Positions 1 through 33,644 of a stretch of 33,644 nucleotides of DNA are shown here, one piece after another. Both the position numbers and the translations under genes were made by a program. Source of the stretch: Candidatus Rokuibacteriota bacterium (lineage in GTDB: Bacteria > Methylomirabilota > Methylomirabilia > Rokubacteriales > CSP1-6); assembly GCA_003220435.1 (NCBI GenBank), contig QHSL01000015.1, positions 64,745-98,388 on the forward strand, given 5' to 3'. The notes below the pieces were generated by a model. It was not told the origin of the DNA, did no database searches, and worked only from the letters and a program-made list of their open reading frames with translations. Each line of letters begins with the position of its first letter. The stretch's first letter is position 1.

Positions 1-128
1 GTCCGAGCGCTGGGGGGTTTGGGGGGCCCGTCGAGGCCCCGGCAACGCGATGCAATCTCGAGGCGCGCCACGGCTTCGCCGGGGCCGCGTCCGAGCGCTG
101 GGGGGTTTGGGGGGCCCGTCGAGGCCCC
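1..128. repeat. 40-bp direct repeat, two copies 88 bp apart
   Basis: Positions 1-40 and 89-128 are identical over 40 bases, beginning GTCCGAGCGCTGGGG and ending GTCGAGGCCCC. The first copy starts exactly at the window edge, so the array may continue upstream. Each copy holds a G-run/C-run inverted repeat. In the second copy GGGGGGCC (109-116) faces GGCCCCCC (123-130) across a 6-nt loop. The 48 bp between copies (41-88) show no gene. It may be a terminator or repeat cluster at the end of an unseen upstream gene. Confidence 0.8.
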
Positions 129-130
129 CC
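109..130. terminator. G-run/C-run hairpin, possible terminator
   Basis: There is a perfect 8-bp stem, 109-116 with 123-130, and a loop of CGTCGA. No T-tract follows, so it is not a classical Rho-independent terminator. Similar hairpins lie just after the operon ends at 20315 and 33182. That suggests a shared role in ending transcripts or stabilising 3' ends, but the role is inferred. Confidence 0.35.
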
Positions 131-151
131 ATGGAGTTAGTATGGCCCCGA

Positions 152-169
152 CGCCGGGCACGCCCGGCG
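152..169 (+). promoter_or_regulatory. GC hairpin just before the ribosome site of the first gene
   Basis: CGCCGGGC (152-159) and GCCCGGCG (162-169) form a perfect 8-bp inverted repeat around AC. It ends 5 nt before the GGAGGA ribosome site at 175-180, which serves the ATG at 187. A hairpin here could affect translation or messenger stability, or it may simply reflect GC-rich sequence. No regulator is suggested by the sequence. Confidence 0.3.
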
Positions 170-186
170 AACCCGGAGGAGATCAC

Positions 187-1122
187 ATGCGCTTCGGCAT
201 TTTCACGAGCATGGGCGGCCAGACCTGGTCGGGAGTGCTGGACTTCTGGCATCACCTGGAGGCGACCAAGTGGGACATCGCGTGCGTGACCGACCACTTC
301 ATGCCGAACACGAAGGAGCGCGAGGGCGCCATGCTCGAGTCGTGGAGCTCGCTCTCCGCGCTGTCGGCGCTGGTGCCGCGCATGCGCGTCGGCACCATCG
401 TGCTGGGTAACACGTATCGCCATCCCGCCCTCGTCGCGAAGATGGCCGCCCAGGTCGACATCATCTCGGGCGGCCGGCTCCTGCTGGGGCTCGGCGCCGG
501 CTGGCAGCAGAACGAGCACGAGGCGTACGGGATCCCCTTCTATACGATGCGCGAGCGGCTGCAGCGGCTCGACGAGGCCTGCCAGGTGATGCGCTCGCTG
601 TGGACCGAGAAGCGCACCACGTTCAAGGGCCATTACTATCAGCTCTCCGACGCCCCGCTCGATCCCAAGCCCGTGCAGACGCCGCACCCCGAGCTGATGA
701 TCGGCGGCGGCGGCGAGCGCGTCACGCTGCGCATCGTGGCCAAGCACGCCGACCACTGGAACTGCTGGGGCGGCCCCGGGGTACTGGGGCGCAAGGGCAA
801 GATCCTGGACGAGCATTGCGCCGCCGTCGGCCGTGACCCGAAGGCGCTCAGGCGCTCGGCCAACATGTCGCTGCTCATCACCGACAAGAAGGACGACGTC
901 GAGCGGCTCGCCGACACGATCGCCAAGCGCATGGGCCGCCATGCGGCGGACGCCCGCGACACCTGCCTGGCCGGCCCACCGGACCAGATCCGCGAGCAGC
1001 TCCGTCAGCTCAAGGCCGCGCGGGTCGACACGCTCTTCATCCCGAGTATGTTCCGCCCGCTCGACGAGCTGCGCCGCGACCTCGACCGGTTCATCTCGGA
1101 GATCGCGCCCGAGTTCCGCTAG
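187..1122 (+). CDS. LLM-class flavin/F420-dependent oxidoreductase
   Basis: A 311-residue bacterial luciferase-like TIM-barrel oxidoreductase. The N-terminus MRFGIFTSMGG, the TDHF segment, the conserved RVGTIVLGNTYRHPALVAK stretch and GGRLLLGLGAGW (about residues 95-115) are typical of this superfamily, as is the later GGGGERVTLR phosphate-loop region. The ATG at 187 is chosen because GGAGGA lies 6 nt upstream and the conserved barrel starts there; the open frame extends further upstream only through repeats. It is first in a tight operon, 4 nt before the phosphotriesterase-family gene. Family members oxidise or reduce small molecules with FMNH2 or F420H2. Neither cofactor nor substrate can be decided from sequence, although the overall look is closer to the F420-type group. 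Confidence 0.88.
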   Translation: MRFGIFTSMGGQTWSGVLDFWHHLEATKWDIACVTDHFMPNTKEREGAMLESWSSLSALSALVPRMRVGTIVLGNTYRHPALVAKMAAQVDIISGGRLLLGLGAGWQQNEHEAYGIPFYTMRERLQRLDEACQVMRSLWTEKRTTFKGHYYQLSDAPLDPKPVQTPHPELMIGGGGERVTLRIVAKHADHWNCWGGPGVLGRKGKILDEHCAAVGRDPKALRRSANMSLLITDKKDDVERLADTIAKRMGRHAADARDTCLAGPPDQIREQLRQLKAARVDTLFIPSMFRPLDELRRDLDRFISEIAPEFR

Positions 1123-1126
1123 CCGC

Positions 1127-2194
1127 ATGCTCCGGCCGCTGGGCGGTCAGATCCAGACGGTGCTCGGCGCGATCGAGCGTGACGCGATCGGCGTCACGCT
1201 CCCGCACGAGCACCTCTTGATCGACTTCAAGGTGATGTTCGCGGAGCCGACGGCCGCCAGCGACAAAGGGCGCGCGTGGGAGCCTGTGAGCCTGGCCAAT
1301 CTCGGCTGGGTCCGCCAGAACTTCAACGCGAACCTCGACAATCTGCGGCTCCTCGACGAGCAGGTCGCGCAGGACGAAATATTGCTGTTCAGGCGGGCGG
1401 GCGGCCGCACCGTCGTCGATCCGACCCCGAAGACGATCGGCCGCGATCCACTCGCCCTCGCCCGCATCGCGCGGGCCACCGGCCTGAACGTCGTGATGGG
1501 CGCCGGCTACTACGTGGGCGCATCCCACCCCGCCGACATGGACCGCCGCACGGTGGACGAGCTGGCGCGCGAGATGATCGGCGACGTCATGACTGGTGTC
1601 GGCGACACGGGTGTCCGCGCCGGCCTCATCGGCGAGATCGGCACGACGTACCCGTGGACCGACGGCGCGCAGTTCGCCAACGAGCAGAAGGTGCTGCGCG
1701 CCGCCGTCATCGCTCAGCGGGAGACCGGCGCGCCCCTCATGATCCATCCCGGGCGCCACCCGAGCATGCCGCTCGCGCTGGCGGAGTTCGTCCGCAAAGA
1801 AGGCGGCGACCTGCGCCGCACGATCATGTGTCACCTCTGCCGAACGATCGCCGACGTGCGGGCGGTCATCGATCTCGCGCAGACGGGCATCTGGCTCGAG
1901 TACGATCTGTTCGGCCTCGAGAGCTCCTACTATCCCTACAACCCGAGCTTCGACATGCCCAACGACGGCGGGCGCATGGCCCACGTGCTGGCGCTGATCG
2001 CCGCCGGGCACCGCGACCAGATCCTCATGTCCCACGACATCGCCTACAAGACCTCGCTGGTGAAGTACGGCGGCTACGGCTACCACCATCTGCTGGTGAA
2101 CGTGGTGCCGCGGCTGCGGGCGAAGGGCGTCGACGACGCCGGGCTCACGCAGCTCCTCGTCGAGAATCCCGCCCGCGCGTTCGCGTTCGCATGA
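1127..2194 (+). CDS. Phosphotriesterase-family metal-dependent hydrolase
   Basis: A 355-residue amidohydrolase-superfamily protein of the phosphotriesterase/Php branch. The predicted binuclear metal site is complete: His27 and His29 (PHEHL), Glu170 (GEIG, where phosphotriesterase itself has a carboxylated Lys), His207 (IHPG), His236 (CHL) and Asp304 (SHD). Members include lactonases and esterases as well as true phosphotriesterases, and the Glu bridge is typical of the non-organophosphate Php-like group. A hydrolytic step on a lactone or ester is therefore more likely than organophosphate cleavage. The ATG at 1127 lies 4 nt after the oxidoreductase stop. The end overlaps the next start as ATGA, so the three genes are probably translationally coupled. 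A longer in-frame reading upstream merely overlaps the previous gene and is ignored. Confidence 0.88.
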   Translation: MLRPLGGQIQTVLGAIERDAIGVTLPHEHLLIDFKVMFAEPTAASDKGRAWEPVSLANLGWVRQNFNANLDNLRLLDEQVAQDEILLFRRAGGRTVVDPTPKTIGRDPLALARIARATGLNVVMGAGYYVGASHPADMDRRTVDELAREMIGDVMTGVGDTGVRAGLIGEIGTTYPWTDGAQFANEQKVLRAAVIAQRETGAPLMIHPGRHPSMPLALAEFVRKEGGDLRRTIMCHLCRTIADVRAVIDLAQTGIWLEYDLFGLESSYYPYNPSFDMPNDGGRMAHVLALIAAGHRDQILMSHDIAYKTSLVKYGGYGYHHLLVNVVPRLRAKGVDDAGLTQLLVENPARAFAFA

Positions 2195-3327
2195 CCGTGG
2201 CGCTCGGCCGGGGCACGGGTCGTCAGTTCGGCTCGGGCTGGATCAGTGGCGTCCTGGCCACCACCTGCGGCGCGCTCGGGTACGGCGGGGTGCTGTGTCT
2301 CCTGTTCCCGGACTGGCTCACGACGCCCTCGGCGCGCGCGCACTATCCGATGGAGCTGATCCGCTTCCTGATCTACACGATGCTGGTCATCGGGTTCGGC
2401 CTCGGCGCGCTGAGCGTCGTGCTCCGGCGCCGCAAGGTCCTCGGCTTCACCGGCCTCGCCCTCGCCACCGCCGGGACGCTGCTCGGAGGCTCCGGCGTCG
2501 AGATCAAGGGATCGCTCCAGGGATCGACCTCGGCGGGCCTCGACTGGTTCCTGCTGAACCTGTTCGTCCTCGCGCTCCTGTTCGTCCCACTCGAGCGCGT
2601 CGCGCCGCGTCTGCCCGAGCAGGGGATCTTCCGGCCGGGATGGACGACGGACCTGATGCACTTCGCAATGAGTCACCTGATGGTGCAGGTGACGGTCGTG
2701 CTCACGATGCTTCCGGCCGCGCTGTTCTTCCGGTGGGCGACTCGCCCGTGGCTCCAGGACGCGGTCGCCGCGCAGCCGCTTCCGTTGCAGGTTCTCGAGA
2801 TCGTGCTCGTGGCCGACCTCACCCAGTACTGGGTGCATCGCGCCTTCCACCGGGTGCCGTGGCTCTGGCGGCTCCACGCCGTCCACCATTCGTCGGAGAC
2901 GCTCGACTGGCTGGCCGGCTCGCGCCTGCACCTCGTCGACATCGTCGTCACGCGCGGGCTCTCGTTCGTGCCGCTCTACGTCCTCGGCTTCGCGGCGCCG
3001 GCGATCTACGCGTATCTCGTCTTCGTGTCGTTTCTCGCGGTCTTCATCCACGCCAACGTGCGGTTCGAGTTCCGCGCGCTCGACTGGGTGGTGGTGACCC
3101 CACGCTTCCACCACTGGCACCATGCGGCGCACCCGGTGGACAAGAACTTCGCCGTGCACCTGCCGTGGATCGACCGCCTCTTCGGCACCGCGCACCTTCC
3201 GGCCGGGCGCTGGCCCGAAGCGTACGGCATCGCCGGCCGCCCGGTGCCCGACGGATACTGGCGGCAGCTCGTGTGGCCGCTCCAGCGCCCGGCGCGAGGT
3301 CAGGCGCCGCTCACGCCGCCGGCCTAG
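2191..3327 (+). CDS. Sterol desaturase/fatty acid hydroxylase-family membrane protein
   Basis: A 378-residue integral membrane di-iron oxygenase. Hydrophobic segments lie at about residues 15-40, 55-78, 84-100, 118-135, 155-182 and 250-287. The histidine clusters of the fatty acid hydroxylase superfamily are present: H216-x3-H220 (HRAFH), H229-x2-HH (HAVHH), H287 (HAN) and HHWHH at 307-311. It should sit in the cytoplasmic membrane and hydroxylate or desaturate a lipid-like substrate using O2; the substrate is unknown. The start overlaps the phosphotriesterase-family stop by 4 bp. With its partners it suggests oxidation plus ester or lactone hydrolysis of a hydrophobic compound, which is inference. 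Its stop codon shares CTAG (3324-3327) with the converging dehydrogenase gene. Confidence 0.9.
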   Translation: MTVALGRGTGRQFGSGWISGVLATTCGALGYGGVLCLLFPDWLTTPSARAHYPMELIRFLIYTMLVIGFGLGALSVVLRRRKVLGFTGLALATAGTLLGGSGVEIKGSLQGSTSAGLDWFLLNLFVLALLFVPLERVAPRLPEQGIFRPGWTTDLMHFAMSHLMVQVTVVLTMLPAALFFRWATRPWLQDAVAAQPLPLQVLEIVLVADLTQYWVHRAFHRVPWLWRLHAVHHSSETLDWLAGSRLHLVDIVVTRGLSFVPLYVLGFAAPAIYAYLVFVSFLAVFIHANVRFEFRALDWVVVTPRFHHWHHAAHPVDKNFAVHLPWIDRLFGTAHLPAGRWPEAYGIAGRPVPDGYWRQLVWPLQRPARGQAPLTPPA

Positions 3328-5771
3328 GCGCGCACCCGGAGCGATTTCGGATCGTAGGGCGGTGCCAGCTGGGCGCGTGCCCCGACGCGCTCGCCGGCGA
3401 TCTCGATCTCCCAGCGACCGCTCGTCACGAACGCGTCGGTGACACCGTCGGGGTGGCTGACCCAGCCGAGCCCGACGGCGCGGCCGAGCGTGTGGCCGTA
3501 GGCGCCCGAGGAGATGCGCCCCACCAGCGTGCCGTCGCGCCAGACCGGCTCGTCGTGGTACAGGAGTGGCTCGGCGTCCTCCAGGACGAACACCACCAGC
3601 CGTCGAGCGAGCGGCTTCTCGCGCTGCGCCAGCAGCGCCTCGCGCCCCAGGAACAGGGCGCGCTTGTCGAGACGCACCGCGAACCCGAGCCCCGCCTCGA
3701 GCGGCGTGTCCTCGCTGCCGAGGTCGTGGCCCCACGCGCGATACGCCTTCTCGAGACGCAGTGAGTCCATCGCGTGATAGCCGGCATGGCGAAGCCCGAG
3801 GTCCTCCCCCGTCGTCACCAGCGCCTCGTAGACACCGGCCGCGAACTCGGTGGACACGTAGAGCTCCCACCCGAGCTCGCCCACGTAGGTGACGCGGGCG
3901 GCGCGCACGGGCGCCGAAGCGAGCCAGATCTCCCGGGAGGCGAGGAACGGAAACGACGCATTGGAGAGATCGGCGTCGGTGAGGCGGGCGAGGAGCGCGC
4001 GCGAGCGTGGGCCCATTACGCCGAGGACGGCCGCGCCCGACGTGACGTCGGTGAGCACGGCCCGCGCGTCGCCGAGCTGGCGGCGGATCCACGCGGCGTC
4101 GTGCGTCGAGGCGGCGGCCGCGGTGACGATCGCAAAGGCGTCGGCGGCGAGGCGGGTCACCGTGAGATCGGCCTCGATACCGCCGCGCGCGTTGAGCATC
4201 TGGGTGTACACGAGCCGGCCGGGCTCAACGTCGACGTCGTTGGCGCAGAGGCGCTGGAGCACGGCGAGCGCGTCGGGCCCTTCGAGGCGGAGCTTGCAGA
4301 ACGAGGACTGGTCGAACAGGCCAACCGCCTCGCGGACCGCGCGATGCTCGGCCGCGGCGCAGGCGAACCAGTTCTGCCGTCCGTAGCTGTAGCGGTACGC
4401 CGCCTCCATGCCGTCGGTCGCGTACCAGTTGGCTCGCTCCCAGCCCATCACGGCGCCGAAGCAGGCGCCGCGGGCCGCGAGCCGGTCGTGGAGCACGCTG
4501 CGGCGCACGCCTCGGGCGGTCGCCGGCTGCAGGTACGGCCAGTGCATCGCGTAGAGCGCGCCCACCATCTCGACCGTGCGCTCGCGCAGGTAGCGGGGGT
4601 TCACCTGGAACGGGGCGACCCGGCGGACGTCGACGTCCCACAGATCCATCGGCGGCTCGCCGCCCACGACCCACTCGGCGACCGCCTTCCCCGCCCCGCC
4701 CCCGGACGCGATGCCGATGGAGTTGAAGCCCGCCGCCACGAAGAAGTTGCGGCACTCCGGCGCTTCGCCGAGCAAATATCGGCCGTCGGGGGTGAAGCTC
4801 TCGGGGCCGTTGACGTGACGGCGCACCGGCGCCCGTATAAGCGACGGGATGCGGATCACCGCCTGCTCCATCAGCACCTCGAAGTGATCCCAGTCCTCGG
4901 GCAGGAGCGAGAACGCGAAATCCTCGGGGATGCCGTCCATGCCCCACGGCTTGGCGACCGGCTCGAACCCGCCCATGAGCAGGCCGCCCACCTCTTCGCG
5001 CACGTAGATGTAACCGTCGGGATCGCGGAGCACGGGCAGATTCGGCGAGACGCCGGCGATGGGCTCGGTGACGATGTAGAAGTGCTCGGAGGCATGAAGC
5101 GGCAGCGCCACGCCGGCCATCCGGCCGACCTCGCGCGCCCACATCCCGGCGCAGTTCACCACGACCTCGCACGCGACGTCGCCGCGCGTCGTGCTCACGC
5201 CGGCGACGCGACCGTTCGTCACGTGGACTGCGGTAACGGCGGTGTTCTCGAGAATCGTCGCCCCGCCCTGGCGGGCTCCCCGGGCGAGTGCCTGCGTCGT
5301 GTCGATCGGGTTGGTGCGTCCATCGCCGGGCAGCCACAGCGCGCCCACCAGGTCGTCGACGCGCATCAGCGGCCAGCGGCGCCCCGCCGCGGCGGCCGTC
5401 ACGACCTCCACGTCGACGCCGAAGCAGCGCGCCATCGAGGCCAGACGCTTGAGCTCGTGCATGCGCTCGGGCGTCCGCGCGAGGCTGAGGCTTCCGGGAC
5501 GGCGGAAGCCCGTGGCCTGCCCCGTCTCCGCCTCGAGCCGCTCGTAGAGGTCCCCGCCGTACTTGGCCAACCGCGTGAGGTTCTGCGTGGCGCGGAGCTG
5601 GCCCACCAGCCCGGCGGCGTGCCAGGTCGTACCGCAGGAAACGTCGCGGCGCTCCAGCAGCAGGACGTCGCGCCAGCCGAGCTTCGTGAGGTGGTACGCG
5701 ACGCTGCAGCCGGCGATCCCACCGCCGATCACTACCACGCGCGCGTGGGCACGCAGGCCGGGCTCTGGCAT
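3324..5771 (-). CDS. FAD-dependent dehydrogenase with GcvT domain (sarcosine/dimethylglycine dehydrogenase type)
   Basis: An 815-residue two-part enzyme. The N-terminal half is a DAO-type FAD domain: VVVIGGGIAG at 12-21 and GTTWHAAGLVGQLR near 47-60, whose His51 matches the site of covalent FAD attachment in mammalian dimethylglycine dehydrogenase (from memory). FAO-type and GcvT folate-binding domains fill about residues 370-815, with features such as ERANWYA and GELGWELYVS. The family oxidises N-methylated glycines and passes the methyl carbon to tetrahydrofolate; the exact substrate is unknown. The start is set at the ATG before the Rossmann strand. No strong ribosome site is seen there, so a start nearby is possible. 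It stands alone and converges on the desaturase gene. Confidence 0.88.
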   Translation of the reverse strand: MPEPGLRAHARVVVIGGGIAGCSVAYHLTKLGWRDVLLLERRDVSCGTTWHAAGLVGQLRATQNLTRLAKYGGDLYERLEAETGQATGFRRPGSLSLARTPERMHELKRLASMARCFGVDVEVVTAAAAGRRWPLMRVDDLVGALWLPGDGRTNPIDTTQALARGARQGGATILENTAVTAVHVTNGRVAGVSTTRGDVACEVVVNCAGMWAREVGRMAGVALPLHASEHFYIVTEPIAGVSPNLPVLRDPDGYIYVREEVGGLLMGGFEPVAKPWGMDGIPEDFAFSLLPEDWDHFEVLMEQAVIRIPSLIRAPVRRHVNGPESFTPDGRYLLGEAPECRNFFVAAGFNSIGIASGGGAGKAVAEWVVGGEPPMDLWDVDVRRVAPFQVNPRYLRERTVEMVGALYAMHWPYLQPATARGVRRSVLHDRLAARGACFGAVMGWERANWYATDGMEAAYRYSYGRQNWFACAAAEHRAVREAVGLFDQSSFCKLRLEGPDALAVLQRLCANDVDVEPGRLVYTQMLNARGGIEADLTVTRLAADAFAIVTAAAASTHDAAWIRRQLGDARAVLTDVTSGAAVLGVMGPRSRALLARLTDADLSNASFPFLASREIWLASAPVRAARVTYVGELGWELYVSTEFAAGVYEALVTTGEDLGLRHAGYHAMDSLRLEKAYRAWGHDLGSEDTPLEAGLGFAVRLDKRALFLGREALLAQREKPLARRLVVFVLEDAEPLLYHDEPVWRDGTLVGRISSGAYGHTLGRAVGLGWVSHPDGVTDAFVTSGRWEIEIAGERVGARAQLAPPYDPKSLRVRA

Positions 5772-5826
5772 GGCGAGCAAGGTATCACGACCCGAGAGTC
5801 GCGGCGCCGTCGCGCCGCCCCGGCGG

Positions 5827-7473
5827 CTACGGCGCGGTGCGAACGAGATCGGCGAGCTGGTTGAAATCGATCGGCTTGCCGATGAACGGGCGCCCGGTGC
5901 TTTCGAGAAACTGCTGCGTCGCGGCGTCGACGATGTCCCCGGTGATGAACGCGACACGCTGCGCGAGCGGTGACCGCGCCGCGACAAGCCGCTCCCAGAT
6001 CGTCGCCCCGTTGACGTCGGGCATCCGCAGATCGAGGGTCACGAGATCGTACTGGGCCCCGCACGCCGAGAGTCGCTCCCACCCCAGCTGGCCGCTGCGG
6101 GCGACCGTGACCTGGTGGCCGAGCGCCTCGAAGATCGCGCCGAAGGTTTCGGCGACGTGGTCCTCGTCGTCGACGACCAGGACGTGAGCCTTTCGCTCCG
6201 ACGCGGGCCGCTCGACGGAACGCGCCGTGCGGGGGATCGCCGGCAACGAGATGGTGAACGTGGCGCCGCCGCCCGGTGGGCTCTCGGCCCAGATGCGCCC
6301 GCCGTGAGCCTCCACGATCCTGAAGGAGATCGACAGGCCCAACCCCGTGCCCTCGCCGATGGGCTTCGTCGTGAAGAACGGCTCGAAGATCCTCGGCAGG
6401 ACCTCCGGGCGAATCCCGGACCCGCTGTCGGACACGATGAGCCGCACCGAATCGGCCTCGCCCGTCAGACGGATCATGATGTGAGGCGGTCGCCCGCTCT
6501 CCGCCACCGCATACTCGGCGTTGAGCAGCAGGTTGAGAACGACCTGCTGGAGCTGGAGCTCGTCGGCATGCAGCAGAGGCAGATCGGGCGCCGCGTCGAA
6601 GGTCAGCGCGATCCCGCGAACGCTCAGCGCCTGCCGGCGAAGCTCCAGGGCGTGCTCGACGACTTCCTCGATCTGGACGTCGGCAACCGCAGCGGGTTGG
6701 GGCCGGGCGAAGGTCGTCAGCTCACGGATGATCTTGGCCGCCCGACGCGCGCTCGTCCGGATCTTGTCGGTGCGCCTGAGGACGTCGGGATCCGAGCTGT
6801 GCTGGCTCAGGAGATCGGCCTGCCCCAGCACCACGGCCAGCGGGTTGTTGAGCTCGTGGGCGACACCGGCCACGAGCTTTCCCACGGCCGCCAGCTTACC
6901 CGCCTGGAGGAGCTGCGCCTGCGTTTCCTGGAGCTCGCGCAGCTGGGCGCGGACCTGCTCGTACAGTCGGGCGTTGTCCGCCGCCAGCGCCGCCTGATTG
7001 GCAATCGTCATCGCGAAGTCGATCTGGGCCTGGGTCCAGTGATACGGCTCGCCCTGGTCGAGGTGGATCGTGCCGACCACGGTGTCCTGACGCAGCAGCG
7101 GAACCATCAGCACGGCGCGGGCGCCGAAGGCCAGCCATCGCGGATCGGTCACATCGTCGATGGCAACCGGGCGCTTGGTCCCGAGCGCCTGGGCGTAGGT
7201 GGGCAATTCCTCCGGGCGCTGGGGCCCGAGGGCCCGAAACTTCGTCCACAGCCCTGGATCCGCGTGCCCGTCAGCGAACTGCGACATGACGGGCACGAGC
7301 CGTCCGTCCTGCCATAGACTGATCGAGCAGCGTTGAGCGCCAATCGCCTCGGCCGCGCGTCGGGCGACGATTTTCAGCACCTGCTTGAGCTCGAGCGTCG
7401 AGCTCATCGCGTTCGCGATGTCGAGCAACGCCTCGGCCGCCGAGGCCGCGTTATCCGGAATTCGCACAGCCAT
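5827..7473 (-). CDS. Hybrid sensor histidine kinase (GAF-HisKA-HATPase-receiver)
   Basis: A 548-residue soluble hybrid kinase with no membrane segment or signal peptide. A GAF domain covers about residues 25-170, followed by a short coiled coil. The HisKA motif VAHELNNPLA has the phospho-acceptor His206. The ATPase domain shows the N-box (NLLLNAE, 314-320), DSGSG (349-353), FEPFF (363-367) and GTGLGL (375-380). A C-terminal receiver (429-548) has Asp435/Asp436, phospho-acceptor Asp481, Thr511 and Lys533. The signal is probably cytosolic, sensed by GAF. No response regulator or DNA-binding partner is encoded nearby, so it is an orphan whose output must lie elsewhere. The neighbouring gene is co-directional but separated by 167 bp. 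Confidence 0.93.
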   Translation of the reverse strand: MAVRIPDNAASAAEALLDIANAMSSTLELKQVLKIVARRAAEAIGAQRCSISLWQDGRLVPVMSQFADGHADPGLWTKFRALGPQRPEELPTYAQALGTKRPVAIDDVTDPRWLAFGARAVLMVPLLRQDTVVGTIHLDQGEPYHWTQAQIDFAMTIANQAALAADNARLYEQVRAQLRELQETQAQLLQAGKLAAVGKLVAGVAHELNNPLAVVLGQADLLSQHSSDPDVLRRTDKIRTSARRAAKIIRELTTFARPQPAAVADVQIEEVVEHALELRRQALSVRGIALTFDAAPDLPLLHADELQLQQVVLNLLLNAEYAVAESGRPPHIMIRLTGEADSVRLIVSDSGSGIRPEVLPRIFEPFFTTKPIGEGTGLGLSISFRIVEAHGGRIWAESPPGGGATFTISLPAIPRTARSVERPASERKAHVLVVDDEDHVAETFGAIFEALGHQVTVARSGQLGWERLSACGAQYDLVTLDLRMPDVNGATIWERLVAARSPLAQRVAFITGDIVDAATQQFLESTGRPFIGKPIDFNQLADLVRTAP

Positions 7474-7640
7474 ATCCCGGGCAGGGTGTGAGCAGGCGTC
7501 GTGCCAGACGCCGCTCGCTCCGGTCCGAGGAATGAAATCAGCTATTTCCGCCGGTGCGCTCCTCCCGCGATCGGCGCCTGCCTCGTCTCTTTCACGTCAG
7601 ATGTGACAATGGCTGGCTCGGTCTCACCCAGGCCGCGCGT

Positions 7641-9158
7641 CTACAGCCCCACCGCGAAGAGGATGGCGTTGTTGATCGCGTAGACCGTGCCGTCGGCGCC
7701 GACGAGCGTCGGCGTGTAGGCCTCGAAGATCCCCTCGGTCAGGTCCACGGTCTGCGTGAACGTGTTCGTGGTCAGGTCCCAGCGATAGAGCTTGCCGTCC
7801 TCGCTGTTGACGAGCACCGAGTTCGTGGCGGGGTCGACGACCGCGGTGTTGATGCACCACTCGCGCACGGCGTCGGGGTGCCCGGGGCTTGGATCGGGCG
7901 TCGGCCCGATGATCGTCAGGACTTCGTCCATGACCGTGCCGCCAGTCACTGGATCGATCATCGACGTGTTGGGATCGAGCACGGCGATCTTGTTCACCCC
8001 GTCCCCGCCGGCTCCGGCGTAGTTGTTGTACTTGGTCATCAGGAGATACGACGACGCACCGGTGTACGAGGGAACAGCGGAAGCGGGAACGATCGACGCG
8101 GTGTCGTCCCAGCCGAACGCCCCGGGAATCTTCGTCTGCGTCAGGGCGCCGTTGAAGTGAAGGAGCCAGCCCCGGTCGTTGTTCGACGGGAACGGGTTCT
8201 CGAGCACGCCGAAATACACATCTCCGTCCGGACCGACGGTCGGCGACGCGGTGCCGTCGTCGGGCAGCGAGGCGTCCAGGCCGGACACCGGATCCTTCAG
8301 CCGCACGCGCGCGATCGGCGCCAGCGTCTGGCTGTCGAGCTTGACCAGATATCCCGGACCCGACGACGTGCCGTCACTGTTGTTGATGGCCACGTAGAGC
8401 GCGCTCCCATCACCCGACAGGGCCGGCGCCGAGTTGTGGACGACCTTCGTCATCGTCGCGTCAGCAGCCGCGGCGGAGGCCGCGATCCACGTACCGGTGC
8501 CGTTCGCGGTGACGCGCGCGATGCCGCTCTTGAGATTGAGCGGCGTCGATCCGGCCACCTGGAAGCCGAAGTAAATGTTGCCCGCGCTGTCCGAGGTCAA
8601 CGGAGTATTGATCATGACATTGCGGGCGAAAACGGCGGGCCGCGCCTCGAAGTTCGGGAGCCCGTAGAACGCAACCCGCCCGCTGAGCCCCGTCGGCGAG
8701 TCGGGCTGGTCGCGGAACAGCAGCGTGCCGCCGGCGCCCGGGAAGTAGAGCCGGTTGGTCGGCGTCAGGGCGGGATTGTAGCTCGGCGTCCAGTTGTGCG
8801 GCGGCAGGAGGTAGTCGGAGACGAGTTTCCATTTCAATGCCCCGTCCGCGCCGCCGTGCGCCTCCACCCGATAGAGGCCGGCCCGAGTCACCTTCACCGG
8901 TACGATGACGGTGTTAGCGGCGGTGACCACCGGAGAGCCGTAGTGGATCAGGAGCGCGCCCCCGTTGTCCTGCGGCTGAAGATCGACCGGAGTCTGCCAG
9001 CGGATCCGCACGAGCGGTTGGGACGTGACGGAGGAGAGGGCGGTGTGCTGAGCGTTCCCGGCGAACCCGCTCCATTGATAGGGCGCGGTCTGCGCCCATC
9101 CGTGCAAGGGCGTCACCACGGCGACGAGCGCGATCACGAGCGCGGTGAGCAGAGGCAT
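7641..9158 (-). CDS. Secreted PQQ-like beta-propeller protein of unknown function
   Basis: A 505-residue protein with a Sec signal peptide (hydrophobic core LLTALVIALVAVV, probable cleavage after GWAQ near residue 23). The mature part is rich in repeated blade-like segments, for example SAGNIYFGF, DGSALYVAI, DGDVYFGVL, TNSVLVNSEDGKLYRWDL and DGTVYAINN, as in PQQ-binding or WD-like beta-propellers. No PQQ-dehydrogenase catalytic signature or haem motif was seen, so an enzymatic role is not supported. The chosen ATG has AAGGAG about 8 nt upstream and starts directly at the signal peptide; the in-frame upstream ATG would bury it. It is probably periplasmic or extracellular and monocistronic, with the divergent DinB gene 149 bp away. 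Confidence 0.8.
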   Translation of the reverse strand: MPLLTALVIALVAVVTPLHGWAQTAPYQWSGFAGNAQHTALSSVTSQPLVRIRWQTPVDLQPQDNGGALLIHYGSPVVTAANTVIVPVKVTRAGLYRVEAHGGADGALKWKLVSDYLLPPHNWTPSYNPALTPTNRLYFPGAGGTLLFRDQPDSPTGLSGRVAFYGLPNFEARPAVFARNVMINTPLTSDSAGNIYFGFQVAGSTPLNLKSGIARVTANGTGTWIAASAAAADATMTKVVHNSAPALSGDGSALYVAINNSDGTSSGPGYLVKLDSQTLAPIARVRLKDPVSGLDASLPDDGTASPTVGPDGDVYFGVLENPFPSNNDRGWLLHFNGALTQTKIPGAFGWDDTASIVPASAVPSYTGASSYLLMTKYNNYAGAGGDGVNKIAVLDPNTSMIDPVTGGTVMDEVLTIIGPTPDPSPGHPDAVREWCINTAVVDPATNSVLVNSEDGKLYRWDLTTNTFTQTVDLTEGIFEAYTPTLVGADGTVYAINNAILFAVGL

Positions 9159-9201
9159 GAGCGATCTCCTTCCCGGACGGCCGGGCGCAAACGTGGCGGG
9201 C

Positions 9202-9207
9202 ATTGTA
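9202..9207 (-). promoter_or_regulatory. Possible -10 box for the beta-propeller gene
   Basis: On the minus strand TACAAT (one mismatch to TATAAT) lies 43 bp upstream of the start at 9158. The hexamer 17 nt further upstream is a poor -35, matching only its TT, so this rests on the -10 alone. Confidence 0.3.
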
Positions 9208-9307
9208 GTGCCAATCGTCAGCCGAGAGAAGTCTCCCGATTTCACAGCGGCGCCCGATCGGGGTCTCAGGGTGTGGAGACGAGAACGATCGTCCTCGGGA
9301 GGATCCT

Positions 9308-9763
9308 ATGAGCGACAAGTCCACGTTGTTGCGCGAGGCTGACGAGGCGTTCACCGAGCTCCGGCAGGCTGTCGACGGTCTGGAGGATGAGACGATGCGC
9401 CGGGTGTGGCTCGGCACGTGGGGCGTGCGCGAGATCCTGATTCACATCTCGGGGTGGCACCGGGAGATGATCCCGGCCCTCACCCGGATCGCCCGGGGCG
9501 AGCCGTCATACCCGGCGGGGACGTACGACGACTTCGACGCGTGGAACGCGCGGTTCGTCGAGCGGAACACCGGCGTGAAGACCGCGGACGTCATGGCGGA
9601 GCTCGAGGCCTCCCACCGGGCGTTCATGGCCGCGGCCGTGGCGTTGCCGGACGCGCAGCTCGCGGCCGGCGGCGCCGCGCGCGAGCCGTTCGAGGGCGCC
9701 GGCGCCGGGCACTACCGTGAGCATGCGGCGCAGATACGCGAGTGGCGCCGATCCGGCGGCTGA
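9308..9763 (+). CDS. DinB/DfsB-fold four-helix protein
   Basis: A 151-residue all-helical protein resembling the DinB/YfiT/DfsB family. It has the characteristic WGVREILIHISGWHREM segment (about 38-54) and a C-terminal HYREHAAQIREWR segment. His46, His51, His135 and His139 are candidate metal ligands, matching the triple-histidine site of the family. Members include thiol-dependent S-transferases and many proteins without known function. GGGAGGA at 9297-9303 supports the ATG at 9308. It sits alone between two minus-strand genes, so context gives no functional clue. Confidence 0.75.
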   Translation: MSDKSTLLREADEAFTELRQAVDGLEDETMRRVWLGTWGVREILIHISGWHREMIPALTRIARGEPSYPAGTYDDFDAWNARFVERNTGVKTADVMAELEASHRAFMAAAVALPDAQLAAGGAAREPFEGAGAGHYREHAAQIREWRRSGG

Positions 9764-9797
9764 AAAAGGCCCATCTGCTTCGTTGGCGCCCTCCCTG

Positions 9798-10949
9798 CTA
9801 CGGGCCCTCGTCGCGGGGTGTGGGAATCGTTCGCGCCGGGAATTCGCGGTAGGCGTAGCGTGACAATGCGTCCTCGCGGAGCTCGATGCCGAGGCCTGGG
9901 CCGGTGGGCAGTGTGAGATAGCCGCCCTCTACCTTGAACGGGACCACCGCGACTTCCGCGGCGCGGGGCTCGAAGTTCACGAAGTACTCGGTGATCAAGA
10001 AGTTCGGGATCGCCGCCGACACCTGGAGCGTCGCCGCGAGGCCGACGGTCGTGCTGTTGTAGTTGTGGGGCGAGACGACCACGTGGTACGCCTCGGCCAT
10101 CGCGGCGATCTCCCGCAGCTCCTCGATGCCGCCGACGTTGCACACGTCGGGGTTGATGATATCGGCGGCGCGACGCTCGAAGACCTCGCGGAACTCGAAG
10201 CGCGTGTAGAGCTCCTCGCCGGTGACGATCGGCAACCGGATATCGCGCCGGCACTCGGCCAGCGCGGCCACGTCGCGGGCCGACACCGGCTCCTCGTACC
10301 AGAACGGATCGAACGGCTCGAGCAGTCGGGCCAGCCGCACCGCATGCATCGGGGCCAGCCGCCGGTGCACCTCGATCAGGAGATCGACCTTGGGCCCGAC
10401 CGCGGCGCGGACGGCGCGCACCGTCTCGACGACTTGCTGCTCGGCCTCGCGCGAGATGTGCGTGCGCCACGGGCCCGGGAACGGATCGAACTTGAGTGCG
10501 GTGAAGCCGCGCGCGACCGTCTCCTTCGCCTTCGCCGCGTAAGCCTCCGGTGATCTGGCCCCCGAGTACCAGCCATTGGCGTAGACGCGGATCCGCTCGC
10601 GGCAGGGGCCGCCCAGCAGGCTCACGACCGGCACGCCGAGGCGCTTGCCGGCGAGGTCCCACAGCGCCTGCTCGAGCCCGCTGACCGCGCTCCAGAAATC
10701 CATCGCGCCGCGCTTGGAGGCAAAGTCGTGGTAGGCCCAGTGCGTGAAGTGGCGAATCTGGCCCGCGTCGCGGCCGACGAGATAGCGCGCGAGCTGGCGC
10801 ACGTGAGCGACGATCGACTGGTCGCGGTCGGCCTGGGTGTAGCACTCGCCCCAGCCGTGGAGACCGTCCGAGGTCTCGACCTTGACGAAGAGCCAGTTCT
10901 TCCCGTAGCCGGGATCGACGACGAACGGCGTGACGGCCGTCACCTTCAT
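9798..10949 (-). CDS. Mandelate racemase/muconate lactonizing-type enolase-superfamily enzyme (sugar-acid dehydratase-like)
   Basis: A 383-residue enolase-superfamily protein with an N-terminal capping domain (1-120) and a C-terminal barrel. Predicted catalytic and metal residues are K153-x-D155 (KFD), Glu193 and His195 (IEVH), Glu219 (EEP), Glu245 (GEE), Asp268 (INPD) and His295 (SPHN). The E-V-H pattern and the late SPHNYNS are most like the galactonate/mannonate dehydratase side of the family, where the His residues act in acid-sugar dehydration. The substrate is unproven. GGGAGG lies just upstream of the chosen ATG. Its leader carries the nested palindromic element at 10980-11098, and the gene is divergent from the alkylsulfatase-type gene. 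Confidence 0.87.
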   Translation of the reverse strand: MKVTAVTPFVVDPGYGKNWLFVKVETSDGLHGWGECYTQADRDQSIVAHVRQLARYLVGRDAGQIRHFTHWAYHDFASKRGAMDFWSAVSGLEQALWDLAGKRLGVPVVSLLGGPCRERIRVYANGWYSGARSPEAYAAKAKETVARGFTALKFDPFPGPWRTHISREAEQQVVETVRAVRAAVGPKVDLLIEVHRRLAPMHAVRLARLLEPFDPFWYEEPVSARDVAALAECRRDIRLPIVTGEELYTRFEFREVFERRAADIINPDVCNVGGIEELREIAAMAEAYHVVVSPHNYNSTTVGLAATLQVSAAIPNFLITEYFVNFEPRAAEVAVVPFKVEGGYLTLPTGPGLGIELREDALSRYAYREFPARTIPTPRDEGP

Positions 10950-10979
10950 GAGCCGACCTCCCTCTCCTGGCGTACCGTG

Positions 10980-11098
10980 GTGCGCGCCGCAGGCCGTCGC
11001 GGGGCCGTCGTGCGAGCCGCAGGGCCGCCCGGGGGCTGGGGTCCCCAGGCCCGAGGCGAGCGATGCGAACAGTCCCCGCCGGCCGAGGCGCGGCCATA
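10980..11098 (-). repeat. Palindromic element (subfamily A) split by a subfamily B copy
   Basis: 10980-11004 matches the first 25 bases of the reverse-oriented element seen intact at 21571-21629. 11074-11093 matches its last part (CCCCGCCGGCCGAGGCGCGG). Between them, 11010-11061 is a second element with GCGAGC-type arms, most like the copy at 16389-16446. The break falls at the loop of the outer palindrome, where the 6 bases CTGGGG are missing. The element reads in the sense of the enolase-superfamily gene, 31 nt from its start. It fills most of the 190-bp divergent intergenic region. Confidence 0.75.
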
Positions 11099-11139
11099 GA
11101 ATCCTGGAGGCCGCTAGACTACCAGATCGAGGAGGCCCG

Positions 11140-13041
11140 ATGAACGACGCGACGCCGATCACGATCGCCCAGAATCGCGCGGTGCTCGACAGGCTTCCGT
11201 TCGCCGACACGCAGGACTTCCACGACGCGCGCCGGGGCTTCCTGGGCACGCTGCCCGAGGTCGAGATCACGAGCGCCGAGGGGCGCCTCGTGTGGAGCCT
11301 GCGCGACTACGCGTTCCTGGGTGACGAGACCGCGCCGCCCACGGTGAATCCGAGTCTCTGGCGACAGGCGCGCCTGAACATGAGCCATGGGCTCTTTCGC
11401 GTCACCGAGCGGATCTATCAGATCCGCGGCTTCGACATCTCGAACATGACGGTGATCGAGGGCGAGCGCGGGATCATCGTGATCGATCCGCTGCTCTCGA
11501 CCGAGGTCGCCCGCGCGGGCCTGGCGCTCTACGCGGAGCACCGGGGGCGCCGGCCCATCACCGCCCTCATCTACACGCACAGCCACGTCGACCACTACGG
11601 CGGCGTGCGCGGCGTGGTCGACGAGGACGACGTGAAGGCCGGACGCCTCGAGATCTGGGCGCCCGACGGCTTCATGGAAGCGGCGGTGCGGGAGAACGTG
11701 CTCGCCGGCACCGTGATGGTCCGCCGGGCGCAGTTCCAGTTCGGCGCCACGCTCCCCAAAGGTCCCCGCGGCCAGGTCGACGCGGGCCTCGGCAAGGTGA
11801 CGTCGCGCGGGACCGTGACGCTCATCCCGCCCACGCGGACCATCGCCGCGCCGATCGAGACCCACCGCCTCGACGGCGTCGAGATCGTGTTCCAGCTCGC
11901 TCCGGAAACGGAGGCGCCGGCCGAGATGCACATGTTCTATCCCGAGCTGCGGGCGCTGAACCTCGCCGAGAACGCCACCCACAACCTCCACAACGTGTAT
12001 CCGATCCGCGGCGCCCAGGTGCGCGACGCCAACGCGTGGGCCAAGTACCTGAACGAGGCAATGGAGCGGTTCGGCCGCGGCGCCGACGTCGTGTTCGCCC
12101 AGCACCACTGGCCCGTGTGGGACACGCCGCGCGTCCTCGACTTCATGGCTAAGCAGCGCGACCTCTACAAGTACGTGCACGACCAGACCGTGCGCCTCAT
12201 GAACCACGGGCACAAGGCCGCCGAGATCGCCGAGCGTCTCACCCTGCCCCGGAGCCTCGGCACGACGTGGCACGTGCGCGGCTACTACGGCACGCTCAGC
12301 CACAACGCGAAGTCGGTGTACCAGCGCTACATCGGCTGGTACGACGCCAACCCGGCGAACCTGAACCCGCTACCGCCCGTCGAGCGCGGGCGCAAGTACG
12401 TCGAGTACATGGGCGGGGCCGACGCCGCGATCCGGCGGGCCCGGGAGGACTTCGCGCGCGGCGAGTATCGGTTCGTCGCCGAAGCCATGAGCCACGTAGT
12501 CTTCGCCGATCCGGCGAACACCGACGCGCGCCGCCTGGGCGCCGACGCGCTGGAGCAGCTCGGCTACGCGGCCGAGTCCGCCACCTGGCGCAACGCGTAC
12601 CTGCTCGGCGCGCTCGAGCTCCGGCAGGCCCAGCCCGCGTCGGCCGCGCGCGCGCCCGTGAGCCCGGACGTCGTCCACGCCATGAGCCTCGATCTCTTCT
12701 TCGATTATCTGGGCGTGCGGCTCGACGGCGCGCGGGCCGAGGGCCGGCGCCTGGTCATCAACTGGGTGTTCCCCGACCTCGACCGGCGCTACGTGCTGAA
12801 TCTCCAGAACAGCGCGCTGACCTATCTGGCCGATCGGCAGAGCGACCGCGCCGACGCGACGGTGACGCTCGATCGGCCGACGCTGAGCCGCCTGCTCCTC
12901 AAGGAGGTCCGGCTGGACGACGGGCTCCGCAGCGGGCTGATCACCGTCGACGGCCAGTCGTCCGCGGTCGGCGAGCTGTTCGGCCTCCTCGACGACTTCA
13001 CGCTGATGTTCGAGGTCGTGGAGCCGAAGCGCGCGTCGTGA
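11140..13041 (+). CDS. Alkylsulfatase-type metallo-beta-lactamase-fold hydrolase
   Basis: A 633-residue protein of the SdsA1/BDS1 alkylsulfatase family. The N-terminal metallo-beta-lactamase domain has H147-S-H149-V-D151-H152, Glu258 or Glu262 in TEAPAEM, Glu277 in AENATHNLHN and His322 in AQHHWPVW. These fit the binuclear zinc site. A helical dimerisation part with the family signature GYYGTLSHNAKSVYQRY (381-397) follows, then a C-terminal SCP2-like domain (about 520-633) that would bind the alkyl chain. Family enzymes release sulfate from primary or secondary alkyl sulfates. No signal peptide is visible, unlike exported SdsA1, so it is probably cytoplasmic. GAGGAGG precedes the ATG at 11140, although the frame stays open upstream through the repeat. 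Confidence 0.9.
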   Translation: MNDATPITIAQNRAVLDRLPFADTQDFHDARRGFLGTLPEVEITSAEGRLVWSLRDYAFLGDETAPPTVNPSLWRQARLNMSHGLFRVTERIYQIRGFDISNMTVIEGERGIIVIDPLLSTEVARAGLALYAEHRGRRPITALIYTHSHVDHYGGVRGVVDEDDVKAGRLEIWAPDGFMEAAVRENVLAGTVMVRRAQFQFGATLPKGPRGQVDAGLGKVTSRGTVTLIPPTRTIAAPIETHRLDGVEIVFQLAPETEAPAEMHMFYPELRALNLAENATHNLHNVYPIRGAQVRDANAWAKYLNEAMERFGRGADVVFAQHHWPVWDTPRVLDFMAKQRDLYKYVHDQTVRLMNHGHKAAEIAERLTLPRSLGTTWHVRGYYGTLSHNAKSVYQRYIGWYDANPANLNPLPPVERGRKYVEYMGGADAAIRRAREDFARGEYRFVAEAMSHVVFADPANTDARRLGADALEQLGYAAESATWRNAYLLGALELRQAQPASAARAPVSPDVVHAMSLDLFFDYLGVRLDGARAEGRRLVINWVFPDLDRRYVLNLQNSALTYLADRQSDRADATVTLDRPTLSRLLLKEVRLDDGLRSGLITVDGQSSAVGELFGLLDDFTLMFEVVEPKRAS

Positions 13042-13050
13042 GCCGCCCGT

Positions 13051-13407
13051 CTATTTCGAATCGAGCGGGACGAAGATCGACACGCGCGGCTCCGGTCCGA
13101 CTTCGCGGGTGACGTGACCCTGGCCCGTCAGGTCTTCGGCGATCAGGATGTCGCCGGGGCCAAGTCGTCTGACCGTGCCGTCGCCGATCTCGATGTCGAC
13201 GGCGCCCGACAGCGTGAACACCGCCGCGCGCCCCGGCGCGTGGTGCCAGGGGTTGGTTCGCTTCGCCTCGAAGCGGCGGATGACGATACCGCTGCCGGGG
13301 ATCAGCTCGGCGCTCTCGGACTGGTCGCCGCGCGGCGCGAACCGCGGGTGAACCTCTTCGAAGTGCGACGTGCCGTCAGGACCTGCGTAGATCCGGATGA
13401 TCGCCAT
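13051..13407 (-). CDS. Small cupin-domain protein
   Basis: A 118-residue single-domain cupin. The motif region has His55/His56 (NPWHHAPG), Gly68 and, in the second motif, GPGDILIAEDLTGQGH with Asp86 and His98. The usual Glu and third His pattern is only partly met, so a metal site is possible but not certain. GCAGGAGGCG precedes the ATG at 13407, which rules out the longer in-frame start upstream. Such proteins bind or sense small ligands, or act as isomerases or dioxygenases; no specific role can be named. It is co-directional with, and downstream of, the molybdenum hydroxylase operon, separated by 143 bp that contain a 13-bp palindrome. Confidence 0.75.
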   Translation of the reverse strand: MAIIRIYAGPDGTSHFEEVHPRFAPRGDQSESAELIPGSGIVIRRFEAKRTNPWHHAPGRAAVFTLSGAVDIEIGDGTVRRLGPGDILIAEDLTGQGHVTREVGPEPRVSIFVPLDSK

Positions 13408-13470
13408 GTGCGCCTCCTGCTCGCCCCCGGCCACGGTGCGCGCACCATGGGGCGGACGAGCGCCGGTCGT

Positions 13471-13483
13471 ACGACAGTGTCGT
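13471..13483. promoter_or_regulatory. 13-bp palindrome upstream of the cupin gene
   Basis: ACGACA-G-TGTCGT is a perfect inverted repeat 64 bp upstream of the cupin start. It could be an operator for a dimeric regulator. One copy in a GC-rich region is weak evidence. Confidence 0.25.
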
Positions 13484-13550
13484 GCCGTGAAGCCCAAGCT
13501 GAGAGTGTGGGTGGTGTTCGGCCCGCGGTTGAAGCTTCAGCTCGCGTCGT

Positions 13551-15863
13551 TCACTTCCCGTTCGCGATCGCCAGCGCGATCCGCTCGGGCGAGAGCGGCA
13601 GCTCGGTGAGCCGCACGCCGGTCGCGTCCTCGACGGCGTTGGCGATCGCGGCCGGCGCCGGCACGATCGGCGGCTCGCCGACGCCCCGGGCCCCGAAGGG
13701 GCCGTGCGGCGCCGGCTTCTCGACGATGATCGTCTCGATCTTCGGCACGTCGGCCGAAGTGAGCTTCCGGTAGTCCAGCAGGCTCGGGTTCGTGAGCCGC
13801 GCCTTGTCGTCGTACATCAGCGCTTCGGTCAGCGCCATCCCGAGACTCTGGACGGCACCGCCCTGCATCTGGCCCTCGATCGCGAGCGGGTTGATCGCCT
13901 TGCCGACGTCCTGGACGACCACGAAGTCGTGCAGCGTGAGCTCGCCGGTGTCGGGGTCGATCTCGATCTTCGCGAGCTGGGCGCAGAACGCGGGCGCCTG
14001 CACCGAGAACGCCGGGTGGCTGATGCCGAGCACCGGCTCGACCTTGGACATGTAGAGGTTGCCCTTCTTCCCGATCTGGGCGAGCGTGATGCCCTTGTTC
14101 GGCACGCCCCGCACCACGACCTTGCCGCCGTCGATCTCGAGGTCGTGCACGGAGGCCTCGAGCTCCTTGGCGGCGATCTCGAGCGTCTGGTTGCGCGCGT
14201 TCTGCGCGGCCTGCATCACCGCCACGCCGACCGTGTAGGTGGTCTTGCTGCCCGCGCTCAGGCCGGTCATCGGCGCGACGTCGGTGTCGCCGGTCGTGAT
14301 CTTCACCTTGTCGATGTCGACGCCGTAGGCCGTCGCGGCGATCTGCGCCAGCGCGATGTTGGTCCCGGCGATGTCCACCTGTCCCGTCAACACCTGCAAG
14401 GTCCCGTCGGGATTCAGCCGCACCGTGGCGCCCGTCGGCTGCAGACCGCCCAGCCACCCGCCGAGCGACAGGCCGGTGCCGCGCAGCTTGCCGCCCTTGC
14501 TGCTCGCCTTCCACTCGGCGCGCTTCATCCACAGCGGATGCTCCGCGATGCGGGTCAACACTTCCACGGCGCCGTTGTTCAGCCACGGCTGGCCGTTGGC
14601 CATCTTGTCGCCTTCGCGCTGCAGGTGGCGAAGCCTGAACTCGACCGGATCGGCGCCGATCGCGCGCGCGATCTGCTCCATGTGCGAGTCGATCGCGAAG
14701 ATCGTCTGCGGCGCGACCGGCGCGCGGTACGCCGCGATACTGGGCTTGTGCGTGAGGACTTCGAATCCCTTGACGTCGAAGTTCGGCCACCGGTAAAGGC
14801 TGGCCAGGAACACTCCGCTCACCGCCAGCACCGCGCCCGAGAACGCGCCGGACTCGAGGATCGCCTCACCCTCGATCGCCATGAGCGTGCCGTCGCGCTT
14901 CACCCCGGTCTTCAGGCGGATGATGACCTGCGGCGCCGGCATCCCCGCCTCGAGCTCCTCGCGCCGGGTCATGACGTAGCGCACCGGCCGCGCGGTGACG
15001 CGCGCCAGGATCGCCGTGATCGGCTCGCAGAGCGCGCGGATCTTGCCGCCGAAGCCGCCGCCGCACTCCATCGGGATCACCTTGATGCGGTTCTCCGAGA
15101 TCTCCAGGACGTCGGCCACCTCTGAGCGCGTGTTGAACGAGCCCTGGGTGCTCGACCAGAGCGTCAGGTTCCCGGCGGTGTCCCACTGCGCCAGCACCGC
15201 GTGCGGCTCGAGATAGCCCTGGTGCACCATCGGCACGCGGTACGTCTTCTCGATCACGACGTCCGACTCGGCGAGCGCCTTCGCGACGTCGCCGCGCTGC
15301 AGGCGCGCCTGCTGGGAGATGTTGACCGCCTTGGCGGGCTTGGCCTCGGTCGCCACGCCGGCCACGCTGCCGTGGGCCTGGGCTTCGCTCGTGTCCGCTT
15401 CGGTCCCCGCGTCGGCGACCGGCGGCGCGCCGGGCTTCATGGCCTCGAGCGGGTCGGCGGACACCGCCAGGACCTCGTACTGCACGTCGATGAGGTCGAG
15501 CGCCTCCTCGGCGATCGCCGGCTCGTCGGCCGCGACGGCGGCCACCGGCTGGCCGGCGAAGACCACCCGGTCGATCGCCAGCACCGCGTGCGCGCGTGTC
15601 GGCGCCTTCTTCTTCAGCTCGGGGATGTCTGCGGCGGTCAGGACCGCGCGCACGCCCGGCAGCGCCCGCGCCTTGCTGACGTCGATCTTGAGGATTCGCG
15701 CGTGGGCGTAGGGGCTGCGGAGAAGCTTGGCGTGCAGGAGGCCCCGGGGGCTCAGGTCGGCGACGTACTGGACCACGCCGGTGACTTTATCCGGCGCGTC
15801 AGGACGAACGATGGAAAGGCCGATGCCCTTCACGTCGCGGGTGGTCTTCATCACGCTGGACAT
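13551..15863 (-). CDS. Xanthine dehydrogenase/CO dehydrogenase-family molybdopterin subunit (large)
   Basis: A 770-residue molybdenum hydroxylase large subunit with the N-terminal a/b hammerhead domain (about 25-140) and the two Mo-cofactor-binding domains. Motifs include GGGFGGK (268-274), AYRAP (378-382) and the catalytic glutamate in GARGVGEPP (about Glu730). The AYRCSFR loop with the copper-binding cysteine of true form I CO dehydrogenase is absent, so this is not a genuine CO oxidiser. It more likely hydroxylates an aldehyde or N-heterocycle using water as oxygen donor. Residues 150-180 form an Ala/Glu/Thr-rich insertion of low complexity. It is third in a medium-small-large operon, starting 3 nt after the small-subunit stop. 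Confidence 0.92.
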   Translation of the reverse strand: MSSVMKTTRDVKGIGLSIVRPDAPDKVTGVVQYVADLSPRGLLHAKLLRSPYAHARILKIDVSKARALPGVRAVLTAADIPELKKKAPTRAHAVLAIDRVVFAGQPVAAVAADEPAIAEEALDLIDVQYEVLAVSADPLEAMKPGAPPVADAGTEADTSEAQAHGSVAGVATEAKPAKAVNISQQARLQRGDVAKALAESDVVIEKTYRVPMVHQGYLEPHAVLAQWDTAGNLTLWSSTQGSFNTRSEVADVLEISENRIKVIPMECGGGFGGKIRALCEPITAILARVTARPVRYVMTRREELEAGMPAPQVIIRLKTGVKRDGTLMAIEGEAILESGAFSGAVLAVSGVFLASLYRWPNFDVKGFEVLTHKPSIAAYRAPVAPQTIFAIDSHMEQIARAIGADPVEFRLRHLQREGDKMANGQPWLNNGAVEVLTRIAEHPLWMKRAEWKASSKGGKLRGTGLSLGGWLGGLQPTGATVRLNPDGTLQVLTGQVDIAGTNIALAQIAATAYGVDIDKVKITTGDTDVAPMTGLSAGSKTTYTVGVAVMQAAQNARNQTLEIAAKELEASVHDLEIDGGKVVVRGVPNKGITLAQIGKKGNLYMSKVEPVLGISHPAFSVQAPAFCAQLAKIEIDPDTGELTLHDFVVVQDVGKAINPLAIEGQMQGGAVQSLGMALTEALMYDDKARLTNPSLLDYRKLTSADVPKIETIIVEKPAPHGPFGARGVGEPPIVPAPAAIANAVEDATGVRLTELPLSPERIALAIANGK

Positions 15864-15866
15864 GCC

Positions 15867-16349
15867 TCAGCTCCTCCGGCCGGCGGTGGCCCCGGCGGCC
15901 TCGGTGATCGCGGCCAGCATCTTCGTGTAGCCGGTGCAGCGGCACAGATTGCCGGCGATGCCGTAGCGGATCTCTTCCTCGGTCGGGCGCGGGTTCTCCG
16001 TCAGCAGGGCTGCGGCGGCCATCAGGACGCCGGGAATGCAGAAGCCGCACTGTGGCACGCCGTGCTTGACGAACGCCTCCTGGAGCGGGTGCAGCGCGCC
16101 CGGCTTCCCGAGACCCTCGATCGTGCGGACCTCGTGACCGCGGGCCTGCATCGCGAGCAAGAGACAGCTCGCGATGGGCTTCCCGTCGAAGTGCACCGTG
16201 CACGCGCCGCAGTCACCGGTGCCGCATCCCTCTTTCGGTCCGGTCAGGCCCATCCGCTCGCGGAGGGCGTCCAGCAGGGTGTCCCAGGGCTGGACGAGCA
16301 CCTCGACCGGCTCATCGTTGACCGTACAGCTCAAAGCGTGCTTGGCCAC
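15867..16349 (-). CDS. (2Fe-2S) subunit of the molybdenum hydroxylase (small)
   Basis: A 160-residue two-cluster iron-sulfur protein. The plant-ferredoxin-type N-terminal cluster uses Cys42, Cys47, Cys50 and Cys62. The C-terminal helical cluster uses Cys101, Cys104, Cys136 and Cys138 (CGFC and CRC). It carries electrons from the Mo site to the FAD of the medium subunit. The start is GTG at 16349 with GGAGGG about 8 nt upstream. The 104-bp gap to the medium-subunit gene is filled by a palindromic element and three CTATATGGC repeats, unusual inside such an operon. The stop is 3 nt before the large-subunit start. Confidence 0.93.
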   Translation of the reverse strand: MAKHALSCTVNDEPVEVLVQPWDTLLDALRERMGLTGPKEGCGTGDCGACTVHFDGKPIASCLLLAMQARGHEVRTIEGLGKPGALHPLQEAFVKHGVPQCGFCIPGVLMAAAALLTENPRPTEEEIRYGIAGNLCRCTGYTKMLAAITEAAGATAGRRS

Positions 16350-16369
16350 GTCTCGTTCCCTCCTACTAT

Positions 16370-16397
16370 CTATATGGCCTATATGGCTCTATATGGC
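16370..16397. repeat. Three near-tandem CTATATGGC repeats
   Basis: CTATATGGC occurs at 16370-16378, 16379-16387 and 16389-16397. The third copy is also the left end of the palindromic element that follows. They lie directly before the small-subunit ribosome site, on the upstream side of a minus-strand gene. Confidence 0.85.
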
Positions 16398-16446
16398 TCG
16401 CCTCGGGCGGCGGGTCCCCAGCCCCGCGACGCCCTGCGGCTCGCAC
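16389..16446 (+). repeat. Palindromic element, subfamily B
   Basis: A copy with GCTCGC-type arms: CTATATGGCTCGCCTCGG at the left and CCTGCGGCTCGCACT at the right, around CCCCAGCCCCG. It lies between the medium and small subunit genes of the molybdenum hydroxylase and is antisense to them. Its closest relative in the window is the inner copy at 11010-11061. Confidence 0.8.
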
Positions 16447-16453
16447 TGCCACA

Positions 16454-17320
16454 TCAGGCGCTGGCTCGGGCCAGTGCGGTGGTCAACGTACGCCGGGTCA
16501 GGACGCGAACGAGGTGACGGCGGAAGTCGGCCGAGCCGCGCTGGTCGCTGATCGGCCGCGCGACCTCCAACGCTAGATCCGCCGCGCGCGCGATCAGCTC
16601 GGGCGTCACGCGCTGCCCTTCGAGCGCCCGCTCGGCCCCCGTCGCGCGGAGGGGGACTGGAGCCACGGCGGCCAGCGCGATCCGCGCCTTCGCGCACACG
16701 CCGTTGGCCAGCGTGAGCTGCGACGCCACGCCCACAACGGCGATGTCGAGCTCACGCCGCGGTGTGTGCCGCAGATAGTTGCCGCCGCTGTTGGGCCCGG
16801 TCGCTGGTAAAGCCAGCTCCACCAGCAGCTCGTCCGGAGCCAGGACCGTCTTGCGGACGCCGGTGAAGAACGTGGCGACCGGCACTCGCCGCTCGCCCTT
16901 GGGGCCGACGATGATGGCCTCGGCGTCGAGGGCCAGCAGCGGCGGCGCCATGTCCGCCGACGGCGCCGCGTTGCAAAGATTGCCGCCCAGCGTGGCCAGG
17001 TTGCGCACCTGTACCGAGCCGACGAGGGCGCCGCTCTCGGCGAGCGAGAGGTAGCGCCCTTGCACGGTCCGATCGAGCTCGAGCGTTCGGGCCGTCACCG
17101 CGGAGCCGATCCGTAGCCCCTGCCCGTTCGCGGACTCGATGGCGCGGAGCTGCGCAACGCCGGACAGATCGATCACGCGCGCGGGCTTGAGCAGGCCGTT
17201 CTTGAGCTGAGGCAGGAGGTCCGTCCCTCCGGCCAGCAGCTTCGTCTCGGGCCCCTGCTGGGCGAGGGTCCGCACACACTCATCAACGCTCTGGGGGAGA
17301 AGAAGCTCGAATCGTCGCAC
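16454..17320 (-). CDS. FAD-binding subunit of the molybdenum hydroxylase (medium)
   Basis: A 288-residue protein of the CoxM/CutM family. FAD pyrophosphate contacts are LLAGGTDLL (28-36) and TLGGNLCNAAPSAD (110-123), and a CO dehydrogenase flavoprotein C-terminal domain covers about 180-285. It accepts electrons from the (2Fe-2S) subunit and passes them to a quinone or other acceptor. It is the first gene of the operon. The start is GTG at 17320 with GGAGAC upstream. An inverted repeat CACCAACG-N8-CGTTGGTG lies 30 bp upstream and could control this operon and the divergent one. Confidence 0.92.
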   Translation of the reverse strand: MRRFELLLPQSVDECVRTLAQQGPETKLLAGGTDLLPQLKNGLLKPARVIDLSGVAQLRAIESANGQGLRIGSAVTARTLELDRTVQGRYLSLAESGALVGSVQVRNLATLGGNLCNAAPSADMAPPLLALDAEAIIVGPKGERRVPVATFFTGVRKTVLAPDELLVELALPATGPNSGGNYLRHTPRRELDIAVVGVASQLTLANGVCAKARIALAAVAPVPLRATGAERALEGQRVTPELIARAADLALEVARPISDQRGSADFRRHLVRVLTRRTLTTALARASA

Positions 17321-17349
17321 GCGAGGTCTCCGTTGTGCTGGGCGACCCG

Positions 17350-17373
17350 CACCAACGCGGGCCGACGTTGGTG
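17350..17373. promoter_or_regulatory. Operator-like inverted repeat between divergent operons
   Basis: CACCAACG (17350-17357) and CGTTGGTG (17366-17373) are perfect inverted repeats with an 8-bp spacer. The pair lies in the 171-bp region between the molybdenum hydroxylase operon and the dehydrogenase/lactonase/oxidoreductase operon. Size and placement fit a binding site for a dimeric repressor or activator. No regulator gene is adjacent. Confidence 0.45.
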
Positions 17374-17427
17374 TACCTTAACACATCGTCCTGGGTCGAT
17401 CATCTGGGCGGCCGGCGGCGCACTGGA

Positions 17428-17474
17428 TTGTCGCCGCGCCTCAGCCGGCGGGGCCCGAGCCCCGCGACGGCTTA
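17428..17474 (+). repeat. Palindromic element, right end truncated
   Basis: It begins TTGTCGCCGCGCCTCAGCCG, continues through GCCCCGCGACGGC and stops there. The right arm seen elsewhere (CTGCGGCGCGCAC) is replaced by CTTACATAGGGAG, which leads into the ribosome site of the gene at 17492. It reads in the sense of that gene and ends 17 nt before its ATG. Confidence 0.75.
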
Positions 17475-17491
17475 CATAGGGAGACTCGCGT

Positions 17492-18400
17492 ATGCGCATC
17501 GGCTTCATCGGGCTGGGGAACATGGGCGGGCCGATGGCCCTCAACGTCCTGAGGGGCGGCCACACGATGGTCGTGTCGGATCTCCGGCAGGAGCCGGCGA
17601 AGCCGCACATGGCGCTGGGCGCCACCTGGGCGAGCACCCCGAAGGCCGTGGCGGCGGCGAGCGAGGTCGTCTTCACGTCGCTGCCCGGCCCCCGCGAGGT
17701 CGAAGTGGTGGCCCTGGGCCCCGCCGGGATCCTCGAAGGCGCGGCCCGCGGCACGGTTTACGTCGACCTCTCCACGAACTCGGCGACGCTCATCCGCAAG
17801 ATCCACGGGGTGTGCGCCCAGCGTGGCGTCGACGTGCTGGACGCGCCGGTCAGCGGCGGCGTGCCCGGGGCGCGCTCCGGCAAGCTGGCAGTGCTGGTCG
17901 GCGGCGACGAGGCGCTCTACCGTCGCCTGAAGCCGGTGCTGGACGTCATCGGAGACAAGGTGACCTTCGTCGGCGGGATCGGTTGCGGCACCGTCGCAAA
18001 GCTCGTGCACAACATGGTGTCGGCGTGCTCGCGCATGGCGATCGCCGAGGGCATGACGCTCGGCGTGAAGGCCGGCGTGGCGCCCGAGGTCCTGCTCGAC
18101 GCGCTCGCCAAGAGCTCGTTCGGCCAGGGGCGCGTGCTCAAGGACATGATCCCCAACACCGTGTTCCCGGGCGCCTACGACGACGTCAACTTTGCGCTCA
18201 AGCTCCTGCGCAAGGACGTCGGGCTGGCGACCGAGCTCGGTCGCGAGTATCACGTGCCCATGATGATCGCGGCGATCGCCGAGCAGCAGCTCGAAGAGGC
18301 GCTGCGGCGGGGCTGGGGCGACAAGGACTCGATGACCTTTTTCCGCCTGCAAGAGGAGCGCGCCGGCGTCGAGCTGCGGACGACCAAGCGAGGAGCCTGA
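17492..18400 (+). CDS. 3-hydroxyisobutyrate dehydrogenase-family NAD(P)-dependent oxidoreductase
   Basis: A 302-residue beta-hydroxyacid dehydrogenase. The Rossmann motif GFIGLGNMG is at 4-12, the substrate signature DAPVSGG at 117-123, and catalytic Lys170 with Asn174 in GTVAKLVHN. The C-terminal helical domain is complete. Family substrates include 3-hydroxyisobutyrate, tartronate semialdehyde and other small 3-hydroxyacids, and sequence alone does not choose among them. It is the first gene of a three-gene operon with an SMP-30 lactonase (3 nt spacing) and a luciferase-like oxidoreductase. The lactonase suggests a sugar-acid or lactone-containing pathway, which is inference. Confidence 0.92.
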   Translation: MRIGFIGLGNMGGPMALNVLRGGHTMVVSDLRQEPAKPHMALGATWASTPKAVAAASEVVFTSLPGPREVEVVALGPAGILEGAARGTVYVDLSTNSATLIRKIHGVCAQRGVDVLDAPVSGGVPGARSGKLAVLVGGDEALYRRLKPVLDVIGDKVTFVGGIGCGTVAKLVHNMVSACSRMAIAEGMTLGVKAGVAPEVLLDALAKSSFGQGRVLKDMIPNTVFPGAYDDVNFALKLLRKDVGLATELGREYHVPMMIAAIAEQQLEEALRRGWGDKDSMTFFRLQEERAGVELRTTKRGA

Positions 18401-18403
18401 ACC

Positions 18404-19273
18404 ATGAGCGACGCGCTGGCCGGAATCCTCGAGACGAACGAAGCGCAGCGGCTGGCCACCGGGTTCGTCTTCACCGAGGGGCCGCTGTGGCACCCCGACG
18501 GCTTCTACTATTTCGTCGACATCCGCCAGAGCCACCTGCACCGTCTGACGCCTGGGAAGGCGCCGGAGCTCGTGCGCGCCAACACCGGCGAGGGCAACGG
18601 GACGACGTTCGACCTGCAGGGGCGCCTGGTCATTTGTGAGGGTGGCAACCGTCGCGTCACCCGCTGGGCCGGCGACCGGAGCGAGGTCCTGATGGACCGC
18701 TTCGAGGGCAAGCGCCTGAACCGCCCCAACGACGTCGTGTGCAAGTCCGACGGGTCCATCTACTTCACCGATCCGGGCCTGCGCGTACCGCTCGCCGAGC
18801 GCGAGCTGCCGTCTGCTGGCGTCTATCGGATTGCGCCGGACGGGAAACCGTCACTGGTGGCGGACTGCGAGTACCCGAACGGGCTCGCCTTCTCCCCCGA
18901 CGAGCGCATGCTGTACGTCGCCAACACTCGCTGGACGCAATACATCCACGCGCTCGAGCTCGATTCCGCAGGCGCGCTGGTGCGGCGCCGCATCTTCGCC
19001 GACATGTCGTCCGACGAGACCGACGGCGTCCCCGACGGCATGAAGGTGGATGTCGAGGGCCGGATCTTCTGCACCGGCCCGGGCGGCACCTGGGTCTTCG
19101 CGCCCGACGGCACCCGGCTCGGGATCATCCGCACGCCGGAGGTCCCGGCCAACCTCGCGTTCGGTGGCCCCGATCTTCGAACGCTGTTCTTCACCGCCCG
19201 CACGTCGGTCTACACGCTGCGCGTCAAGACGCCCGGCCGGCCGCACCCCTGGTATCTCGTCCGCTCGAGGTGA
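18404..19273 (+). CDS. SMP-30/gluconolactonase-family lactonase
   Basis: A 289-residue six-bladed beta-propeller. The divalent metal ligands known for SMP-30 are conserved in order: Glu25 (TEGPLW), Asn109 (RPND), Asn159 (YPNG) and Asp211 (VPDG). The TEGPLW, RPND, FTDP and YPNGLAFSPDE motifs are textbook for the family. It should hydrolyse a lactone to the hydroxyacid in the cytoplasm; no signal peptide is visible. It starts 3 nt after the dehydrogenase and ends 10 nt before the next gene, so the three are almost certainly co-transcribed. The sugar or aromatic lactone it uses is unknown. Confidence 0.92.
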   Translation: MSDALAGILETNEAQRLATGFVFTEGPLWHPDGFYYFVDIRQSHLHRLTPGKAPELVRANTGEGNGTTFDLQGRLVICEGGNRRVTRWAGDRSEVLMDRFEGKRLNRPNDVVCKSDGSIYFTDPGLRVPLAERELPSAGVYRIAPDGKPSLVADCEYPNGLAFSPDERMLYVANTRWTQYIHALELDSAGALVRRRIFADMSSDETDGVPDGMKVDVEGRIFCTGPGGTWVFAPDGTRLGIIRTPEVPANLAFGGPDLRTLFFTARTSVYTLRVKTPGRPHPWYLVRSR

Positions 19274-19283
19274 GCGAAGCACG

Positions 19284-20315
19284 ATGACGATCAACTTCGG
19301 AACGTTCTTGCTGATGCAGTCGCCCTCGGCCCGCTCCTCGCAGGAGATCTACGCGCGCGCCCTCGAGATCGCCCAGGCGGCCGAGACGCTCGGCTTCGGC
19401 AACGTCTGGCTCGCCGAGCACCACTTCTCGACCTACGGCTACCTCTCGCGCCCCACGCAGCTCGCGACCTACATCGCGGCGAAGACGAAGCGGCTGCGTG
19501 TCGGCACCGCCGTCATCGTCGTCCCGCTCCACCACCCGCTCGTGATCGCCGAGGAGATCGCGACGCTCGACCTGCTGGCCGGCGGGCGCCTGGACGTCGG
19601 CCTCGGGCGCGGCTATCAGCCCTACGAGTTCGAGCGCTTCGGACTCGACCTCGAGAGCGGCCGCGCCCGCTGGGAGGAATCGATCGATATCTTGCTGAGG
19701 GCGCTGAGCGGCGAGCCGTTCAGCTACGACGGCAAGCTCTTCAAGATCCCAGAGACCATGGTGTTCCCGCAGCCGCTCCAGCACCCACGGCCTCCGATCT
19801 GGATCACCGCGCAGAGCACCGAGTCGGTGGAGGCGGCGGTGCGCCGCGGCTTCAACGTGCTCACCGGCGGCTTCGGCGTTCCCATCGAGCGGATGGCCGA
19901 GCTCCGGCGTCTCCTCGACCGCCTGGTCGGCGAGTTCAAGCCGGACCATCCCCTTCAGGTCGGCGTACAGCGGGCGGTGTACGTCGCGGAGAGCCAGGCC
20001 GACGCGCGGGCGGCGGCCGAGGAAGCTCGCTGGAACATGCGCGTCACGCTCTCGCTGCGCAACCAGTACGAGCGGGTGGAGCGGGGCCGCGCGATCCCGG
20101 TGCCGGCGCCGAAGGAGCCCGACACCGACGACCTGCTGGACCGCTTCCTGGTGATCGGAACGCCCGACACGGTGATCCGGCAGATCCAGCGCGTCAAGGA
20201 GCTCGTCGGCATCACCCACTTCAACTGCAGCTTCTGGTTCGGCGACCTCGAGCACGCACGCGTGATGCGCTCGATGGAGCGCTTCGCCCGCGAGGTCATG
20301 CCGGCGTTTAGGTAA
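19284..20315 (+). CDS. LLM-class flavin-dependent oxidoreductase (luciferase-like)
   Basis: A 343-residue luciferase-like monooxygenase. The N-terminal NFGTFLLMQSP, the WLAEHHFSTYGY segment (about residues 38-49), the RVGTAVIVVPLHHPLVIAEE stretch and LDVGLGRGYQPYEF are typical of the bacterial luciferase branch that uses FMNH2 and O2. A later insertion, AIPVPAPKEPD, precedes the C-terminal IGTPDTVIRQI segment. The substrate is unknown. It is last in the dehydrogenase/lactonase operon, and a strong G/C hairpin (20316-20340) follows its stop directly. A MetE-like gene converges on it from 21548, a pairing seen again at 29324-32797. Confidence 0.9.
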   Translation: MTINFGTFLLMQSPSARSSQEIYARALEIAQAAETLGFGNVWLAEHHFSTYGYLSRPTQLATYIAAKTKRLRVGTAVIVVPLHHPLVIAEEIATLDLLAGGRLDVGLGRGYQPYEFERFGLDLESGRARWEESIDILLRALSGEPFSYDGKLFKIPETMVFPQPLQHPRPPIWITAQSTESVEAAVRRGFNVLTGGFGVPIERMAELRRLLDRLVGEFKPDHPLQVGVQRAVYVAESQADARAAAEEARWNMRVTLSLRNQYERVERGRAIPVPAPKEPDTDDLLDRFLVIGTPDTVIRQIQRVKELVGITHFNCSFWFGDLEHARVMRSMERFAREVMPAFR

Positions 20316-20340
20316 TGGGGGGCCCCGACATGGCCCCCCA
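20316..20340. terminator. Strong G/C hairpin after the operon end
   Basis: TGGGGGGCC (20316-20324) pairs perfectly with GGCCCCCCA (20332-20340) around a 7-nt loop, directly after the TAA at 20313-20315. The opposing MetE-like gene stops at 20442, so it could serve both directions. There is no T-tract. It resembles the hairpins at 109-130 and 33188-33206. Confidence 0.5.
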
Positions 20341-20345
20341 TACCC

Positions 20346-20418
20346 CCCGCGCTGATCGCGCGCACAATCCGTACTCCCCGCGCTGGTGCGCGCACAACCG
20401 TCGCTGGTGCGCGCGCAC
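20346..20418. repeat. Three degenerate CGCTGGTGCGCGCAC repeats
   Basis: Between the converging genes, related units begin CGCTGATCGCGCGCAC, CGCTGGTGCGCGCAC and CGCTGGTGCGCGCGCAC (about 20349, 20380 and 20401). The first two are followed by AA and then CCGT. No open frame with coding character covers them. Function is unknown; they may be decayed hairpin elements. Confidence 0.6.
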
Positions 20419-20441
20419 CGCCGTGGCATCGATGCGCGGCC

Positions 20442-21548
20442 TTAGCTCGCTCCCCAGACCTCGCGAGCGACGTCGAGGGCCAGGGCGAGCTTGCGACGCT
20501 GGTCGTCGACGGTGATCTTGTTGCCGTGGTGCGTGCTCGAGAAGCCGCACTGCGGGCTCAGGCAGAGGTTCTCGAGCGGCACGTACCTCGCCGCGGCCTC
20601 GATGCGTCGCTTGAGGTCGTCCTTCTTCTCGAGCTCGGCAACCTTCGAGCTGATGAGCCCGAGCACTACCTGCTTCCCCTTCGGCACGAATCGGAGCGGC
20701 TCGAAGCCGCCGGCGCGATCGGAGTCGTACTCCAGGAAGAACGCGTGCACGTTGAGCCGGGTGAAGACGGTCTCGGCCACCGGATCGTAGCCGCCGCTCG
20801 CCATCCACGTGCTCTTGAAGTTGCCCCGGCACGTGTGGATCGCCACGGTGACGTCGCGCGGGACGTCGCGCAGCACGGCATTGACCGCCTCGGCGTAGAT
20901 CGCCGGGAGGCGCGTCGGATCGTCGCCGAGCTTCGCGACCTGCTCCCGCACCTTCGGGTCGCACATCATCGCCACCGTCGTGTCGTCGACCTGAAGATAG
21001 GTGCAGCCGGCCTCGCACAGTGCGCCGATCTCCTCACGGTAGGCGGTCGTGAGATCCGCCCAGAACTCGTCCAGGTCCGGATAGGTGGCCTTCAGCGTCG
21101 TCCGGTCGCCGCGCGCGTGGAGCATGACCGGCGACGGCAGGCAAAATTTCGCCGTGCGCGTCGTGGCCGATTTGAGAAACGTGAAGTGGTCGAGCATGCT
21201 CGGCCGCGAGCGCCGGATCTTCCCGGTCACCTTCATGAGCGGCGGCTGCTCGTCGGCGCCCTGGAATTTCACGCCGAAGCTCTGCGTCGACGTCTCCACG
21301 CCGTCGAAGCCGCGGATGAAGTCGATGTGCCACCAGTCCCGCCGAAACTCGCCGTCGGTCACCGACTGGAGGCCGACCGACTCCTGGAGGGCGACGGCGC
21401 CTCGGATGCTCTGATCCTCCACCGCACGCAGCGCGGCGCGGTCGATCTCGCCGCGCGCCGCGCGAGCCCGCGCCAGCTGCAGCTCGGGGGGACGCAGCAG
21501 GCTGCCCACGTGGTCGGCGCGAAACGGCGGTCGGGCCACGGTGCTCAT
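20442..21548 (-). CDS. Short MetE-like (cobalamin-independent methionine synthase C-terminal fold) protein
   Basis: A 368-residue protein containing only the catalytic barrel of MetE, about half the length of full MetE. The zinc site is intact: His238 and Cys240 (HTC), Glu273 (FLEYD) and Cys334 (SPQCGF). DHVGSLLRP near the start and TDGEFRRDWWH are typical of these short homologues. They move alkyl groups to or from thiols; known relatives include core methionine synthases and epoxyalkane:coenzyme M transferase. The methyl donor here is unknown. GGAGG precedes the ATG at 21548, which excludes the longer in-frame reading through the upstream repeat. Its leader carries an intact palindromic element. 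Confidence 0.88.
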   Translation of the reverse strand: MSTVARPPFRADHVGSLLRPPELQLARARAARGEIDRAALRAVEDQSIRGAVALQESVGLQSVTDGEFRRDWWHIDFIRGFDGVETSTQSFGVKFQGADEQPPLMKVTGKIRRSRPSMLDHFTFLKSATTRTAKFCLPSPVMLHARGDRTTLKATYPDLDEFWADLTTAYREEIGALCEAGCTYLQVDDTTVAMMCDPKVREQVAKLGDDPTRLPAIYAEAVNAVLRDVPRDVTVAIHTCRGNFKSTWMASGGYDPVAETVFTRLNVHAFFLEYDSDRAGGFEPLRFVPKGKQVVLGLISSKVAELEKKDDLKRRIEAAARYVPLENLCLSPQCGFSSTHHGNKITVDDQRRKLALALDVAREVWGAS

Positions 21549-21570
21549 TTCGGTCCTCCAGTCGTCGGTA

Positions 21571-21629
21571 GTGCGTGCCGCAGGCCGTCGCGGGGCTGGG
21601 GCCCCGCCGGCCGAGGCGCGGTTACAAAT
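21571..21629 (-). repeat. Palindromic element, intact copy (subfamily A)
   Basis: It reads GTGCGTGCCGCAGGCCGTCG at its left end, then CGGGGCTGGGGCCCCG and GCCGAGGCGCGGTTACAAAT. On the minus strand it is in the sense of the MetE-like gene and ends 22 nt from its ATG. It also lies 17 nt past the stop of the upstream gamma-glutamyltransferase gene. This copy serves as the reference for the split copy at 10980-11098. Confidence 0.85.
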
Positions 21630-21646
21630 TGTCGACCGCGGCGCCG

Positions 21647-23449
21647 CTACCAGGCCAGCGCGTAGGTCGGCCGCCGCGGGTCGGCGCCGGCCGAGACCAC
21701 GCCCGACTCCGGATCGCGTCGGGTCACGACGGCGCCGTTCCCGCAGGCGCCGATCTCGCTGACCGTGTGGCCAAGCGCTCTGAGCTCGGCGCGGGTGCTC
21801 TCGGGAACGCCGGGCTCGACGTTGAGCTGGCCGGGCCGGTAGACGCGCGGATAGAACGAGTTGACGAGCGTCTGGGTCGAGAAGCGCGGCGCCTCCACCG
21901 CCTGCTGCGGATTCATCCCCCACACCAGCAGGTTGAGAATGAGCTGCAGGTCGGCCTGGGCCTGGTCGTCGCCGCCCGGGCAGCCGACGGTCACGGAGGG
22001 CACGCCGCCCTCACAGATCAGATAGGAGATGAGCGTGGTGCGCGGCCGTTTGCCCGGGACCAACCCGTTGGGATGACCGTCCTCGAGGACGAACATCTCG
22101 CTCCGCGTGCTCAGCGTGCAGCCGAGCTCCGGAGCGAACACCGACTTCCGGAACACGCCACCGCTCGGGGTGAGTGCGACCATGCTGCCCTCGCGGTCGA
22201 CGACCGCGATGTGGGTCGTGCCGTCGGCGGCGGGCTCGACCGCTGTCGTGCCGGATCGCACGCCCATCGTCGCCGTGCTCGCGGCCGCCGGAGCGCCCCG
22301 GCGCTCGAGATTCCCGGGCGCCGGCGCCTCGGGCGCCGCCCGGTCCATCCGGATCAATCCAGCGCGCTCGCGGAGATAGGCCGGCGCCAGCAGCTCGCCG
22401 ATCGCTTTCGCCGCCGCGTCGGAATCGCCGTAGTACCGCTCGCGGTCGGCGAACGCGAGCTTGAGCGCCTCGGTGATCACGTGGATGTATCGCGCCGAGT
22501 TGTGTCCGAGCGCACGCACATCAACGGTCGCCAGCATGCCGAGCGCCTGCATGAGGACGGGCCCCTGGGTCCACGCGGGCGGCCCGAGGATCTCGCGCCC
22601 GGCGAACGACATCCGCAGCGGCGGCTCGAAGTGGGCGCGGTAGCCGGCAAGGTCGGCGGCTCGGAGAAGCCCGCCCACGCGCTCGGAGAACGCGCCGATC
22701 GCGACCGCGATGTCGCCACGGTAGAACCGGTCGCGGGCGGCGCCGATCCCGGCGAGCCGGTGCCCTCGGCTCAGCGCCTCGGCGTGGACGAGTCGCCGCA
22801 GCGTGCCGGCGAGCGCCGGCTGCACGAGGAGCTCGCCCACCTCGGGCGTCCGCCCGCCCGGAAAGAACACCGCGGTCCCTCCGGGAGGATACAGATCGAA
22901 CTGGCTGCGGCTCTCGCCGATCGTGAGAATCCGGCGCATATGCTCGTACATCGGGAACCCGTGCTCGGCGTACTGCACCGCCGGCGCCAGCACCTCGCCG
23001 ACGGTCTTCGTGCCGAAGCGCTCGAGCACCTCGAGAAAGGCGCCGACGGCGCCGGGAACCGTGAACGATAGGTGGGCGTCGGCTCCCGGCCCCGTCGGGA
23101 TGCGATCGAGCTTGCGCCCGCGGAAGAAAGCGAGCGTCGCGAGAGCCGGAGCCACTCCCTGCCCGCTCAGGACAAGCACCTGCCGGCTCCGCGCGTCGTG
23201 GACCACCGCCACGCACTCGCCGCACAGCGTGTAGGACGCTGTCGGCTCCACCACCGCGGCGGCGAACCCCGCCGCGGCTGCCGCGTCGAAGGCATTGCCG
23301 CCCGACAGCAGCATGCGCATGCCGGCCATCGACACCAGGGGATGGCCCGATGAGACGACCCCTTGAGTGCCCGCGACCACCGGCCGCGTGGTCGCTCGGT
23401 CGGCGGAGTGATGCTCGATCTCGTAGACCCGCCCGGTCGGTCTGCTCAT
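21647..23449 (-). CDS. Gamma-glutamyltransferase family Ntn-hydrolase
   Basis: A 600-residue gamma-glutamyltranspeptidase-type proenzyme. The predicted autocleavage nucleophile is Thr411 in DGTTHIAVVD. Large-subunit motifs such as SSGHPLVSMAGMRMLLSGGN (about 33-52) and small-subunit motifs such as the VTVGCPGGDDQ stretch and WGMNPQQAVEAPR are present. No signal peptide is visible, although many homologues are periplasmic; several soil-bacterial homologues instead act as cytoplasmic acylases or amidohydrolases, so true glutathione activity is not certain. The ATG at 23449 is the first Met before conserved sequence. GGGAG lies rather far upstream (about 12 nt). Longer readings upstream only translate the tandem palindromic repeat. 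Confidence 0.88.
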   Translation of the reverse strand: MSRPTGRVYEIEHHSADRATTRPVVAGTQGVVSSGHPLVSMAGMRMLLSGGNAFDAAAAAGFAAAVVEPTASYTLCGECVAVVHDARSRQVLVLSGQGVAPALATLAFFRGRKLDRIPTGPGADAHLSFTVPGAVGAFLEVLERFGTKTVGEVLAPAVQYAEHGFPMYEHMRRILTIGESRSQFDLYPPGGTAVFFPGGRTPEVGELLVQPALAGTLRRLVHAEALSRGHRLAGIGAARDRFYRGDIAVAIGAFSERVGGLLRAADLAGYRAHFEPPLRMSFAGREILGPPAWTQGPVLMQALGMLATVDVRALGHNSARYIHVITEALKLAFADRERYYGDSDAAAKAIGELLAPAYLRERAGLIRMDRAAPEAPAPGNLERRGAPAAASTATMGVRSGTTAVEPAADGTTHIAVVDREGSMVALTPSGGVFRKSVFAPELGCTLSTRSEMFVLEDGHPNGLVPGKRPRTTLISYLICEGGVPSVTVGCPGGDDQAQADLQLILNLLVWGMNPQQAVEAPRFSTQTLVNSFYPRVYRPGQLNVEPGVPESTRAELRALGHTVSEIGACGNGAVVTRRDPESGVVSAGADPRRPTYALAW

Positions 23450-23857
23450 CGGCTCGGTGCTCCCTTTTGTATTCGCGCCTCGGCCGGCGGGCCCCCGCCC
23501 CGCGACGGCCTGCGGCGCGCACTTCCCCTTTGTATTCGCGCCTCGGCCGGCGGGGCCCCAGCCCCGCGACGGCCTGCGGCGCGCACTTCCCCTTTGTATT
23601 CGCGCCTCGGCCGGCGGGGCCCCAGCCCCGCGACGGCCTGCGGCGCGCACTTCCTTCGTATATTTGGCCCGGACGAACCGATACCGCGCGGCGACGGGCC
23701 GGTCAAGCTGAATAGTAGCGCTAGGGCAAGAGATCGGCGACGGAGATCCGGGCCGTGGAGAGGCTCGCCTTGTGCAAGCGGTCGACGGCGGGGCTCGAGC
23801 GCGACTTCCGCGACCAGCACCGGATCGGCCGATGCGCGTCGGCATAGTCGCGGACGG
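23450..23857. other. 408-bp intergenic region: tandem palindromic array plus unassigned sequence
   Basis: The first half (to 23650) is the 64-bp tandem array described separately. From 23651 to about 23700 the sequence is less GC-rich (TTCGTATATTTGGCC). From 23720 to 23857 the minus strand reads open but matches nothing I recognise and has no start signal, so it may be decayed coding sequence. No promoter can be placed with confidence. Confidence 0.5.
23468..23650 (+). repeat. Tandem array of three palindromic elements (64-bp period)
   Basis: Copies lie at 23468-23522, 23531-23586 and 23595-23650, each beginning TGTATTCGCGCCTCGG and ending TGCGGCGCGCAC. The two linkers are identical 8-mers, TTCCCCTT. 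The second and third copies are identical; the first differs only in its central run (GGGCCCCCGCCCC instead of GGGGCCCCAGCCCC). Each copy can fold as an imperfect hairpin with CGGGG/CCCCG at its centre. The array begins 19 nt upstream of the gamma-glutamyltransferase start and is antisense to it. Confidence 0.95.
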
Positions 23858-24298
23858 CTAAGCGCGGCGGTAGATCGGGCCCCGCGCGATGACTCGCGCC
23901 AGGTCCGGTGGCTCTTCGGGAGCGAGCCGGTGACCTCGGGGATGCAGAGGCCCGGGGTCGAGACCGAGCCGGGCGACGATCGTGGGGTGGCTGTAGTAGC
24001 CGTCGTAGGCGCAGCGCACCAGCGAGTCGAAGAACGCCGGATGCGACTGCTCGATGCGGCGGAGCACGCGCTCGCGATCGTCCTGGCCGAGCGGGGCGAG
24101 GCCGACGCCGCCGGCGGCGCGCGCCGCGTCGTCGACCGCCGAGAGCCCGTCGGACAGGAGCGCGTCGACCTCGGGCGATGCCGCGGCGGCTGCGAGCACG
24201 TGGTCGAGCGCGATCGCGCCCGCCCCCGGGAACCCAGCGCTCGCCGGCACCAGCGTGTCGAGCACCACCGCCAGGAGATTGCGCCGCGCCTCGAGCAT
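23858..24298 (-). CDS. Gluconate 2-dehydrogenase subunit 3-like small subunit
   Basis: A 146-residue helical protein that begins LLAVVLDTLVPA and contains HPAFFDSLVRCAYDGYYSHP (about 86-105), the pattern of the gluconate 2-dehydrogenase subunit 3 family. These small subunits partner a GMC flavoprotein and help its export or stability. Its ATG overlaps the stop of the GMC gene (TGATG, one shared base), so the pair is translationally coupled. No Tat or Sec signal is visible, unlike many family members. The longer in-frame reading upstream only shadows the GMC gene. The call rests on motif and context together. Confidence 0.75.
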   Translation of the reverse strand: MLEARRNLLAVVLDTLVPASAGFPGAGAIALDHVLAAAAASPEVDALLSDGLSAVDDAARAAGGVGLAPLGQDDRERVLRRIEQSHPAFFDSLVRCAYDGYYSHPTIVARLGLDPGPLHPRGHRLAPEEPPDLARVIARGPIYRRA

Positions 24299-25896
24299 CA
24301 CGAGCGCCTGCGGACGATCCCGTCGGCGACGTAGAGCGCCACCGCCTGGATCGTGGACGTCGGGTTCACGGCGGCGCACGTCACCATCGTGCTCCCGTCC
24401 ACTATATAGAGGTTGGGCACATCGTGGCACCGCCCCTCCGGGTCGATCACCGAGGTGGCCGGATCGCGACCCATCCGTGCCGTTCCCATGAGGTGCCAGC
24501 CGCCGGCGCGCAGGAGCGGATTGACCGCCACCTCCCGGGCGCCGGCCGCCTCCAGCGCCTCCCGGGCGCGCGCGATTCCGTGGTCGAGCATGCGGCGGCT
24601 GTTCTCGCTCAGCGTGTAGGACACGCGCGGCGCTGGGATCCCGTGGCCGTCGGTGAGGGTGGGATCGATATCCACGCGGTTCTCGGGTTCGGGCAAGTCC
24701 TCGCCGATCACGGCGACGGTCAGCGTGCGGTCGAAGCGCGTGTCGTAGTGGCGCCGGTGCTCGCGGCCCCACGGCACGCGATCGCCGACGGATCCGCCGG
24801 TGGCCGAGGCGATCGGCGAGAGTCCGCGCGCCACCTGGAACGAGTACCCGCGCACGAAGCCACGCGAGAGATCGGTCTCGTAGAACTCCTGGCTGATGAT
24901 GCTACAGCCGAGGGGGCCGCGGAGCCCGTGCAGCCGCTCGTCGAAGAGACCGCGCACCATCGCGTAGGGGTGGAACATGAGATTGCGGCCGACGAGTCCG
25001 CTCCGGTTGGCCAGCCCGTCGGGAAAGCGCGCCGAGCGCGAGTTCAGCAACAGCCGCGGCGTGCCGACGCCGTTGGCCGCGATCACGACCGTGTGCGCCT
25101 TCTGCTCGTGCAGGCGCCCTTCGCGGTCGAAGTAGAGCGCGCCGCCGGCGAGGCCGTCGGGCCCGAGCGTGATCTCGCGCACCCGAGCGCGCGTGACCAG
25201 CCGCGCGCCCAGCGCCAGCGCCTTGGGCCAGTAGGTGACGTCGGTGGACGCCTTGGCGCCCGTCGGACAACCGAGGTCGCAGGGGCCACAGTTGATGCAG
25301 GCTCTCCGGCCGTCGTAGTCGCGCGTGAGGATCGCGCTGTCCGACGGCCACCAGTGCCAGCCCAGACGGTCGAACCCGCGGGCCATCGTGGCGCCCAGCG
25401 TGTCGAGCGGGATCGGCGGTGTCTGGCGCGCCGACTTCGGCGGATAGGCCGGATCGCCGGTGATCCCGGCCACGCCCATCATCCGATCGTTCAGATCGAA
25501 AAACGGCTCGAGCGTGGCGTAGTCGATGGGCCAGTCGTCCGCGACGCCGTCGAGGCTCCGCACCCGGAAGTCCGACGGCCGAAAGCGCGGGAAGTGGGCG
25601 CTCCAGTGGATCGTGCTCCCACCGACCGCGTTGTACATGAGCGGCGAGATCGACGAGCCCGTGTCGTTGACGGGATAGTCCTGAGGCAACCGGCGCACGT
25701 TGGGCTCGGCGCTCCAGTCGGTGTGGCGATGCAGCTCCCAGTCGGCCCGCCAGTGCGGATAGGCGCGCGGATCGACCCAGTCGCCCTGCTCCAGGCACAC
25801 CACGCGGACACCGGCGCCCGCGAGCCGCCAGGTCACGGCGGCCCCCGAGGCGCCGGCGCCGATGACGAGCACGTCGGTGCGATCGTCGGCGGCCAT
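24298..25896 (-). CDS. GMC-family FAD oxidoreductase with a four-cysteine cluster
   Basis: A 532-residue glucose-methanol-choline oxidoreductase. FAD motif VLVIGAGASGAAVTWRLAG (9-27); NAVGGSTIHWSAHFPRF (89-105); C-terminal GWHLMGTARMG with the catalytic His and AAVNPTSTIQA with the partner Asn. Cys200, Cys203, Cys206 and Cys210 form C-x2-C-x2-C-x3-C-P, suggestive of an iron-sulfur cluster as in FAD-dependent sugar and alcohol dehydrogenases of this branch. It probably oxidises an alcohol or sugar and passes electrons to a membrane acceptor through partners; the substrate is unknown. The small subunit follows with overlapping stop and start. No signal peptide is seen. Confidence 0.9.
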   Translation of the reverse strand: MAADDRTDVLVIGAGASGAAVTWRLAGAGVRVVCLEQGDWVDPRAYPHWRADWELHRHTDWSAEPNVRRLPQDYPVNDTGSSISPLMYNAVGGSTIHWSAHFPRFRPSDFRVRSLDGVADDWPIDYATLEPFFDLNDRMMGVAGITGDPAYPPKSARQTPPIPLDTLGATMARGFDRLGWHWWPSDSAILTRDYDGRRACINCGPCDLGCPTGAKASTDVTYWPKALALGARLVTRARVREITLGPDGLAGGALYFDREGRLHEQKAHTVVIAANGVGTPRLLLNSRSARFPDGLANRSGLVGRNLMFHPYAMVRGLFDERLHGLRGPLGCSIISQEFYETDLSRGFVRGYSFQVARGLSPIASATGGSVGDRVPWGREHRRHYDTRFDRTLTVAVIGEDLPEPENRVDIDPTLTDGHGIPAPRVSYTLSENSRRMLDHGIARAREALEAAGAREVAVNPLLRAGGWHLMGTARMGRDPATSVIDPEGRCHDVPNLYIVDGSTMVTCAAVNPTSTIQAVALYVADGIVRRRS

Positions 25897-25978
25897 TCGA
25901 GAACGGGCAATATCAGGAGATGGCCGTCTACGTCAACTCCTCCCTGATCCTCCTCGGCGCGCGCGACGGAGGCGAACG

Positions 25979-26569
25979 CTAGCTCGCCTTCGCTTCCGCC
26001 ACTCTCAGCTCGTTCTTCACCGACTTGACGCCATCGATTCGATGAGCGAGGTCCGAGGCCTTGGCGCTCAGCGCCAAGCTCGGCACCTCGCCGCTCAGCA
26101 CGACGACGCCGGCGTCGGTACGCACATCGATCTTCTTCAGCAGCGGATCCCTGGCGAGCGTGGCCGTAACCGCCTGGGTGATCAGCTTGTCGTCAGCCGC
26201 GACGATCTCTCGTGCGCTCGGCGCCACGACCTGGAGGTCGTTCTTCACTCCCTTGACGCCCTCAATTCCCTTGGCGATCTCCTCGGCGGCGGTCTTCGCC
26301 GCCTCCGAGTCGACCTTGCCTCGCAGGAAGACTTCGCCCTTGACCGTCTCGACGTGCACCTGGCGTCCCTTGACCCGCTCGTCCGCGAAAAGCTCGATCT
26401 TGGTTTTGGAGGTAAGCCAGCTGTCGCTGACTGCGCCCTTCACCGCTTGTGCGGTCTCCTTCACCTTCTCTGTCGCCTGATCCACCGTGCTGTCGGCAGC
26501 GCTGGCGCTCAGCGGCGCCGCGCAGAGCACGGCCGCCAGGAGAGCGGCGGTCATGTAGTGGTCACGCAT
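25979..26569 (-). CDS. Periplasmic protein with two BON domains
   Basis: A 196-residue exported protein with a Sec signal peptide (MTAALLAAVLCAAPLSASA, cleavage near residue 25) and two BON domains at about 51-115 and 126-191. Each has the WLTSKTKIEL- or LITQAVTATL-type helix, a GEVFLRGKV or GVVVLSGEV strand pair and a closing GVKxVKN(D/E)L segment. BON domains bind membranes or stabilise envelopes in OsmY-like proteins; a stress role is plausible but not shown. GGAGGGTG precedes the ATG at 26569. Longer readings upstream lack any signal and lie in the divergent promoter region. Confidence 0.88.
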   Translation of the reverse strand: MRDHYMTAALLAAVLCAAPLSASAADSTVDQATEKVKETAQAVKGAVSDSWLTSKTKIELFADERVKGRQVHVETVKGEVFLRGKVDSEAAKTAAEEIAKGIEGVKGVKNDLQVVAPSAREIVAADDKLITQAVTATLARDPLLKKIDVRTDAGVVVLSGEVPSLALSAKASDLAHRIDGVKSVKNELRVAEAKAS

Positions 26570-26866
26570 GGTATTCACCCTCCTCGGTCTTGCGGGCAGC
26601 AATGACCTTGCCATCGCCGAATGGAAGCCGCCGGGGCGCGAAGTGAACCGCGATCGAGGGATGTGGAGCGCCGGCCGGGCCCCGGCGGGCGGGAATCGCG
26701 GGCCGTTATTACACGCTCGTCGGAAAAAATTACTCATCGCCCGAGCGGTGCTGACCTCCCCATGGATCGCCCGCGGGCCGACGTCATCGCGCCGGTACCG
26801 GTATATGATGGCGGCTCGTCGAGTGCATCGTCACCATCCCAGGGTCAGAGGCGGAGGAGGCCAGGC
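26570..26866. other. 297-bp divergent promoter region
   Basis: It separates the BON-domain gene and the amidohydrolase gene. It holds a patch of lower GC (GGAAAAAATTACTCATCG near 26720-26737) and the candidate promoter at 26781-26809. No open frame with gene character is present. Confidence 0.6.
26781..26809 (+). promoter_or_regulatory. Possible promoter of the amidohydrolase operon
   Basis: TATGAT at 26804-26809 matches the -10 consensus at five of six bases. ACGTCA at 26781-26786, 17 bp upstream, is a weak -35 (three of six). It lies 57 bp before the ATG at 26867. Confidence 0.3.
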
Positions 26867-28075
26867 ATGTACGATCTCGTGCTGAAAGGCGGTAAGGTGC
26901 TGGACCCGTCGACCGGGCTCGACGGCGTGCTCGACATCGCGGTCCAGAACGGCCTCATCGCGCGCATCGCGCCGGAGATCGCGCCGGCCGAGGCGACGCG
27001 GACCATCGAGGTGCGCGACAAGCTCGTCACACCCGGGCTGATCGACCTCCACGCCCACATCTTCGAGGGCGTCAACCGCACCGGCGTCAACCCCGATCTG
27101 GCCGGCGTGCACTCGGGCGTCACCACGATCGTCGACGCCGGGAGCTCGGGGGCGGCCACCTTCGGCGCCTTCCCGCGCCACATCATTCCGACCTGCGCGA
27201 CCGAGATCATCCCGTTCCTCCACATCTGCCAGACCGGGCTCGCCACGAACCCGGACATCATCAGCGAGCGCAGCGTCAACGTCGACGACACGGTGCGCGT
27301 CGCGACTCAGCACAAGGGCCTCATCGCCGGCATCAAGGCGCGCATGGTGTCGCCGGCGCTCGAGATCATGGGCATGGAGATGCCGAAGGCCGCCCGGCGC
27401 GCGGCGCGCGAGGCCGGGATCAAGCTCATGGTCCACATCGGCGACACCGAGAAGCGCTACGACCCGAAGGTGATCCACCCGCTGCTCGATCTGCTCGAGC
27501 CCGGCGACATCCTCACCCACTACTTCACCCCGAACCCGGGCGGCGTGCTGGACATCAACGCCAAGCTGGTGCCGGAGGCGCGCGAGGCCGCCAACCGGGG
27601 CGTCTGGTTCGACACCGCGCACGGCCGGATGAACTTCAGCTTCGACGTGGGCCGGCGCATCATCGAGCAGGGACTGCTCCCGCATTGCATCAGCACCGAT
27701 CTGACGGTGCCCGGCCGCGCCAACACCGTGCACAGCATGACCGAGATGATGACGCGCTTCATCGGGCTCGGCTTCACGCTGCCGCAGGTGGTGACGATGT
27801 GCACCGCGAATCCGGCCAAGGCCGTCGGCGTCGAGCAGCGGCTCGGGAGCCTCGCGGTGGGACGCCAGGCCGACATCTCGGTGCTCGAGATCCAGCCCGG
27901 TAGCTGGGTCGTCTACGACATCCTCGGTACCGGGCTGCGCGTCGACCGCGCGTTCGCCCCGCACCTGACCGTGAAGCGCGGCGCCGTCTTCACGCCCGAC
28001 TTCGGCCCACGGCCGTGGGGCTGGTGGCCGGATCGCGCGCTGCCGGCCGGCGCGCCCGGCGGAGGCTGCTGCTAG
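26867..28075 (+). CDS. Amidohydrolase/deacetylase-family metallohydrolase
   Basis: A 402-residue amidohydrolase-superfamily enzyme close to the dihydroorotase-like deacetylase group (COG3964 type). The metal site is complete: His62 and His64 (DLHAHIFEG), Lys157 (GIKARM, likely carboxylated), His190 (VHIGD), His218 (THYF) and Asp278 (STDLT). The N-terminal beta-sandwich strand MYDLVLKGGKVLDP is typical. Such enzymes cleave cyclic amides or N-acyl groups. The ATG at 26867 has GGAGGAGG upstream. The C-terminus ends in a Gly/Cys-rich tail (GGGCC), and the MFS gene follows after 17 nt, so a transported amide or its product is a reasonable guess. Confidence 0.9.
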   Translation: MYDLVLKGGKVLDPSTGLDGVLDIAVQNGLIARIAPEIAPAEATRTIEVRDKLVTPGLIDLHAHIFEGVNRTGVNPDLAGVHSGVTTIVDAGSSGAATFGAFPRHIIPTCATEIIPFLHICQTGLATNPDIISERSVNVDDTVRVATQHKGLIAGIKARMVSPALEIMGMEMPKAARRAAREAGIKLMVHIGDTEKRYDPKVIHPLLDLLEPGDILTHYFTPNPGGVLDINAKLVPEAREAANRGVWFDTAHGRMNFSFDVGRRIIEQGLLPHCISTDLTVPGRANTVHSMTEMMTRFIGLGFTLPQVVTMCTANPAKAVGVEQRLGSLAVGRQADISVLEIQPGSWVVYDILGTGLRVDRAFAPHLTVKRGAVFTPDFGPRPWGWWPDRALPAGAPGGGCC

Positions 28076-28092
28076 CGGTCGGTCGCTCTCGC

Positions 28093-29343
28093 GTGACGGA
28101 CAAAGGCGTCCGCTCGCCGTTTGGCGCCCTCAGGGCGCCGAACTACCGCTACTACTGGGTCGCGCTCGTCTTCTACGTCCTCGGCCACCGCGCGGAGTAC
28201 GTGACGTTCGCGTGGCTCGTGTGGGAAGTCACGCGCGATCCGATGTTCCTCGGCTATCTGGGGCTCGCCCAGGGCCTGCCCCTCCTCGTCTTCCAGCTCG
28301 TCGGCGGCGTGCTGGCCGATCGCGTGAACCGGCTGCACCTCTTGATCGTCACGCAGATCATGACGTGGCTGACGCTCAGCACGGCGTTCGTGCTGGCGGT
28401 CCTCGGCATGGCGCGCGTCGAGCACCTGCTGGTGCTGGCCGCGGCCAGCAGCGTCTTCCGCGCGTTCGACGAGCCGAGCCGCATGGCCATGATTCCCCAG
28501 CTCATCGACCGCGAGCGGCTGCCGAGCGCGATCGCGCTCGGCTCCATTCCCTGGCAAGCCGGGCGCATGATCGGCCCCTCCGTCACCGGCTTGCTGATCG
28601 CTGCCTTCGGCGGGTCGGTGGGATTCGGTCTGGCGGCCGGCTCGTCCTTCGTGGCGCTCGCGCTCTACACCCGTGTCCGCATCCAGCCAGCGGCGCCGGC
28701 GAGCGGCGACCGCCACGCCTTCGGTCAGTTCGTGGATGGCCTGGCCTTCGTCGGCGGGAACTTTGTGTTCGCCGGCCTGGTCGGCCTGTCGCTGGTCAAC
28801 AGCGTGTTCGGGATGTCGTACCTCACGATGCTGCCGATCTACGCCGACCAGTACTTCGGGACCGGCTCGACCGGGTACGGCATGCTGAGCGCGGCCCACG
28901 GGGTCGGCTCGCTGATCGGCACGCTCATGCTGGCCTCGCTGGCCCATCGCATCCAGCGCCCGGGCATCGCGCTGCTGATCATGGGCGGCTGCGTGGGTCT
29001 CGAGCTCATGGCGTTCTCGCGATCGCCGGCGATGTCGATGGCGCTGCCGTTACTGGTCTCGGTCGGCTTCAGCAACACGTTCTACCTGACGCAGGTGAAC
29101 ACGATCCTCCAGCAGGAGACACCGGATCAGCTTCGCGGGCGCGTGATGAGCCTGTACTCGCTCTGCTGGAACTTGCTGCCGCTCGGCGGTCTACTGGCCG
29201 GTGCCCTGGCCGCGGCCGTCGACGCGCGGTTCGCCGTGATGGTCGGCGGCGTAGTGGTGGCCGCGAACGCGGGCCTGCTCCTGACCTCCCGACGACTCCG
29301 CGCGATCGGGCGGGACGATTCGCTCACACGAAGTGGGACATGA
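28093..29343 (+). CDS. MFS transporter (MFS_3/EntS-like exporter family)
   Basis: A membrane protein of about 416 residues with around 12 hydrophobic segments. NYRYYWVALVFYVLGHRAEYV opens the first helix, GGVLADRVNR forms the conserved loop 2-3 motif, and FDEPSRMAMIPQLIDRERL is the loop typical of the enterobactin-exporter-like MFS_3 family. QQETPDQLRGRVMSLY is the second-half counterpart. A GTG at 28093 fits a start 17 nt after the amidohydrolase stop. The alternative ATG at 28015 would overlap the previous gene by 61 bp. Its 3' end overlaps the converging oxidoreductase gene by 20 bp. The cargo is unknown. Confidence 0.85.
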   Translation: MTDKGVRSPFGALRAPNYRYYWVALVFYVLGHRAEYVTFAWLVWEVTRDPMFLGYLGLAQGLPLLVFQLVGGVLADRVNRLHLLIVTQIMTWLTLSTAFVLAVLGMARVEHLLVLAAASSVFRAFDEPSRMAMIPQLIDRERLPSAIALGSIPWQAGRMIGPSVTGLLIAAFGGSVGFGLAAGSSFVALALYTRVRIQPAAPASGDRHAFGQFVDGLAFVGGNFVFAGLVGLSLVNSVFGMSYLTMLPIYADQYFGTGSTGYGMLSAAHGVGSLIGTLMLASLAHRIQRPGIALLIMGGCVGLELMAFSRSPAMSMALPLLVSVGFSNTFYLTQVNTILQQETPDQLRGRVMSLYSLCWNLLPLGGLLAGALAAAVDARFAVMVGGVVVAANAGLLLTSRRLRAIGRDDSLTRSGT

Positions 29344-30373
29344 TCTCCCCGCCGAGAATCTTCATGTAGTGGTGCTGGGTCTCCATGTCGGTCGCGCGCA
29401 GGCTCACCCAGATCTTCCGAGCACCGGCCTCGGCGATCTCCTCGATGCGCGCGATCCAGTCTTTCGGAGCTCCGGCGAGCGCGAAGCGCTTGATCGCGTA
29501 GTCCGTCAGTCCGAGCGCGTCCATGCGCCTGGGGTTCCGGCCCTCGTGCTGCACGTGATCGTAGAGCTCGTAGCCGTCGACGTATTCCTGGATCTTCGCC
29601 CGCAGCTGGTCGGGGACGTGCTTGCCGTCAAGGCCGAACCGCATGGAGTGGTTCAGGATCGACGACACCGACGCCTTGACCAGCCGGATCGCCGTGTCCC
29701 GATCCTCGTGCAGCGACGTCCGGGTCGTGAACCAGATGTCGACGTCCGAGGGATCGCGACCCGCCGCGCGGGCGCCCGCGTGGATCCGGGCGACGGTGTC
29801 CTTGATCACCTCCGGCAAGAGCCCGGTGCCGGAGGTGACGCCGTCGCCGATCCGGCCGCCGAGGTGGAGCATCTTGGGGCCCTCGGCGCAGATCGAGATC
29901 GGGATGCGCGGGCGCGTGACGGTGGAGGCCCAGCGGACGCGCTGCGGCCGGCCCTGGTACGTCGCCTCGCCCTTCGCCAGGAGATTTCGCACGCACGTCA
30001 CGTAGTCCTCGATTCGTGCGCGCGTCGCGACCTCGTAGCCGATGTTGAGCACCGCGCTGTCGCCGCTCGCGATGTCCATGAACGCGCGGCCGCCGGTCAG
30101 GCTGTCGATGGACGCCAGGAACGACGCCATCACCTGGGGCTCGCGGGTGATCGGGTTGGTCGGGCGGAGGCCGACGTGGGCTCGCGACGCGCCGAGGGCG
30201 ATCAGCGTCGCCCTCACGTAGGCGTCGCCGCCGAGAAACGCGGTGTCGTGCGTGGCGACCGCTTCGGCGCCGTAGTCGTCGGCCATCTTGGCGAGGTCGA
30301 TGAACCGGCGCGTGTCCTTCTCCTGCAGCAGCGGGGTCCCCGGGCTCAGGCTCACACCGAACGCGACTTTCAT
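29324..30373 (-). CDS. LLM-class oxidoreductase (methylenetetrahydromethanopterin reductase-like)
   Basis: A 349-residue luciferase-like barrel protein. KVAFGVSLSPGTPLLQEKD at the start, DYGAEAVATHDTAFLGG and RAFMDIASGDSAVLNIG are typical of the F420-dependent reductase-like branch, here without close identity to a known substrate class. The unusually late DYAIKRFALAGAPKDWIARI segment corresponds to the regular C-terminal IGTPE-type motif. GAGG precedes the ATG at 30373, only 2 nt after the SDR stop, so the NIPSNAP, SDR and this gene form one operon. Its stop lies 20 bp inside the converging MFS gene. Confidence 0.88.
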   Translation of the reverse strand: MKVAFGVSLSPGTPLLQEKDTRRFIDLAKMADDYGAEAVATHDTAFLGGDAYVRATLIALGASRAHVGLRPTNPITREPQVMASFLASIDSLTGGRAFMDIASGDSAVLNIGYEVATRARIEDYVTCVRNLLAKGEATYQGRPQRVRWASTVTRPRIPISICAEGPKMLHLGGRIGDGVTSGTGLLPEVIKDTVARIHAGARAAGRDPSDVDIWFTTRTSLHEDRDTAIRLVKASVSSILNHSMRFGLDGKHVPDQLRAKIQEYVDGYELYDHVQHEGRNPRRMDALGLTDYAIKRFALAGAPKDWIARIEEIAEAGARKIWVSLRATDMETQHHYMKILGGEIMSHFV

Positions 30374-30375
30374 TT

Positions 30376-31152
30376 TTATTCCTCGCGGTTGGCCACGCGC
30401 GGCCCCCCGCTCACGTACAGCGTCTCTCCCGTCATGAAGTTCGCCTGGTCCGACGCCAGGAAGACGACCGCCCACGCGATCTCCTCGGGGCGGCCCAGGC
30501 GCTGGAGCGGCACGTCGCGAGCGGCCTGGGCGATCATCGCCGGCGTCTTCCACACCTCGAGCACGCCCTCGGTCTCGACCGGCCCCGGCGCCACCGCGTT
30601 CACGGTGATCCCGTATTTCGCCCACTCGGCGCCGAGGCTCTGCGTGAGCACCGCCGCGCCGGCCTTGGCGGCGGCATAGGCGGCCATCCCGCGCGCGCCG
30701 GTGCGGCCGGCGACCGAGGTGACGTTGACGATCTTGCCGCCACGCTGACGGATCATCACGCGCCCGACCGCCTGCGAGAACAGGAACACGCCGGTGAGGT
30801 TCGTCGCCACCATCGCGTCCCATTCGGATCGGGGCAGGTCTTCCAGCGGCGGGCGGATCCGGTAGCCCGCGTTGTTGACGAGCAGGTCGATACGCCCGAA
30901 CACCTCGACGGCGCGGGCGACCGCCTGGTCCACCTGGATCGCGTCGCCCACGTCGCAGGCGACGGCCAGCGCGCGCCGGCCCTCCGCCCGCACCGCCGCG
31001 GCGACGCCCTCCAGCTCGGGGCGCCGCCGACTGCACGCCACCACGTGCGCGCCGACCTTCGCGAGCTCGATCGCCACGGCGCGGCCGATCCCCTGGCTCG
31101 CGCCGGTCACGATCGCGACGCGATCGCGCAGCGTGTCGGGCGAGAACCCCAC
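30376..31152 (-). CDS. Short-chain dehydrogenase/reductase (SDR)
   Basis: A 258-residue classical SDR. TGASQGIG (16-23) binds NAD(P), NNAG is at 93-96, and the catalytic set is Ser146, Tyr159 and Lys163 (YAAAK). The C-terminus ends GETLYVSGGPR, as in 3-oxoacyl-ACP reductase-like members. Arg41-Arg44 after the second strand would favour NADP(H). The substrate is unknown. GTG at 31152 is the start, 1 nt after the stop of the frameshifted NIPSNAP gene, and the downstream oxidoreductase starts 2 nt after its TAA. Confidence 0.92.
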   Translation of the reverse strand: MGFSPDTLRDRVAIVTGASQGIGRAVAIELAKVGAHVVACSRRRPELEGVAAAVRAEGRRALAVACDVGDAIQVDQAVARAVEVFGRIDLLVNNAGYRIRPPLEDLPRSEWDAMVATNLTGVFLFSQAVGRVMIRQRGGKIVNVTSVAGRTGARGMAAYAAAKAGAAVLTQSLGAEWAKYGITVNAVAPGPVETEGVLEVWKTPAMIAQAARDVPLQRLGRPEEIAWAVVFLASDQANFMTGETLYVSGGPRVANREE

Positions 31153-31153
31153 G

Positions 31154-31475
31154 CTACTGGATGACCGAGTGCGGTGTGGCCACGATCCGCGTGACCTTGA
31201 TCTGCTCGCGGTCGATCATGCTCGGGACCCTGGGCGAGATCTCGTTCTTCCAGTAGTCGCTCTGGTAGACGAGGTCGTAGAGGCGCTTGCGCTCCGCCTC
31301 GCTCTCGAACCGGCGGATCCAGACGTACACGCTCTCGTCTTCCTCGCCGACGAAGCTGCCGAGGATCACCATCCCCATCTTGACCTGGAACGGGATGATC
31401 TCCTCCTCCATGCACTTGACCCCACTTGTCGCGCTGACCCGGACGGATGTGATACTGCCTGAGCTCGAAGAACAT
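31154..31475 (-). pseudogene. NIPSNAP-family protein, broken by a one-base insertion
   Basis: A strong ribosome site (GGGAGGCG) precedes the ATG at 31475, and the first 18 codons read MFFELRQYHIRPGQRDKW. Then the frame is lost and the rest of the protein (MEEEIIPFQ to VATPHSVIQ) continues in another frame to the TAG at 31154. Removing one G from the run complementary to CCCC at 31420-31423 restores one 106-residue NIPSNAP-like reading through KWVKCMEEEIIPFQ. The family has ferredoxin-like alpha-beta barrels of uncertain function and often sits beside oxidoreductases. An assembly error, true decay or programmed slippage are all possible. A shortened product from the internal ATG at 31411 is also possible. 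Confidence 0.8.
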
Positions 31476-31488
31476 GACGCCTCCCTGG

Positions 31489-31546
31489 TTTATAGGCGCG
31501 CCTCAGCCGGCAGGGCCCCAGCCCCGCGACGGCTTGCGGCGCGCAC
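31489..31546 (+). repeat. Palindromic element, subfamily A
   Basis: It begins TTTATAGGCGCGCCTCAGCC, continues through GCCCCAGCCCCGCGACGGC and ends TTGCGGCGCGCAC. It abuts the ribosome site of the NIPSNAP gene on one side and reads in the sense of the MetE-like gene that starts 91 nt downstream. Confidence 0.85.
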
Positions 31547-31636
31547 GACGGCTCGGGCCCGCGGCCGGCGACCCGGCGTCCAAAGGGTACTGTATGATTC
31601 ACTCGCTGTGAAGGTCAGCTCCCTCCAGGAGGCACC

Positions 31637-32797
31637 ATGAAACGCAGCGAGCAACGGATCCTGACCACGCACGTCGGCAGCCTGCCGCGCACGCCCCCGC
31701 TCCGCGACCTCCTCGTCCGTCAAGACCGCGGTGACGCCGTCGACGCCACCGCCCTCGCCCGGGAGGCCGAGGCCGCCGTGCGCCACGTGGTGCGAAAGCA
31801 GCTCGAGGCGGGCGTGGACGTCTGCAACGACGGCGAGCAGCCGCGGGTCGGGTTCTCGACCTACCCGGCCAAGCGGATGCGCGGCTTCGGCGGCGCCAGC
31901 AAGCGGCGCATGTCGCGGGACATCGCCGAGCACCCGGACTACATGGCGCGTCTTTCTCGCATGCGCACCGGCGCCGCTCGCATCAACGACGCCCCGCAGG
32001 CGGTGGCGGAGGTCGCCTACACCGACCTCGGCGAGGCGATGGCCGAGTGCGAGATGTTCCAGCGCTGCGTCGCGGGCGAGCGCCAGGGCTTCGCCGAGCC
32101 GTTCATGACCGCGGCGTCCCCAGGCGTCATCGCCACGATCATGCTCGACGCCTTCTACGGCTCGCACGAGCGCTACATCCGGGCGCTGGCCCGCGAGATG
32201 CGCAAGGAGTACGAGCTGATCGTCGCGCGCGGCTTCGTGCTGCAGCTCGACTGCCCCGACCTGGCCATGGAGCGCGTGCGGTTCTTCCAGGACGAGCCGA
32301 TGGACCGCTTCCTCGACGCGGTCGCCCTCCACATCGACGCGATCAACGAGGCGGTGGCGGCGATCCCGCCCGATCGAGTCCGCTTGCACCTCTGCTGGGG
32401 CAACTACGATGGCCCGCACACTCACGACGTGCCGCTGGAGCCGCTCCTGCCCGTGATCTATCGCGCGCGGGTCGGGGCACTCTCGCTGCCGCTGGCGAGC
32501 CCGCGCCATCAGCACGAGCTGAAGGCGTTCCGTCGCCATCCCCTGCCGGCGGGCATGCTGTTCGTGCCCGGCGTGATCGACTCGACGACGAACGTCGTGG
32601 AGCATCCCGAGGTCGTCGCCGATCGGATCGTCGCGGCGGCCGAGGCGATCGGCGACCGCACGCGCGTGCTGGCGTCGGTCGACTGCGGCTTCGGCACCTT
32701 CGCCGGCTCGCAGCTCGTCGAGGAGAGCGTGGTGTGGACGAAGCTCCGCGCCCTGCGCTACGGCGCGGACCTGGCCAGCAAGCGGCTCTGGAAGTGA
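31637..32797 (+). CDS. Second short MetE-like protein, zinc-binding Glu apparently replaced
   Basis: A 386-residue MetE C-terminal-fold protein with TTHVGSLPR (10-18), DGEQPRVGFSTY (65-76), HLCWGNYDGPHTHDVPLE (251-268) and DCGFGTF (349-355). His251, Cys253 and Cys350 keep the H-x-C...C part of the zinc site. Where related proteins have a Glu before the PRH(E/Q)HE motif (remembered as FEAxNPRHEHEW), this one has Pro285 (SLPLASPRHQHEL). It resembles uncharacterised COG0620 proteins and epoxyalkane:coenzyme M transferase relatives more than methionine synthase. CTCCAGGAGG precedes the ATG at 31637. It is divergent from the NIPSNAP/SDR/oxidoreductase operon and followed by thioredoxin. Confidence 0.87.
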   Translation: MKRSEQRILTTHVGSLPRTPPLRDLLVRQDRGDAVDATALAREAEAAVRHVVRKQLEAGVDVCNDGEQPRVGFSTYPAKRMRGFGGASKRRMSRDIAEHPDYMARLSRMRTGAARINDAPQAVAEVAYTDLGEAMAECEMFQRCVAGERQGFAEPFMTAASPGVIATIMLDAFYGSHERYIRALAREMRKEYELIVARGFVLQLDCPDLAMERVRFFQDEPMDRFLDAVALHIDAINEAVAAIPPDRVRLHLCWGNYDGPHTHDVPLEPLLPVIYRARVGALSLPLASPRHQHELKAFRRHPLPAGMLFVPGVIDSTTNVVEHPEVVADRIVAAAEAIGDRTRVLASVDCGFGTFAGSQLVEESVVWTKLRALRYGADLASKRLWK

Positions 32798-32861
32798 GGT
32801 GGGCGGTCGCGAATCCACGACCGGGCTCGGGACGTCTCAAGGGCGGAGGAGGTCGTCTTCG

Positions 32862-33182
32862 ATGGAAACCTTCGTGAAGGTGACGGACGCGAACTTCGAC
32901 GGCGTGGTGACCAGCGAGCGCCCGGTGATCATCGACTTCTGGGCGCCGTGGTGCGGTCCGTGCCGGGCGATCGCGCCGATGCTGGACGAGATCGCGCGGG
33001 AGCTGGGCGACGCGGTGACGATCGGCAAGGTCAACGTGGACGAGCATCCGATGCTCGCGTCGCGCTTCGGCGTCCAGGCGATCCCGCAGCTCATGTTCTT
33101 CAAGGACGGCGCGCTGCGGGACAAGGTCGTCGGCCTCGTGCCCAAGCGCGAGATCGTGAAGCGCCTGGACGCGCTTCGTTGA
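32862..33182 (+). CDS. trxA: Thioredoxin
   Basis: A 106-residue classical thioredoxin with the active site WCGPC (Trp30, Cys31, Cys34), the preceding DFWAPW and cis-Pro75 in AIPQ. It is a cytoplasmic disulfide reductase of normal length and lacks a signal peptide. GGAGGAGG lies about 10 nt before the ATG at 32862. It follows the MetE-like gene by 64 bp, and both could share a transcript. The symbol is used in the family sense; whether it is the main thioredoxin of the genome cannot be told. Confidence 0.92.
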   Translation: METFVKVTDANFDGVVTSERPVIIDFWAPWCGPCRAIAPMLDEIARELGDAVTIGKVNVDEHPMLASRFGVQAIPQLMFFKDGALRDKVVGLVPKREIVKRLDALR

Positions 33183-33187
33183 TGATG

Positions 33188-33206
33188 GGGGCCTCGAAGG
33201 GGCCCC
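33188..33206 (+). terminator. Possible terminator hairpin after thioredoxin
   Basis: GGGGCC (33188-33193) pairs with GGCCCC (33201-33206) around a 7-nt loop, 6 nt after the stop. No T-tract follows. Its sequence and loop (TCGA core) recall the hairpin at 109-130. Confidence 0.4.
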
Positions 33207-33465
33207 GACCGTGCCGTCCCCACCACGCCCCGGTGCCCTCAGCCGGGGCGTTGGTACGCTCGGCCACGCTCCCCGACAGCCACCCCCAACCGAGGTGCCC
33301 TTGCGGCTGATTGAGCTCGCGGTCGTTCTCGCTCTCTGGACATTGTCGACACGGGGAATGGTGCGATATACAGATCGGTGTAACGCGACGCCGGAATGAG
33401 CAATGACGCCGCCAACAGCAAGGATCGCAAGACTTGCGCTGCGTCACGCGGATTATCTAGTTCCG

Positions 33466-33471
33466 TATACT
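33466..33471 (+). promoter_or_regulatory. Possible -10 box before the last gene
   Basis: TATACT differs from TATAAT at one base and lies about 50 bp before the start at 33521, in a locally AT-richer stretch. No good -35 is seen at the right distance. Confidence 0.3.
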
Positions 33472-33520
33472 TCTAGTTTGGGCGGCTGCGAGAAGCGAGA
33501 GTCGTGATGGGTACGGCCTG

Positions 33521-33644
33521 ATGATGGCTTCGACCGGGCTGTCGACCGATAGCTGGCGGCGCTTGGCAAGGGCCTGCGAAAGAATTGGCGCGACCGCATT
33601 TGCTTGCTTGTTCACCGGGCTACTGGTCCTCTTCTTCTACTACG
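33521..33644 (+). CDS. Start of a membrane protein, cut by the window end
   Basis: From the ATG at 33521 (or 33524) an open frame of 41 codons runs off the window. It reads a short charged N-terminus (STDSWRRLARACERIG) followed by a hydrophobic helix (ATAFACLFTGLLVLFFYY), as for a membrane protein entering the bilayer from the cytoplasm. No clear ribosome site is visible. The family cannot be named from this fragment. Lower GC than the rest of the window and the upstream TATACT support a separate transcription unit. Confidence 0.4.
   Translation, partial: MMASTGLSTDSWRRLARACERIGATAFACLFTGLLVLFFYY

Follow-up and report, generated by a model that had tools for sequence, protein, structure and literature searches.

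The stretch of DNA analysed here (33,644 nucleotides, hereafter called the window) belongs to a Rokubacteriota MAG of 5.44 Mb in 147 contigs (G000), from an uncultured group of soil bacteria. It carries at 9798-10949, on the minus strand, a gene for a mandelate racemase/muconate lactonising-type enzyme and at 11140-13041, on the plus strand, a gene for an alkyl sulfatase with a metallo-beta-lactamase fold. Between the start codons of these two divergent genes sits a composite palindromic element (10977..11101, plus strand), made of an outer unit and of an inner unit placed in its loop. Read along the plus strand, it consists of the left arm of the outer element (GTGCGCGCCGCAGGCCGTCGCGGGG, 10980..11004); a left linker CCGTC (11005..11009), which has a constant position in all copies, with the consensus CCGCA, and probably forms the 5' edge of the inner part; the inner element (11010..11061), with an apex of type 2 (GCCCGGGGGCTGGGG-type); a right linker (11062..11073), taken here to be the inner unit's 3' tail, as it resembles the 3' tails of stand-alone inner-type units (GAGCGATCCAATCG, GAGCGATACGGAAC); and the right arm of the outer element (CCCCGCCGGCCGAGGCGCGG, 11074..11093). 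A sequence-only reading had already described an element broken at its loop by a complete relative with different arms, and its coordinates for both partners turned out to be exact: the two outer arms are, without a single mismatch, those of a local simple palindrome of about 51 bp, from which only the six apical bases CTGGGG are absent, as that reading had said, and the inner copy has the conserved base of this simple element with a different apex and a stem of its own, GGGCC/GGCCC instead of GGCCG/CGGCC.

The window holds further units of the same kind. Four of these loci are on the minus strand, namely a stand-alone element with a GGGC/GCCC stem and an apex of type 1 (16397..16446), a truncated simple element (17428..17473), three intact simple elements in tandem with a period of 64 (23473..23650) and one more intact simple element (31497..31546); another simple element is on the plus strand (21571..21620). 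The motif GTGCGAGCCGCAGG, allowing at most 2 mismatches, is present 12 times in the window for 1.8 expected, a count that none of 100 shuffles reached. The window also starts with two identical 40-bp copies of GTCCGAGCGCTGGGGGGTTTGGGGGGCCCGTCGAGGCCCC (1-40 and 89-128), with a spacing of 88 bp.

The base of the unit is conserved (5' GTGCGMGCCGCAG ... CGAGGCGMGC 3') and continues into a short TATRA-like 3' tail; above it, the paired stem varies and leads to a GC-rich apex whose loop is CTGGGG. The ends read GTGCG and GAGGCGMG, the stem counts 16 pairs with internal loops, and the invariant positions are concentrated in the base and in the GA-rich internal loops. As the fold of a single copy is not unusual for such a GC-rich base composition (z -1.1), the structural evidence rests on covariation. 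Among 33 composites, 96% of the cells of the 25 nested pairs, those of the inner element included, are standard; double-change cells number 16 for 1.9 in shuffles, and sliding the partner abolishes most of this signal; among 20 simple units, we counted 20 double-change cells for 4.5 in shuffles, and one stem pair was seen as CG, AU, GC, UA and UG. Judging from these substitutions, both storeys are kept as paired stems across genera.

The composite is itself a multi-copy element. Used as a query against its own genome, it returned 12 more near-full-length copies (86-94% identity, E 1e-32 to 1e-47), giving a total of 13 composites with identical architecture and junctions; the order is always outer-left arm, CCGNN linker, inner unit, GATGCGAACAG-like linker and outer-right arm, the left outer arm being truncated in one copy (L011). 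The same layout was found in all eight other genomes of the genus. Beyond the genus, at least five genera of the same family have it too, at 76-86% identity (G032, G029, G014, G020, and G033); no match was obtained among plasmids. With 13 composites sharing their junctions, the split seen in the window is not a local accident, and nesting would rather have occurred once or a few times, with later copying of the composite as such or into simple elements already present. The initial proposal that one hairpin had inserted into the tip of another thus holds for the nested anatomy and fails as a one-off local event; its own caveat, that the halves might match no better than random GC-rich sequence, is answered by the exact matches to the family and by the E values of the genomic copies. 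A covariance model of the simple unit found at least 95 units in the genome and matches in 30 of the 59 relatives searched, all of one order, with no match in the more distant families of the class among those 59; within the genomes sampled, the family is confined to the order of this Rokubacteriota genome.

One has to consider that all the genomes compared are fragmented MAGs and that the units are repeats, so that short-read assembly might have misjoined them. Such an artefact is hardly credible: a composite of about 118 bp fits within one ordinary short read, the same junctions come back in many independent MAGs and genera, and orthologous sites have matching flanks on either side.

We compared these orthologous sites through flank searches, most pairs coming from the closest relative, G003. 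At the site of the window composite, both flanks are shared with G003 (L086), which has there the intact outer element without the inner one (GTGCGCGCCGCAGGCCGTCGCGGGGCTGGGCCCGCCGGCCGAGGCGCGG), that is, the very state that the sequence-only reading had proposed to look for. No such element is present at this site in G001, G002, and G005-G008; short head-like sequences are found in G001 and G008 only. These are head-only units (GTGCGAGCCGCAG...GGCGAGGCGAGCC, 24-36 bp, devoid of apical stem; L093:494-523 in G001 and L090:3442-3465 in G008), a type of mini-unit also seen elsewhere in arrays (L170) and as guests in G011. As for the neighbouring alkyl sulfatase gene (11140-13041 in the window), it is decayed in G003, with a large internal deletion (L086:2900-3513), and lies on a different contig in G002, G005, G006, and G007; the composite and this gene may have arrived together at this position.

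Six orthologous pairs associate a composite with a simple element at one site, and they do so in both directions. Four have the composite in G000 and the simple element in G003 (window/L086, L003/L106, L012/L115, and L013/L116), one is the reverse (composite C90 in G003, simple L180 in G000), and the sixth opposes a composite of G008 (L182) to a simple element of G007 (L183). Overall, the counterparts in G003 of the 13 composites of G000 are simple at 4 sites (window, L003, L012, and L013) and without element at 6 (L002 and L006-L010, L008 and L009 being less clean), 3 sites being unscored; conversely, the seven composites of G003 correspond in G000 to a simple element at 1 site (C90) and to none at 5 (C91, C112b, C37, C105, and C16), 1 being unresolved. 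The partner is thus empty at 11 composite sites, and we left out of scoring L004, L005, L011, and C112a of G003, where the partner region is rearranged or contains another repeat. Clean empty sites at so many orthologous positions indicate that the elements are mobile, or were so recently; the sequence-only reading, too, had suggested that they move or once moved. The units at 16397, 17428, and 21571 of the window are likewise missing at the orthologous sites of G003 (a clean empty site for the latter), which points to a high turnover. The clean sites L007 and L010 were also compared with G003 for the fixed target-site duplication that, together with terminal inverted repeats, would mark a MITE of a cut-and-paste transposon: CCTTA is present on both sides at L010, and no clear duplication was seen at L007. 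In G002, the intergenic gap at the L006 site, where G000 has a composite, contains tandem copies of an unrelated small palindrome (CCGCGACTGAGAGTCGCGGGAGCG, L148); at a site within the window (site D), G007 has a composite accompanied by an additional gene of some 1 kb (L087, near 6789-8199), G000 a simple element, and G003 nothing.

This comparison also bears on the view that the elements are conserved regulatory structures of RNA or DNA, such as mRNA stabilisers or attenuators, that do not move and whose two-storey form would be a functional variant. Their extragenic location, in many cases downstream of a stop codon and ahead of the following ribosome-binding site, would suit such a role, as would stems kept paired across genera above a nearly invariant base with GA-rich internal loops; however, folding is also needed for a transposition that recognises hairpins, and the sites are not conserved, since none of these sites holds a composite in G000 and G003 alike and most of the G000 sites are empty in G003, with the same genes on either side. 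Furthermore, Rfam 15 gave no match above the gathering score in the window. We, thus, hold a purely regulatory explanation to be quite improbable.

Where does the inner unit come from? Stand-alone units nearly identical to the inner sequence (GCGAGCCGCAGGGC-GCCCGGGGGCTGGGGCCCCCAGGCCCGAGGCGAGCGAT; about 94-96% identity) exist in G008 and G001, and their 3' tails are like the right linker of the composite. The best inner-only matches in G000 reach just 82-84% identity, so that its own genome offers no close stand-alone source. Other associations of inner and outer units at the same loop position were found: in G011 (L064), a 36-bp mini-element is nested there and the outer loop GGGGCCCC is retained, and further combinations occur in G025 (L067) and G013 (L062), as well as in G032 (L209/L210), whose copies lie at the end of arrays and lack the right outer half. 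Nesting has, therefore, occurred more than once. These combinations, the stand-alone inner-type units of G001 and G008, and the known role of bacterial REPs as hot spots of IS insertion (PMC1525189) are what could be expected from a fresh transposition each time, a mobile unit inserting specifically into the loop of another and every composite being independent. We nevertheless find this unlikely as a general rule, as the inner part, both junctions, and the loss of CTGGGG are identical in every composite of the genus, G000 has no close stand-alone donor, and the genus has no Y1 transposase.

Indeed, the machinery of the TnpA_REP/Y1 type that had been suspected elsewhere in the genome was not found there or in the other genomes of the genus: no Y1/RAYT gene (PF01797) was detected at E<=1 in any of the nine genomes of the genus, the positive controls being matched, and we discarded Y1/RAYT as the mover for this reason. 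In the wider family, 8 of 40 genomes have a PF01797 gene, and no element was found within 1.5 kb of the eight Y1 loci examined (L078-L085).

The elements resemble REPs in being short, hairpin-forming, extragenic (the gaps that hold them lie between genes), and present in high copy (at least 95 units). A constant GTAG tag outside the stem was not found among 95 distinct units: the bases preceding GCG are TAGT (13), TGGT (15), CAGT (26), or TCGT (11), GTAG-like sequences being in the minority, and, with neither this tag nor the transposase found, we do not class the elements as GTAG REPs. The CGTC type, with its CGTC end, its stem of 8-9 bp, and its loop of 4-5 nt, was rejected in view of the ends and of the 16-pair stem with internal loops described above. 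A REPIN pairs two inverted REPs around a spacer; this class was rejected too, as the composite reads L-L-R-R, nested, and the arrays read L-R-L-R. A search of the literature on palindromic repeats in Rokubacteria returned nothing relevant.

The closest known analogues are found in organelles and among bacteria. In yeast mitochondria, a given homologous position can carry a stand-alone GC42 cluster in one strain and a merged cluster (86 nt) in another (PMC4478555), and our six orthologous pairs likewise have one form or the other at one site. Like the Rokubacteriota elements, yeast GC clusters are short GC-rich palindromes in many copies, with a fast turnover between strains and no coding capacity; unlike them, they belong to a eukaryotic organelle, have an unrelated sequence, and show short AG or ACT repeats at their flanks (PMC4478555), while we saw no consistent target duplication. 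The work on Volvox carteri organelles describes palindromes inserted into palindromes, some of the larger composites being present at several places, a likeness in nesting and in recurring composites that goes with a difference in loops (TAAA/TTTA) and in the organellar nature of the DNA (PMC2670323). Among bacteria, REPs set in other palindromes have been reported for GTAG-15 of Anabaena variabilis, GTAG-23 of Thermomicrobium roseum, and CGTC-1 of Halothiobacillus neapolitanus (PMC3733652). The GTAG and CGTC super-families share with our elements the extragenic location in bacteria, the hairpin, the high copy number, the tandem clusters, and, for some, the nesting (PMC3733652), but the Rokubacteriota hairpin is longer, with conserved internal loops, no constant tag, and no Y1/RAYT in the genus, and its host palindrome is from the same family as the guest. 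REPINs, which are paired inverted REPs moved by RAYTs, also are larger units of two REP-like parts dispersed as a whole (PMC3116915), the Rokubacteriota composite differing in that one complete unit lies within the loop of another. The Rokubacteriota elements work like these merging mobile palindromes, and they give the GC clusters that merge in yeast mitochondria a counterpart among bacteria.

The direction of change could be weakly polarised at one site only, L012, where the more distant G006 (L130) has three simple elements, which makes the simple form the likelier older state there. At L013, where the inner part is diverged, the composite may be old and the partner may have lost the inner part. 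Such a loss could be extended to the whole family, the composite being then an ancestral long hairpin and the simple elements deriving from it by loss of the middle. The layout is indeed old and common to several genera, and the simple apex could in theory be obtained exactly by a pair of deletions at GGGG/CCCC repeats; but these deletions would have to be coordinated, and no half-deleted form was found among the sequences examined, against 61 simple and 59 inner apices (seven pattern hits proved to be the full inner apex of composites or, in one instance, a shortened simple apex), which supports the direction of gain. As simple elements are also far commoner, including in genomes where no composite was seen, and as relatives of the inner part with a similar 3' tail occur on their own, we regard an ancestral composite as rather improbable.

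Taken together, we think it probable that this is a REP-like family that nests at hairpin tips and whose composites are copied, and exchanged with simple copies at fixed sites. The composite would have arisen when a complete unit, differing in its stem and bringing along its 3' tail, entered the loop of another; composites would then be copied whole to new intergenic sites and alternate with the simple form at a given site, the inner part being copied from another composite into an existing simple element by short-tract gene conversion or by template switching through the arms that the two forms have in common. There is good support for an origin of the composite by nesting at the tip. The later alternation is most likely a matter of copying and not of fresh transposition each time, since the junctions and the lost CTGGGG are always identical and the genome has no close stand-alone source, and gain of the inner part is likelier to be the more frequent event than its loss. 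When the 3' tails are included, the partners of matched orthologous pairs are more alike than re-paired ones, with a sum of 48.0 for a permutation mean of 56.3, and 0.6% of 720 permutations are as low. The arms alone give no signal (37.0 for orthologous and 38.2 for re-paired arms, 39% of permutations as low) because they are nearly uniform across the family, so that an entire simple element may instead have been exchanged for an entire composite. The correlation between outer and inner distances is weak (Mantel r 0.40, p 0.018), which fits composites that move, in part, as complete units.

The before/after pairs offered by the sister species (at least six composite/simple and 11 composite/empty) make the route of insertion and nesting readable from sequence, and they bear on how REP-like elements can spread without a RAYT gene. 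A bolder and tentative suggestion is that hairpin tips would be preferred entry points, palindromes growing by nesting and being exchanged storey by storey without Y1 transposase, through an undescribed enzyme or replication template switching at the tip of the hairpin. Tandem arrays give a side view of the units: in G014 (L060), composite and simple copies stand side by side with identical unit edges, and in G020 the third copy of an array (L207:319-430) has its apex swapped for a different GC-rich stretch of 40 bp, another sign of rearrangement at the unit tip.

Follow-up and report, generated by a model that had tools for sequence, protein, structure and literature searches.

A REP-like repeat of Rokubacteria, in tandem copies confined to one lineage, ahead of a gamma-glutamyltransferase gene

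The array upstream of ggt

The window, by which we mean the whole 33,644-nt stretch of DNA analyzed, carries a gamma-glutamyltransferase gene (ggt) preceded by three head-to-tail copies of a palindromic element (Table 1). The first-pass annotation had described a 64-bp tandem array of three palindromes, and Tandem Repeats Finder (TRF) recovers this array with a period of 64, 3.0 copies, and 97% matches. Copies two and three were said to be identical across 56 bp, which is true, and the identity is wider than claimed: bases i and i + 64 are equal over 94 consecutive positions (i = 23497–23590). The identical 8-bp linkers also reported are present as sequence, TTCCCCTT occurring at 23523–23530 and 23587–23594, but they do not appear to be separate spacers, because the edges of the element place its tail, 3 nt, and the head of the adjoining copy there; they are thus unit ends. 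The statement that copy one, the copy adjoining ggt, has drifted in its loop only is incorrect, since relative to copy two it has a one-base deletion plus a substitution at the hairpin apex. The downstream gene was named correctly as a gamma-glutamyltransferase, the gene in the array's sense direction having a match to PF01019.

Table 1. Features of the ggt locus and other copies of the element in the window
Feature	Coordinates	Strand	Basis
Composite: second element inside the apical loop of the first	10971–11106	+	Model match, 43.3 bits; sequence; same junction elsewhere
Single element upstream of 2Fe-2S subunit gene (PF01799)	16383–16455	-	Model match, 72.4 bits; Pfam
Single decayed element	17421–17493	-	Model match, 47 bits
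Single element in the gap that separates ggt from the next gene; antisense to the two genes	21562–21634	+	Model match, 87.1 bits
Gamma-glutamyltransferase gene (ggt), downstream of the array	21647–23449	-	PF01019, E = 7.3e-115; gene call
Shine-Dalgarno-like GGGAG of ggt	23460–23464	-	Read from sequence; caller score for a 4-base match
Array of three head-to-tail element copies, sense toward ggt	23461–23654	-	TRF and direct repeats
Copy one, adjoining ggt; core 23476–23517; one base shorter at hairpin apex	23466–23525	-	Core match, flank alignment, fold z -1.85
Copy two, middle; core 23539–23581	23529–23589	-	Core match, flank alignment edges, fold z -4.5
Copy three, farthest from ggt; head 23646–23653, core 23603–23645, tail 23593–23602	23593–23653	-	Core match, flank alignment edges, fold z -4.1
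Approximate decayed remnant of the gene kept by sister genomes (Uma2 in G016)	23657–23857	-	Alignment with G016; PF05685 for the G016 gene
Single element; orthologous sister sites with 0, 1, or 2 copies	31483–31555	-	Model match, 83.3 bits

The unit is ∼61 bp long and consists of a G..GTG head, an imperfect hairpin of 18 pairs with a 3/2 internal loop and a 2-nt bulge, and a CTATRAA tail. Its edges are sharp in the aligned flanks of 116 single copies, where the head starts 8 nt ahead of the core and the tail reaches to 10 nt past it; the values for the outer G in these copies are 95% and 90%. Since the 60- to 66-bp spacing of arrays is about the element's own length, the copies in an array abut. 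Folding of copies two and three as single-stranded DNA gives structures that none of 200 shuffles equals in stability; for copy one, which folds less strongly (Table 1), 6 of 200 do.

Across copies, 96.4% of the cells in the stem alignment pair, and three pairs are changed on both sides, a result matched by 12 of 500 shuffles: The covariation in the stem is weak. G-U pairs outnumber A-C pairs 53 to 20, but with one pair left out the counts are 30 and 20 (P = 0.20); we therefore dropped wobble pairs as proof of folding as RNA rather than as DNA.

In copy one, the end of the tail lies 16 nt from the ATG of ggt, and the GGGAG of ggt starts one base past the tail and 10 nt ahead of the ATG. Rfam 15 has no match in the window at the gathering score. 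Between 23300 and 24000 we find no promoter-like site and no terminator-like site on the ggt strand, and one terminator-like match on the other strand; the hairpin is followed by CTATRAA rather than by the U run of an intrinsic terminator. The TATRAA of the tail looks like a -10 box, but a promoter there was set aside: The tail also persists in places not followed by a gene start (it is retained at 28 sites at which the following gene is not sense-oriented), and no promoter-like site lies at the array.

A dispersed and changeable family

Searching the own genome at the DNA level yields at least 42 matches, with scores computed for 40 of 232 candidates. Exact copies of the core stand at 64 places and copies with up to three mismatches at 137, and the reversed-pattern control at none in either case, which excludes a chance origin of the repeat unit. 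Among the 137 places 100 are listed, and our catalog holds 86 own sites with 104 copies; a pattern with the loop one base shorter occurs at 10 places, which may overlap the 137. Eight of the 86 sites fall inside a called gene. Five listed copies, on five contigs, lie within 250 bp of contig ends, so the assembly may break at the element.

When 84,980 species, each represented by one genome, were scanned for the exact pattern, 64 stretches were returned, and every one is titled Candidatus Rokuibacteriota. These stretches, with 70 sites, make up the set of other Rokubacteria used below; the set was thus picked by an exact match, and there is probably some overlap between it and the genus's sister genomes. 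A covariance model built from 42 copies finds the element in all nine genomes of the genus and in at least 46 of 57 genomes of the family, the family being the scope of this search, with about 86 scored candidates per genome. The exact pattern has no match in viral contigs. In the open-licence literature, judged by title and the start of the abstract, we found no description of such a repeat for Rokubacteria or Methylomirabilota. The three hairpins, taken in the first-pass annotation for a leader particular to ggt, are one site of a dispersed repeat family of Candidatus Rokuibacteriota; since the same element occurs genome-wide before unrelated genes, it is not a device of ggt alone.

Multi-copy sites, with two to four copies, account for 13 of the 86 own sites and 16 of the 70 sites in the other set. 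The copies are head-to-tail at 28 of these 29 sites and inverted at one, and they are spaced 60–66 bp apart except for two pairs in the own genome that lie farther from each other, at 109 and 140 bp. Adjacent copies within arrays are 95.7% identical in the own genome (n = 13), compared with 84.8% between sites; in the other set the values are 92.2% (n = 17) and 87.5%. The higher identity inside arrays fits duplication in place, and the arrays look like local duplications. The tandem amplification that had been proposed from the ggt array is thereby supported for a resident copy.

The array itself is lineage-specific, since all eight sister genomes lack the element at the site upstream of ggt. 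Another gene stands there instead, 579 bp long in seven of the eight and belonging to the Uma2 family (PF05685) in G016, the closest sister. At other sites, the predicted variation of copy number between related genomes is seen. The site at 31499 has one copy in the own genome, none in G016 and G013, one in G014, and two in G019. The site at 16399 has one copy in the own genome, none in G016 and G015, none in G014 (which has two scar-like remains), and two in G019, one of them divergent; the element at 21576 is absent from all six readable sisters. Comparison of relatives thus confirms that the number varies at orthologous sites, but at the ggt site the count in sisters is uniformly zero.

For G016 we tried 27 sites and dropped five (one with flanks in different loci, and four lacking both flanks, the array site included). 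Of the 22 readable sites, seven are occupied and 15 unoccupied, and one occupied site has two copies against one in the own genome. Several of the unoccupied sites still carry tail-like or arm-like traces, which means that a gain is not always distinguishable from a loss, and neither exact insertion boundaries nor a target duplication was established. In G014, the tandem scar-like remains at the orthologue of 16399 match the ends of the two elements of G019, as if the hairpins had been deleted.

Position relative to genes and Shine-Dalgarno sequences

In gaps between co-directional genes, the element is in sense 69 times and antisense 22 times (P = 8e-7). A start codon lies 8–20 nt from the tail in 60 of 110 cases and from the head in 13 of 63, this range having been picked after the distances were seen. 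A Shine-Dalgarno match of at least four bases is found for 58 of 68 genes facing the tail, 11 of 22 facing the head, and 166 of 346 without an element (P = 5e-9); gene starts come from a purpose-made caller that weights the Shine-Dalgarno sequence, and the controls were run through the same caller. In a second count, by sites, the stretch from the tail to the start codon has such a match in only 58 of 83 cases with the tail facing a gene, and 45 of those 58 begin 0–3 nt past the tail. The element need not have supplied the Shine-Dalgarno sequence, since it is already there in seven of nine sister genes that lack the element.

Co-directional, divergent, and convergent gaps contain the element 81, 36, and 10 times, against 29,968, 15,500, and 5590 bp of element-free gap; the class tracks the available intergenic space, which counts against targeting. 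Among 55 own genes with an element within 60 bp upstream, 30 were scanned, and 27 of these have a Pfam match; the matches belong to many unrelated families, so there is no evident regulon.

We also considered GGAG as a general insertion target, and rejected it. In the 12 nt after the tail, GGAG is present at 52 of 83 sites near a start (13.9 in shuffles) and at two of 27 far from one (2.1 in shuffles). After tails facing a stop it is present at six of 32 (2.8 in shuffles, 21 of 500 being as high), some of which resemble missed gene starts.

Interpretation and relation to known repeats

The array is a real tandem expansion of a Rokubacterial REP-like element, confined to one lineage and not specific to ggt. 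As far as sequence can tell, the element acts like a REP, and it would be an unusual relative of the known REP repeats, which are defined in PMC3686654. According to parts of PMC3733652, GTAG REPs, which assemble into REPINs and BIMEs, are short imperfect palindromes with an unpaired G..G tag at one end and many, mainly intergenic, copies, often directly adjoining the stop codon of the gene before them. The element resembles them in these respects, its end being tag-like, and its distribution is likewise that of a dispersed, mainly intergenic palindrome. The element differs in being longer, in having the conserved CTATRAA tail, and in setting that tail against the Shine-Dalgarno sequence of the next gene, whereas the distance between a REP and the gene downstream is said to vary. 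Its tag is loose: GTAG REPs end in GTAG or GTGG, or in GYRG in some families, and we find GTRG at 26 of the 86 sites in the own genome and at 18 of the 70 in the other set, and GYRG at 45 of 86 and 29 of 70. The inverted pairing of REPINs and BIMEs was sought and is confined to the one inverted site among the 29 with multiple copies. CGTC-tagged REPs share with the element the lack of a dedicated transposase (PMC3733652, in part), but these have stems of 8–9 bp, a terminal CGTC tag, and a mostly head-to-head arrangement, in contrast to 18 pairs, a G..GTG head, and head-to-tail copies.

We consider it probable that the element is a dispersed, non-coding, REP-like palindrome of Rokubacteria that serves in mRNA as a general post-transcriptional leader. 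Its copies would be transcribed, because most co-directional copies lie in sense between a stop codon and a Shine-Dalgarno sequence. In mRNA, the element would then form a stem-loop immediately 5′ of the ribosome-binding site, which the A/U-rich tail may hold open. The likeliest effect would be on mRNA processing or stability and on the tuning of initiation, in a general way, as has been proposed for REPs, rather than as a switch for a single gene. Tandem copies would probably be gained by slippage or unequal exchange and lost by deletion of palindromes. A bolder version, which is possible and which we put forward tentatively, is that of a palindromic mobile element independent of RAYT that inserts one way round before Shine-Dalgarno sequences, or is kept only there, and so equips dozens of unrelated genes with one and the same hairpin leader; their expression could then be tuned by tandem number.

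Two other readings, both somewhat unlikely, would leave the leader aside or give the repeat a more ordinary origin. A neutral or mildly selfish repeat with no role in expression, surviving only in harmless spots between stop codon and Shine-Dalgarno sequence, would account for the gap classes that track intergenic space, for the diversity of downstream genes, and for the high turnover of sites; free space alone would not predict the excess of sense copies or the link of Shine-Dalgarno sequences to the tail, and the head side shows neither effect. Slightly less likely still is an ordinary GTAG-type REP that owed its spread to a RAYT transposase, later lost from the genus. The palindrome, its G..G-tagged end, and its spread through intergenic DNA suit this origin, RAYT loss with persisting REPs is on record in a portion of PMC3686654, and among 95 genomes of the phylum, 35 have Y1 transposases. 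The RAYT domain PF01797, however, is found in none of the nine genomes of the genus, and no strong element occurs in 17 stretches around the Y1 genes of relatives: The best matches there score 19.2 and 17.4 bits (E = 0.0023 and 0.0078) and lie at distances of about 2 kb and 1 kb, whereas the copies in the window score 43–88 bits. The head-to-tail arrays without head-to-head pairing and the scarcity of the strict GTRG tag argue against it as well.

MIRUs also form variable-number head-to-tail copies, are apparently mobile, and insert at start codons (PMC12548453, in part). The element resembles them in its arrays close to gene starts, whose numbers differ at orthologous sites, and an ATGA is possible within the tail. 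A MIRU-like element carrying a short reading frame with coupling to the gene that follows is nonetheless highly improbable, as the 69 sense sites show neither a preferred frame nor a fixed overlap such as the -4 spacing of MIRUs: The phases from tail to start are 28/25/16 and from stop to start 27/22/20. In place of the coupled frame the element has a strong hairpin. We think it equally improbable that the ggt array arose in assembly, by multiplication of one copy or collapse of a longer array. The assembly is a draft of 147 contigs with several copies at contig ends, and copies two and three are identical, so that short reads cannot settle the number; the exact copy number may thus reflect collapse or miscount. 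The existence of the array is backed by arrays of the same period elsewhere, in the own genome and in other assemblies, several of which have variants private to the array. Least credible is a riboswitch, attenuator, or terminator specific to ggt: Stable hairpins do lie in its leader, but the same element stands before unrelated genes and is missing before ggt in every sister genome.

If the hairpins of the REP-like leader act in mRNA, a largely uncultured phylum would have one portable leader before many unrelated genes, with leader copy numbers that shift between sister species. The usual transposase partner of such a family was not found where the repeat is common, which raises the question of what else disperses such palindromes.

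Some individual copies show further peculiarities. At two own and three other sites, a GTAG-type head doubles as the TAG stop codon of the upstream gene, as in GTAG REPs. Between the element at 16399 and the Shine-Dalgarno sequence of the next gene, a 10-bp tandem repeat (TCTATATGGC, 3.2 copies, 16369–16399) looks like an expanded element tail. The composite form in the window belongs to a class seen at 29 places in seven of the nine genomes of the genus, all with the same junction (eight in the own genome and 12 in G014), and in 19 of 20 composite loci read by eye the outer arm resumes past the inner element. At the site of the window's composite (10971–11106), G016 has the simple form.
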